A DNA stretch of 44,004 bases, from positions 1 to 44,004 of the forward strand of contig NZ_LKIR01000135.1 in NCBI RefSeq assembly GCF_001462205.1, read 5' to 3'. This document shows, piece by piece, positions 1 through 44,004 of this stretch (position 1 is its first letter; each line of letters starts with the position of its first letter). This stretch comes from Haloparvum sedimenti. GTDB lineage: Archaea; Halobacteriota; Halobacteria; Halobacteriales; Haloferacaceae. The translations under genes and the position numbers were made by a program. A model generated the notes under the pieces. The model saw nothing but the letters and a program-made list of their open reading frames with translations, did not search any database and had not been told where the DNA came from.

Positions 1-1513
1 CACAGGGAGGGGCTTCGGCTGAATCTGGTATGGGCGTTTCTCCAGAAACGGTGTGGTTTGGCGCCTCGGTCTCTGTCGCGCACAACGGACACGTATCCGG
101 TTCCGTGTGGTCGCATTCCCGCGCTCTCGTGGGCGACCCGATCGAGCCTGCCGACCTGGCAGACGGCCAGCGTTCCTCGAGGGTGCGACCGCCGTCGTTG
201 GAGTCGTCGTCGGTACCGTCGTCGGATTCCGACCGGGAGAGGCGGGCGCCCGAGAGCGTGCGCTCGGATTGGTCGATACTGTGGGGCGAGCCGCACTCGG
301 CGCACTCGTAGTTTACCCCGTGCTTCGCGGATTGGACGATCGCCTCACCGTGAGCCTTCGCCTGGTCGGTCTCAGGGTCGAAATACTGCTGCTGGCAGGC
401 GTCAGCCTTGCAGGCGGCGGTCGCCCATCGCGAGCGGCTGTATTTCTGGGTGGTCGTTGCCCACTGGGAGGCAGCCCACATGAGGTATTCGTCGGAGCGT
501 TCGAGGAGGTCCTGGTCGGGAGCGACGGCGAGGTAATCGGACACGTAGCCGGCGAAGTCCTGAATGTCATCAGCCTCACGGACAGTTACTGAATCCTCGA
601 GTTGGTGAGCTGACCAAGAGGCACCGTCGCACTCGGAGACGTGCTTCGCAACGACCGAGCGGAAGGTCTCCGGTCCAATGGAACCCCCGTAGGAGACCGC
701 GGTTTTGTCGAAGATAACGACAGGATGGGAATGTGAGTAACCCGTTGCCGCCTTTTGCGGACCGGGATGGGGTTCCGATTGCCACCACCAGGCGTATTCT
801 CCGGACGAGAGACCGAGCTTGTCCTCGAGGACGTACCGGAGCGTCCGCTTCACGGAGTTCGTCGAGCCGGACCAGGCGTCGCGAATTTCCCGGTCGTGGT
901 CAGCCATCGGCCGGTGAGACCCATCAGGTTGCAGAGAGGTAGAGGTGAGACCGAACAGCACCGTCACCGGTTCGGAGAACTCGGCTTCACAGGCTCTGCC
1001 ACAAGGATATTCGCCACCCATAAATTGGCGCTTTAGGGCCTTGAGTCGGGCGTACTGTTGGGTTTGATACTCCGGCGTCAGACTGTTGTCCATCCCGACG
1101 AGGAAGGACTCGTAATCGCCCCGGACCTCCGAGCCGCGAGCCATACGAAGGAACTTGTCTCGATAGCTCTCGTACCAGTTGAGCATCTCCTCGATGGCGA
1201 CGATCAACGGGAGCGCACCACGGGAGATGACTTCTTCGACGACTTTCTCTTCCGTTTCGCCGATTTGGACGGTCCGAAGGACGGTTTCAGGCTCCTCGAG
1301 GACTTCCTCTCGGAGCTTGCGACCGTGCTCAGTCGAGACGGGTTCGAAGACCCGATCTTCGTACCGGTCGATGATACCGCTCACCCGTTCCTCGACTGTC
1401 GGGAGATCAGCTGGTCGGTGAGTGAGTTCCGGTGTGTTGGGGCCTGAAGCGTTCGACGCGGGGTTAGTCCCGTTGGATAGCCGAGAGGCGGAAGAGTCGT
1501 CGGGCGCGCTCAT
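1..1513 (-). CDS. Rolling-circle replication initiator (HUH Rep), 3' end beyond window
   Basis: This is an open reading frame of 504 codons from the ATG at 1513 to the left edge, with no stop reached. It reads as a haloarchaeal plasmid/pleolipovirus-type Rep, which nicks and rejoins DNA to start rolling-circle replication. Motif 1 resembles FTLT (FGLTSTS, about residues 187-193). Motif 2 is the HUH metal site HSHPVVIFD (His261 and His263). Motif 3 is YVSDYL (323-328), with Tyr323 and Tyr327 as candidate catalytic tyrosines. A zinc ribbon follows (CAEC near 404-407), then a low-complexity acidic linker and a second CxxC near the edge. A strong Shine-Dalgarno, GGAGGTG, lies about 8 nt before the ATG. 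Codon use is less GC-biased than in core genes to the right. Motif recognition is direct; the family assignment rests on general knowledge of HUH Reps. Confidence 0.85.
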   Translation of the reverse strand, partial: MSAPDDSSASRLSNGTNPASNASGPNTPELTHRPADLPTVEERVSGIIDRYEDRVFEPVSTEHGRKLREEVLEEPETVLRTVQIGETEEKVVEEVISRGALPLIVAIEEMLNWYESYRDKFLRMARGSEVRGDYESFLVGMDNSLTPEYQTQQYARLKALKRQFMGGEYPCGRACEAEFSEPVTVLFGLTSTSLQPDGSHRPMADHDREIRDAWSGSTNSVKRTLRYVLEDKLGLSSGEYAWWWQSEPHPGPQKAATGYSHSHPVVIFDKTAVSYGGSIGPETFRSVVAKHVSECDGASWSAHQLEDSVTVREADDIQDFAGYVSDYLAVAPDQDLLERSDEYLMWAASQWATTTQKYSRSRWATAACKADACQQQYFDPETDQAKAHGEAIVQSAKHGVNYECAECGSPHSIDQSERTLSGARLSRSESDDGTDDDSNDGGRTLEERWPSARSAGSIGSPTRARECDHTEPDTCPLCATETEAPNHTVSGETPIPDSAEAPPC

Positions 1514-1528
1514 CACACACCTCCAGAA

Positions 1529-1540
1529 GAGCGTACGCTC
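1529..1540. promoter_or_regulatory. 12-bp perfect palindrome upstream of rep
   Basis: GAGCGTACGCTC is a perfect palindrome 15-27 nt upstream of the rep start, next to the ribosome binding site. It could be an operator for autoregulation or part of a replication nick region. Neither role can be shown from sequence alone. Confidence 0.3.
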
Positions 1541-1757
1541 AGACGCCGCTGCGGCTCACCGCCACTCGTTTGCCGGTCGCCGGCCGGGCGACCGCCGTAG
1601 CCGCCACCCGTTCCCACCGCGCCCGCCCACCTCCACGTACCGGGCGTGCGGCTTCGCCGTTCCGGGCTTTCGCAAGGCTGGTGGGGGAGCGCGGGGCAGG
1701 AGGGAGATCGCCTCGAGCCCCGCGGTGGGGAGGTGACCTGGAAGAGAGTTGGCCGAC

Positions 1758-2009
1758 TCACTTCTCTGGGTGGGGGAAGTGATCGGGCCGTCGCGAGCAA
1801 CCGAGACGGTGACCGTACTCGAGGTCACCGGTCGGATTGCGCGTGCAGCGCGCGCCGCACTCGTGACAGAAGAACTCCCCTGGTCCGTCCGCGGAGAGGG
1901 GAGCTCCGTCCGCGAGGGAATCTCGGAGGCTCACCGAGACCACCCCGTTTGCACTCGGAAGTCCGCAAGACCGCAGCGACCCGGAACCAGTTCCCGGTCG
2001 ATATACCAC
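1758..2009 (-). CDS. Small zinc-finger protein of the integrated element
   Basis: This is a short protein of at most 83 aa. Its C-terminal half is a compact metal-binding module, FFCHECGARC then GDLEYGHRLGC, giving C-x2-C plus a downstream H-x3-C set. Short zinc-finger proteins of this build are common in haloarchaeal plasmids and proviruses, often beside rep or repressor genes. The start is uncertain: GTG at 2009 gives 83 aa, and GTG codons further in (around the VSVSL stretch) give about 55 aa and keep the whole finger. It is on the same strand as rep and about 245 nt upstream of it; I see no convincing gene between them. Its function is unknown and it could be a DNA-binding regulator of the element. 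Confidence 0.6.
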   Translation of the reverse strand: MVYRPGTGSGSLRSCGLPSANGVVSVSLRDSLADGAPLSADGPGEFFCHECGARCTRNPTGDLEYGHRLGCSRRPDHFPHPEK

Positions 2010-2110
2010 TCAAACGGGGGATTACGGGGATACCGAGCGCCCCGTTTTCGAAGGGTAGAACCCTTGCAGCGGGCATTATGGAATCCACCCAGTACCGGGT
2101 TTAAAAGGGA

Positions 2111-2186
2111 TGGGCCCTGCCGGATTTGAACCGGCGCTCACCCCGTTATGAGCGGGGGGCTTTCGGCCAGACTAAGCTAAAGGCCC
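2111..2186 (-). tRNA. tRNA with anticodon CAU, probably tRNA-Ile2 (alternatively elongator Met)
   Basis: A complete 76-nt cloverleaf: a 7-bp acceptor stem GGGCCTT/AGGGCCC with two G-T or A-T closing pairs, D stem GCTT/AAGC, anticodon stem CCCCG/CGGGG with loop CTCATAA, a 5-nt variable loop, T stem GCCGG/CCGGC, and discriminator A. CCA is not encoded. The G1-C72 pair and A73 fit archaeal tRNA-Ile2, whose C34 is converted to agmatidine by TiaS; a tiaS gene is present at about 38 kb. Elongator Met cannot be excluded by eye. The sequence just 3' of the tRNA is T-rich (TTTTAAA), as expected for termination. The Rep-bearing element starts immediately beyond the 3' end. Confidence 0.9.
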
Positions 2187-2214
2187 TCGATAATCGCTAC
2201 CTGACGGCGCCTCT

Positions 2215-2688
2215 TTAGATTACCGGGTCGGGGTCGAGCTCTTGAAGTATCTCATCCAGCAGATAGTCCTCACGCCAGTTGATCCCGGTTTGCTGTCCGT
2301 TATCCGGCTCATCGTGTCTGATCACCATCTTTCCACGTGACGCCCGAGAGACTGGAACGGCGTACACTTCGTCCGGAACAGGGGCATAGACCCCGAACAG
2401 ATCTGCATCGCCCGCGTAATCGTCCCGTCGATAGCCATCGCTTTTCGCTTTTGTCGACACCGTCTCGAAACAGACCGTGCTCTCGGAATCCCGGTACGCC
2501 GTCTTTATCTGTATCCGATGGAATTGCCCATCGAGTTCGATAACGAGGTCGTACGGCTCGTTGTCGTAGGCGGGTTTCAGGACGGGGACTCCGCGGCTGA
2601 GGAGCTCCGCTGTCACGATGGCCTCCGTCGCCTGTCCGCGTAACTGTGGTCCGTCGAGGTCACGGTAGTGGGCGGCGCGGTCGGTCAC
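2215..2688 (-). CDS. PD-(D/E)XK nuclease of the group I intron endonuclease-like type
   Basis: A 157-aa protein from GTG 2688. The core is GQATEAIVTAELLSRGVPV (helix and first strand), then EPYDLVIEL with the catalytic Asp, then FHRIQIKTA supplying the QxK half of a PD...(D/E)xK site. This layout matches the small PD-(D/E)XK family that includes group I intron homing nucleases. The frame stays open up to 2799, but that extension runs through the tRNA-Asn gene, so the internal GTG is preferred. The gene is visibly richer in A and T than its neighbours and stands alone between two tRNA genes, which suggests acquisition by transfer. No intron or partner methylase is adjacent, so whether it is a homing nuclease, a solitary restriction-like enzyme or a defence protein is open. 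Confidence 0.7.
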   Translation of the reverse strand: MTDRAAHYRDLDGPQLRGQATEAIVTAELLSRGVPVLKPAYDNEPYDLVIELDGQFHRIQIKTAYRDSESTVCFETVSTKAKSDGYRRDDYAGDADLFGVYAPVPDEVYAVPVSRASRGKMVIRHDEPDNGQQTGINWREDYLLDEILQELDPDPVI

Positions 2689-2750
2689 GAGGAGAGTGGT
2701 TCGCCTTCGGAGAAAAACGTCCGTAACCAGCCGACGAAAGCGGAAGAAGA

Positions 2751-2858
2751 CGCCGAAGCCAGGACTCGAACCTGGGACCGCCTCGTATCTGCGACGCACG
2801 GGGGCGAACCACCGAGCATCGTAACAGCGAGGCGCTCTACCAACTGAGCTACTTCGGC
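2751..2858 (-). tRNA. tRNA-Asn(GUU) with a 35-nt archaeal intron
   Basis: The acceptor stem is GCCGAAG/CTTCGGC with discriminator G. The D stem is GCTC/GAGC, the anticodon stem CCTCG/CGAGG and the T stem CCAGG/CCTGG, with a 5-nt variable loop. Removing 35 nt after position 37 leaves loop CTGTTAA, anticodon GTT (Asn). The A-rich TATA-like tract TATCAAAACG lies about 30 nt upstream of the 5' end. The gene overlaps the open-frame extension of the neighbouring nuclease, but not that gene's preferred start. Confidence 0.93.
2787..2821 (-). other. tRNA-Asn intron with perfect bulge-helix-bulge splice motif
   Basis: Read on the minus strand, the junctions fold as an outer stem CCTCG/CGAGG, a 4-bp central helix CTGT/GCAG (one G-T pair), and an inner stem GATGC/GCGTC. 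The two 3-nt bulges are TA^C and AT^A. Both cuts fall after the second bulge base, exactly as the archaeal splicing endonuclease (EndA) requires. The intron follows position 37, the usual archaeal site. Confidence 0.9.
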
Positions 2859-3005
2859 ACGCATTTCTCTGTAACGCGGACGTTTTGATAGGGCTTTCGT
2901 TTCCCCCCGACGGCGGCGCGTGTTACTGTGATCCACGATGCCGTGCCTCGACGGTCAGGGCCCCACGACCGACACGCTTTCACGCCGACGCGGAGAAGCC
3001 GGCCC

Positions 3006-4379
3006 ATGAGCGAGGCCGACGACGCGGAACTCGCGGCGGTGCTGGAGTCGGTCCGTGAGCGCGTCACCCCGGACGCTGAGGAGCGAGAACGGCTCGCGTC
3101 GGTCGCGGCGGCGCTGTCCGACCGCGCCCGGGAGGCGGTCGCGGACCTGCCGGTCGAGGCGGACGTGGTGCAGGTGGGCTCGACCGCGCGGGGGACGTGG
3201 CTCGCGGGCGACCGCGACATCGACCTCTTCGTGCGCTTCCCGCCGGACCTCCCGCGCGAGGAGCTGGAGACCTACGGGCTGCAAGTGGGGCATCACGTCC
3301 TCCCCGAGGGGCACGAGGAGTACGCCGAACACCCCTACGTGAAGGGCGAGTATCGCGGCTTCGACGTGGACCTGGTCCCCTGTTACGACGTGGCCGACGC
3401 GACCGCCATCCAGTCGGCGGTCGACCGCACGCCCTTCCACAACGCCTACCTGGAGGCGCGGCTGGACGACGAGCTCGCGGACGGCGTCCGCCTTGCCAAG
3501 CGATTTCTGAAGGGGATCGGCGCCTACGGCAGCGACCTCCGGACGTGCGGCTTCTCGGGGTACCTCACCGAGCTGCTCGTCGCGGAGTACGGGGGATTCG
3601 TCCCGCTGATCGAGGCGACCGCCGACTGGCACCCGCCGGTCGAACTCGATCCCGAGGACCACGCCGAGCGGACGTTCGACGACCCGCTCGTGGTGATCGA
3701 CCCCACCGATCCCGAGCGGAACGTCGCCGCGGTCTGCGACGCCGAGAACGTCGCCCGGCTCCAGCACCACGCCCGAGTGTTGCTCCGGGAGCCCGCCGAG
3801 GAGCGGTTCTTCCCGCCCGAACGTGACCCGCTCTCGCCAGCGGCCGTGCGCGAGCATCTCGACCGGCGCGGGACGACGCCCGTCGCGGTCGTCTTCGACG
3901 CGCCGGATCTCGTCTCCGACCAGCTGTGGCCACAGCTCCGCAAGTCGCTCACGGGGATCGTCGGCGGACTCGACGACCGCGGGTTCGACCCTCTCCGCTC
4001 GCGGGCGATGGTCGGCGGCGAGGACGGCCGGGCGGCGCTGTTCGTCGAACTGTCCGTCGCGGAGCGTCCCGCGGTCGAGCCCCACGGCGGGCCGCCGGTC
4101 CACGTCCGCGACCACGCCGAGGGGTTCTACGCGGCCTACGCCGACGACGCGGACGCGTACGGCCCGTTCCTTGATGGCGACCGCTACGCCGTCGAGCGGC
4201 CGCGGGAGTTCACGACTGCCGCGGCGTTCCTCGAAAGCGACGCGGTGTTCGATGTCGGGCTCGGGGTCCACGTCGCCACCGCGCTGGAGGAGCGGGAGGT
4301 GCTCGTCGGCGACGACGTCGCGTCGCTCGCGGACGGGTTCGGCGACGCGCTCCGGGACCACTTTGAGCCGCGGCCCTGA
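3006..4379 (+). CDS. cca: CCA-adding tRNA nucleotidyltransferase (archaeal class I)
   Basis: A 457-aa enzyme that adds CCA to tRNA 3' ends using CTP and ATP without a nucleic-acid template. The nucleotidyltransferase signature is GSTARGTWLAGDRDIDLF, with catalytic carboxylates Asp71 and Asp73; the third carboxylate lies in GFDVDLVPCYD (Asp120/Asp122). The central CCA domain (TPFHNAYL, FLKGIGAYGSDLRTCGFSG) and C-terminal domain are complete, and the length fits archaeal class I enzymes (about 430-460 aa). The ATG at 3006 is chosen because the 26 residues available upstream are Arg- and Pro-rich and not family-like; a GGAGAAG ribosome site lies about 12 nt ahead. None of the three CAU, GUU or UAC tRNA genes here encodes CCA, so this enzyme is needed for them. 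Confidence 0.97.
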   Translation: MSEADDAELAAVLESVRERVTPDAEERERLASVAAALSDRAREAVADLPVEADVVQVGSTARGTWLAGDRDIDLFVRFPPDLPREELETYGLQVGHHVLPEGHEEYAEHPYVKGEYRGFDVDLVPCYDVADATAIQSAVDRTPFHNAYLEARLDDELADGVRLAKRFLKGIGAYGSDLRTCGFSGYLTELLVAEYGGFVPLIEATADWHPPVELDPEDHAERTFDDPLVVIDPTDPERNVAAVCDAENVARLQHHARVLLREPAEERFFPPERDPLSPAAVREHLDRRGTTPVAVVFDAPDLVSDQLWPQLRKSLTGIVGGLDDRGFDPLRSRAMVGGEDGRAALFVELSVAERPAVEPHGGPPVHVRDHAEGFYAAYADDADAYGPFLDGDRYAVERPREFTTAAAFLESDAVFDVGLGVHVATALEEREVLVGDDVASLADGFGDALRDHFEPRP

Positions 4380-4385
4380 GCGACG

Positions 4386-5390
4386 CTACAGGTCGAACCG
4401 CGTCCGGAGGCTCTCCACGAGATCGGTCGTGGCCTCGTCGGGCTCCTCGTCGGGAACGACCGGGGACCGCCCGTCGAACGTCTCGTGAACCATCGAGACG
4501 CCCTCCGCGAGCGTGTCGAGGCCGTAGCCGCCCTCCAGCACGAACGCGAGCGCCGCGTCCGAGGCGTCCGCGATATCGCGAAGCAGATCGGTCATCAGCG
4601 CGTACCCCTCCGAGGAGACGCGCATCCGGGAGATGGGGTCGTGTCTGTGCGCGTCGAAGCCCGCCGAGACGATGACGAGGTCGGGGTCGAAGCGGTCGAG
4701 CGCGGGCGCGAGCGCTCCCTCGATCACGTGGGCGTAGTCCGTATCGCCCGCTCCGGCGGCGAGCGGCGCGTTGAGCGTCGTTCCGGCGCCAGCACCCTCG
4801 CCCGTCTCGTCGGCCGCGCCGGTGCCGGGGTAGAGCCCGTCCTCGTGAGCGGAGGCGTAGAACACGTCGCCGCGGTCGTAGAAGATGTCCTGCGTACCGT
4901 TCCCGTGGTGGACGTCCCAGTCGAAGATCGCGACGCGCTCCGCGAAGCCGTCATCGAGAACCGTCTGGGCTGCGACCGCCGCGTTGTTGAAGAAACAGAA
5001 GCCCATCGCGTCCTCCTCGACCGCGTGATGCCCCGGCGGTCGCCCGATCGCGAAGGGGGTCGTCCGGCCGTCGGCTCCCTCCAGCGCGGCGGTTGCGGCC
5101 CACTGCGAGAGCCCGGCCGAGGCGAGCGCGGCGTCCCACGTCGCCTCGCAGGCGACGGTGTCGGGATCCCAGTTGCCGCCGCCGTCCGCGCAGAACCGCT
5201 CGAACTCGCCGACGTACCCCTCGTCGTGGACCGCCTCCACGGCCGCCCGACTCGCGGGCGGCGCGTCGACGTACTCGACGCCGTGTCGCTTGTTGAGGCC
5301 GCGGCGGATCGCCCGGAGTCGGTCGGCGGTCTCGGGGTGTCGTTCGCCGGTGTCGTGGTCGAGACAGACCTCGTTGTAGCCGAACTGCAT
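4386..5390 (-). CDS. hdaI: Histone deacetylase family protein (HdaI/AcuC type)
   Basis: A 334-aa class I/II-type zinc deacetylase. Key residues are all present: RPPGHH (His121-His122 charge relay), DWDVHHGNG with zinc ligands Asp159 and His161, AGFDAH with zinc ligand Asp246, and EGGYG with catalytic Tyr289. It removes acyl groups from lysine side chains; in haloarchaea such enzymes are called HdaI, and substrates are not fully settled. Its ATG is one nucleotide after the stop of the histone gene, so the two are very probably co-transcribed and possibly translationally coupled. It ends 6 bp from the stop of cca, which is convergent. From memory, the same rpa2-histone-hdaI order occurs in Haloferax volcanii. 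Confidence 0.95.
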   Translation of the reverse strand: MQFGYNEVCLDHDTGERHPETADRLRAIRRGLNKRHGVEYVDAPPASRAAVEAVHDEGYVGEFERFCADGGGNWDPDTVACEATWDAALASAGLSQWAATAALEGADGRTTPFAIGRPPGHHAVEEDAMGFCFFNNAAVAAQTVLDDGFAERVAIFDWDVHHGNGTQDIFYDRGDVFYASAHEDGLYPGTGAADETGEGAGAGTTLNAPLAAGAGDTDYAHVIEGALAPALDRFDPDLVIVSAGFDAHRHDPISRMRVSSEGYALMTDLLRDIADASDAALAFVLEGGYGLDTLAEGVSMVHETFDGRSPVVPDEEPDEATTDLVESLRTRFDL

Positions 5391-5391
5391 C

Positions 5392-5823
5392 CTACTCGAA
5401 GAGCGCGAAGTACGTCTCGATGTCCTCCGCCTGAATCGTCCGGCGGTCGGCGTGGTGCGCCAGCGTCGCAGCCGCGCTCGCGACGTTGTCGGCGTAGTCC
5501 TCGAGGATGTCGGCGAGGGCGATCCGGGCGTCCATTCCGACCCGGTAGCGGTCGTCGATGTGGAGCCGAGCGATGCGGTCGACCGGCGCGACCGGGAGCG
5601 TGAGGTCCTCGCGGTCGACGACCTGTTCGACGCCGAAATCCGCCGCCATCAGGGTCTTCCGACCGTCCGCCGTCGCCCGCTCGGCCGCGTCCTCGGCCAG
5701 CGTCGCGCCGTGCTCCTGTACGCGACGCGCGAGCGCCTCGGCCGCGCCGGCGCTCACGCGGAGGTTGCCCGCGTTGCGCCGGATTATCTGGTCGACCGGG
5801 GCGAACGGTAGCTCGACACTCAT
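5392..5823 (-). CDS. hstA: Archaeal histone, fused doublet
   Basis: 143 aa made of two histone folds in one chain. Fold 1 is residues 1-67 (ELPFAPVDQIIRRNAG ... TLMAADFGV). Fold 2 is residues 75-143 (LPVAPVDRIARLH ... TIQAEDIETYFALFE). Each carries the expected helix-loop pattern and the P-V-D-x-I opening. A tandem doublet that folds as an intramolecular dimer is the haloarchaeal norm. The start at 5823 is fixed by family length and by the TATA box GTTATAC centred 27 nt upstream, which predicts a leaderless mRNA; the open frame further up (to 5892) lies within the promoter. In haloarchaea histones act more as transcription factors than bulk chromatin proteins, so coupling to a deacetylase gene is notable. 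Confidence 0.95.
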   Translation of the reverse strand: MSVELPFAPVDQIIRRNAGNLRVSAGAAEALARRVQEHGATLAEDAAERATADGRKTLMAADFGVEQVVDREDLTLPVAPVDRIARLHIDDRYRVGMDARIALADILEDYADNVASAAATLAHHADRRTIQAEDIETYFALFE

Positions 5824-5846
5824 ACCCACACACGGGGACCTGCCCC

Positions 5847-5853
5847 GTATAAC
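5847..5853 (-). promoter_or_regulatory. TATA box of the histone-deacetylase operon
   Basis: GTTATAC on the minus strand, centred 27 nt from the histone ATG. This is the spacing expected when transcription starts at or within a base or two of the start codon. The 180-nt gap to rpa2 holds no other gene. Confidence 0.7.
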
Positions 5854-6003
5854 GGTTTCCGTTGCGTCCCGGCGTAACGCCGTCTCAACCACCGATCCGT
5901 CCCATCGGCGCCGCTCAGACGCTCGTTTTCGCGACGGACTTCGGCCGGACGAAGCGGGCGGCGGACCGGACGATCGTCGAGGGGATCCGTGACCGACCGC
6001 CGG

Positions 6004-7485
6004 TCAGAAGACCTCGTCGGCGTCGATCGTGCCGTCCCGCTCCGTTCCGCGGACGGTCACCTCCTCGCCGAGCCGAAGGTTGGCGTCCGTCTCCACGCTC
6101 TTGGTCTTCCGGCCGTCGTCGAGCACGACCGGCTCGCCCGCCTGTACGACGGTTCCGGTGAACTCGACCTCGCCCGCCTCCGCGGTCGCCGCGGCCGCGC
6201 CGCCACCTGCGCCGCCGGCCGCGCCGCCCGTGGCGGTCTCATCACCGGAGCTTTGGTCGGAGGCACCGGAGGCGCCCCCCGACCGACCGTCGTCCGCGAA
6301 CGCGCCGAGGCCCGTTTCGTCGCCCGACGCGTCCGCGGAGTCCGCGCTGCCGGCCGTCCCGCCGGTCGCCGCCTCGCCGTCGAGCACGCTCACCGTCGAG
6401 CGCCAGTTCGCGGACGCCTCGAGGTCGTCCTGCCAGCCGTCCTGGATCTCCACGTCGGTGAAGACGACGCGGTCGGCCAGGTCGATGTCGGCGTCGGCCT
6501 TGTCGCCCCACAGCGCGACGCGGATCTCGCCGGTGTCGTCCTTGATCCGGACGTTTCGGACCTGACCCTCGCTTCCGTCGTCGCGGTCGAAGGTGCGCTT
6601 TGGGTCGGTCTCGATGACGCCGCCCGCGATGTCGACGGTCCGGTCGAGCTCCACGTCCGCGATGTCGGTCGTCTCGGGGACGTACTCCACCTCCTCGTCG
6701 ACGCGCTCGAGGGAGCCGCGGTCGCCGACGTGGAGCTCGAGGTCGCCGTCGCGCTCGCGGACGTAGCCGTCCACGACCTCGACGACTTCGCCCGGCTCGA
6801 ACTCCTCGGCGAGGTCGGCCTTGCCGTCCCATAAGGTGATCCGGACGCGGCCGGTCTCGTCGCCGACGGTGAGGTTGGCGACGCGGCCCTCGCTCCCGTC
6901 GTCGCGGTCGAACGTGCGGACGGAGTCGGTGTCGAGCACCTTCCCGACCAGGTCCACGTCGGAGGCGCCGAGCGTGAGGTCCTCGACCTGGTAGGTGTCG
7001 AGCACCTGCACGTCGACCTCCGCGTCCTCGTCGATCTCGACCTTGTTGGCGCTCACCTCGAGGCCGTTGTACCCCTCCTTGGGGCGGCCCGCGACGCGGA
7101 GCACGTCGCCGACCTCCAGTTCTTCCTCCGTGGCGACGGCCATCTCGTCCCACAGCGCGACGCGGACGGAGCCGGAGGCGTCCGCGATCTCGACGTTGCA
7201 GACGCGACCCTCGCCTTCCTCGCCGTCGTCACCCTCGCGGTCGAAGGTGCGGATCTCCCCGATGGAGGTCACCTTGCCGAGGAACTTCACCTCGTCCATG
7301 CCCGGCTCGATGTCGGCGATCGTGTCGGCCTCGCCGTCCTTCAGCTCGTGGGCGATGAGCATCGCCGCGGTCTCCTCGTCCGCGAGGCCCCCCATCTGCT
7401 CGACCTTGTCCTCGACGGCCGCCTCGAACTCCTCGTAGGCGACGTCGGTGTCGAGGTCCTCGTAGACGTCCTCGATCACTCCCAT
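6004..7485 (-). CDS. rpa2: Single-stranded DNA-binding protein RPA with three OB folds
   Basis: A 493-aa replication protein A-type protein. After an N-terminal helical segment (1-60), three OB folds repeat the same signature: IRTFDREG near 78-85, VRTFDRDDGSEGRV near 189-202, and KRTFDRDDGSEGQV near 300. Each is followed by RV(A/T)LW(D/G). A Gly/Ala/Ser-rich linker (about 375-440) leads to a small C-terminal beta domain (VEFTGTVVQ ... DADEVF). Such proteins coat single-stranded DNA in replication and repair. The domain plan matches haloarchaeal Rpa2, which acts alone rather than with an associated rpap gene; none is present here. A TATA-like CTTATGCG lies about 30 nt upstream of the ATG. The histone promoter begins immediately downstream. 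Confidence 0.93.
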   Translation of the reverse strand: MGVIEDVYEDLDTDVAYEEFEAAVEDKVEQMGGLADEETAAMLIAHELKDGEADTIADIEPGMDEVKFLGKVTSIGEIRTFDREGDDGEEGEGRVCNVEIADASGSVRVALWDEMAVATEEELEVGDVLRVAGRPKEGYNGLEVSANKVEIDEDAEVDVQVLDTYQVEDLTLGASDVDLVGKVLDTDSVRTFDRDDGSEGRVANLTVGDETGRVRITLWDGKADLAEEFEPGEVVEVVDGYVRERDGDLELHVGDRGSLERVDEEVEYVPETTDIADVELDRTVDIAGGVIETDPKRTFDRDDGSEGQVRNVRIKDDTGEIRVALWGDKADADIDLADRVVFTDVEIQDGWQDDLEASANWRSTVSVLDGEAATGGTAGSADSADASGDETGLGAFADDGRSGGASGASDQSSGDETATGGAAGGAGGGAAAATAEAGEVEFTGTVVQAGEPVVLDDGRKTKSVETDANLRLGEEVTVRGTERDGTIDADEVF

Positions 7486-7720
7486 AATCCTACGTCATGG
7501 GTGGGTGAGCCCGCGCATAAGCGTTGTCCTTGTCCCGGTGAGACGCCGCAGTCTCTCGGTTTCGACGCTCCAACGGCACGCTCGCGCGTCGGTCGCTGCA
7601 TGCCCGAACGTGGCCGCGGTTTCGTACAAAAGGGTTCGGCAGCGGACCGGAAGCGACGGGCGGCCGACCGCCGCGTGGCCGCGTACTGTCGCGGCCCACC
7701 GCGGTGCTGTGGCACGGTTG
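7486..7720. other. Intergenic spacer between rpa2 promoter and repeat R1
   Basis: The first 40 nt hold the rpa2 promoter (minus strand). The rest has no convincing gene. A TATA-like TACAAAAGGG near 7625-7634 on the plus strand is the only promoter-like tract; if used, it would transcribe into repeat R1 in the direction its wobble-paired hairpin favours. Confidence 0.35.
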
Positions 7721-7779
7721 CGGTCGGCGCGCGCGAGAAACGCGCGCGAGGGAGGTCGCGGGCCGGCCGCCTGCGGTGT

Positions 7780-7830
7780 CTCCGGCGCGCCACTGCACGC
7801 CGGAGGCCAGCGGGACGCGGTTTGTCCCGC
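7780..7830 (+). repeat. Twin-hairpin unit, copy A
   Basis: Hairpin 1: CTCCGGCG (7780-7787), 10-nt loop CGCCACTGCA, CGCCGGAG (7798-7805). Hairpin 2: GCGGGAC (7810-7816), loop GCGGTTT, GTCCCGC (7824-7830). It is flanked by TGCGG on both sides and sits at the tip of the GC palindrome of R1. The R2 copy lacks it at the same place. Confidence 0.85.
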
Positions 7831-7967
7831 GCTGCGGTTTCGCGGCCGGCCCGCGGCCGAGGATGGGGAGGTGCGAGGCCTACGGTGCGGAGCGGTGCGG
7901 GGTGGGACTGAAAGGGGCTGCCGGCTCGACCCGGCCCCGGCGCCTCAAGCACCGCAGCGAGCTGTGT

Positions 7968-8018
7968 CTCCAGCGCGCCACTGCACGCTGGAGGCTAGCG
8001 AGACGCGGTTTGTCTCGC
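7968..8018 (+). repeat. Twin-hairpin unit, copy B with compensating changes
   Basis: Same 51-bp layout as copy A. Hairpin 1 is CTCCAGCG / CGCTGGAG around the identical loop CGCCACTGCA. Hairpin 2 is GCGAGAC / GTCTCGC around the identical loop GCGGTTT. In each stem one G-C pair of copy A is an A-T pair here, with both strands changed, while both loops are unchanged. Confidence 0.85.
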
Positions 8019-8060
8019 CAAGCGGGGAGCGAGGAGCGCAGAGCGTGCCGCGGACGGTCG

Positions 8061-8191
8061 AGCCGGCTGGGGCTTTCTGGGTGGTGCTGTTCCAAACAGC
8101 AGGATCAACAGCATATACAGAAAACGCGTGGTAGGGAGAGCCGGCTGGGGCTTTCTGGGTGGTGCTGTTCCAAGCGGCAGGATCAACAGCA
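8061..8191 (+). repeat. Tandem duplication of the R1 3' end (two 53-bp units, period 78)
   Basis: Units 8061-8113 and 8139-8191 begin AGCCGGCTGGGGCTTTCTGG and differ at two positions. Each holds a hairpin: 8085-8101 is TGCTGTT-CCA-AACAGCA (perfect), and 8163-8179 is TGCTGTT-CCA-AGCGGCA, where both substitutions leave G-T wobble pairs on the plus strand. A 25-nt A-rich spacer separates the units. Confidence 0.85.
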
Positions 8192-8304
8192 GAGCCACAC
8201 AAATCGTAGCGGGAGTCGGCTGGGATTCACCGAACGTCTCACTCCCGATCAGCGGGGTCTACAGCCGAGTTCGAACCGCGGTTCAAAAAGTCGCTGCAGC
8301 CGGT

Positions 8305-9198
8305 TTACGCGTCGTCGCCGGTTTCGGAGACCTCGCCCTCGACCGTGGCCTCGCTACCGAGTTCGACCGTTTCGCCGGTCGCGTCGCCCGCGACCGTGGA
8401 GTTCTCGCTGACGACGACCGCGCCGTCGGCCGACAGCGAGCCCTCGACCTCGTTGCTCTCGCCGAGTTCGATGGAGGCGGCCTCCACGTCGCCGGTGACG
8501 GTCACGTTCGCGCCGGTGGTGAACGCGCCGGTGACGAGCCCGCCGCCGACGGTCGACTCGGCGCCGACGGTCACGTCCGCGCCGCCGGAGACGGTCCGCT
8601 CGACGGTGACGCCCTCGCCCAGCTCGACCGCGCCGGTCGCGCCGACGAAGCTCCCGAACGAGGCGCCGTCAGCTGCGGTCAGGGCGCCGGAGGCGGAGAC
8701 CTGCCCCGAAACCTCGGCGTCGGCGCCGACCGTCAGGTCGCCGTTCGCGGAGATCGCGCCCTCGACGGTCGTGGCGTCACCGAGCGTCACGGCCGTTCCC
8801 TCCACGTCGCCGGTGACGGTCGCGCCCTCACGGACCTCGACCGCGCCGAGGCTGCGGACGGAGCCTTCGACGACGGCGCCGGACTCGACGACGACGCCCG
8901 CGCCGGCCTCGACGAACGCGGCGACCTCGGTGTCGGCCGCGACGGTGACGGTGCCGGACGCGGAGGCCTCCTCGCCCTCCCAGGACCCGTCGACCGTGAG
9001 GTCGCCCTCGGTGGCGTAGGTGCTCTCCTCGGTCGCCGTTCCGTCGTCCGCGGACCCCTCGGTTGCGGTCGGCTCGTCGTCGGTCGCTTCGCCGTCACCG
9101 CCGTCTCCGCCGGTGCAGCCTGCGAGCGCGGCGACGCCGGTGGCCGCGGCGCCGGAGAGGACGGTACGTCGGGTCAGCAGTCGCTTGCGGGAACGCAT
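8305..9198 (-). CDS. Tat-exported lipoprotein with bactofilin-like beta-helix
   Basis: 297 aa. The N-terminus (RSRKRLLTRRTVLSGAA) is a twin-arginine signal followed by the lipobox LAGC, so the mature protein is probably a lipid-anchored surface protein starting at Cys28. An acidic Thr/Ser/Gly/Asp linker (29-65) is typical of haloarchaeal surface lipoproteins. From about 66 to the end there are some 13 short turns of alternating beta-strand type with V-x-G or A-x-V-x-G steps (DLTVDGSW, VTVAADTEV, VVESGAVVEGS and so on), the pattern of a right-handed beta-helix as in bactofilins (polymer-forming cytoskeletal family). Its function is unknown; a surface scaffold is plausible. A TATA box (TAAATACC) lies about 27 nt upstream. 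Its 3' end faces repeat R1. Confidence 0.75.
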   Translation of the reverse strand: MRSRKRLLTRRTVLSGAAATGVAALAGCTGGDGGDGEATDDEPTATEGSADDGTATEESTYATEGDLTVDGSWEGEEASASGTVTVAADTEVAAFVEAGAGVVVESGAVVEGSVRSLGAVEVREGATVTGDVEGTAVTLGDATTVEGAISANGDLTVGADAEVSGQVSASGALTAADGASFGSFVGATGAVELGEGVTVERTVSGGADVTVGAESTVGGGLVTGAFTTGANVTVTGDVEAASIELGESNEVEGSLSADGAVVVSENSTVAGDATGETVELGSEATVEGEVSETGDDA

Positions 9199-9469
9199 AA
9201 ATCGGCCGACGGGAGCGAGGTATTTACCGCCGGGTGGTGTTCCCGGATCGCTGGATTTACCCCTTCCCTTCTCAGAGCATCGGGAGCTGTATTTTCATCA
9301 CCGGGCCGAACCTTGTCAAGCGTTGTCAATTGTCTCACTGGGGGTTCGGCCGCGGACGCCGGTCTCCGCGGCGACCGCGGGCGCGGTGCCTCGTACCGAC
9401 CGCGACGCTGCTCCGGAAGTTCCGGCCTGCGGAACGCTTTTCCACCGGTATGGTCTATCTCGGGTAACG

Positions 9470-9889
9470 ATGGGACTGGGCTCGGACATGTACAGACAGC
9501 AGATCCTCGATCACTACAAGAACCCCCGCAATTACGGGGAGATGGAGGATCCGGACTACACCCACGTCGGCGAGAACCCCTCTTGCGGGGACACGATCCG
9601 GATGGACGTCCGGCTCGCGGACGACGGCGAGACGATCGAGTACGTCACGTTCACGGGCGACGGCTGCGCCATCTCGATGGCGTCCGCGAGCATGCTCTCG
9701 GAGCGCCTCTCCGGCATGACGCTCGACGAGCTGAAAGCCATGGAGACCGAGGAGATCACCGAGATGCTCGGCGTCGACATCTCCCCGATGCGGGTCAAAT
9801 GCGCCGTTCTCGGCCGACAGGTCGCACAGGACGGCGCGAAGATCCACCTCGGCGAGATGGACCTCGACCGGACGAAAACCGAGGAGTAG
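9470..9889 (+). CDS. Fe-S cluster assembly scaffold, SufU/NifU family
   Basis: 139 aa. The N-terminal MGLGSDMYRQQILDHYKNP is diagnostic for the SufU/IscU family. The three ligand cysteines are visible: NPSCGD (about 41), GDGCAIS (about 64) and VKCAVLG (about 108), each with its usual neighbour (Asp next to the first). Such scaffolds accept sulfur from a cysteine desulfurase and hand clusters or sulfur on. No desulfurase or SufB/C/D gene is next to it here. The ATG at 9470 matches the family N-terminus; an alternative Met lies six codons in. The 271-nt region upstream has a GC hairpin but no gene. Confidence 0.93.
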   Translation: MGLGSDMYRQQILDHYKNPRNYGEMEDPDYTHVGENPSCGDTIRMDVRLADDGETIEYVTFTGDGCAISMASASMLSERLSGMTLDELKAMETEEITEMLGVDISPMRVKCAVLGRQVAQDGAKIHLGEMDLDRTKTEE

Positions 9890-9966
9890 GCAGCATCGGC
9901 GGCCCCGCAGACCGCCCCCGTTCGCGGCCCGCCGCGTTTTTGCCCGCGCACGGCGTTGTTCCGCTC

Positions 9967-10593
9967 ATGAGCGACTTCGACAAGGAAGCGGAGCGCGAGA
10001 AGCTCCGCGAGAAGCTAGCGGATGATCAGGAGAAGCGGCAGCACACTCAGCAGCTCTCGGAGCTGCTGTTGAAGGGCGCGACGATGACGAACCGCCACTG
10101 CGACCGGTGTGGCGACCCCATCTTCCGGCACGAGGGCCAGGAGTTCTGTCCCTCCTGTGACGCGGGCGGGCAGGACGCTGCGGAACCGGCCCGGACCGCC
10201 GAAGCCGGCGACTCGGTTCGACCCGAAACGGGGGGCGGCGAGTCCGCGACCGCGGGGCCGCGATCCGCGAACGCCGCCCAGCCGGAGGCGGAATCCGGCG
10301 GTGTGGGGTCAGTCGGTTGGTCGGAGCAGGCGGCTGAGGGAGCGGAACAGGCGACAGAGGGCACGGAACAGGCGGGCGGGACCGCGGAGTCGCCCACGAA
10401 GGGCGGGGCGTCAGCCCCGGCACCGTCGGCATCCGGGTCCACGGAGGGAGATCTCGGCGCTGCCCGCGCGTCGCTCGCGCGGACGATCACGACGCTCGCG
10501 GAGCGCGCCCGAGCGGCCGAGGACCCGCGACGCGCCCGCGAACATCTCGAAGCGGCTCGCGAGGCGGCCGAGGCGCTGGCGGCATTGGGCTGA
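9967..10593 (+). CDS. Sjogren's syndrome/scleroderma autoantigen 1 (p27)-type zinc-ribbon protein
   Basis: 208 aa. Residues 1-40 are a charged helix (SDFDKEAEREKLREKL) leading into LLLKGATMTNRHCDRCGDPIF and EFCPSCD, a four-cysteine zinc ribbon typical of the archaeal autoantigen-p27 family. The middle (60-165) is low-complexity Ala/Gly/Glu/Ser with repeats of EQA. The C-terminal 45 residues form a predicted helix (ARASLARTITTLAERARAAEDPRRAR). The role in archaea is not established. The start follows a T-rich TATA-like element (GTTTTTGC) about 30 nt upstream. It lies 77 nt downstream of the Fe-S scaffold gene on the same strand. Confidence 0.8.
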   Translation: MSDFDKEAEREKLREKLADDQEKRQHTQQLSELLLKGATMTNRHCDRCGDPIFRHEGQEFCPSCDAGGQDAAEPARTAEAGDSVRPETGGGESATAGPRSANAAQPEAESGGVGSVGWSEQAAEGAEQATEGTEQAGGTAESPTKGGASAPAPSASGSTEGDLGAARASLARTITTLAERARAAEDPRRAREHLEAAREAAEALAALG

Positions 10594-10623
10594 CCCCGCC
10601 AGCGCGTCGCGCCCGGAAGAGCG

Positions 10624-10884
10624 TCAGTCCGACCGCAGCGCGAAGCCGGCGCGGGAGCCGTCGCGTCCGGTGGGAGTCACCGTTCCGGCGTGGTCGAGGC
10701 TCGCCGCCTTCTCGGCGGCCGCGAACCACGCCGTGCCGGAGCCGGCGTTCGCGTAAACGGCCCGCTCCGCGGTCGTGCGGTCCGCCGTCGACGCAGCCTC
10801 ACGGATCCCGTAGTACGTGTCCGCGCTGCCCGAGGTGCCGTGTTGTGCCGCGCCGTAGACCGCTTCGTTCGTTTCTTTACTCAT
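10624..10884 (-). CDS. Small haloarchaeal protein of unknown function
   Basis: 86 aa, MSKETNEAVYGAAQHGTSG..., with no transmembrane segment or recognised motif. It is rich in Ala, Gly and Thr. The ATG at 10884 is preferred over an upstream in-frame Met (10923), because a TATA-like ATTTATG lies about 28 nt before it and that upstream Met falls inside the promoter. Codon use is strongly GC3-biased, supporting a real gene. It converges on the autoantigen-type gene. Confidence 0.6.
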   Translation of the reverse strand: MSKETNEAVYGAAQHGTSGSADTYYGIREAASTADRTTAERAVYANAGSGTAWFAAAEKAASLDHAGTVTPTGRDGSRAGFALRSD

Positions 10885-11047
10885 CTTCGAGTAATTCCTT
10901 CTGGTGATGGAACATAAATCCACCGCCGAAAATATGTATTTGATACTGTGTCCCTAATACGGCCTAAAGGATAACGCGACCGCGGAGGCGGACGCGGCTG
11001 CGAGCGCGGCCGCGTTGCCGAGCGCGCCCTCGGGGGTCGTCGCCGGG

Positions 11048-13495
11048 TTACTGGTACTCGCTGCCGACGACTTCGCGGATGCGCTCGGCGGTGACTGAAC
11101 CGACGCCGTCGACCTCCAGCAAGTCCTCCTCGCGGGCGGTCATCACGCCCTCCACCGTCCCGAAGTGCTCCAGCAGCGACCGGGCGGTCACGGGACCGAT
11201 GTCGGCGATCGCGGAGACGACGTACTCCTGCTGTTCCGGCAGGGTCTTCGAGCTCTTCTCGCCGTGGACGCTCACCTCGCGGTCGGCCGTCTCCTGTTCG
11301 CGGCGGGCGATGGTCTCCAGCAGTTCGGCGGTGTCCGCCTCGTCCTCGGTTCGCAGGACGCTCACGTCGAAGTCGACCGCGAGCGAGGCTAGCGCGCCGC
11401 GGATCGCGTTCGGGTTCACGTTGCGCTGGCCGTACAGGTCCGCACCCTCGACGACCATCACCGGGCGACTGTACGCCCGGGACATGTCGCCCACCTGCTC
11501 GAAGACGGAGCGGTCGCCGTCGAGCAGCGAGTCCACGAAGTCCGCCGCGGCCTTCCGCTCGACGGCGACCCGGTCCGAGAGCACGTAGTCGCCGACCGCG
11601 AGCGTCTCCAGCCGCGTCGTGAGCCCGTCGCGCTTCGAGAGGTCGCGGGCGATGTTCGAGTCGAGCTCGCGCTGGTCGACGACGACCTCGACGCCATCGT
11701 CCGGTTCCGGGGTGGCGACGACCCCCTTCTCCCCGTCGTCGGAACCCGTAGCGTCCGGGTCGTCTGCACCGGCCGCTTCCTCGGCGCTCTCACGCACCTC
11801 GCTGGCGTAGTCCGTGAGTCCAGCGTCTTCCTCGGCGGGCGCGTCCGTCTCTGTGTCCGTGTCTGTGTCCGTATTCGCAGCCGTGCCCGTCCTCGCGTCA
11901 CCGCCGAAGGCGTCGAGTCCGGTCTGGTCGCCGCCCCCGACCGATTCCTCGATCTCGTCGGTGGCGGCTTTCAGGTCCGACAGCTCCGACTCCATCTGCT
12001 TCTCGCGCCGCCGCGAGATCCAGAAGAACGCCTCGTCGCGGGTGTCCTCGGCCATCAGCACGACGACCTGTCCCTCGGCCTGTCGACCGGTCCGGCCCTT
12101 CCGCTGGATGGACCGGATCGCGGTCGGCACCGGCTCGTAGAACAGGACCAGATCGACCTCGGGCACGTCCAGCCCCTCCTCCGCGACGGAGGTGGAGACG
12201 AGCACCTCGAACTCGCCGGCGCGGAACGCGTCCAGCGTCTCCTGCTGCTGTTTCTGGCTCATGCCGTCCGAGCCCTCCTTATCGCCCTGCCCGACGAACT
12301 TCCGCACGTCGAAGCTGGCCGAGAGGAAGTCGACGAGCGCCTCTGCGGTGTCGCGGGACTCGGTGAAGACGATGGCGCGCTCGCCCTCGTTGATCCCGAG
12401 CGTCTCCGCGAGCAGGATGCGGGTCTTCGAGAACTTCGGGTGGAGGTCGTCGAACGACTCGACCCGCCGCATCGCCTCGCGCACCTTCGGCTCCGCGACC
12501 ATGCGCTGGCTCGCCTTCGAGGCGCCCGACGAGCGGGCCGCCTGCCGCTGGCGCTCGAAGTAGCGCCGGACGGACTCGACGGACTGGGTCTCGACCAGCT
12601 CGACGGCGCGGCGGAGCTTCATCACCTCCGCGTGCGTGGACATCCCCTTGTACCCCTCCGACTGGTCGTTGTCCATCATGCGCTTGAGCTTGCCGCGCAT
12701 CTTGTTGAGCTGCTTCTGGGAGAGGTCCGGACTGGTCCGGTTGGTCACGCCGAGCTCCTTCAGCGTCTCCAGCCGGTCGGCGATCACCTCGTTGAGCGCG
12801 TCGCGGATCTCCAAGACTTCGTCGGGCAGGGTCACCTCCTCCCAGCGCACGTCCGTATCGTGGGTGTACTCGTCGACGTCCGCGTCCTCCTCCGTCATCA
12901 CCTCGACGTTCGAGAGCCCGAGGTTCTCGCAGACGATCTCGATCTCCTCGGTGTCGCCGCCGGGCGAGGCGGACATCCCCGTCACGAGGGGATCGGCCGC
13001 GTCGGCGTGGTAGCGCTCCGCGATGTAGACGTACGCGTAGTCGCCGGTCGCGCGGTGGCACTCGTCGAAGGTGAGGTGCGTCACGTCACGCAGCGAGATC
13101 CGGTTGCCGACGAGGTCGTTCTCGACCACCTGCGGCGTCGCGATCACGATCCGTGCGGAGTCCCACAGCGCCGCGCGGTCGTCCGGCTTCACGTCGCCGG
13201 TGAACACGACGATCTCGTCGTCCGGGATCGACAGCGCCTCCCGGTAGAAGTCGGCGTGCTGCTGGACGAGCGGTTTCGTGGGCGCGAGAAACAGCGCCGT
13301 GCCGCCCGCTTCCTGAAGCCGCTCGGCGGTGACGAGCAGGCTCACCGTCGTCTTGCCGAGGCCGGTCGGGAGACAGACCAGCGTGTGGCTCCCGCGAGCG
13401 GCGTCGGCCAGCTGCAGCTGGTAGCGTCGCCGCTGTAGAAAGCCCGGTTCCAGCAGGGGGTGCTCGATGCTCGCCGCGTCGGCCTCCGTCGCCAT
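11048..13495 (-). CDS. hef: Hef-type helicase/nuclease (XPF family fork-repair enzyme)
   Basis: 815 aa with both halves of archaeal Hef. The superfamily 2 helicase has Walker A PTGLGKT (43-49), DECH box (144-147), TGMSASPGG, and motifs V/VI in STSVAEEGLDVPE and IQRKGRTGRQ. After an acidic Asp/Thr linker (about 525-600) comes the XPF/ERCC4 nuclease with VDQRE and the ERKxxxD catalytic motif (VERKAAADFVDSL). Two helix-hairpin-helix units follow (IADIGPVTARSLLEHFG, LLEVDGVGSVTAERI). Hef processes stalled forks and branched DNA. The start has both a GGAGG ribosome site and a TATA-like CCTTATCC about 30 nt upstream. The linker includes a run of Thr-Asp repeats, a local simple repeat near 11845-11875. 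Confidence 0.97.
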   Translation of the reverse strand: MATEADAASIEHPLLEPGFLQRRRYQLQLADAARGSHTLVCLPTGLGKTTVSLLVTAERLQEAGGTALFLAPTKPLVQQHADFYREALSIPDDEIVVFTGDVKPDDRAALWDSARIVIATPQVVENDLVGNRISLRDVTHLTFDECHRATGDYAYVYIAERYHADAADPLVTGMSASPGGDTEEIEIVCENLGLSNVEVMTEEDADVDEYTHDTDVRWEEVTLPDEVLEIRDALNEVIADRLETLKELGVTNRTSPDLSQKQLNKMRGKLKRMMDNDQSEGYKGMSTHAEVMKLRRAVELVETQSVESVRRYFERQRQAARSSGASKASQRMVAEPKVREAMRRVESFDDLHPKFSKTRILLAETLGINEGERAIVFTESRDTAEALVDFLSASFDVRKFVGQGDKEGSDGMSQKQQQETLDAFRAGEFEVLVSTSVAEEGLDVPEVDLVLFYEPVPTAIRSIQRKGRTGRQAEGQVVVLMAEDTRDEAFFWISRRREKQMESELSDLKAATDEIEESVGGGDQTGLDAFGGDARTGTAANTDTDTDTETDAPAEEDAGLTDYASEVRESAEEAAGADDPDATGSDDGEKGVVATPEPDDGVEVVVDQRELDSNIARDLSKRDGLTTRLETLAVGDYVLSDRVAVERKAAADFVDSLLDGDRSVFEQVGDMSRAYSRPVMVVEGADLYGQRNVNPNAIRGALASLAVDFDVSVLRTEDEADTAELLETIARREQETADREVSVHGEKSSKTLPEQQEYVVSAIADIGPVTARSLLEHFGTVEGVMTAREEDLLEVDGVGSVTAERIREVVGSEYQ

Positions 13496-13634
13496 CGTGC
13501 CTCCTTGTCCGCTCTCGCGGATAAGGCTTCGCGAAGCGAGGTGGAACTGGTCGGCGCACGGAGCGCTCCGGCGCTCTGCGGCGCTCCGCCGCGGCCGGCG
13601 GCGCGGGAACGCAGTCGCTCCGCGCTGTCTGCCC

Positions 13635-13763
13635 TTACGCGCCCTCGCTCGCGTCCGTCCCGGCGCCCGGTCCGCGGTCGGCGACCTCCTCGGGGACCTC
13701 CTCCCCGATGAGCGCCGCCCACTCCGCGACGCGGGCGCCGTTGTGTCGTGTCGACCCGCTCAT
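13635..13763 (-). CDS. 42-aa haloarchaeal protein of unknown function
   Basis: MSGSTRHNGARVAEWAALIG then EEVPEEV and an acidic tail. The ATG at 13763 is chosen because the AT-rich promoter TTATTAGG sits about 26 nt upstream in an otherwise GC-rich gap; the longer frame upstream runs through that promoter. It is short, so coding status is only moderately certain. It lies between hef and the compact repeat R4. No function can be assigned. Confidence 0.5.
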   Translation of the reverse strand: MSGSTRHNGARVAEWAALIGEEVPEEVADRGPGAGTDASEGA

Positions 13764-14157
13764 CACGCGTGGGTATGTATCACACGTCCTAATAACCGTT
13801 ACTCCGGTTCCAGCGTCTCGAAACAGGTGGCGAGCGAGCCGCCGTCGGTCGCGCACGTCGCTTCGCCGGTCGTCCCACACCGGCGCGCGCCGCGGCGGCC
13901 ACGTCGCGCGTCGCCGCGACCGCGCGAGGTCGCCAGCGCGCTACTGCACGCTGGCTGCTCGAAAACCGCCGATTTTCGGCGGTGGCTGGGGAGGTGAGAG
14001 GCCGCCCTCGTCCGACAGCAGGTCCAGGACCCACCGAGCGACTGGCCGCGACGAACGGCGCTCCGCCGTCCCCTCGGCGATCGATCCGCACCGCCGCCGG
14101 TCCACTTCCACCCCGGAGGCATGAGGTTCATAGGTGATGGCGCCGAAGGGTGTCTCA
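13764..14157. other. Gap between the 42-aa gene and mcm, containing repeat R4 and mcm upstream region
   Basis: The left 40 nt hold the promoter of the leftward 42-aa gene. Repeat R4 is in the middle. The last 50 nt before mcm (AGGTTCATAGGTG) give a weak TATA-like tract, TTCATAGG, near 14126. No further gene is convincing. Confidence 0.5.
13919..14003 (+). repeat. Compact repeat R4 carrying a twin-hairpin unit
   Basis: R4 starts CGCGCGAGGTCG and ends GGCTGGGGAGGTGAGAGGC, matching landmarks of R1 and R2. Between them hairpin 1 is CCAGCG (13933-13938), loop CGCTACTGCA, CGCTGG (13949-13954), one loop base different from R1. Hairpin 2 is unrelated in sequence: ACCGCCG (13965-13971) against CGGCGGT (13977-13983). 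So the arrangement is kept while the second stem is replaced. Confidence 0.7.
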
Positions 14158-17100
14158 ATGGCTCAGGCCGGGAATCAGGACCTCACGGAGCGGTTCATCC
14201 AGTTCTACCGGAACTACTACCGCGACGAGATCGGGACGCTCGCGCAGAACTACCCGAACGAGCAGCGGTCGCTGTTCCTCGACTACGACGACCTCTACCA
14301 GTTCGACCGCGACCTCGCGGAGGACTTCCGCAGCCAGCCGGACCAGATGCGCGAGTACGCCGAGGAGGCGCTCCGGCTCTACGACCTCCCCGCGGACGTG
14401 AGCCTCGGGCAGGCCCACGTTCGACTGGAAAACCTCCCGGAGAGCATCGACATCCGCGGCATCCGCGTCCACGACAACCACATCGGCAAGCTCGTCTCCA
14501 TCAAGGGCATCGTCCGCAAGGCGACGGACGTGCGCCCGAAGGTGACCGAGGCCGCCTTCGAGTGCCAGCGCTGCGGCACCATGACCTACATCCCGCAAGC
14601 CGACGGCGGCTTCCAGGAGCCACACGAGTGCCAGGGCTGTGAGCGACAGGGGCCGTTCAACGTCAACTTCGACCAGTCCGAGTTCGTCGACTCGCAGAAG
14701 CTCCGCATCCAGGAGTCCCCCGAGGGCCTCCGCGGCGGCGAGACCCCCCAGTCCATCGACGTGGACGTCGAGGACGACATCACCGGCAACGTCACGCCCG
14801 GCGACCACGTCACGGTCGTCGGCGTGCTCCACATCGAGCAGGTCCAGCAGGGCAACGAGAAGTCCGCCATCTTCGACCTCTACATGGACGGCGTCTCCGT
14901 CCGCATCGAGGACGAGGAGTTCGAGGACATGGACATCACGGCCGACGACGTCGAGGAGATCATCGAGCTCTCCAACCGCCCGACGCTGTACGAGGACATG
15001 GTGGCGTCGCTCGCGCCCGCCATCTACGGCTACGAGGAGGAGAAGCTCGCGATGATCCTCCAGCTCTTCTCGGGCGTCACGAAACACCTCCCCGACGGCT
15101 CCCGCATTCGCGGCGACCTCCACATGCTGCTGATCGGCGACCCTGGTACCGGGAAGTGCGTGGATGGGGACACGAGGGTGACGCTCGGGGACGGGCGTGA
15201 GGTCCCGATCCGCGAGGTGGTCGAGGACAACCTCGACGATCCGAAAGCCATCGATGACGGCGTATGGGACGCGGTCGACTTCGAGGTCCCCGCACTCCAG
15301 CAGGACGGGACGATCGGATCGTCGCGCGCGACGAAGGTCTGGAAGCGAGAGGCCCCGGAGCAGATGTACCGTATCGAGACTGCGTCGGGAAGAGAGATAG
15401 AGGTGACACCGTCGCATCCTCTGTTCGTCCAGCAGGATGGGCAGTTCGCCCCGACTACCGCGGACGAGCTCGAAGCTGGCGAATTCGTAGCTATCCCGAA
15501 CCATCTCGACGTGCAGGCGGACGACTCACTTGACGTCGACTTCCGCCGCGCGCAGTCGTACAACGCGGTGCGTCTCGATCCCCCTTCGCAGTGGACGCCG
15601 GAACTCGCCCGCCTGATCGGCTACATCGTTGCGGAGGGCTACGTTGAGAAGCGTGGCGACCACTCCGGCTTCGTCTCGATCACGAACAACGACGAAGCTG
15701 TTCTCTCCGACGCACGGAGGGGACTTCACGCGCTCGGTCTCGAGACCACCACGCGAGAACCACACCCCGGGAAGGACGCACGCGAGTTGATGTGTTCCGC
15801 AGGCGAATTCGTCGACTTCCTCGGAAGCCTTGACGATTCGCTGCTCAAAAATTCCGCAGAGAAGCGCGTCCCGACACCGATATTCGGAGCCTCCGAACGG
15901 ATCTCGAAGGCATTTATCAAAGCGTTCATCGAGGGGGAAGGACACGTCTCCACCACTCAGCGAGAGATAACCGTCGCATCGATCAGTGAGGAACTCCTCA
16001 TCGACGTGCGATCCCTTCTGCTTCAGCACGGAATCTCGGCCCAACTCCACGAGCGCCATAACGGTAGCCACCGCCTCCGGATCAGCGGTACCCAGTTCGA
16101 CAGATACGTCACCAAGATCGGGTTCATCACCGACCGCAAACAGCGTGCGGCCGAAGAGCACCTCAAAACGGATCGAAACACGAACCTGAACGTCGTTCCC
16201 AACGTGGGTCAAACACTTTGTCGTCTCCGTGAATCTCTCGGTCTCACGCAGTACGAGTGTGGTGTGCCACGCAACACGTATCGCCACTACGAAGCTGGGA
16301 ACCGAAATCCGAGCGTCGATGCCCTTGCTCAGGTTCTCGACGCTTTCGAGGACGCCCATTCGGACTCCGACCGCCCCAGCCACGATGCGACTGCTGAAGC
16401 CGATGGTGGGTCGATCCTTTCCGGCATTGCTGCGCTCAGACAGTTCGTAGATGGAGATGCTCGTTGGGACCGCATCGAGTCCATCGAACTGGTCGATACG
16501 GGGGCCGACTGGGTGTACGACCTCGAGGTCGCGGGAACGCACAATTACGTCTCGAACGGGGTCATCTCACACAACTCCCAGATGATCAGTTATGTCGAAA
16601 ATATTGCCCCAAGATCAGTTTATACGTCCGGAAAGGGATCAAGTGCAGCAGGGTTAACGGCCGCAGCTGTACGCGACGACTTCGGCGACGGTCAGCAGTG
16701 GTCCCTGGAGGCGGGCGCGCTCGTGCTCGCGGACAAGGGGATCGCCGCAGTCGACGAGCTAGACAAAATGGACTCGTCGGATAGGTCGGCAATGCACGAG
16801 GGGCTCGAACAGCAGAAGATCTCCGTCTCGAAGGCGGGGATCAACGCGACGCTGAAGGCGCGGTGTTCGCTGCTGGGCGCCGCGAACCCGAAGTACGGGC
16901 GGTTCGACCAGTACGAGCCCATCGGCGAGCAGATCGACCTCGAGCCGGCGCTCATCTCGCGGTTCGACCTCATCTTCACGGTGACGGACCAGCCGGACCC
17001 CGAACACGACTCGAAGCTCGCCAAGCATATCCTCAAGACGAACTACGCGGGCGAGTTGAACACCCAGATGACGGAGGTTCAGACGTCCGAGTTCACCAGC

Positions 17101-17679
17101 CAGGAGGTCGAGAACGTCACCGAGGAGGTGGCGCCGGAGATCGACGCGGACCTGCTGCGCAAGTACATCGCGTACGCCAAGCGGAACTGCTTCCCGACGA
17201 TGACCGACGAGGCGAAGGGCCACATCGAGCAGTTCTACGTCGACCTGCGGTCGAAGGGGATGGACGAGGACTCGCCGGTCCCGGTCACCGCCCGCCAGCT
17301 GGAGGCGCTCGTCCGGCTCGCGGAGGCCAGCGCCCGCGTCCGCCTCTCGGACACGGTCGAGCTGGAGGACGCGGAGCGCTCGACGGAGATCGTGGAGTCG
17401 TGTCTGCAGGACATCGGCATCGACCCGGAGACGGGACAGTTCGACGCGGACGTGGTGGAGACGGGCACCTCGAAGAGCCAGCGCGACCGCATCAAGAACA
17501 TCAAGGGGCTCATCGCGGAGATCGAAGACGAGTACGAGGAGGGCGCGCCGGTCGACGAGGTGCTCGACCGCGCCGGCGAGATCGGGATGGACCCCGGGAA
17601 GGCGGAGGAGGAGATCGAGAAGCTCCGCCGGAAGGGCGAGGTGTACGAACCGCAGCAGAACCACCTCCGCACGACCTGA
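14158..17679 (+). CDS. mcm: Replicative helicase MCM, interrupted by an intein
   Basis: 1173 aa as translated; about 700 aa after splicing, the normal haloarchaeal MCM size. The N-terminal domain includes a zinc site (CQRCGTM ... CQGCERQ, about 141-165) and OB fold. The AAA+ core has Walker A GDPGTGK (327-333), split from the following Ser by the intein. After the intein come Walker B (AAVDELDKM), sensor 1 (LLGAANP) and the arginine finger (SRFDLIF). The C-terminus ends in a winged-helix segment. MCM unwinds DNA at replication forks. ATG 14158 (MAQAGNQD) matches the family N-terminus; an open extension of 8 codons exists. Next gene 4 nt downstream. Extein codons just 3' of the intein are oddly AT-ending (see findings). 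Confidence 0.98.
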   Translation: MAQAGNQDLTERFIQFYRNYYRDEIGTLAQNYPNEQRSLFLDYDDLYQFDRDLAEDFRSQPDQMREYAEEALRLYDLPADVSLGQAHVRLENLPESIDIRGIRVHDNHIGKLVSIKGIVRKATDVRPKVTEAAFECQRCGTMTYIPQADGGFQEPHECQGCERQGPFNVNFDQSEFVDSQKLRIQESPEGLRGGETPQSIDVDVEDDITGNVTPGDHVTVVGVLHIEQVQQGNEKSAIFDLYMDGVSVRIEDEEFEDMDITADDVEEIIELSNRPTLYEDMVASLAPAIYGYEEEKLAMILQLFSGVTKHLPDGSRIRGDLHMLLIGDPGTGKCVDGDTRVTLGDGREVPIREVVEDNLDDPKAIDDGVWDAVDFEVPALQQDGTIGSSRATKVWKREAPEQMYRIETASGREIEVTPSHPLFVQQDGQFAPTTADELEAGEFVAIPNHLDVQADDSLDVDFRRAQSYNAVRLDPPSQWTPELARLIGYIVAEGYVEKRGDHSGFVSITNNDEAVLSDARRGLHALGLETTTREPHPGKDARELMCSAGEFVDFLGSLDDSLLKNSAEKRVPTPIFGASERISKAFIKAFIEGEGHVSTTQREITVASISEELLIDVRSLLLQHGISAQLHERHNGSHRLRISGTQFDRYVTKIGFITDRKQRAAEEHLKTDRNTNLNVVPNVGQTLCRLRESLGLTQYECGVPRNTYRHYEAGNRNPSVDALAQVLDAFEDAHSDSDRPSHDATAEADGGSILSGIAALRQFVDGDARWDRIESIELVDTGADWVYDLEVAGTHNYVSNGVISHNSQMISYVENIAPRSVYTSGKGSSAAGLTAAAVRDDFGDGQQWSLEAGALVLADKGIAAVDELDKMDSSDRSAMHEGLEQQKISVSKAGINATLKARCSLLGAANPKYGRFDQYEPIGEQIDLEPALISRFDLIFTVTDQPDPEHDSKLAKHILKTNYAGELNTQMTEVQTSEFTSQEVENVTEEVAPEIDADLLRKYIAYAKRNCFPTMTDEAKGHIEQFYVDLRSKGMDEDSPVPVTARQLEALVRLAEASARVRLSDTVELEDAERSTEIVESCLQDIGIDPETGQFDADVVETGTSKSQRDRIKNIKGLIAEIEDEYEEGAPVDEVLDRAGEIGMDPGKAEEEIEKLRRKGEVYEPQQNHLRTT
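15157..16575 (+). mobile_element. MCM intein with LAGLIDADG nuclease and extra HTH
   Basis: A 473-aa in-frame intein inserted directly after the Walker A Lys (GDPGTGK | C...HN | S). The first residue is Cys (MCM residue 334); block B is TPSH at intein 84-87; block F/G ends VYDLEVAGTHNYVSNGVISHN; and the +1 residue is Ser. These are complete class 1 splicing elements. Two LAGLIDADG helices, LARLIGYIVAEG (150-161) and FIKAFIEGEG (253-262), keep their acidic residues, so the homing endonuclease may be active. Residues about 353-395 (LCRLRESLGLTQYEC, YRHYEAGNRNPSVDALA) look like an added Cro/XRE-type helix-turn-helix. Codon use is less GC-rich than in the extein. Confidence 0.95.
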
Positions 17680-17682
17680 TCG

Positions 17683-17991
17683 ATGGACCGCATCTCTGCC
17701 ATCCGCAACATCGAGGACGCGATCCGGTCGTTCGAGGACGGCGAGTGCGACCTCTCCGAGACCGAGCGCCGGGTGGCGTCGATCCTCCGCACGTACGCGA
17801 CGGAGTTCGACGGCGACGGCGACGTGTTCCGCGCGGTCGGCGACCCGCCCGCGGACGGGACAGTCGTGGTCGCCCCCTCGGAACCGGCGGCCCGCGAACG
17901 CGTCCGTGAGCGCACGCTCACCCGGAGCGGCGCGGACGGTGACCGGACCGCCCAGGACGGGGACTGCTCCTTCGAGATCGAACGTGTCTGA
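17683..17991 (+). CDS. Conserved haloarchaeal protein downstream of mcm
   Basis: 102 aa, starting MDRISAIRNIEDAIRSFEDGEC, with a helical first half and a beta-rich second half (GTVVVAPSEPAARERVRERT). There are no known catalytic motifs. Its ATG lies 4 nt after the mcm stop, so it is very likely co-transcribed. I recall small genes following mcm in other haloarchaea, and this one fits that place. Function unknown. Confidence 0.8.
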   Translation: MDRISAIRNIEDAIRSFEDGECDLSETERRVASILRTYATEFDGDGDVFRAVGDPPADGTVVVAPSEPAARERVRERTLTRSGADGDRTAQDGDCSFEIERV

Positions 17992-18069
17992 GAAGCGGTC
18001 CGCCCCACGGCTCCCCGACAAATATTCTCTTCCGATAAACTTAATTTAGAAACATTCGGAAAGGATCGT

Positions 18070-18408
18070 ATGTTGTTGGTAGTGACGTACTCGTCGGACG
18101 CACGGACGGCGCTCCGGAACGCGTGCCGGCGCCACGAGGACAGCGTCGTCCGGCGGTTCGGCCGCGCGGCGTTGCTGGAGGCGACTGCCTACGGCGCGTT
18201 TCTCGCGCTCCGGCTTCGGGCCGCTCATCGAGGCGATGTGCAGGTCGAGCGGACGGTACCGTTCAACGAGTTCGCGGACGTGGACGCGTCGGTCCGCGAG
18301 GCGGCGGCCGCGTACGCGGAACGGGACGAACCGTCGACGCCGTACGCGAAGTTCGCCGCCGGGACGGAGCATCCGGATCCGGAGACGCTCCGCGCGCGTG
18401 ACCTGTAG
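18070..18408 (+). CDS. Conserved haloarchaeal protein of the mcm-minD string
   Basis: 112 aa, MLLVVTYSSDARTALRNACR..., an alpha/beta protein with a conserved-looking YGAFLALRLRA and VERTVPFNEFAD. There are no transmembrane segments and no motif that names a function. A clear AT-rich promoter (ACTTAATTTAG) lies about 25-30 nt upstream in an otherwise GC-rich gap, so a new transcript probably starts here and runs through the next genes. The following gene starts on the base after its stop codon. Confidence 0.8.
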   Translation: MLLVVTYSSDARTALRNACRRHEDSVVRRFGRAALLEATAYGAFLALRLRAAHRGDVQVERTVPFNEFADVDASVREAAAAYAERDEPSTPYAKFAAGTEHPDPETLRARDL

Positions 18409-19299
18409 ATGGAGGTACGCGTCGGAAGCGTCGAGGCGTCGGGGCGAGCGGTGGACCTGTCGGCCGCGGTGGAGCGCGGGGAGGTTCCGACCGACCGGGC
18501 CACGCTCGCGGAGGCGCTGGCGAGCGCCGTCGAGGCGGGAGCGGACCCCGCGTGTGTGGGCGTCCCCGTCGCGGTGTCGGCTTCCGACTCCGGCCCGGGG
18601 CACGCGGCTCTCGGGCTGGTTCCGGACGGTCGAACCGTCCGCGGGCGACTTGCCGCCGCGGCCCGCTCTCGGGGCAAGACCGCCTCGGTCGCGGAGGAGT
18701 TGGCCGCGCGCCGCGAGGAACTCGCGTCGCTGCCCGAACCGTCCGTCGACCTTCAAGAAGCCCGCGAACGCGCCGCTGATGCGCGTGGCGAGGAGGAGCG
18801 GCTTCGCGAGCGCGTGGCCTCGCTCCGCGGCGAGGTGAACGCCCGGCGGGACCTCGACGCCGCCACCGACGACGCGGAAGCCGCGCTTCGGGAGGCCGCG
18901 ACGGCACTCTCGGAGGCGGAGACGGCGCGTATCGCCGCCGAACAGGCACTCGAACGCGCACGGCGGCGGGCACGGGAGGCGCGGGATACCCGTGAACGCC
19001 GCCTCGAACTCGCGGACGCGGTCGGGAACCTCGCGCGGGCTGCTCGGCGGGAATTAGCGGACGCCGTGCGTCCGGCGGTTCACGAAGCGCTCGCTGCCGT
19101 CCCGGGTCCTGATGGGTCCGTCCCGCCCACCGGCCACCGCGACCGGGACCTTTCCGCGATGGACCCCCCGACCGTCTCGCTGGCTGCGATCCGCGTCGCG
19201 GACCTGGACGCGCCGGTCGTCCTCGCACTCGAACGTCGCCGATTCGCGGACGCCGCAGCCGCGGCTCGGACGCTCGGCGTCCCCGTGATCCGCCTCTGA
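18409..19299 (+). CDS. Coiled-coil protein of the mcm-minD string
   Basis: 296 aa. The N-terminal 110 residues form a small beta-rich domain (MEVRVGSVEASGRAVDLSAAV). Residues about 125-225 are a long heptad-like helix rich in Ala, Glu and Arg (EEERLRERVASLRGEV, EAALREAATALSEAETARIA), a probable coiled coil. The C-terminal part ends VVLALERRRFADAAAAARTLGVPVIRL. No signal peptide. TAG of the preceding gene and this ATG abut directly, indicating an operon. Function unknown; the coiled coil suggests a protein-protein interaction role alongside the ATPase two genes on. Confidence 0.8.
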   Translation: MEVRVGSVEASGRAVDLSAAVERGEVPTDRATLAEALASAVEAGADPACVGVPVAVSASDSGPGHAALGLVPDGRTVRGRLAAAARSRGKTASVAEELAARREELASLPEPSVDLQEARERAADARGEEERLRERVASLRGEVNARRDLDAATDDAEAALREAATALSEAETARIAAEQALERARRRAREARDTRERRLELADAVGNLARAARRELADAVRPAVHEALAAVPGPDGSVPPTGHRDRDLSAMDPPTVSLAAIRVADLDAPVVLALERRRFADAAAAARTLGVPVIRL

Positions 19300-19381
19300 T
19301 CGTCGCTCTATCCTGGGAAGTGCCGCTGGCCTCCGCGCGACCGAACGGACATTTATGTTCGAAAGCGAGCCACTCCGGCGC

Positions 19382-20182
19382 ATGGACCTGCAGTGGACCC
19401 GCCGCCGCGAGGCGGGCGTCGCGTTCGTCGCCTGCCGCCTCGTCAATGACGCGAGCGTGCCTCGGAACGCTCGACTCGAGAACCGACTCGACGGGCCGGT
19501 ACTTCCCCCACGTCGCGGCGGGGTACCCGAGGCGGGCTGGGACGCGGACGGGGCGACGCTCGCGGTCGACGCCGGCGAGACGCGTGCGGTCGGCTACGCC
19601 TGTCCGGCGCCGACCACGGAGAGCGACGGGGCGCCAGTCGAACTGGCGAGCGTCGAGCGCGCCGACGAGGTGGACACGAACGATACCGAGAACGGCCCCG
19701 ACCCGACCGCAGCGATCCGGACACTCGGTGACCACCGCCCGCCGAGGGAAGCGTGTGACCCTCAGCTGACTGTGAACGCCCCACACGCGACGGCACCGCC
19801 CGAAACTGCGTCGTCGGCCGCAGAGGCGCCCGCGATCGAGTTCGATGAGGACTCCGCCACCGCGAGGTCATCGAGCGCCCAGTCGGGCGAGGAACGGGAA
19901 GACGGGACAACGGTTGCGCCCGCGGAGCCCGCTGCGGTCGAAGCGTGGCTGGACGCAGTCGAGCGGCGCGTCGCCCGGGCGGAGCGACTCGACGGCGCGG
20001 ACGTGGCGACCGCGACGGAGGTGTTTGCGATAACCGGCGGGGCCGCGGCTGCAGCGGACCTCGTCGCCCGGGTCGAGTCGGATGCGGACCGATTGACGAC
20101 GGTCGCCGAGCGGGCCCACACGCTCGCGGAGCGCGCGGCGGCGACGGAGCCACCGACCGACGCGTTCGATCGCCTGGTGTGA
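19382..20182 (+). CDS. Conserved haloarchaeal protein upstream of minD
   Basis: 266 aa from ATG 19382 (MDLQWTRRREAGVAFVACRLVND). This start is preferred over ATG 19355 because that codon lies inside the TATA-like element CATTTATG, about 27 nt upstream of 19382, which predicts a leaderless transcript. The N-terminal ~90 residues look like a beta-sandwich (NDASVPRNARLENRLDGPV), the middle is low-complexity and acidic, and the C-terminal ~80 residues are helical. Its last codon overlaps the GTG start of the MinD-like gene by 4 nt (GTGA), so the two are translationally linked. Confidence 0.8.
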   Translation: MDLQWTRRREAGVAFVACRLVNDASVPRNARLENRLDGPVLPPRRGGVPEAGWDADGATLAVDAGETRAVGYACPAPTTESDGAPVELASVERADEVDTNDTENGPDPTAAIRTLGDHRPPREACDPQLTVNAPHATAPPETASSAAEAPAIEFDEDSATARSSSAQSGEEREDGTTVAPAEPAAVEAWLDAVERRVARAERLDGADVATATEVFAITGGAAAAADLVARVESDADRLTTVAERAHTLAERAAATEPPTDAFDRLV

Positions 20183-20844
20183 TCCTCGCCGTCGCGGGCG
20201 GAAAGGGGGGCGTCGGCAAGACGACGCTGGCGTACAACCTCGCGGCCGCACTGTCGGCCGTCGTCGTCGACGCCGACCTCGGCATGGCCGACCTCCCAAT
20301 CGGTCGAGGCAGCGGGCCGGACCTTCACGACGTACTCGCCGGTCGTGCGGACCCGGTCGAGTGCGTTCGCGGCGGACCGGTCCCGGTGGTCCCCTGCGGA
20401 CGCTCGTTCGCCGGCGCTCGCGCGTGCGACCTCACCGAAGTCGCTGGCGCGCTCCGCGCGGTTGAGCGGCGTCACGAGACCGTCGTCGTCGACTGTCCGG
20501 CCGGCCGCCGGGCGGACGCCGGCGTGCCGCTGGCGGCCGCGGACGCCTGCCTGCTCGCCGTCTCCCCGCGCGCGTTCGCGCTGGCGGACGCGATCCGAAT
20601 GCGGGAACTCGCCCGCGAGCTGGGCGCCGGGCTCGTCGCCGCGGCGGTCAACCGCGTCGTCGACCCCGCCGAGGTGCCGACCGGCCGCGTCGCGGACGCG
20701 CTGGGCGCGCCGACGCACGTCGTTCCGGCGGATCCGCGGGTAGGGCGTTCAGTGACCGAGGAGGAGCCCGTCGTCGACGCGGCGCCGGAAAGCGACGCGG
20801 CCGCGGCGGTGCAGTCGCTGGCCGAGCGCGTGCCGGCGGACTGA
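20179..20844 (+). CDS. minD: MinD/ParA-like ATPase
   Basis: 221 aa. The deviant Walker A GKGGVGKTT (residues 8-16) with its signature Lys is diagnostic for the MinD/ParA/Mrp P-loop class. VVVDADLGMADL supplies switch I and VVVDCPAG the Walker B/switch II. It is short for the family, and I do not see a clear C-terminal membrane-binding amphipathic helix, so membrane cycling as in bacterial MinD is uncertain. Haloarchaea have several MinD paralogues; as I recall, Haloferax volcanii MinD1 sits a few genes after mcm, so this is probably that orthologue. The GTG start overlaps the preceding stop. Confidence 0.88.
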   Translation: MILAVAGGKGGVGKTTLAYNLAAALSAVVVDADLGMADLPIGRGSGPDLHDVLAGRADPVECVRGGPVPVVPCGRSFAGARACDLTEVAGALRAVERRHETVVVDCPAGRRADAGVPLAAADACLLAVSPRAFALADAIRMRELARELGAGLVAAAVNRVVDPAEVPTGRVADALGAPTHVVPADPRVGRSVTEEEPVVDAAPESDAAAAVQSLAERVPAD

Positions 20845-20871
20845 TCGAGCGGAAAAGCGGACTGCGGGCAG

Positions 20872-21171
20872 CTACAGCCAGAGCAGTTGCGCGTGTCGGG
20901 TCTCGTCGAACTCCAGCACGGCGTCCTCGTCGACGAGGCCGGCCTCGACGGCGACGCCGACCGCTTCGGTGCCGACGATGTTCGCCACCTGCGCGCGCTT
21001 GAGTCCGGCGACGACTTCCTCGCGGGTCGCCTCCACGGCCTCGGGGCCGCCGTAGAAGTGCTCCTCGACGGTGATGGAGGCGCGCCCGTTCTCGTAGGTC
21101 TCGCCGATGCAGTCCGGGTCGCAGACGGAGACGAGCAGCCCCTCGTTCGTCTCGCGCTCGCGGAGCAGCAC
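20872..21171 (-). CDS. DUF424 family protein
   Basis: 99 aa (LLRERETNEGLLVSVCD ... GETYENGRASITVEEHFYGG ... ANIVGTEAVGVAVEAGLVDE). The E-x-G-R-A-x-I-x-V-x-x-x-F-Y-G-G block and the NIVG-x-x-A-V block match the archaeal DUF424 family, suspected from gene context to work in translation or RNA metabolism; no activity is proven. It uses a GTG start that directly follows the TAG of the TPR gene with zero spacing. It converges on the MinD-like gene. Confidence 0.85.
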   Translation of the reverse strand: MLLRERETNEGLLVSVCDPDCIGETYENGRASITVEEHFYGGPEAVEATREEVVAGLKRAQVANIVGTEAVGVAVEAGLVDEDAVLEFDETRHAQLLWL

Positions 21172-22065
21172 CTAGAACCCCTCCGGGCCCTCCCCTTCGA
21201 GCTGGCGTCCGTCGAAGGGGGACTCCTCGCCCTCGGGCTCGCCCGTCGGCGGAGCGCCGGCGCCCGGCGGGCCCGCTCCGCCGGGAGCACCGCCCGCTCC
21301 GGGCGCGCCGCCGGGACCGCCGCCGCCGTGCTCCTCGACGAGCTCCTGTTCCTGCTGTTGACGGAGCTCCTCTGCCTGTTCGGCGACCTCTTCCGCCTGT
21401 TCGGTCTCGCCCGCTTTCTCCAGCGCGCGGGCCTTCTCCTCCAGCACGTCGGCGTTCCGGTGGCCGAGGCGGATCGCGTTGTCGAAGCAGGTGACGGCGT
21501 CCTCCGCGAGCCCGCGCTCGACCAGGAAGAAGCCCCGGTTGTACCACGCCTGTGCGAACCGGGGGTCGATCTCGACGGCGCGCTCGGCGTGTTCGAGCGC
21601 CTGTTCGTGACGGCCGAACTCCCACAGCGAGTAGGCGAGGTTCGTCTCCGCGGTCGCGGCGTGCTCCGAGTCGTCGTCGATCCGGAGCGCCTCCTCGTAG
21701 GCGCCGATCGCCTGGTCGTACTCCTCCAGTTCCGCGTGTGCGGCGCCCTTGTTCACCCACGCCTCCTGCTCCTCGAGGGAGTCGTCCTCAGCGAACATGG
21801 CGGCGCGCTCGAACGTCGAGGTCGCCTCCTCGAAGCGATTGATCCCCATGTATGACAGCCCCACGTCGAGGATCTGGTCAACGTCGACCTCGTCGCTGGC
21901 GATGTTGCGACGGTCCAACTCGTCGGTGATGACGCGCGTGTCGACCGGGTCCTCCTTCGTCGGGTCGGCCTTCAGCTCCGGCGGGTCGAGCGTGAACTCC
22001 TCGTAGTCCTCGTCGAGCCCCTGCCCGGACGAGAACTCGTGGCGGTCGTCCTGCTGGTCGGTCAT
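21172..22065 (-). CDS. TPR-repeat protein
   Basis: 297 aa. An acidic N-terminal segment (1-60) leads to about four or five tetratricopeptide repeats between residues 62 and 220: ILDVGLSYMGINRFEEATSTF, EAWVNKGAAHAELEEYDQAI, ETNLAYSLWEFGRHEQALEHA and AWYNRGFFLVERGLAEDAVT. A charged helix (EEVAEQAEELRQQQEQEL) and a Gly/Pro/Ala-rich tail (250-275) follow. No signal or membrane segment, so cytoplasmic. TPRs mediate protein-protein contacts; the partner is unknown. It is in an operon with the DUF424 gene. The 70 nt upstream separate it from repeat R2. Confidence 0.9.
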   Translation of the reverse strand: MTDQQDDRHEFSSGQGLDEDYEEFTLDPPELKADPTKEDPVDTRVITDELDRRNIASDEVDVDQILDVGLSYMGINRFEEATSTFERAAMFAEDDSLEEQEAWVNKGAAHAELEEYDQAIGAYEEALRIDDDSEHAATAETNLAYSLWEFGRHEQALEHAERAVEIDPRFAQAWYNRGFFLVERGLAEDAVTCFDNAIRLGHRNADVLEEKARALEKAGETEQAEEVAEQAEELRQQQEQELVEEHGGGGPGGAPGAGGAPGGAGPPGAGAPPTGEPEGEESPFDGRQLEGEGPEGF

Positions 22066-22187
22066 ATGGACGCAAGTTGGCGGTCGCGGAGGGTAAGGGT
22101 TACGTCGCGGACGGCACGAATTGATAGATTCGGATAGTGCTTTCAGATTCTCAGTACGGCGTACCCGTGTGCGTCTCAGTTATGGGT

Positions 22188-22467
22188 CTGCTGATCGGGA
22201 CAGCAACACCCAGAAAGCCCCAGCCGGCTCGACCCGCCGGGCCTCGCTGCGCGCTCGCGCCCCTCAGCACCGCCCGGCGCGAGTGCTTGCGTCGTCCGGG
22301 CGGGACCGAGCCGGCTGCCCCTTTCAGTCCCACCCCGCCCCGCTCCGCCCCGCACAGCACAGCAGCCTCACTCCTCCCCAGCCTCGGCCGCGGGCCGGCC
22401 GCGAAACCGCACCGCAGCCGGCCGGCCCGCGACCTCCCTCGCGCGCGTTTCTCGCGCGCGCCGACCG
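22188..22467 (-). repeat. Large dispersed structured repeat R2
   Basis: This is the simpler copy of the R1 family, in the opposite orientation. Read on the minus strand it has CGGTCGGCGCGCGCGAGAAA, the GC palindrome (22389-22400 with 22420-22431), GGCTGGGGAGG, GTGGGACTGAAAGGGGC, GCCGGCTGGGGCTTTCTGGG and the hairpin TGCTG-TCCCGAT-CAGCA. Neither twin-hairpin unit is present; the site where R1 carries copy A reads CTGCGGTGCGG. It fills the gap between divergent TPR and RNA-ligase-like genes and ends about 35 nt before the latter. Confidence 0.85.
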
Positions 22468-22502
22468 CTTTATCGGCCCGGGCGCGCTACTGTGGGGCGA
22501 CC

Positions 22503-23057
22503 ATGCGCGCGTTCTTCTCGGTCGATCTGCCGCCCTCGCTCGCGGACGGCGTCGCGAAGGTTCAGAAATCGCTTGCTGACGCCACGGGGCTCGACCCCGT
22601 CGACCCCGCGGACGCCCACGTTACGCTGGACTTCCTGGGTGACGTGGCGGACGACGAGTACGATGCGGTGATAGAGGCGGGCAGGGAAGCGGTCGAAGCG
22701 GCTGACGTCGGCCCGTTCGAGGTGGCGGTCGGCGGACTCGGCGTCTTCCCCTCGCTCGACTACATCAGCGTCGTCTGGGCCGGCGTGGAGGACGGCGCAG
22801 CCGAGCTCGCGAGGCTCCACGAGGCGCTGGAGTCGCGGACGACCGATCTGGGTTTCGAGCCAGAGGACCACGCGTTCACGCCGCACGTCACGCTCGCGCG
22901 GATGCGGGACGCCCGCGGGAAGGAGCTGGTGCAGAAGGTCGTCCGCGAGACGGACCCCGACGTGGGGCGGTTCGAGGCGACGGAGCTGCGGCTGACGGCC
23001 TCACACCTCACGGACGAGGGGCCGGAGTACGAGACGGTCGAGCGGTTCGAGTTATAA
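22503..23057 (+). CDS. thpR: RNA 2',3'-cyclic phosphodiesterase / 2'-5' RNA ligase family (ThpR/LigT)
   Basis: 184 aa with the two catalytic H-x-T-x motifs of the 2H phosphoesterase superfamily: HVTLDFLG near residue 39 and HVTLARM near residue 126. N-terminal MRAFFSVDLP is the family signature. These enzymes hydrolyse 2',3'-cyclic phosphates to 2'-phosphates and can seal or open 2'-5' linkages in vitro; the biological substrate in archaea is unsettled, with tRNA half molecules proposed. A TATA-like GCTTTATCGG lies 25-35 nt upstream, at the very edge of repeat R2, so the promoter may be shaped by the repeat. Confidence 0.93.
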   Translation: MRAFFSVDLPPSLADGVAKVQKSLADATGLDPVDPADAHVTLDFLGDVADDEYDAVIEAGREAVEAADVGPFEVAVGGLGVFPSLDYISVVWAGVEDGAAELARLHEALESRTTDLGFEPEDHAFTPHVTLARMRDARGKELVQKVVRETDPDVGRFEATELRLTASHLTDEGPEYETVERFEL

Positions 23058-23093
23058 AAGACGGCGGACGCCGAGACGAGTAAGTCGAGTGCG

Positions 23094-24698
23094 CTACTCC
23101 TCGGAGCGACCGTTCGGCTCGTCGAGGACGATCTCGGTCACCTCGACGATCCGGTCGTCCGCGAGCAGGTCGGCGACCGCGTCGTCCGGCACGTCGGAGT
23201 CGAGGTTGTAGACGGTGATCGCCTCGCCGCCGTGGACCTCGCGGGCGTTGTACATCCCCGCGATGTTCACGCCGTGGTCGCCGAGGACGGTGCCGATGAG
23301 GCCGATGACGCCCGGCTCGTCCACGTTGCGCGCGACGAGCATGTGGCCGTACGGCACCGCGTCGACGCGGAAGCCGTCGATGCGGACGATCCGCGGGTCC
23401 TCGCCCGCGAACAGCGTCCCCTCGACGGCCAGCTCCTCGCCGTTCGCGCTCACCGCGACGCGGACGAGGCTCTGGAAGTCCTCGGTCTGGCGCGTCTTCG
23501 ACTCCGTCACCTCGATGCCGCGGTCCTCCGCGAGCTGCGGCGCGTTGACCGCGTTGACCTGCCACTCCAGCGGCTCGAAGACGCCCTTCAGCGCGCTGGC
23601 GGTGACGAGCTCCACGTCCTCCTCGGCGATGTCGCCCTCGTAGGTGACCTCGATGGAGGAGACGCGGCCGTCGAGCAGCTGCGCGGCGACCTTCCCCGCG
23701 GTCTCGGCCACGTCGATGTAGGGCTTGATGCGCGGGAACGCGGTCTCGTCGACGGAGGGCGCGTTCAGCGCGTTGATCACCGGCTCGTCGCGGAACGCGG
23801 CGATGACGGCGTCGGCGGTGTCGGTGGCGACGTTCTCCTGGGCCGCCTCGGTCGAGGCGCCGAGGTGGGGTGTGACGACAACGTCGTCGACGTCGAGCAG
23901 CGGCGAGTCGGGGTCGAGCGGCTCCTCCGCGAAGGAGTCGAGCGCGGCGCCCGCGAGCGTGCCGTCGTCGACCGCCGCCGCGAGCGCGTCCTCGTCGACG
24001 ATGCCGCCGCGCGCGCAGTTGATCAGGTAGCCCCCCTCGAGCTGGGCGAGCTCCTCCTCGCCGATCATCCCCTCGGTCTCGGGCAGCAGCGGGGTGTGGA
24101 TCGTCGCGAAGTCGGCGCGGCCGAGCGCCTCGTGGAGGTCCTCCTCGAGCTCGGCGCCGAGCCGCGCGGCGCGCTCCTCGGAGATGTAGGGGTCGTAGAC
24201 GACGAGATCCATCCCGAGCGAGTCGAGGCGCTTCGCGACCTGCTGGCCGACGCGACCGAGGCCGATGATCGCGAGCGTCTTGTTGTTCACCTCGGTGCCG
24301 AGGTACTCGCCTTTCGCCCACTCCCCGTCGACGAGGCGGCCGTGCGCCTGCGGGATGGAGCGCGCGACCGCGAACGTCATCGCGACGGTGTGCTCGGCGG
24401 CCGCGCGGACGTTCCCCTCCGGCGCGTTGGCGACGATGACGCCGTGGTCGGTCGCCGCCTCGATGTCGATGTTGTCCACGCCGATTCCGGCGCGGCCGAC
24501 GATGACGAGGTCCTCCGCGGCCTCGAACACCTCGCGGGAGACGTCGGTTCCGGACCGGACGATCAGCGCGTTCGCGTCGGCGACCGCGTCGAGCAACGCG
24601 TCACCTTCGACTTCGTAGTCGGTCTCCACCTCGTAGCCCGCCTCGCGGAGTCGGTCCAACCCCGGGTCCGCGATGGGGTCGGTCACGAGTACCTTCAT
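23094..24698 (-). CDS. serA: D-3-phosphoglycerate dehydrogenase
   Basis: 534 aa; the full-length form with catalytic, intervening and ACT domains. It oxidises 3-phosphoglycerate with NAD+ in the first step of serine synthesis. The NAD fold has IIGLGRVGQQVAKRL (about 146-160). Catalytic residues are in INCARGGIVDEDAL (Arg), the Glu about 30 residues on, and VVTPHLGASTEAAQ (His). The ACT domain at the C-terminus (MLVARNVDEPGVIGLIGTVLG) usually binds serine for feedback inhibition. A TATA-like GTTAAC lies about 27 nt upstream. It ends 36 bp from thpR, convergent. Confidence 0.96.
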   Translation of the reverse strand: MKVLVTDPIADPGLDRLREAGYEVETDYEVEGDALLDAVADANALIVRSGTDVSREVFEAAEDLVIVGRAGIGVDNIDIEAATDHGVIVANAPEGNVRAAAEHTVAMTFAVARSIPQAHGRLVDGEWAKGEYLGTEVNNKTLAIIGLGRVGQQVAKRLDSLGMDLVVYDPYISEERAARLGAELEEDLHEALGRADFATIHTPLLPETEGMIGEEELAQLEGGYLINCARGGIVDEDALAAAVDDGTLAGAALDSFAEEPLDPDSPLLDVDDVVVTPHLGASTEAAQENVATDTADAVIAAFRDEPVINALNAPSVDETAFPRIKPYIDVAETAGKVAAQLLDGRVSSIEVTYEGDIAEEDVELVTASALKGVFEPLEWQVNAVNAPQLAEDRGIEVTESKTRQTEDFQSLVRVAVSANGEELAVEGTLFAGEDPRIVRIDGFRVDAVPYGHMLVARNVDEPGVIGLIGTVLGDHGVNIAGMYNAREVHGGEAITVYNLDSDVPDDAVADLLADDRIVEVTEIVLDEPNGRSEE

Positions 24699-24914
24699 AC
24701 TCCGAGCAACCGGCGGCGCGGGGTTAACGCTTTCCTCATCGCGCCGTTTTGCCGGGCGGTTCGATCCTCATTCGTGCGTATCAAACCCCTTCACTTCGAC
24801 TGGAACCACCGTATTCGTGACTACACTATCGGTGGCTCGGTGATCCGCCCTCGGTCCGACTGTGATCGCCGGTCCGGGCTGGTCCCTTTTGTCGCACGGC
24901 GCGCAACTACGACC
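24699..24914. other. Divergent promoter gap between serA and the CBS membrane protein gene
   Basis: It holds the serA promoter at the left and a TATA-like CCTTTTGTC near 24885 for the rightward gene. The stretch 24765-24840 is noticeably richer in A and T than the surroundings and keeps a short open frame, but no start with promoter or recognisable protein is seen; it may be a decayed fragment. Confidence 0.4.
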
Positions 24915-26204
24915 ATGAGTCTCACCGTCAGCCTGCTCGGGATCGCGGCCATCGTGCTGTTGACCGCGATCAGCGCGTTCTTCTCCAGCAGCGAACTCGC
25001 GGTCTTCTCCGTGGCGAAGCACCGCCTCGACGCGGTCGTGGCGGCCGACGTGCCGGGCGCGGCGGCGTTGGCCGCGCTCCGAGCGGACCCGCACCGCTTC
25101 CTCGTGACCGTCCTCGTGAGCAACAACGTCGCCAACATCGCCGCGGCGTCGGTCGCGACCGCGGTGCTCGTCCAGTACCTCCCCGCCTCGCAGGCGGCGA
25201 CGGGGTCGACCGTGGTCACGAGCTTCTTCGTCATCGTCTTCGGCGAGATCGCGCCGAAGTCGTACGCGGTCGCCAACGCCGAGCGGCACGCCCTCCGCGT
25301 GGCGCGGCCGATCCGGGTCATTCAGCGCCTCATCCGGCCCGTGCTGTTCGTCTTCGAAGTGACGACCGCGGCCGTGAACCGGCTGACGGGCGGCGAGGGC
25401 GAGATCGAGTCGTACGTCACCCGCGAGGAGATCGAGACGCTCGTGATCTCCGGGCAGGACGCCGGCGCGCTCGACGCCACGGAGGGCGCGATGATCCGCG
25501 GCGTGCTCGACTTAGAGGAGATGACCGTCCGGGGGATCATGGTCCCGCGGACGGACATGGTCGCCGCCCCCGTCGACGCCTCGCTCGACGAGGTGATCGA
25601 CGCGGGGGCCCGAGAGGGCGTGACCCGACTGCCGGTGTACGGCGAGAACCGCGACGACGTGGTCGGGATCGCGGACATCCGGGACGCGCTGACCGCCCGC
25701 GAGGAGGGGGCGAACCTCGAGTCGGTCCTCAGGGAGCCGCGGTTCGTCCCGGAGACGAAGCCCGTCGACGAGCTCCTCGCGGAGATGCGCGCGACGGGCG
25801 CGGGGCTGGTGCTCGCGGTCGACGAGTTCGGCGCCGTCACCGGACTGGTGACGCTGGAGGACGTGCTGGAGGAGGTGGTCGGCGAGATCGTCGGTCGCGG
25901 CGAGACGCAGGCGGTCCGCGTCGCCGGGGACGGCGCCGCGGTCGTTCGCGGCTGGGCGACGGTCGGTCACGTCAACGAGACGCTCGGCACCGACCTCCCC
26001 GTGGAAGCCGGCTTCGAGACGGTCGCCGGCCTGATCCACCACCACCTCGGACGAATCGCGGAGGCCGGCGCCCGCGTCGAGCTCGCGGACGCCACGCTGG
26101 AGGTGGTCGAGGCGAGCGGCACGCGGATCAAGCGAGTGCGCGTGATCCGGAACGACGAGGCGATCGCCGGGGCGGAGAGCGGGGAGGGAGAAGCGGGCGT
26201 CTGA
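24915..26204 (+). CDS. CNNM/CorC (HlyC) family membrane protein with CBS pair
   Basis: 429 aa. Residues 1-175 are a DUF21/CNNM membrane domain with about four transmembrane segments (VSLLGIAAIVLLTAISAFFS, SSSELAVFSVAKHRL, STVVTSFFVIVFGEIAPKSYA). Two CBS domains follow (MVPRTDMVAAPVDASLDEV near 215-230; LAEMRATGAGLVLAVDEFGAV near 290). A CorC_HlyC domain closes the chain (DLPVEAGFETVAGLIHHHLG). The family is linked to Mg2+ or Co2+ export and ion homeostasis; substrate here is not shown. ATG 24915 gives the standard N-terminus and is followed by a proper first membrane helix. Confidence 0.93.
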   Translation: MSLTVSLLGIAAIVLLTAISAFFSSSELAVFSVAKHRLDAVVAADVPGAAALAALRADPHRFLVTVLVSNNVANIAAASVATAVLVQYLPASQAATGSTVVTSFFVIVFGEIAPKSYAVANAERHALRVARPIRVIQRLIRPVLFVFEVTTAAVNRLTGGEGEIESYVTREEIETLVISGQDAGALDATEGAMIRGVLDLEEMTVRGIMVPRTDMVAAPVDASLDEVIDAGAREGVTRLPVYGENRDDVVGIADIRDALTAREEGANLESVLREPRFVPETKPVDELLAEMRATGAGLVLAVDEFGAVTGLVTLEDVLEEVVGEIVGRGETQAVRVAGDGAAVVRGWATVGHVNETLGTDLPVEAGFETVAGLIHHHLGRIAEAGARVELADATLEVVEASGTRIKRVRVIRNDEAIAGAESGEGEAGV

Positions 26205-26248
26205 GGCCCCGCCACACCTGCGTCTCCGCGTTCGGTCCGCCGCGGAAG

Positions 26249-26322
26249 TGGGCTTGGGCGGGTTCGAACCGCCGACCTCAGCCTTGTAAAGGCCGCGTCA
26301 TGACCAGCTAGACCACAAGCCC
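26249..26322 (-). tRNA. tRNA-Val(UAC)
   Basis: A 74-nt cloverleaf: acceptor GGGCTTG/CAAGCCC with discriminator A, anticodon stem CGGCC/GGCTG (one G-T pair), loop TTTACAA with anticodon TAC, and T stem GGCGG/CCGCC. No intron and no encoded CCA. It lies 45 bp after the CBS protein gene, on the other strand. Confidence 0.95.
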
Positions 26323-26433
26323 GCATCGTTCCGAAGCGCTCCCGCGGGCAAAACGGTTTCCCATCCGGACAGCGGCCGCGGCGGCTCTCCGCTCGCCGAC
26401 CGCGGACCGGTCTTCACCTGCGGCGCAACCGCT

Positions 26434-26940
26434 ATGCCTCGCCCCCTCCGAGTCGCGGGCGTGAACCGCCGTCACCTCGTCGCGGCCGCGGGCCTGCTGC
26501 TCGCGGTCCTGATCGTCGTCGCGTGGGCCAACCCCGCGCTGCTGATCGTCGGGTACGAGGAGGCGACCGTGACGGTGGCCGACGACGAGTCGGGCGCGAC
26601 CCTCGCGAGCGTCGACGCCCGCGTCGCGGACGGGCCGGTGAAGCAGTACGTCGGCCTCTCCGCGACCGAGTCGCTGGCTCCCGATGAGGGGATGCTGTTC
26701 GTCCACGACGAGCCGGCCGAGCGCGCGTACGTGATGCGGGAGATGGCCTTCGCCATCGACATCCTGTTCGTGGACGCGGACGGCGAGGTGACCGAGATCC
26801 ACCGCGGGGCCGCGCCCGAGGGCCCTCCCTACACGCGCTACGAGGGAGAGGGGCTGTACGTGCTGGAGGTCCGGGCCGGGTACGCCGACGAGCACGGTAT
26901 CGAGGTCGGCGACGAGGTGCGGATCGAGCGAGCGGACTGA
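26434..26940 (+). CDS. DUF192 family protein, membrane anchored
   Basis: 168 aa from ATG 26434; GTG 26461 (VNRRHLVAAAG) is an alternative. One hydrophobic segment (RHLVAAAGLLLAVLIVVAWA, about residues 13-32) is a signal anchor, so the rest should face outside. The DUF192 domain is clear: ARVADGPVKQYVGLSATESL, EGMLFVHDEPAERAYVMREM, FAIDILFVDADGEV, and a final VLEVRAGYADEHGIEVGDEV. The molecular function of DUF192 is unknown. It follows the tRNA-Val gene on the opposite strand and precedes degenerate repeat R3. Confidence 0.9.
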   Translation: MPRPLRVAGVNRRHLVAAAGLLLAVLIVVAWANPALLIVGYEEATVTVADDESGATLASVDARVADGPVKQYVGLSATESLAPDEGMLFVHDEPAERAYVMREMAFAIDILFVDADGEVTEIHRGAAPEGPPYTRYEGEGLYVLEVRAGYADEHGIEVGDEVRIERAD

Positions 26941-26976
26941 CGATAGCGATCGGGTTCCGTGCCCGTCTTCGTCGTC

Positions 26977-27060
26977 GATCCTGCTGCGTGGGACAGCACG
27001 GTTCGGAACCCTCTGCCGAGTCAAGCGGACTGCTCCGTTCAGTCCTCCCTCGCACGGCAC
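26977..27060 (-). repeat. Degenerate R1/R2-family repeat R3
   Basis: In the orientation of R2. Reading the plus strand, GATCCTGCTGCGTGGGACAGCA corresponds to the R-family terminal hairpin (TGCTG at 26982-26986, CAGCA at 26994-26998), and CTGCTCCGTTCAGTCCTCCC to the family block GCCCCTTTCAGTCCCACCCC. The stem is intact while the loop and flanks have drifted. Confidence 0.55.
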
Positions 27061-27069
27061 CGCGACCGC

Positions 27070-27135
27070 AATCGCCCCTCAACTGCCCCGAAATGGCCCT
27101 CCAACTGCCCCGCAATCGCCCCTCAAACCCCCCGA
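27070..27135 (+). repeat. Three 22-bp direct repeats
   Basis: Units at 27070-27091, 27092-27113 and 27114-27135 follow the pattern AATSGCCCTC-AACTGCCCCG with a few differences. The period of 22 is not a multiple of three, so this is not a coding repeat. It adjoins R3; it may have formed by slippage. Confidence 0.7.
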
Positions 27136-27370
27136 GACCCTCGTGATCACCCGATGACCGTCCCGCTTCACCCGGACGTTTTTCAGCGATCGGGAGCGAC
27201 TCCCGCCGTGAATGCGGCGTGACCGTGGAGCGTGTGGCGCATCGTTCCGCTGGCTGTCCACCGCCGGTGTGCGCGCCGGCGCGCCCGCGTTTGCGGGGGC
27301 GCTGGCGCTCGTGACCGGGCGCGTTCGCGGAACCGACCGCTTATGATGCGCCGGGCCGTGAGCGTGGACA

Positions 27371-29221
27371 ATGACCGACCCCGACACGACAGTGACGCGG
27401 CTCTTCGGTGGGCCGGGGAGCGGGAAGACCACGGCCCTCCTCGACCGCGTGGAGTCCATTCTGGAGGACGGCGACGCCGAGGTTCGCGACGTGCTCGTCG
27501 TCTCCTACACCCGGGCCGCGGCCGCGGAGATCCGCGAGCGGCTCGCGGAGCGACTCGACATCTCGCCGCGGAGCCTGCAGGGCAACGTGGCGACGATGCA
27601 CGCGAAGGCGTACGAACTGCTCGACCTCTCGCGCGGCGACGTGGTCGGCGAGGACGACAAGGGCGACTTCTGTGAGGAGTTCGGGATCGAGTTCGAGGAC
27701 GAGTACGGCGGCGCCGGCCGCCGGACCGCCCGCTCGACGACCATCGGCAACAAGATCATCGCCACCTCCCAGTGGCTCCAGCGGACGAAACGCGACGTGG
27801 CCGACTGGTACGACGTTCCCTTCCAGTGGAACGTCGAGGAAGTCCGGCTCCCGCCGGAGGAGGACCCCAACGCCCAGGAGGGGAACAAGTACACGCCGAC
27901 GTGGCCCTCCGACGACGACCGCATCGACGTGCCCGAGGCGATCCGTGCGTGGCGCGCCTACAAGGGGGATCACGGGCTGGTCGGCTTCGCGGACATGCTC
28001 GAGCGCGTGAAGCAGCGCTCGCTCGTCCCGAACGTCGACTACCTCGTCATCGACGAGTTCCAGGACATCACCACGCTCCAGTATGAGGTGTACGAGGAGT
28101 GGCGCCCGCACGTCGAGAAGGCGCTGATCGCCGGCGACGACGACCAGGTCGTCTACGCGTGGCAGGGCGCGGACCCCGACCTCCTGCTCGACACGCCGGT
28201 CGACGAGGACGTGATCCTCCCGAACTCCTACCGGCTCCCCTCCGACATCCTCAACGTCGTCAACGCGGAGATCCGCCACATCGACAAGCGACAGGAGAAG
28301 GACCTCAAGCCGCGCAAGGAGGGCGGCGTCGTGGAGGGGATCGAGAGCCCCTCGATGATCGAGTTAGTGCGCAACGTCCGGTACACCGTCGACGACGACG
28401 AGGGCAGCCTGATGATCCTCTTCCGGGCGCGCTACCAGCTGTTCGACTTCATGGACGAGTTCATCGACTACGGCATCCCGTTCACCCTGCTGACGGACGG
28501 CCGGATGTGGACCGACCGCCTGCGCGACTACGTCCACGCGGTCGAGAAGTACGAGGCCGAGGAGCCGGTGAACGGACTCGAAGCGCGCCGGCTCGCGGAC
28601 ATGCTCCAGGAGTCCGCCTTCGGGACCAACGAGCGGGACGACTTCTACGACTTCCTGGAGGACCGCGAGGACAACGCCGGCGTCGACGACGCCGCGGAGT
28701 TCGAGGTAACCGCCGACGAGCTGAAAGAGTACGCGCCGTTCATGCCCGACACGGCGAGCGCCAGCGACATGGTGCGGAAGGTGACGAGCTTCCAGCGCAA
28801 CTCGATGGAGGCGTACTTCGACGGCGACTACCGCGACGCGGACCCCGACCGCGTCCGCGTCGGCACCATCCACTCCGCGAAGGGTCGCGAGGCCGACCAC
28901 GTGTTCGTCTCGACGGACCTCACCGAGAAGGTGGTCGAGCAGATGGCCGCGACCGTCGACGACCCCGCGGCCGTCGAGGGCGTCGAGGAGTTCACCAAGA
29001 CCACCAGCCCGGTCCCCATCCTCACCGACAACGAGCGCCGCGTCTTCTACGTCGGCATGTCGCGGGCCCGCGAGCGACTCGTCCTGCTTGAGAACCTGAT
29101 CAACGGGGCGCCGACGCTCCCCGTCAGCGTCCTGTTGTTCAACGAGCGACGGGAGGAGCCGGTACAGGAGCTGATCGACGAGGTACAGGAGGAACTGGCG
29201 GTCCCGGAACCGGAGCCGTGA
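27371..29221 (+). CDS. UvrD/Rep-type superfamily 1 DNA helicase
   Basis: 616 aa. Motifs in order: Walker A GGPGSGKTT (13-21), motif Ia VVSYTRAAAAEIRERL, Walker B DYLVIDEFQDITT, motif III AGDDDQVVYAWQGAD, motif IV-type RARYQLFDFMDE, motif V GTIHSAKGREADHVFV, and motif VI RVFYVGMSRARERLV. The protein is shorter than bacterial UvrD/PcrA (about 720 aa) because 1B/2B insertions are reduced, as is usual for haloarchaeal members. It should unwind DNA 3' to 5' with ATP, in repair or replication restart; the exact pathway is not known. Its stop overlaps the GTG start of the next gene by 4 nt. Confidence 0.94.
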   Translation: MTDPDTTVTRLFGGPGSGKTTALLDRVESILEDGDAEVRDVLVVSYTRAAAAEIRERLAERLDISPRSLQGNVATMHAKAYELLDLSRGDVVGEDDKGDFCEEFGIEFEDEYGGAGRRTARSTTIGNKIIATSQWLQRTKRDVADWYDVPFQWNVEEVRLPPEEDPNAQEGNKYTPTWPSDDDRIDVPEAIRAWRAYKGDHGLVGFADMLERVKQRSLVPNVDYLVIDEFQDITTLQYEVYEEWRPHVEKALIAGDDDQVVYAWQGADPDLLLDTPVDEDVILPNSYRLPSDILNVVNAEIRHIDKRQEKDLKPRKEGGVVEGIESPSMIELVRNVRYTVDDDEGSLMILFRARYQLFDFMDEFIDYGIPFTLLTDGRMWTDRLRDYVHAVEKYEAEEPVNGLEARRLADMLQESAFGTNERDDFYDFLEDREDNAGVDDAAEFEVTADELKEYAPFMPDTASASDMVRKVTSFQRNSMEAYFDGDYRDADPDRVRVGTIHSAKGREADHVFVSTDLTEKVVEQMAATVDDPAAVEGVEEFTKTTSPVPILTDNERRVFYVGMSRARERLVLLENLINGAPTLPVSVLLFNERREEPVQELIDEVQEELAVPEPEP

Positions 29222-30519
29222 GCGAGGGGAACGATGCGGCCGGCGACGACCGGCCCGCGAGCAACCGCTCAACACCGGGACGGGAGCCTGCCGACGCTCG
29301 ACCGCGCCCCGACGCGCCGCCGACCGACCTGCGGTTTCTGCGCGACGCGCTGGCGGCCGCGGGAGCGGACGCGTTCGTCGCGGTCGGCGATCGCTTCGAC
29401 GACGACCTGCGCTACCTCGCCCGCTTTTCGGGACCGGACCGCGACTTCGCGCTCGTCGTGACCTCGGAGACCGCGACCCTGTGTGCGCCGGCGCTGTTCG
29501 GCGAACAGGCGGAGCGGGAGTTCGCGGCCGCCGCGCCTCCGGTCGAATCGACCGACCTCGACCGACGCGTGGAGACGGCGACCGCCGGCGACCCGGCCGG
29601 CGAGCGCGCGGCCGCGGTCGTGACCGATCAGGCCGGCGAGGGGAGCGCGGTGTTGGTCCCGCAGTCGATCCCCCACGACGCCGCGGTGTATCTGGAGCAG
29701 GCCGGACACGCGATCACGTCCACGGACGCGGTCGCGGACGCCCGCGAGCGGAAGGCCCCGGACGAGATCGAGTGCCTGCGGCGCGTCCAGCGTGCGACCA
29801 CCCGCGGGATGGCGCGCGCGGAGACGGTCCTCGCGGAGAGCGAAGTCAGTAGCGGACCGGGATCGGACCGGAACGACGAGGCCCCCGTCCTCGTCTGGGA
29901 GGGCGGTCCGCTCTCGACGGAGCGCCTGCGCCGACAGGTGAACGCGACGCTCGCCGCCTACGGCGTCCGCGACGCCGGCAACACGGTGATCGGCGCCGGT
30001 CCCTCCGCGGCGGACCTCCACTACACCGGCGTCGACCTCGTGCGCCCCGGTGAGACGGTGCTTCTGGACATCTCGCCGCGTGGGCCGCACGGCTACTACG
30101 GCGACATGACGCGGACGTTCGTCGTCCAGGGCGAGGGCGGGTGGGAGCGCCGCGCGTACGTCGCGGTGCGGGCCGCCCGCGAGGCGGCGCTCGCGGAGGT
30201 CGAACCGGGCGCGTCGGCCGCGACGGTCCACGAGGAGGCGGCCGCCGAGCTCGCGGCGCACGGCTTCGACCCGGCAGCGGGCGAGGGGGAGGCGGGCTTC
30301 ACGCACGGCACCGGCCACGGCGTCGGCGTCTCGCTACACGAGGGGCCGTCGCTCTCAGCGAACACCGAGCTACGCCCGGGCCACGTCGTCACGGTCGAAC
30401 CGGGCGTCTACGACCCGGCGACCGGCGGCGTGCGGCTGGAGGACCTGGTCGCCGTCACCGAGGACGGCTACGAGATCCTCCACGAGTACCCCCTCGGAAG
30501 CGTTCCGGAGCGGCGGTAG
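29218..30519 (+). CDS. M24 family metallopeptidase (Xaa-Pro peptidase-like)
   Basis: 433 aa from a GTG that overlaps the helicase stop (GTGA). After a disordered 40-residue N-terminus comes a creatinase-like N domain and then the pita-bread catalytic fold with all five metal ligands: the two Asp in LLDISPRGPHGYYGDMTRT, His in THGTGHGVG, Glu in TVEPGVYDP and Glu in GVRLEDLV. It likely trims Xaa-Pro dipeptides or N-terminal residues using two divalent metals. The link to the helicase seems to be transcriptional only. Some frames on the opposite strand here are long but are GC artefacts. Confidence 0.93.
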   Translation: MSEGNDAAGDDRPASNRSTPGREPADARPRPDAPPTDLRFLRDALAAAGADAFVAVGDRFDDDLRYLARFSGPDRDFALVVTSETATLCAPALFGEQAEREFAAAAPPVESTDLDRRVETATAGDPAGERAAAVVTDQAGEGSAVLVPQSIPHDAAVYLEQAGHAITSTDAVADARERKAPDEIECLRRVQRATTRGMARAETVLAESEVSSGPGSDRNDEAPVLVWEGGPLSTERLRRQVNATLAAYGVRDAGNTVIGAGPSAADLHYTGVDLVRPGETVLLDISPRGPHGYYGDMTRTFVVQGEGGWERRAYVAVRAAREAALAEVEPGASAATVHEEAAAELAAHGFDPAAGEGEAGFTHGTGHGVGVSLHEGPSLSANTELRPGHVVTVEPGVYDPATGGVRLEDLVAVTEDGYEILHEYPLGSVPERR

Positions 30520-30562
30520 CGATCGCGGATCGGCTCCTCCGTCGCCGGCACACGACGGTCGT

Positions 30563-31489
30563 CTACCGTCGGTCCTCTCGACGCTCGATCCGGTAGTCGA
30601 TCCGGAGGAACGTCGCGCCGAGGACCCACATCTCGTGCGTCGCGGAGAGCGGCGCGTCCGCGGCGAGCCCCTCGTTCCCGCCGGTTGCGTCGCTGTCCGC
30701 CCGGCGCACCACGAACCGCTGGCCGACCGGGAGCCGGAACGCGCCGACCGGCGTGACCAGAAATAGGCCAGGATCGCCGCCGCCCTCGGTCGTCCACTCG
30801 ACCGCGTCCTCGCGATCGGAGCTCTCGGCGCCGTCGTCTCCGGCCCCGTCCACGTTCCGCGGGCGGAGGACAGTCGAGAGGTTTCCGCCCGGTAGCGGGA
30901 CCGCGACGTTGACGAACCGCTCGCCGTCGGCCTCGTGAGCACCGTAAAGCGCGACGAAGACCGCCTCGCCCGCGACGTTCTCGCGGACCCAGCCGCGCAC
31001 CTCCTCGCGCGGGTCCCCCGGCACGTCGACCGCGACGAAGCGCCCGCGGAGCGGCCGCCAGCCCGACCCGCCGCCGGGGAGGTTGAGCTGGCGGATCCGG
31101 CTCGTGACCGGTCCGACGAGGCGCGCGCCGAGCCGGAAGCCGCGACCCCAGCGCACGCGGTAGGTCATCCGGTAGTCGCCGGTCCGCTCGTAGAACGCCC
31201 GCACCGCGGGCGCGACCGCGTCGGGGTCGAAGGAGGGGCGCGCGAACGCGCCGAGGTCGTCGAGTTCGCCCGCCGGCGTCGGCGCGTCCGGGTCGACGTA
31301 GCCGGCCCGGCGGAGGAAGTCGCTCCCGACGTACCCCCCTGCCCGGACCGGTGAGAAGGGGATCCCCCGCGCGCCGCGGCGTGCCCGTCGAAGAAGGTCG
31401 ACCAGCGCGAGCAGGACCGCGGCGAGCGGGTTGCGCTTCAGCACGCGGCCGACGAGCCAGACCCGGACGAACCGCGAAACGCGTCCCAT
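30563..31489 (-). CDS. Conserved haloarchaeal protein of unknown function
   Basis: 308 aa. The N-terminal ~45 residues are basic with a hydrophobic stretch (NPLAAVLLALVDLLRRARRG), possibly a membrane-associated helix. The remainder looks like a soluble alpha/beta domain: YERTGDYRMTYRVRWGRGF, GWRPLRGRFVAVDVPGDP, VFVALYGAHEADGERFVNVAVPLPGGN, LGATFLRIDYRIE. No catalytic motif is recognised. It is transcribed away from ridA; a TATA-like CTTAAC lies 26-27 nt before its ATG and may be shared by both genes. Confidence 0.8.
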   Translation of the reverse strand: MGRVSRFVRVWLVGRVLKRNPLAAVLLALVDLLRRARRGARGIPFSPVRAGGYVGSDFLRRAGYVDPDAPTPAGELDDLGAFARPSFDPDAVAPAVRAFYERTGDYRMTYRVRWGRGFRLGARLVGPVTSRIRQLNLPGGGSGWRPLRGRFVAVDVPGDPREEVRGWVRENVAGEAVFVALYGAHEADGERFVNVAVPLPGGNLSTVLRPRNVDGAGDDGAESSDREDAVEWTTEGGGDPGLFLVTPVGAFRLPVGQRFVVRRADSDATGGNEGLAADAPLSATHEMWVLGATFLRIDYRIERREDRR

Positions 31490-31510
31490 ACCGGCGGGCG
31501 GTCCCGCACA

Positions 31511-31520
31511 CAGTTAAGTG
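31511..31520. promoter_or_regulatory. Candidate shared bidirectional TATA box
   Basis: CAGTTAAGTG lies between the divergent starts at 31489 (minus) and 31545 (plus). The core GTTAAG/CTTAAC is centred about 26.5 nt from one ATG and 29.5 nt from the other, in the range for leaderless transcripts on both sides. No other AT-rich tract exists in the 55-nt gap. Confidence 0.55.
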
Positions 31521-31544
31521 ATCGCGGGCGGCAGTTCGCGGCGT

Positions 31545-31925
31545 ATGAAGGAGATCGTCCACACCGACGAGGCGCCGGCCGCGGTCGGCGCGTACAGCCA
31601 GGCGACGACGAACGGCGACCTCGTGTTCACCGCGGGACAGATCCCGCTCACCCCCGACGGCGAGCTGCTGGACGACGCGGACGTGGCGACCCAGACGGAG
31701 CGCGCGCTCGACAACCTCGTGGCGGTGCTCGCGGAGGCGGGCGCCGAGCCCGCGGACGTGCTCAAGACGACCGTCTTCCTCGCGGACATCGACGACTTCG
31801 ACGAGATGAACGAGACGTACGCGACCTACTTCGAGGCGGAACCGCCGGCGCGGTCGGCGGTCCAGGCGGGGGCGCTCCCGAAGGGCGTCGCCGTGGAAAT
31901 CGAGGCCGTCGCCAGCGTCGAGTAG
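31545..31925 (+). CDS. ridA: RidA family reactive enamine/imine deaminase
   Basis: 126 aa, the standard RidA (YjgF/UK114) size. Signatures: GAYSQATTNGDLVFTAGQIP near the N-terminus, QTERALDNLVAVLAEAG, VFLADIDDFDEMNETY, and the C-terminal PPARSAVQAGALPKGVAVEIE whose Arg binds the substrate carboxylate. It hydrolyses 2-aminoacrylate and related intermediates from PLP enzymes. ATG 31545 (MKEIVHTDEAPAAVG) is the family start; an in-frame Met 9 codons earlier lies over the TATA box. The next gene starts on the base after its stop. Confidence 0.96.
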   Translation: MKEIVHTDEAPAAVGAYSQATTNGDLVFTAGQIPLTPDGELLDDADVATQTERALDNLVAVLAEAGAEPADVLKTTVFLADIDDFDEMNETYATYFEAEPPARSAVQAGALPKGVAVEIEAVASVE

Positions 31926-32174
31926 ATGGACGAGTCGGACGGGGCGTCCCCGAGCGTTCCCCCGACCACGCGAGCCCGCGCGAAGTCCGCGGCGCTGTGG
32001 GGGCTCGTCGGCGCGCTCGCGTTCCTCGCGCTCGCGCAGGGGTACGCGCTCGTCGTCGGTCCGCTTCCGGTCGGCGTTCTCGGGCTGCTCCCGATCGCGG
32101 CCCTCGTCGGCGTTGCCGTGGGTGCGATCGCCTACCAGACGGAGCACCGCCTGCGGGCGAAAAGAAGGGTTTAA
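31926..32174 (+). CDS. Small two-helix membrane protein
   Basis: 82 aa. A hydrophilic N-terminus (1-25) precedes two transmembrane segments (AALWGLVGALAFLALAQGYALVV and GVLGLLPIAALVGVAVGAIAY) and a basic tail (HRLRAKRRV), so both ends are probably cytoplasmic. Its ATG follows the ridA stop without a gap. No family recognised. Codon use and spacing support a real gene. Confidence 0.75.
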   Translation: MDESDGASPSVPPTTRARAKSAALWGLVGALAFLALAQGYALVVGPLPVGVLGLLPIAALVGVAVGAIAYQTEHRLRAKRRV

Positions 32175-32201
32175 CAGTCCGACCGCAGTACGTCCAGTCG
32201 G

Positions 32202-32283
32202 GCCAGGATGGCCGAGTGGCAAGGCGCACGCCTGGAAAGCGTGTTCCCTTCCGGGATCGGGGGTTCAAATCCCTCTCCTGGCG
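32202..32283 (+). tRNA. tRNA-Ser(GGA)
   Basis: An 82-nt class II tRNA: acceptor GCCAGGA/TCCTGGC with discriminator G, anticodon stem CACGC/GCGTG around CTGGAAA (anticodon GGA), a long variable arm (TTCCCTTCCGGGATC region) and the GGTTCAAATCC T arm. A TATA-like GGTTTAACA lies about 30 nt upstream. A short T run follows the 3' end. No intron. Confidence 0.95.
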
Positions 32284-32313
32284 TTTTCGTTTCTGATCTA
32301 CAGATAAGCAAGG

Positions 32314-32351
32314 CGAGTGCCTCGGGGCTTGACCCCGAGGCGGTTCACTCG
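32314..32351 (+). other. Strong orphan hairpin downstream of tRNA-Ser
   Basis: An inner stem CCTCGGGG (32320-32327) and CCCCGAGG (32333-32340) around loop CTTGA is extended, across a 5-nt one-sided bulge (CGGTT), by an outer stem CGAGTG (32314-32319) and CACTCG (32346-32351). All 14 pairs are Watson-Crick. It is not followed by a T run, so it is not a simple terminator. The shape recalls right-end hairpins of IS200/IS605/IS1341-type elements; no tnpB remains nearby. Confidence 0.6.
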
Positions 32352-32458
32352 AATAGTCACGGCATTGTCCGACTCGACGGAGCATTTCCGAACGAACGGA
32401 GCCTGCACGACCATCGCGGAAAGGTTCATAAGCATGGGTGGTGTTACCACGAGTGACG

Positions 32459-32620
32459 ATGCCAGACACGAAGGACGGCCGCGAACGGAAGGGGCGCAAC
32501 AAGCGGAGACAGCTGGAGGCTCGCCTCAACGAGCGGGAGCTCACGGCCGAGGAGGAGCCCCCGGAGCCGGACGGGGTCGACTCCGACTATCTGACCGACC
32601 CGACCGAGCTGGATAGCTGA
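32459..32620 (+). CDS. Small charged protein (53 aa), haloarchaeal
   Basis: MPDTKDGRERKGRNKRRQLE forms a strongly basic first half; the second half is acidic (TAEEEPPEPDGVDSDYLTD). A TATA-like TTCATAAG lies about 30 nt before the ATG at 32459, predicting a leaderless message. The charge split is conserved in style among small haloarchaeal proteins that may bind nucleic acid, but no family is recognised. Moderate certainty because of size. Confidence 0.6.
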   Translation: MPDTKDGRERKGRNKRRQLEARLNERELTAEEEPPEPDGVDSDYLTDPTELDS

Positions 32621-32927
32621 TCCGCCCGGTCGCGGCCCGCGGATTTTCTGACCACGATTCGTCGCCAGCGACCGCGTCGCCGGTGAGAGTGGATCCACCG
32701 GAAGGAGGAGGTCCGCCGCCGGGAGGACGCCCAGACACAGAAACGGCCGAGGCCAACGGACACAGCACGGACACAGCTACTTAAACGCCCACGGAGCCGC
32801 ACCTCATCGTGGCGGCGTATTGTGGTAACATCCAACACGGATCCGTGCAAAATCGGTCGCAGTACGTCGGTCTCCCGCATCGGACGAGCGCGACCCGGGC
32901 GTGACCCGAGTGGCCCGCCGACGAAGG
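32621..32927. other. Intergenic region upstream of the thermosome gene
   Basis: About 340 nt without a convincing gene. A TATA-like ACTTAAACG near 32780 on the plus strand could start a short leader or small RNA before the main thermosome promoter. GTGGATCCACCGG near 32688 holds a 10-bp palindrome. Neither is assigned a function. Confidence 0.4.
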
Positions 32928-32936
32928 TTTTATATA
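32928..32936 (+). promoter_or_regulatory. Thermosome TATA box
   Basis: TTTTATATA preceded by CGAAGG (BRE-like), centred about 30 nt before the ATG at 32963. It is the strongest TATA element in the window, fitting a highly expressed, heat-responsive chaperonin gene. Confidence 0.8.
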
Positions 32937-32962
32937 GAATCACAAACAATCCGTGGGTGTAC

Positions 32963-34627
32963 ATGAGCCAGCGAATGCAGCAGGGTCAGCCGATGATCAT
33001 CATGGGAGAGGACGCGCAGCGCGTCAAGGACAAGGACGCGCAGGAGTACAACATCTCCGCCGCACGCGCGGTCGCGGAGGCCGTCCGCTCCACGCTCGGT
33101 CCGAAAGGGATGGACAAGATGCTCGTCACGTCGATGGGCGACGTCACCATCACGAACGACGGCGTCACCATCCTCCAGGAGATGGACATCGACAACCCGA
33201 CCGCGGAGATGATCGTCGAGGTCGCCGAGACGCAGGAGGACGAGGCCGGCGACGGGACGACGACCGCGGTCGCCATCGCGGGCGAGCTCCTCAAGAACGC
33301 CGAGGACCTCCTTGAGCAGGAGATCCACCCGACGGCGATCATCAAGGGCTTCCACCTCGCGAGCGAGTTCGCCCGCGAGGAGGTCGACGAGGTTGCCGAG
33401 CCGGTCGACGCCGACGACACCGAGATCCTCCAGCAGGTCGCCGAGACCTCCATGACCGGCAAGGGCGCCGAGCTCGAGAAGGACGTGCTCGCCGACCTCG
33501 TGGTCCGCGCGGTACAGGGCGTCAGCGTCGACGCCGACGACGGCTCCACGGTCGTCGACCTGGCGAACCTGAAGATCGAGACCCAGACCGGCCGCTCGGC
33601 GGGCGAGTCCGAGCTGCTCTCCGGCGCGGTCATCGACAAGGACCCGGTCCACGACGACATGCCCTCGAGCGTCGAGGACGCGAACGTCCTCCTCCTCAAC
33701 GAGCCGATCGAGGTCGAGGAGGCCGACGTCGACACCTCCGTCTCCATCGAGTCTCCCGACCAGCTCCAGCAGTTCCTCGACAAGGAGGAAGAGGAGCTCC
33801 GTGGGAAGGTCGACAAGATCGTCGAGTCCGGCGCCGATGTCGTCTTCTGTCAGAAGGGCATCGACGACCTCGCACAGCACTACCTCGCGAAGGAGGGCAT
33901 CCTCGCGGTCCGCCGGACGAAGAAGTCCGACCTGAAGTTCCTGAAGAACGTCCTCGGCGCCAACATCGTCTCCGACCTGGACGACCTGACCGCCGACGAC
34001 CTCGCGGTCGGTAGCGTCACCCGCGACGACGAGGACGAGCTGTTCTACGTCGAGGGCGAGGACGCCCACGGCGTCACGCTCCTCCTCCGCGGCTCCACCG
34101 AGCACGTCGTCGACGAACTCGAGCGCGGCATCAACGACGCCATCGACGTGGTCTCGACCACGGTCTCCGACGGCCGCGTCCTCGCGGGCGGCGGCGCCAT
34201 CGAGGTCGAGCTCGCCAGCCGCGTCCGCGACTTCGCGGACTCCGTCGAGGGCCGCGAGCAGCTCGCCGTCGAGGCGTTCGCGGACTCGCTGGAACTCGTC
34301 CCGCGCGTGCTCGCCGAGAACGCCGGCCTCGACGCCATCGACCTGCTCGTGGACCTGCGCGCGGCCCACGAGTCGGGCGACTCCCGCGCCGGCCTCAACG
34401 CCTTTACGGGCGACGTGGAGGACACCTTCGAGGCGGGCGTCGTCGAGACGGCCCACGCCAAGGAGCAGGCGCTCTCCTCGGCCACCGAGGCCGCGAACCT
34501 GGTCCTGAAGATCGACGACATCATCGCGGCCGACGAGCTGTCCACCTCCGGCGACGGCGAGGAGGAGGGCGGCGCGCCCGGCGGCGGCATGGGCGGCATG
34601 GGCGGCGGCATGGGCGGCATGATGTGA
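32963..34627 (+). CDS. Thermosome subunit (group II chaperonin)
   Basis: 554 aa. It begins MSQRMQQGQPMIIMGEDAQR. The ATP site includes LGPKGMDKMLV, GDVTITNDG and the catalytic EDEAGDGTTT (near residue 95). The late GGG and DDIIAADEL blocks are present, and the chain ends in Gly-Gly-Met repeats that lie in the folding chamber. Eight- or nine-membered rings of such subunits fold proteins with ATP. Haloarchaea carry two or three paralogues; which one this is cannot be told without comparison. The start is set by family length and the strong TATA box; the open frame upstream crosses the promoter. Codons are strongly optimal, fitting high expression. Confidence 0.97.
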   Translation: MSQRMQQGQPMIIMGEDAQRVKDKDAQEYNISAARAVAEAVRSTLGPKGMDKMLVTSMGDVTITNDGVTILQEMDIDNPTAEMIVEVAETQEDEAGDGTTTAVAIAGELLKNAEDLLEQEIHPTAIIKGFHLASEFAREEVDEVAEPVDADDTEILQQVAETSMTGKGAELEKDVLADLVVRAVQGVSVDADDGSTVVDLANLKIETQTGRSAGESELLSGAVIDKDPVHDDMPSSVEDANVLLLNEPIEVEEADVDTSVSIESPDQLQQFLDKEEEELRGKVDKIVESGADVVFCQKGIDDLAQHYLAKEGILAVRRTKKSDLKFLKNVLGANIVSDLDDLTADDLAVGSVTRDDEDELFYVEGEDAHGVTLLLRGSTEHVVDELERGINDAIDVVSTTVSDGRVLAGGGAIEVELASRVRDFADSVEGREQLAVEAFADSLELVPRVLAENAGLDAIDLLVDLRAAHESGDSRAGLNAFTGDVEDTFEAGVVETAHAKEQALSSATEAANLVLKIDDIIAADELSTSGDGEEEGGAPGGGMGGMGGGMGGMM

Positions 34628-34783
34628 GCGTCCGGTAGGACAGACTCACCACCCAGCCGACCGGCCGCATCGCCTTTCGATCGACCGCTTCTTTCGACCT
34701 GTCTCGGACGCAGCAGCAGTCACGGCGCCACCACCCGACCGCGTTCAGCATGACCTAAATACCCGGCCGGAAAATTTTGCGGC

Positions 34784-35776
34784 ATGGAAACGCTGCTTCT
34801 CAACAGCGCCGACGTCGACGAGAACGCGCAGATGGACCGCGTCATCGCGGCGGTGTCGGACGCGTTCGTCGCCTACGAGGAGGGCAACGCGCAGATGCCG
34901 GCCAAGTCGTACATCGACCTGCCGCAGTACGACGGCGACTTCCGGTCGATGCCGGCCTACCTCGACGCGGGCGACTGGGACGCCGCGGGCGTCAAGTGGG
35001 TGAACGTCCACACGAACAACCCCGAGGAGTTCGGCCTCCCGACCGTGATGGGGACGATGGTCTACTCCGAGCCCGAGAACGCGTTCCCGCTGGCGATCAT
35101 GGACGGCACGGAGCTGACGATGAAGCGCACGGGCGCGGCCGCGGCGGTCGCGACCGACCACCTCGCGGTCGAGGACGCCTCCTCGCTGGGGATCGTCGGC
35201 GCCGGCGTGCAGGCATACACCCAGCTCGAAGCGATCGCGGAGATCCGCGACATCGAGACGGTCGTCGTCTCGGACCTCGACGAGGACCGCGTCCGGCGGT
35301 TCATCGAGACGTTCGAGGACCGATTCACGGTGCGTGCGGGCTCGATCGACGAGGCCGCGAGCTGCGACGTGCTCTCGACGGTGACGCCCGTCGAGTCTCC
35401 CATCGTGCAGGCGGCCGACATCGGCGAGCACACCCACGTCAACGCGATGGGCGCGGACGCCGAGGGCAAACACGAGCTCGCGGACGACCTGCTGCTCGAC
35501 GCGAAGATCGTCATCGACGACCACGAGCAGTGCACCCACTCCGGCGAGATCAACGTCCCCTACGCGGACGGCACGCTCACGGACGACGACATCTACGGCG
35601 AGATCGGCCAGATCGTCACCGGGAAGATCGAGGGGCGGACCGACGACGACGGCGTCACCGTCTTCGACTCGACCGGGCTCGCGATCCAGGACGTGGCCGC
35701 CGCCCACGTCGTCTACGAGTACGCCGACGACAACGACAACGGGTACCCCTTCGACCTGCTCGGCCTCGCCGAGTAA
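34784..35776 (+). CDS. Ornithine cyclodeaminase / alanine dehydrogenase family enzyme
   Basis: 330 aa. The fold is that of the mu-crystallin/OCD family: N-terminal MPAKSYIDLPQYDGDFRSMPAYL, VKWVNVHTNNP, MDGTELTMKRTGAAAAVA with the substrate-binding Lys and Arg, then the NAD-binding SLGIVGAGVQAYTQL (about 132-146), and HVNAMGADAEGKHEL. Archaeal members are often NAD-dependent alanine dehydrogenases, others ornithine cyclodeaminases; the sequence alone does not decide. A TATA-like CCTAAATACC lies 27 nt upstream of the ATG, indicating a leaderless monocistronic gene. Confidence 0.93.
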   Translation: METLLLNSADVDENAQMDRVIAAVSDAFVAYEEGNAQMPAKSYIDLPQYDGDFRSMPAYLDAGDWDAAGVKWVNVHTNNPEEFGLPTVMGTMVYSEPENAFPLAIMDGTELTMKRTGAAAAVATDHLAVEDASSLGIVGAGVQAYTQLEAIAEIRDIETVVVSDLDEDRVRRFIETFEDRFTVRAGSIDEAASCDVLSTVTPVESPIVQAADIGEHTHVNAMGADAEGKHELADDLLLDAKIVIDDHEQCTHSGEINVPYADGTLTDDDIYGEIGQIVTGKIEGRTDDDGVTVFDSTGLAIQDVAAAHVVYEYADDNDNGYPFDLLGLAE

Positions 35777-35870
35777 CGCCGCACGCGGTCGCCGGCCAGC
35801 GAGCGCTCCCCCGTGGTCACCGCTCCGCGGTCGCCACGCCGCGACCGCGAACCGCCGGCCGGTTTCTCGA

Positions 35871-37289
35871 TCAGTCCTCGACGCGCGGCAGCCGGATCTC
35901 CACGACGGTCCCGCGCGGGCGGTTCGCGGAGACGGAGACGGTGCCGCCGGAGCCGGTGACGATCCACGAGGTGACCCACAGGCCGAAGCCGTCGGAGTGG
36001 GTGAGCTGTGACACGTCGGCCTCGCCGTGGAGCAGGCGGCGCTCGTCCTCGGGCAGCCCGGGGCCGTCGTCCGCGACCCGGACGACGACCGCCTCGGGAC
36101 AGCACGTCACGTCGACCTCGACGCGGGGCGCCTCCCGGTCGCTGTGTTCGACGGCGTTCGTGAGCACCTCCCGGAACGCGTCCCCGACGGTCGGAAGCGC
36201 CCGGGCGTGGGCCTCCTCCGGCACCGTCGCGCGGACGGTGGCGTGCGGGTACTCGTCGCCGAGGTCCGCGAGGAGGTCGCGCACGCGGGCGGCGACGTCG
36301 ACGGGCTCGGTCTCGCCGTCCCCCTCGACCACCGACTGGACGTAGCGCGCCCGGTCGCCGTAGGAGGCGAGTTTCCGGGCGCGACGGCGGATCGTCTCGA
36401 CCCACGCCCGCACGGCGGCGTCGTCCACGCTGTCGGCGATCCGGCCGGCGGTGCCGTGGATCACGTTGACCGCGGTGCGCACGTCGTGGCGCAGCACGCG
36501 GTTGAGCACGCTCAGTCGCTCCCGGTTGCGGCGCTGTTCGGTCAGGTCCGTGAAGATGCAGTAGCCGCGCCGCTCGTCGGTCCCGCCGGACGATTCGGGG
36601 ACCACGTACACGCGGAAGTCCCGCATGCCGTCGACCGCGCCGCGGCGCACCATGTACGTCCGGCTCTCGTCCTCGCGGAGCGGGTCGTCGAGGGGCACCT
36701 CCTCGGCGTCCTCCGGCTTCCGCACGTGTGCGCCGAGGCGGTCGCCCGCCGCCTCCGCGGCGTCCACGCCGAAGGTCGCCTCGAACTGCGGGTTGACCGC
36801 TCGGGCGAGCACCTCGCCGTCGGCCATCTCGACCTCGGCGATCGGCGTGGCGACGTTCTCGAACAATGCGGAGAAGCGGTCCCGCTCGCGCTGGAGGTCG
36901 CGCCGCCGACGCCGGCTCCGCGCGTCGTACCGCCCGATCAGCAGGCCCGCGACCGCCGCGGCGACGACGGTGTACCCGATCACGTGGATGGGGTCGACCC
37001 CCTCGGAGACGAACTGGACCAGCACGACCCAGCCGATGAAGACGACCGCGAGTGCGGCCGAGACGGTGCTCCAGAGCACGACGTGGAGCGGTCTGCCGGT
37101 CTCCTCGGCGAACAGCAGACGGACGCCGTATCCGAAGACGACGACGCTCATGAGCAGCGGGACCGCCATCTCGGCGCCGATCGACAGCAAGGACCGACTC
37201 GGAAGCTCCGCGAGGCTCGACAGCGGGATGACCGAGAGCGTCGCCCCGAGGAGACAGAACAGACCGGCGGCGACGCGCGAGGAGTCCAT
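35871..37289 (-). CDS. Membrane histidine kinase with PAS domain
   Basis: 472 aa. Residues 1-120 contain four hydrophobic segments (RVAAGLFCLLGATLSVIPL, EMAVPLLMSVVVFGYGVRLLF, VLWSTVSAALAVVFIGWVVLV, VIGYTVVAAAVAGLLIG), a four-helix sensor module. A PAS domain follows (FENVATPIAEVEM ... CIFTDLTEQRR). The dimerisation helix holds the phospho-acceptor His in VLNRVLRHDVRTAVNVI. The ATPase domain has N box EVLTNAVEHSD, G1 VADDGPGLP and G2 GFGLWVTSWIV. No response regulator lies next to it, as is common for haloarchaeal orphan kinases. A TATA-like CTTTATTCC is 27 nt upstream. Confidence 0.93.
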   Translation of the reverse strand: MDSSRVAAGLFCLLGATLSVIPLSSLAELPSRSLLSIGAEMAVPLLMSVVVFGYGVRLLFAEETGRPLHVVLWSTVSAALAVVFIGWVVLVQFVSEGVDPIHVIGYTVVAAAVAGLLIGRYDARSRRRRRDLQRERDRFSALFENVATPIAEVEMADGEVLARAVNPQFEATFGVDAAEAAGDRLGAHVRKPEDAEEVPLDDPLREDESRTYMVRRGAVDGMRDFRVYVVPESSGGTDERRGYCIFTDLTEQRRNRERLSVLNRVLRHDVRTAVNVIHGTAGRIADSVDDAAVRAWVETIRRRARKLASYGDRARYVQSVVEGDGETEPVDVAARVRDLLADLGDEYPHATVRATVPEEAHARALPTVGDAFREVLTNAVEHSDREAPRVEVDVTCCPEAVVVRVADDGPGLPEDERRLLHGEADVSQLTHSDGFGLWVTSWIVTGSGGTVSVSANRPRGTVVEIRLPRVED

Positions 37290-37353
37290 CGATTGATCCT
37301 TTTCACCGTGGAATAAAGAACCTGCTGAACGAAACGTCTCCTTCGGGTCCCGC

Positions 37354-38733
37354 TTACCGCTCCGGGTGCGTCGGCGCGTCGAACCCGCCGCGAACCAGCG
37401 GTTTGGCGACGTGGCGGCGGGCGCAGGGCGGCACCTCGTACCAGCCGGGGTCGAGCGCCCGCTCGACCGGCACCGCGACCTTCCCCGGCGCCGCGGTGCC
37501 GCAGTCGCGACAGCGGTACCCCTGCCCGCGACCGGCCGAGGACATCGTCCGCCCGCAGTCCGGGCAGGTCGGCGTGGCGAGCTCGCTCCCCACGAGCTCG
37601 CGGACCGCGACCTTCTCCAGCTTCAGCGTTCCCGCCTCGTGCTCGCCGCAGGCGGTCAGCCGGTCGCCCGGGCGCAGCGCGCGCACGCGGTCGCGGAACC
37701 GGTCCGTCGGCGCGAACGCGGCCCCCTGCGCGACCGCGTCGGCAGGGAAGTCCGCGGCCGCCACCGCGGAGGGGTGATCGAGGCCGTCCGGCACCGCGTC
37801 GGACCGGACCAGCGGGACGAAGACGTGACCGCCGCGGCGCGTTTCGGGCTCGTCCGCGACGACGCAGTCGACGCGGTAGCCCGTGCCCTCGCGGAGCTCC
37901 CCAATGCGGCCGGGCGCGATATGCGCGTCCGTCCCCTGATTCGTCAGAAACGTCGCGGCGCGGTCCACGGACTCGCCGTCGATGCGGGCCGCGACCGCCC
38001 GGCAGGCGTCGGGGTCGTCGCCCCGGATCCCGTAGAGGATCGGTCCGGGGGCGTTGGGGACACAGACCGCCTCGCCCGTCCCGCGGTCGACCGTGTCCCA
38101 GACCGTCGGGTAGCCGGATTCGGCGGCCGCGAAGACGGACTCCTCGTCCACCCTTCGTGGCGTCCCGCACCGCTCGAACCGGCGATACGCGACGTGTTCG
38201 TAGGTCCAGTCGTCGAAGGCGGCGAGCGCGCCGACCGCCGCGAGCGCGCCGATTCGGCCGCGGCCCTCGACGCTTCGGTTCCCCGCGTCCGCGTCCGGGT
38301 CGCCGCCGGCGCCGAAGCCGGCGTGCTCGAAGCCGTGTTCGTCGGCGAGCGCGATGGCCTCGTCGAGGTCCAGGCGCTTGCGGAGCGCCCGTCGGGCGAA
38401 TCCGGCCACCTCGTCGGGAATCGCCGCGGGCGCGTCCGCCGGAAGCGGCGCGACGATGAGCCCCGGGGAGGTCCGGGGATCGTCCGTCTCCGAGAGCCCC
38501 GCCAGCAGGTCGCCCGCGAGCTCGAACGCCTCGTCCGCGGGCAGGTCCGTGTGGAGCGCGAGCGCCGCGTTCCCCCGCGTCTTGTGTTTCACGGCGGGGT
38601 TGAGGCGCACGAGGAGCCGCCGCTCGACGCGGCCGCCCGCGGCCGCGATCCGCTCGGCGAGCCGCGTCGCGGCGTAGGTCGTACACATCCCGCGCTCGCG
38701 GGAGTCGGTGTCGTCGATCCCGACGATGGTCAC
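37354..38733 (-). CDS. tiaS: tRNA(Ile2) 2-agmatinylcytidine synthetase TiaS
   Basis: 459 aa from GTG 38733 (VTIVGIDDTDSRERGMCTTY). TiaS uses ATP and agmatine to convert C34 of tRNA-Ile2(CAU) to agmatidine, so that it reads AUA and not AUG. The kinase-like domain with GIDDTDS, the ferredoxin-like domain, the OB fold and the C-terminal zinc ribbon (CPDCGRTM ... YRCRDCG) are all present. An upstream GTG (38775) is in frame but lies only about 11 nt from the TATA box GTTTATATAT (38781-38790), upstream of the expected transcription start, so 38733 is preferred. The probable substrate tRNA gene is at 2111-2186. Confidence 0.95.
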   Translation of the reverse strand: MTIVGIDDTDSRERGMCTTYAATRLAERIAAAGGRVERRLLVRLNPAVKHKTRGNAALALHTDLPADEAFELAGDLLAGLSETDDPRTSPGLIVAPLPADAPAAIPDEVAGFARRALRKRLDLDEAIALADEHGFEHAGFGAGGDPDADAGNRSVEGRGRIGALAAVGALAAFDDWTYEHVAYRRFERCGTPRRVDEESVFAAAESGYPTVWDTVDRGTGEAVCVPNAPGPILYGIRGDDPDACRAVAARIDGESVDRAATFLTNQGTDAHIAPGRIGELREGTGYRVDCVVADEPETRRGGHVFVPLVRSDAVPDGLDHPSAVAAADFPADAVAQGAAFAPTDRFRDRVRALRPGDRLTACGEHEAGTLKLEKVAVRELVGSELATPTCPDCGRTMSSAGRGQGYRCRDCGTAAPGKVAVPVERALDPGWYEVPPCARRHVAKPLVRGGFDAPTHPER

Positions 38734-38780
38734 GGGCAGCGTAGGGGACGGACCGGCAAGCGGCTTTCGCGTCACGTTCC

Positions 38781-38790
38781 ATATATAAAC
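38781..38790 (-). promoter_or_regulatory. TATA box for tiaS
   Basis: GTTTATATAT on the minus strand. Transcription should start near 38760, giving a leader of about 27 nt before the GTG at 38733. The rightward HTH gene has its own TATA (ATTTATG, 38861-38867) 27 nt before its ATG, so this box belongs to tiaS. Confidence 0.65.
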
Positions 38791-38890
38791 CTACCGCCGG
38801 TGAGGCGCGAAAAACCGCCAGAGCGCGCCGAGGCCAGTCCATACCCGGCCGGCACAACGTATTTATGTAGCGAAGGGCGTATCAACGGCT

Positions 38891-39862
38891 ATGTCCCGGA
38901 GTGCGCTCGTCGGGAACGTCACCGCCATGCTGGAGGACGCGGGGTTCCTCGTGAGCGACCGGTGTGCGGTCCGGCCCAAGAGCTTCGACCTGGCCGCTCG
39001 CCGCGGGGAAGACCTGGTCCTCCTGAAGATCCTCGGCAACGTCGACGCCCTCGACGCCGAGACGGGCGCGGAGATGCGTCGCCTCGGGGAGTACCTCGAC
39101 GCGACGCCGATGGTGGTCGGGCTGCGGACGCGCGACGAGGACCTGAAGCCGGAGGTCGTCTACTTCCGGCACGGCGTCCCCGTCATCAATCCCGACACCG
39201 CGGTGGACCTGTTCATCGAGGAGATCCCGCCGCTGATCTACGCCGCCCCCGGCGGCCTCTACGTCAGCATCGACGGCGAACTGCTCGCGGACGAGCGCGA
39301 GGAGCGCGGCTGGTCGCTCGGCCGGCTCGCCTCCGAACTCGGCGTCTCGCGACGCACCGTCTCGAAGTACGAGGACGGCATGAACGCCTCCATCGAGGTG
39401 GCCGTCCAGCTGGAGCAGATCTTCGACGAGCCGTTCTCCAGCCCGGTCGACGTGATGGACGGCGCAGAGGAGGTTCACGACGCGGACCCGACCCCCGACG
39501 CGCCCGAGGCCGACCCCGACGACGAACACGTCGTCCACGTGCTGACGCGCGCGGGCTTCACCGTCCACCCGACCGCCCGCGCCCCGTTCAAGGCCGTCTC
39601 GGAGGACGAGGACAGCCGCCGGATGCGCGTGCTCACCGGCCACTCCGCGTTCACCCCGGCCGCGGAGAAGCGCGCGCGGATCATGTCCTCCATCGGCGAG
39701 GTGGCCCAGACCCGTTCGGTCTACTTCACCGAGGAGGAGAACCGCCGCGAGTCCGTCGACGGCACCGCGCTCGTCTCCTGTGAGGAGCTCGCGGACATCG
39801 ACGACCCCGAGTCGATCCGCGACCTGATCCGGGAGCGGGCCGAGCGCCCGAAGGACGCGTAG
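38891..39862 (+). CDS. HTH-type transcriptional regulator (archaeal family)
   Basis: 323 aa. The N-terminal domain (1-125) is nuclease-like in outline ([40 protein letters not shown]), as in a known group of archaeal HTH proteins. A Cro/C1-type helix-turn-helix is at about 140-180 ([40 protein letters not shown]). The C-terminal domain (205-320) repeats features of the first ([20 protein letters not shown]). Targets are unknown. The gene has a leaderless-type promoter, is divergent from tiaS, and ends 18 bp from the MFS gene. Confidence 0.9.
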
Positions 39863-39880
39863 CGGCGCGGGGAGCGCCTA

Positions 39881-41155
39881 CTACTCCGAGATCCACAGCC
39901 CAGCCGCCAGCACCGCGGCGCCGACCTGCGAGGCCGCCAGCAGCGCGAACGCGACCCGGAAGCCGGCGGCGTCCGCGAGGGTGCCGACGACCGCGGGCGC
40001 GAACGCGCCGGCGCCCATCAGCAGGGTGCGGACCACGCCGAGCCCGCCGCCGGCCATCCAGTCGGGCAGGATCTCCACGAGGTGTGCACCCCGGACCGGC
40101 CGGAAGCCGTGCGCGCCCAGTCCCAGCAGGACGACGACCGCGCCCAGCGCGACCGGGCCGGCGCCGACGGCCGGCAGGACGACCGCCGCCGCGAGCGCCG
40201 CGCCCGCAAGCGCCAGCGTCGCGACGATGACCGGGAGTCGGCCCACGCGGTCGCTGAGGTCGCCGGAGACGAGTTGGACCAGACTCACGACGAACAGCGC
40301 CGAGTAGATCAGGTTCGCGGTCGCGGTCGACAGCCCGCCGGCGTCCACGAGGTACAGCGGCAGGAATGCCACCGTCCCGTTGTAGGCGAACGAGAACAGC
40401 ACCGTGACGCCGACGAACGCGGAGAACCGAGGGGCACGGAACAGGTCGACGTAGTCGCGGACGCCGGGCTCGCCCCGGTCCTCGTCGACGGCGTTCGGGT
40501 CGGTCCCCGGTTCCTCCCCGCTCCCGGCGTCCGGATCCGACCCCTCGGAGAGCCGGCGCGGTACGCGAATCTGGAACGCGGCCGCCAACCCGACCGCGAC
40601 GACGCCGGCGATCAGGAACACGGCCCGCCAGTCGGCGCCCGGCAGCCGCGACAGCGCCGCCGCGAGCGCGGGCGGCGCGGACAGAAACAGCACGACGGCC
40701 GCGGGCGCGACCACGCCGCCGAACGCGCCGAACGTGTCGAGCGCGCCGAGAGCGCGTCCGGTCCGGGCGGGATACACCCGCGAGAGCAGGCGGACGGCGA
40801 CGGTCTTGTGGGCGCCGGTCCCCGCGCCCATCACGAGCATCGCGCCGACGAGGACCGCGAACGGCGAGTCGACGACGAGCACGAGCGCGCCCGCGCCCGC
40901 GAGCACGGCGCCCGCGACGACGACCCGCACCGCGCCCAGCCGGTCCGCGAGGACGCCGCTGGGGAACTGCATCGCGGCGTAGACGATCATGAATCCGGTG
41001 AACGCGGTCCCGACCGCGGCGTTGCTGACGCCGTAGCTCGCCTGCAGCGGCTCGAAAAGCGGCGGGAACGCGTACCGCAAAAACTTCGCGAGGAACCAGA
41101 TCAGCGCCGTCAGCACGAGCACGTCGTACTCGCGGAGACGGCCGAGCGCGGTCAT
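39881..41155 (-). CDS. Major facilitator superfamily transporter
   Basis: 424 aa with about 12 hydrophobic segments in two sets of six, split by a hydrophilic acidic loop (about 205-240). The MFS signature between helices 2 and 3 is GVLADRLGAVRVV, and its counterpart in the second half is GDLSDRVGRLPVIV. The first residues (LREYDVLVLTALIWFLAKFL) lead straight into helix 1. The substrate cannot be read from sequence. A TATA-like GTTTAACC lies about 27 nt upstream. Confidence 0.92.
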   Translation of the reverse strand: MTALGRLREYDVLVLTALIWFLAKFLRYAFPPLFEPLQASYGVSNAAVGTAFTGFMIVYAAMQFPSGVLADRLGAVRVVVAGAVLAGAGALVLVVDSPFAVLVGAMLVMGAGTGAHKTVAVRLLSRVYPARTGRALGALDTFGAFGGVVAPAAVVLFLSAPPALAAALSRLPGADWRAVFLIAGVVAVGLAAAFQIRVPRRLSEGSDPDAGSGEEPGTDPNAVDEDRGEPGVRDYVDLFRAPRFSAFVGVTVLFSFAYNGTVAFLPLYLVDAGGLSTATANLIYSALFVVSLVQLVSGDLSDRVGRLPVIVATLALAGAALAAAVVLPAVGAGPVALGAVVVLLGLGAHGFRPVRGAHLVEILPDWMAGGGLGVVRTLLMGAGAFAPAVVGTLADAAGFRVAFALLAASQVGAAVLAAGLWISE

Positions 41156-41257
41156 CGTTCCCCCGGTGGCCGACGAGGGGGTTAAACCGTCCGACTCCGG
41201 CAGATCGGCGGCGCGACGCCGGACCCGCGGCGCGCCGACGCGTCGGCGTCCGACGGT

Positions 41258-42406
41258 CTACCGCTCGTCGAGCGGGACGATCTCGGCGTCCTCGGGACCG
41301 GTGTAGCGGGCGCGCGGGCGGATCAGGCGGTTGTCCTCCTGATACTCGAGCACGTGGGCGATCCAGCCGCCGGCCCGGGACATCGCGAAGATGGGCGTGT
41401 ACATGTCCATCGGGATGCCGAGGTGGTCGTAGACGGAGCCGGAGTAGAAGTCGACGTTCGGCGCGATCCCCTTCTCGACGAGCCCCTCCTCGGTGAGGTA
41501 CTCCTCGATGGCGGTGGTGTAGTCGAGCCACTTCGTGTCGCCGGTCGACTCGGAGAGGTCGCGCAGCTTCTCCTCTAAGATCTCCGCGCGGGGGTCCTTC
41601 ACCTCGTAGACGCGGTGGCCGAAGCCGGGGATCCGGCGGCCGTTCGCGCGGGCGTCCTTCGCCCACTTGACGGGGTCCTTCCCGGAGGCGTCGACCTCGT
41701 GGAGGGTCTCCATCACGTCCTGGTTGGCGCCGCCGTGGAGCGGGCCGGAGAGCGCGCCGATGCCGCCGACGACCGCGGAGTAGATGTCGGCCATCGTCGA
41801 ACCGATCACCATCGCCGTGAACGTCGACGCGTTGAGCCCGTGGTCGGCGTGCAGCGTCAGCGCCATGTCGAACGTCTCCTCGGCCACGTCGTCCGGTTCG
41901 ACGCCGGTGAGCATGTAGAGGAAGTTGCCGGCGTGGGAGAGCTCCGGGTCCGGCGCGACCGGCTCCTCGCCCTGCCGCGCGCGCTCGAAGGCGGCGAGGA
42001 TCGTGGGGATCTTCGCGGTGATCCGCCGGCCCTGTCGGAGCGAGTGGTCGAGGTCCTCCGGCTCGCCGTCGGCCTCGGGATCGTAGCTGCCGAGCATCGA
42101 CACCCCGGTCCGCAGCGCCGCCATCGGCTCGGCGTCCGCCTCCGCGAGCGTCGCGACCGTCTCCAACACGTCGTCGTCGACCGCGCGCTCGCTCGCGAGG
42201 TCCGCCGCGAACGCGTCGAGCTCGTCCGCGGTCGGCAGCTCGCCGTGCCACAGCAGATAGAGCACCTCCTCGTAGGTAGCCTCGCGGGCGAGATCCCCGA
42301 TGTCGTAGCCGCGGTACACGAGTTTGCCGACGCTACCGTCGATGTAGCTCAGCTCGGACTCCGCGACGAGAACACCCTCCAAGCCCCGCTTCAGCTCGTC
42401 TGACAT
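41258..42406 (-). CDS. citZ: Citrate synthase
   Basis: 382 aa, the short archaeal/Gram-positive form. It condenses acetyl-CoA and oxaloacetate in the citric acid cycle. Key blocks: YRGYDIGDLA, SYDPEADGE, LHADHGLNAST with catalytic His, GGANQDVMETL, PGFGHRVYEVKDPRA with the second His and Arg, and NVDFYSGSVYDHLG with catalytic Asp. No C-terminal extension for NADH inhibition. A CGCTTTTTTG tract about 30 nt upstream is the likely TATA element. The 198-nt gap to the right neighbour holds the promoter and no other gene. Confidence 0.97.
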   Translation of the reverse strand: MSDELKRGLEGVLVAESELSYIDGSVGKLVYRGYDIGDLAREATYEEVLYLLWHGELPTADELDAFAADLASERAVDDDVLETVATLAEADAEPMAALRTGVSMLGSYDPEADGEPEDLDHSLRQGRRITAKIPTILAAFERARQGEEPVAPDPELSHAGNFLYMLTGVEPDDVAEETFDMALTLHADHGLNASTFTAMVIGSTMADIYSAVVGGIGALSGPLHGGANQDVMETLHEVDASGKDPVKWAKDARANGRRIPGFGHRVYEVKDPRAEILEEKLRDLSESTGDTKWLDYTTAIEEYLTEEGLVEKGIAPNVDFYSGSVYDHLGIPMDMYTPIFAMSRAGGWIAHVLEYQEDNRLIRPRARYTGPEDAEIVPLDER

Positions 42407-42604
42407 ACCCGAACGGTTCCCGCCACCCTCAAAAAAGCGTTATCGTTTAGGAGGGTTTTTGTTCGACAGTCGTCGAACCGCAGGGCGACGTTGCACGGCG
42501 ACGGCGGGTCGCTCGGAGAACCCTTTTTCACGGCGCGGCGCCAAGACGAACGGCGACCGGCCGGTCGCTCCGATCCTGATACCTCCGTGCCGACCGCGCG
42601 CCGC

Positions 42605-44004
42605 TCACCCGCGCGCCGGGACGACGGTGATCCGCTGTTTGCGGTCGATGGCGTCCTCCAACTCCTCGGCGATGGCGGAGCCGCGGGAGACCTGTACCTC
42701 GCCGCCGCGGCCGACGGTCGCGGTGAACAGGTACTCGTCGCCCGCGCGCACCTCGACGGTGTCGCCGACGTGCTCGTCCATCGGGATGACGACGTGCCGG
42801 GAGGTGATCTCCGGCTGGACCACCTGCTCGCGCTCCGCGCCGACCTGGCCGTTGCCGGCCCCCGCGGAACCGGCCGGACCGGACGTGCCGCCCCCGCGAC
42901 CGGGCTTCTCGTCGTGCGTGCGCACGTCGATGTCGATGCCGAGTCTGTTCTCGATGTCGGTGATGCGGCCGCCGCCCTTCCCGATGACGGAGGCGATGTC
43001 GTCCTCCTCGACGTAGACGACCGCGTCGTCGTTGCCCTGCAGTTCGACGTCGACGTGTCCGCGGGCGACCGACCGGATCTCGCGTTCGATCTCCTTTTTG
43101 GCGATGCGGCCGACGCCGGTCTCGGTGCTCCCCTCGCCCTCCTCGCCGAGCGGGACGGTGACGACCTGCCGGTTGAACGTGTAGATCTCGTACTCCGGCC
43201 GGCCGGTCTCGAAGTCGGTCACCTGAATGACCGGGCGCGCGAGGTCCTCGGCGGTGAGCCCCTCGGGCACCTTCACCTCCGTCTCCACGTCGTAGACGGT
43301 CTCGACCTCCCCGGCCTCGATGTAGACGACGGTGTCGACGATCTGGGGGATCATGCCGAGTTCGACGCGGCCGACGAGACGCTGGAGCGAGTCGATGGCC
43401 CGGGAGGCGTGGACGACGCCGACCATGCCGACGCCGGCCATCCGCATGTCCGCGAACACCTCGAAGTCGTCCGTCTTGCGGACCTCGTCGTAGATGGTGT
43501 AGTCCGGGCGGACCAGAAGCAGGGAGTCGGCGGTGTTGGCCATGTCGCCGCCGAGCGCGCCGTACTGGGTGATCTCCGGGCCGACCTGCAGGTCGCGCGG
43601 CTTCTCCATCGTCTTGACCGCGTAGTCGCTGTCGTTGAGGAACTCCGCGACCGCCTGTGCGAACGTCGACTTCCCGGCCCCGGGCGAGCCCGAGATCAGG
43701 ACGCCGCGTTTCGACTCCAGGAAGCGCTCGCGGAGCTCGTCCGCGAACTCGTAGTCGTCGAGGACGGTCTTCGCGATGGGGCGGACGGCCGTGATCTCGA
43801 CGCCGTCGGAGAAAGGGGGCCGCGCGACCGCGATCCGGTAGTTGCGGTACTGGACGATGTCCATCCCCTCGTCGGAGAGCTCGACGTAGCCGTCGTTGGA
43901 CTGTCGCGCGAGGTTGACGATGGCGGTCGCCCACTCGCGCATCTGCTCGTCGCCGGTCGGCTCGTCGTCGATGACCTCGTAGCGCATCTCGCCGAGCGTG
44001 CCGC
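42605..44004 (-). CDS. PIN-ATPase-KH protein (archaeal PilT-type), 5' end beyond window
   Basis: The frame is open to the right edge (GTLGEMRYEVIDDEPTGDEQ), so the N-terminal PIN nuclease domain of this family lies outside and the Met at 43987 is not the true start. Visible: a VirB11/PilT-like ATPase with Walker A SGSPGAGKST, Walker B-like DYTIYDEVRKTDDFEV and the motif GVVHASRAIDSLQR; then a KH domain (VIGKGGGRITDIENRLGIDIDV); a Gly/Ala-rich linker; and a final TRAM-like beta domain (VGDTVEVRAGDEYLFTATV). Proteins of this PIN-ATPase-KH build are widespread in archaea, and RNA binding and cleavage is inferred from the domains. Confidence 0.93.
   Translation of the reverse strand, partial: GTLGEMRYEVIDDEPTGDEQMREWATAIVNLARQSNDGYVELSDEGMDIVQYRNYRIAVARPPFSDGVEITAVRPIAKTVLDDYEFADELRERFLESKRGVLISGSPGAGKSTFAQAVAEFLNDSDYAVKTMEKPRDLQVGPEITQYGALGGDMANTADSLLLVRPDYTIYDEVRKTDDFEVFADMRMAGVGMVGVVHASRAIDSLQRLVGRVELGMIPQIVDTVVYIEAGEVETVYDVETEVKVPEGLTAEDLARPVIQVTDFETGRPEYEIYTFNRQVVTVPLGEEGEGSTETGVGRIAKKEIEREIRSVARGHVDVELQGNDDAVVYVEEDDIASVIGKGGGRITDIENRLGIDIDVRTHDEKPGRGGGTSGPAGSAGAGNGQVGAEREQVVQPEITSRHVVIPMDEHVGDTVEVRAGDEYLFTATVGRGGEVQVSRGSAIAEELEDAIDRKQRITVVPARG

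Follow-up and report, generated by a model that had tools for sequence, protein, structure and literature searches.

The window analyzed here, a stretch of 44,004 nucleotides of the Haloparvum sedimenti genome, carries on its plus strand (7720 to 8204) a copy of a multi-hairpin repeat, here termed LR, that was delimited by 88 blast matches in the same genome, by alignment with a second copy in the window, by its tail repeats and by its fold. This copy is composed of P1, a large P2, a conserved linker, a P3 domain with a closing stem and two tail repeats of about 78 nt. The P1-type hairpin (GGCGCGCGCGAGAAACGCGCGCG, 7720 to 7749, plus strand), identified by sequence and fold, is followed on the same strand by the P2 hairpin (7754 to 7858; inverted repeat I13, 94% complementary), the conserved core CGAGGaTGGGGAGG...GGGTGGGACTGAAAGGGGC (7858 to 7923; R2, E=1.5e-14), the P3 domain (7910 to 8077; inverted repeat I7, 82% complementary), the closing stem of which is formed by GAAAGGGGCTGCCGGCTCGACC and GGTCGAGCCGGCTGGGGCTTTC and has a homologous paired stem in a related genus, and the two tandem tail repeats (GAGCCGGCTGGGGCTTTCTGGGTG...; 8049 to 8204; repeat D6, 82% identical). 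The same order, with P1, P2, the linker CGAGGcTGGGGAGG...GGGTGGGACTgAAAGGGGC, a long P3 and an often tandemly repeated tail, describes LR in general; other copies present alternative versions of P1 that carry a nested hairpin, and the number of tail repeats differs both between copies and between genomes. The second copy in the window (22188 to 22468, minus strand; inverted matches I1 to I4, alignment, and R2 with E=1.3e-14) is an empty site, and a degenerate LR at 13880 to 14005 on the plus strand consists of P1 and a truncated core, with P2 missing (sequence, and an R2 match at 13984 to 14005 with E=8.5e-4).

The first LR copy harbors two 51-bp units, at 7780 to 7830 (unit A, in the loop of P2) and at 7968 to 8018 (unit B, within P3), each of them made of two hairpins. 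As the preliminary description had it, the loops, CGCCACTGCA and GCGGTTT, are the same in both units and each stem differs by one full base pair; the five differing bases amount to two paired G-C/A-T changes, at pair 5 of hairpin 1 and pair 4 of hairpin 2, and one unpaired C/T change in the linker, and the units, their loops and the paired changes all lie where they had been placed. Both strands of the two units fold as two hairpins, with z-scores of -3.7 to -5.1 that beat nearly all shuffled sequences. Comparison of filled and empty sites sets the exact limits of the inserts at 7779 to 7834 and 7967 to 8022, 56 nt each, both on the plus strand. Insert A (89 bits with the covariance model R1, also supported by its fold) is flanked by CTGCGGTG on the left and CGGTTTC on the right, with hairpin 1 at 7780 to 7805 and hairpin 2 at 7810 to 7830; insert B (88.7 bits with R1, its filled/empty comparison being made among copies of the own genome) lies between GCTGTG and CGGGGAG, with hairpin 1 at 7968 to 7993 and hairpin 2 at 7998 to 8018. 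Searching for the 16-mer core of the unit with up to two mismatches retrieves three sites in the window against 0.19 expected by chance. A third twin-hairpin unit, of the related type M4, lies at 13930 to 13984 (plus strand), where GCGCGAGG is followed by TCGCCAGCGCGCTACTGCACGCTGGCTGC, a second hairpin and a GGTG end, and both its plan and its insertion site are those of the inserts of related genomes. It is recovered by R1 with E=2.3e-6 even though no M4 sequence entered the model, and this link between a model built solely from A/B-type units and an M4 unit connects the two types.

Some 40 copies of this insert of about 50 bp are spread over the H. sedimenti genome. A 72-nt query yields 41 matches and R1 at least 31 (E<=0.01) and, once matches are read in register and one overlap is removed, 43 sites can be distinguished, 26 of them uninterrupted and 17 interrupted by a unit of a further type, M3, which is always nested at the same point within hairpin 1 and measures 56 nt in 16 copies and 54 nt in a single degenerate one. 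Eight of the 43 sites belong to type M4, which starts with TCGCC where the A/B type has TCTCC. For the A/B type, the left junction reads G[C/T][G/T]TG^TCTCC wherever the flank is known, with one exception (GGCG), the left flanks being GCGGTG, GCTGTG or GCGTTG in all but the GGCG copy and one copy beside an assembly gap. Runs of exactly ten N occur inside LR hairpins at several loci of this genome (L009, L011 and L015, for instance) and cut some unit copies; here the palindromes seem to have led to gaps in the assembly. The genus is represented by this one genome, and copies within it are not independent of each other.

The unit had been proposed to be an insertion because the repeat reads straight through elsewhere, and the second LR copy does read CTGCGG-TGCGG without it when the two are aligned. 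Many other LR copies contain one unit, both or neither. Dozens of host copies with and without a unit in the own genome, together with filled and empty orthologous sites in related species, confirm that the unit is an insert. The suggested likeness to a small non-autonomous mobile hairpin is supported by the same comparisons.

From the sequences compared, the unit appears to be one lineage's member of a wider haloarchaeal family of twin-hairpin inserts of 49 to 56 nt that share the plan G^TC[G/T]CC, hairpin a, GC linker, hairpin b and, mostly, a TG end. The consensus of its relatives, G^TCGCCGGC, loop, GCCGGCTGC, two bases, a perfect hairpin b of variable sequence and again TG, recurs in other genera. 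In the sister genus g21, which is probably Halorubrum given an LR match in a Halorubrum plasmid, up to 40 copies per genome fit the exact pattern, against 0 to 3 for a reversed-pattern control in the same genus. The relatives inspected in genome G147 occupy LR-type sites on both strands (GCGCGAGG^GAGTC, GGTGGCG^CGTGCC and GGGGCAG^CCGCGAGG), and several sites hold units of opposite orientation. At orthologous LR copies, the GGTGGCG^CGTGCC site is filled in G125 and empty in G113, G153 and G155; the difference is a clean 49 nt with no target duplication, and the neighboring gene of G113 is 95% identical. Applied to other genomes, R1 gives no strong but only weak matches, among which at least L127 (G008) and L130 (G122) are true relatives on reading; hairpin b of the G008 and G122 units (GCGAGACGC.. 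and GCGAGAGC..) resembles hairpin 2 of the units in the window. In GTDB contigs, the exact pattern, which covered the G-C form of pair 5 and was run on records from which the own genome may be excluded, retrieved single matches in unrelated GC-rich bacteria only, and these were read as chance.

The host of these inserts is itself an abundant, apparently undescribed chromosomal and intergenic repeat of about 250 nt. The 88 blast matches translate into an estimated 45 or so LR sites in the H. sedimenti genome, and one 3.0-Mb genome of the sister genus contains 222 candidate copies, of which 40 were scored and all 40 match. Of 392 genomes examined in the class, 111 contain the LR core, and these represent 26 of the 86 genera sampled. 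On the extrachromosomal side it occurs in three plasmid records only, no phage record searched contains it and the exact core pattern is absent from IMG/VR, results on which a viral origin was rejected. Only tRNAs reach the gathering threshold of Rfam, and a lax search of five loci gave no gathering-score match inside the element; the literature consulted, outside of which fall the subscription journals, neither describes LR nor prints its sequence strings. According to a simple ORF scorer, LR usually adjoins the 3' end of a gene in both G125 and the own genome. With a simple gene call based on codon composition, none of 31 LR cases in G125 lies between divergent genes, against about one quarter expected by chance, and a simple gene call places five LR calls of the own genome between divergent genes. 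Beside one conserved gene, LR occupies the same place and orientation in some 20 of the orthologous loci that were inspected, indicating that it is old at that site and is not hopping rapidly. Of 32 G125 copies, 23 have a TATA-like box 13 to 23 nt upstream of the point where LR starts, against about 0.03 expected per copy. In the G125 loci L192 to L221, the forms TTTATA, CTTATA and ATTTAAA are seen upstream of GGTGGCG, and the LR tail repeats also contain TTTATAA.

The paired substitutions between units A and B had been read as the mark of selection on structure, and this interpretation fared less well than the substitutions themselves. The paired changes are real and pairing holds throughout the genome, with 98.2% of cells paired among 23 distinct unit sequences and 18 cells changed on both sides against 5.2 in shuffles. 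These changes are, however, confined to three pairs, a number that shuffles reach in 105 of 500 cases, and 11 of the 17 stem pairs of the unit are invariant. Subtypes with the G-C form and with the A-T form are each seen in several insertion contexts. At the changed pair of hairpin 1, all 26 uninterrupted copies (26/26) have Watson-Crick partners, but only 13 of 17 interrupted ones do (Fisher p=0.019), the four others comprising three G.T and one A.C, so that Watson-Crick agreement loosens where a nested insert parts the arms.

In LR copies of the own genome, the arms of P2 are 96% complementary within a copy, and 59% if arms from different copies are combined; the corresponding values are 96% and 63% in other g21 genomes and 94% and 74% in G125. 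Such long-term pairing across many unlike stems argues that structure matters. Stems are also exchanged as wholes: both P2 arms have been replaced together between orthologous LR copies of G125 and G113, and a P2 hairpin of 35 nt that is common to loci L106 and L267 is exactly inverted in one relative to the other. Of the 13 types of loop triplet, 10 belong to reverse-complement pairs, where 2.5 would be expected. Since whole-hairpin exchange and inversion can generate compensatory pairs in one step, these pairs are not independent evidence for selection, and it is on these grounds (invariant pairs, recurring subtypes, stems swapped whole, an inverted 35-nt hairpin and the fall from 26/26 to 13/17) that the mark of selection on structure is left unsupported in the form first proposed. 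In P3, G.T exceeds A.C on the sense strand (22 against 8, p=0.016), as it does in the pooled data (39 against 17, p=0.005, uncorrected for shared descent), and the asymmetry of wobble pairs in P2 is not significant. Taken with the TATA-like box at fixed distance, the G.T excess in P3 leaves room for LR to have a role as RNA.

Several explanations can be weighed against these data. Structural selection that operates stem by stem within the 51-bp unit, the view initially put forward, would account for the nearly complete pairing, for the surplus of both-side changes over shuffles and for the existence of G.T intermediates, but the restriction of such changes to three pairs, the lack of independence among copies and the exchange and inversion of entire hairpins make it unlikely. 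That the same subtypes of paired change are encountered in more than one context, that agreement falls once the arms are parted, and that hairpins are inverted and a whole P2 replaced at an orthologous locus would all be expected if nothing but DNA mechanics were at work, with template switching, palindrome correction and ectopic gene conversion shaping sequences that have neither an enzyme of their own nor a function. We consider this doubtful as a full account, because the ends and linker are conserved across genera (TCGCC..GCTGC..TG) and the same G^TC junction is reused at unrelated positions in both orientations, which together point to sequence-specific insertion.

Alternatively, LR could be a functional non-coding RNA in which the twin hairpins are tolerated expansion segments, their pairing being kept by selection at the RNA level. 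The persistence of pairing in widely varying LR stems, the G.T excess of P3, which is expected if the sense RNA is selected, the upstream TATA-like box and the conservation of LR at one locus across most of the species examined are all in line with this possibility; it is nevertheless one to which we give limited credence, for exact hairpin inversion and wholesale exchange of arms are events at the DNA level, the wobble asymmetry of P2 falls short of significance, a start predicted from the TATA-like box would land inside P1 and LR has no Rfam match. Least probable of all seems single-strand transposition of the IS200/IS605 type, in which a Y1 (HUH) transposase would mobilize the unit, itself a PATE/REP-like derivative reduced to a minimum. 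The two subterminal hairpins, the lack of target duplication, a preferred 5' flanking G, the four Y1 genes of the own genome and the precedent of 52-bp terminal-only PATEs in Haloquadratum (PMC3119063) speak for it. Yet Y1 and unit counts are uncorrelated (rho 0.05, p=0.74), G122 has 40 units and no Y1 gene, several unit-rich, 99%-complete genomes also lack one, and the surroundings of 30 Y1 loci hold no unit-like or LR sequence except one LR-like 13-mer. Since copy numbers do not track, Y1 transposase was dropped as the driver.

The reading that we favor, and that we regard as likely when taken as a whole, is that the unit belongs, as a lineage-specific form, to a set of non-coding twin-hairpin inserts of about 50 bp that colonize fixed positions of LR. 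It builds on what is directly observed in the sequences, namely the architecture, the shared ends, the target positions, the occurrence in both orientations, the filled and empty orthologous sites, the nesting and the preserved pairing, along with the replacement of whole stems and the exact inversion of a hairpin. Such inserts would enter a few loop or junction positions of LR without target duplication, at times nesting in one another, possibly through a single-stranded folded form of both the unit and the host hairpin. Copies would then spread and be homogenized by gene conversion among LR copies. Both arms would change at once since copying and inversion act on the hairpin as a whole, and insertions disruptive to the fold of LR would be lost. 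The mobilizing enzyme is probably supplied in trans, and is not obviously a resident Y1 transposase. On the other side, neither an enzyme nor an excision product nor an act of transposition was observed. Most copies would also be accounted for by gene conversion alone, with no ongoing mobility once rare insertions had founded them and, at any single site, loss from an ancestral filled state may be the alternative to gain. A broader proposal, which we put forward only tentatively, is that LR, with copy numbers that reach into the hundreds, is an undescribed, class-wide structured chromosomal element and maybe a transcribed RNA. It would serve as the specific habitat of parasitic twin hairpins of about 50 nt that need no resident transposase, that move by recognizing folded single strands, and the arms of which would evolve in concert by inversion and conversion.

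The closest described elements are the SMR-A and PATE sequences of Haloquadratum. The SMR-A elements of Haloquadratum walsbyi (HqIRS42/43/55) measure about 110 bp, have prominent terminal inverted repeats and use PATEs and IS605 elements as their hosts, and their mobilization has been called 'enigmatic' (PMC3119063). Like them, the units studied here are short, non-coding, haloarchaeal and present in tens of copies, show no target duplication in filled and empty sites, and insert in a targeted way into palindromes of another dispersed element, in this case at hairpins and junctions of LR. They differ in their host, which is LR, in size (49 to 56 nt), in consisting of two adjacent hairpins and in their ends (TCTCC..GCTG/CAAG or TCGCC..CTG), which are not inverted repeats, the palindromes being two separate hairpins; SMR-A was compared by description only. 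As neither the length nor the terminal inverted repeats of SMR-A are found, membership is not claimed, although the behavior is alike. PATEs, palindrome-associated transposable elements, are defined by kinship to IS605-type ends (PMC3119063), and share with the units near-terminal palindromes and the absence of terminal inverted repeats and target duplication, but no IS605-end kinship was found for either units or LR in the search of Y1 loci described above. Small palindromic extragenic repeats that are sometimes nested or arrayed also bring to mind REP, BIME and REPIN sequences with their RAYT, including the CGTC-tagged REPs (PMC3733652); the units, however, have no constant GTAG or CGTC tag (their flanks read GAGG, GGCG, TTCG, GCAG and GGTG, among others), show no tie to a Y1/RAYT gene, which is uncorrelated with them and absent in several unit-rich genomes, and reside in LR, not in intergenic regions at large. 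With mitochondrial double-hairpin, or repetitive hairpin-forming, elements (PMC2800124) they have in common tandem hairpins, complementary substitutions between types and apparent mobility, a likeness that may be taken as analogy only, those elements being organellar and unrelated in sequence.

These results bear on covariation analysis in general, in that base pairs of multi-copy hairpins can be moved by exchange and inversion at the DNA level and are not automatic proof of selection on RNA. They also reveal a folded repeat, numbering about 200 copies in some Halorubrum-like genomes, that is unmatched by the RNA-family library and is the target of what seem to be tiny mobile hairpins, a system in which the movement of gene-less elements of 50 bp becomes directly testable.

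Further twin-hairpin-like modules are seen in the P3 domain of LR copies of the own genome (L007, L049 and L052, for example), with the sequences GACGCGAGAGCGAAGCACTCGCTAGTCTGAGACTTCGTCTCAGGCA, TTCCCGCGAGGAACGAGCGGGAG.. and GCTCTCGCGAGCCTGCCGAGCGAGAGTCAGC.., and given this variety LR would seem to be shared by several unrelated types of insert. A different twin-hairpin insert, TTCGAGACGCCAAAGGCGTCTCGCCATCACGAAAGGCGCAAAGCGCCTTTCGAA, lies in P3 at locus L108 of G147. Outside g21, genome G094 (genus g19) contains five copies of one identical TCGCCGGCACTTTGCGCCGGCTGC hairpin, which constitute a separate small expansion.
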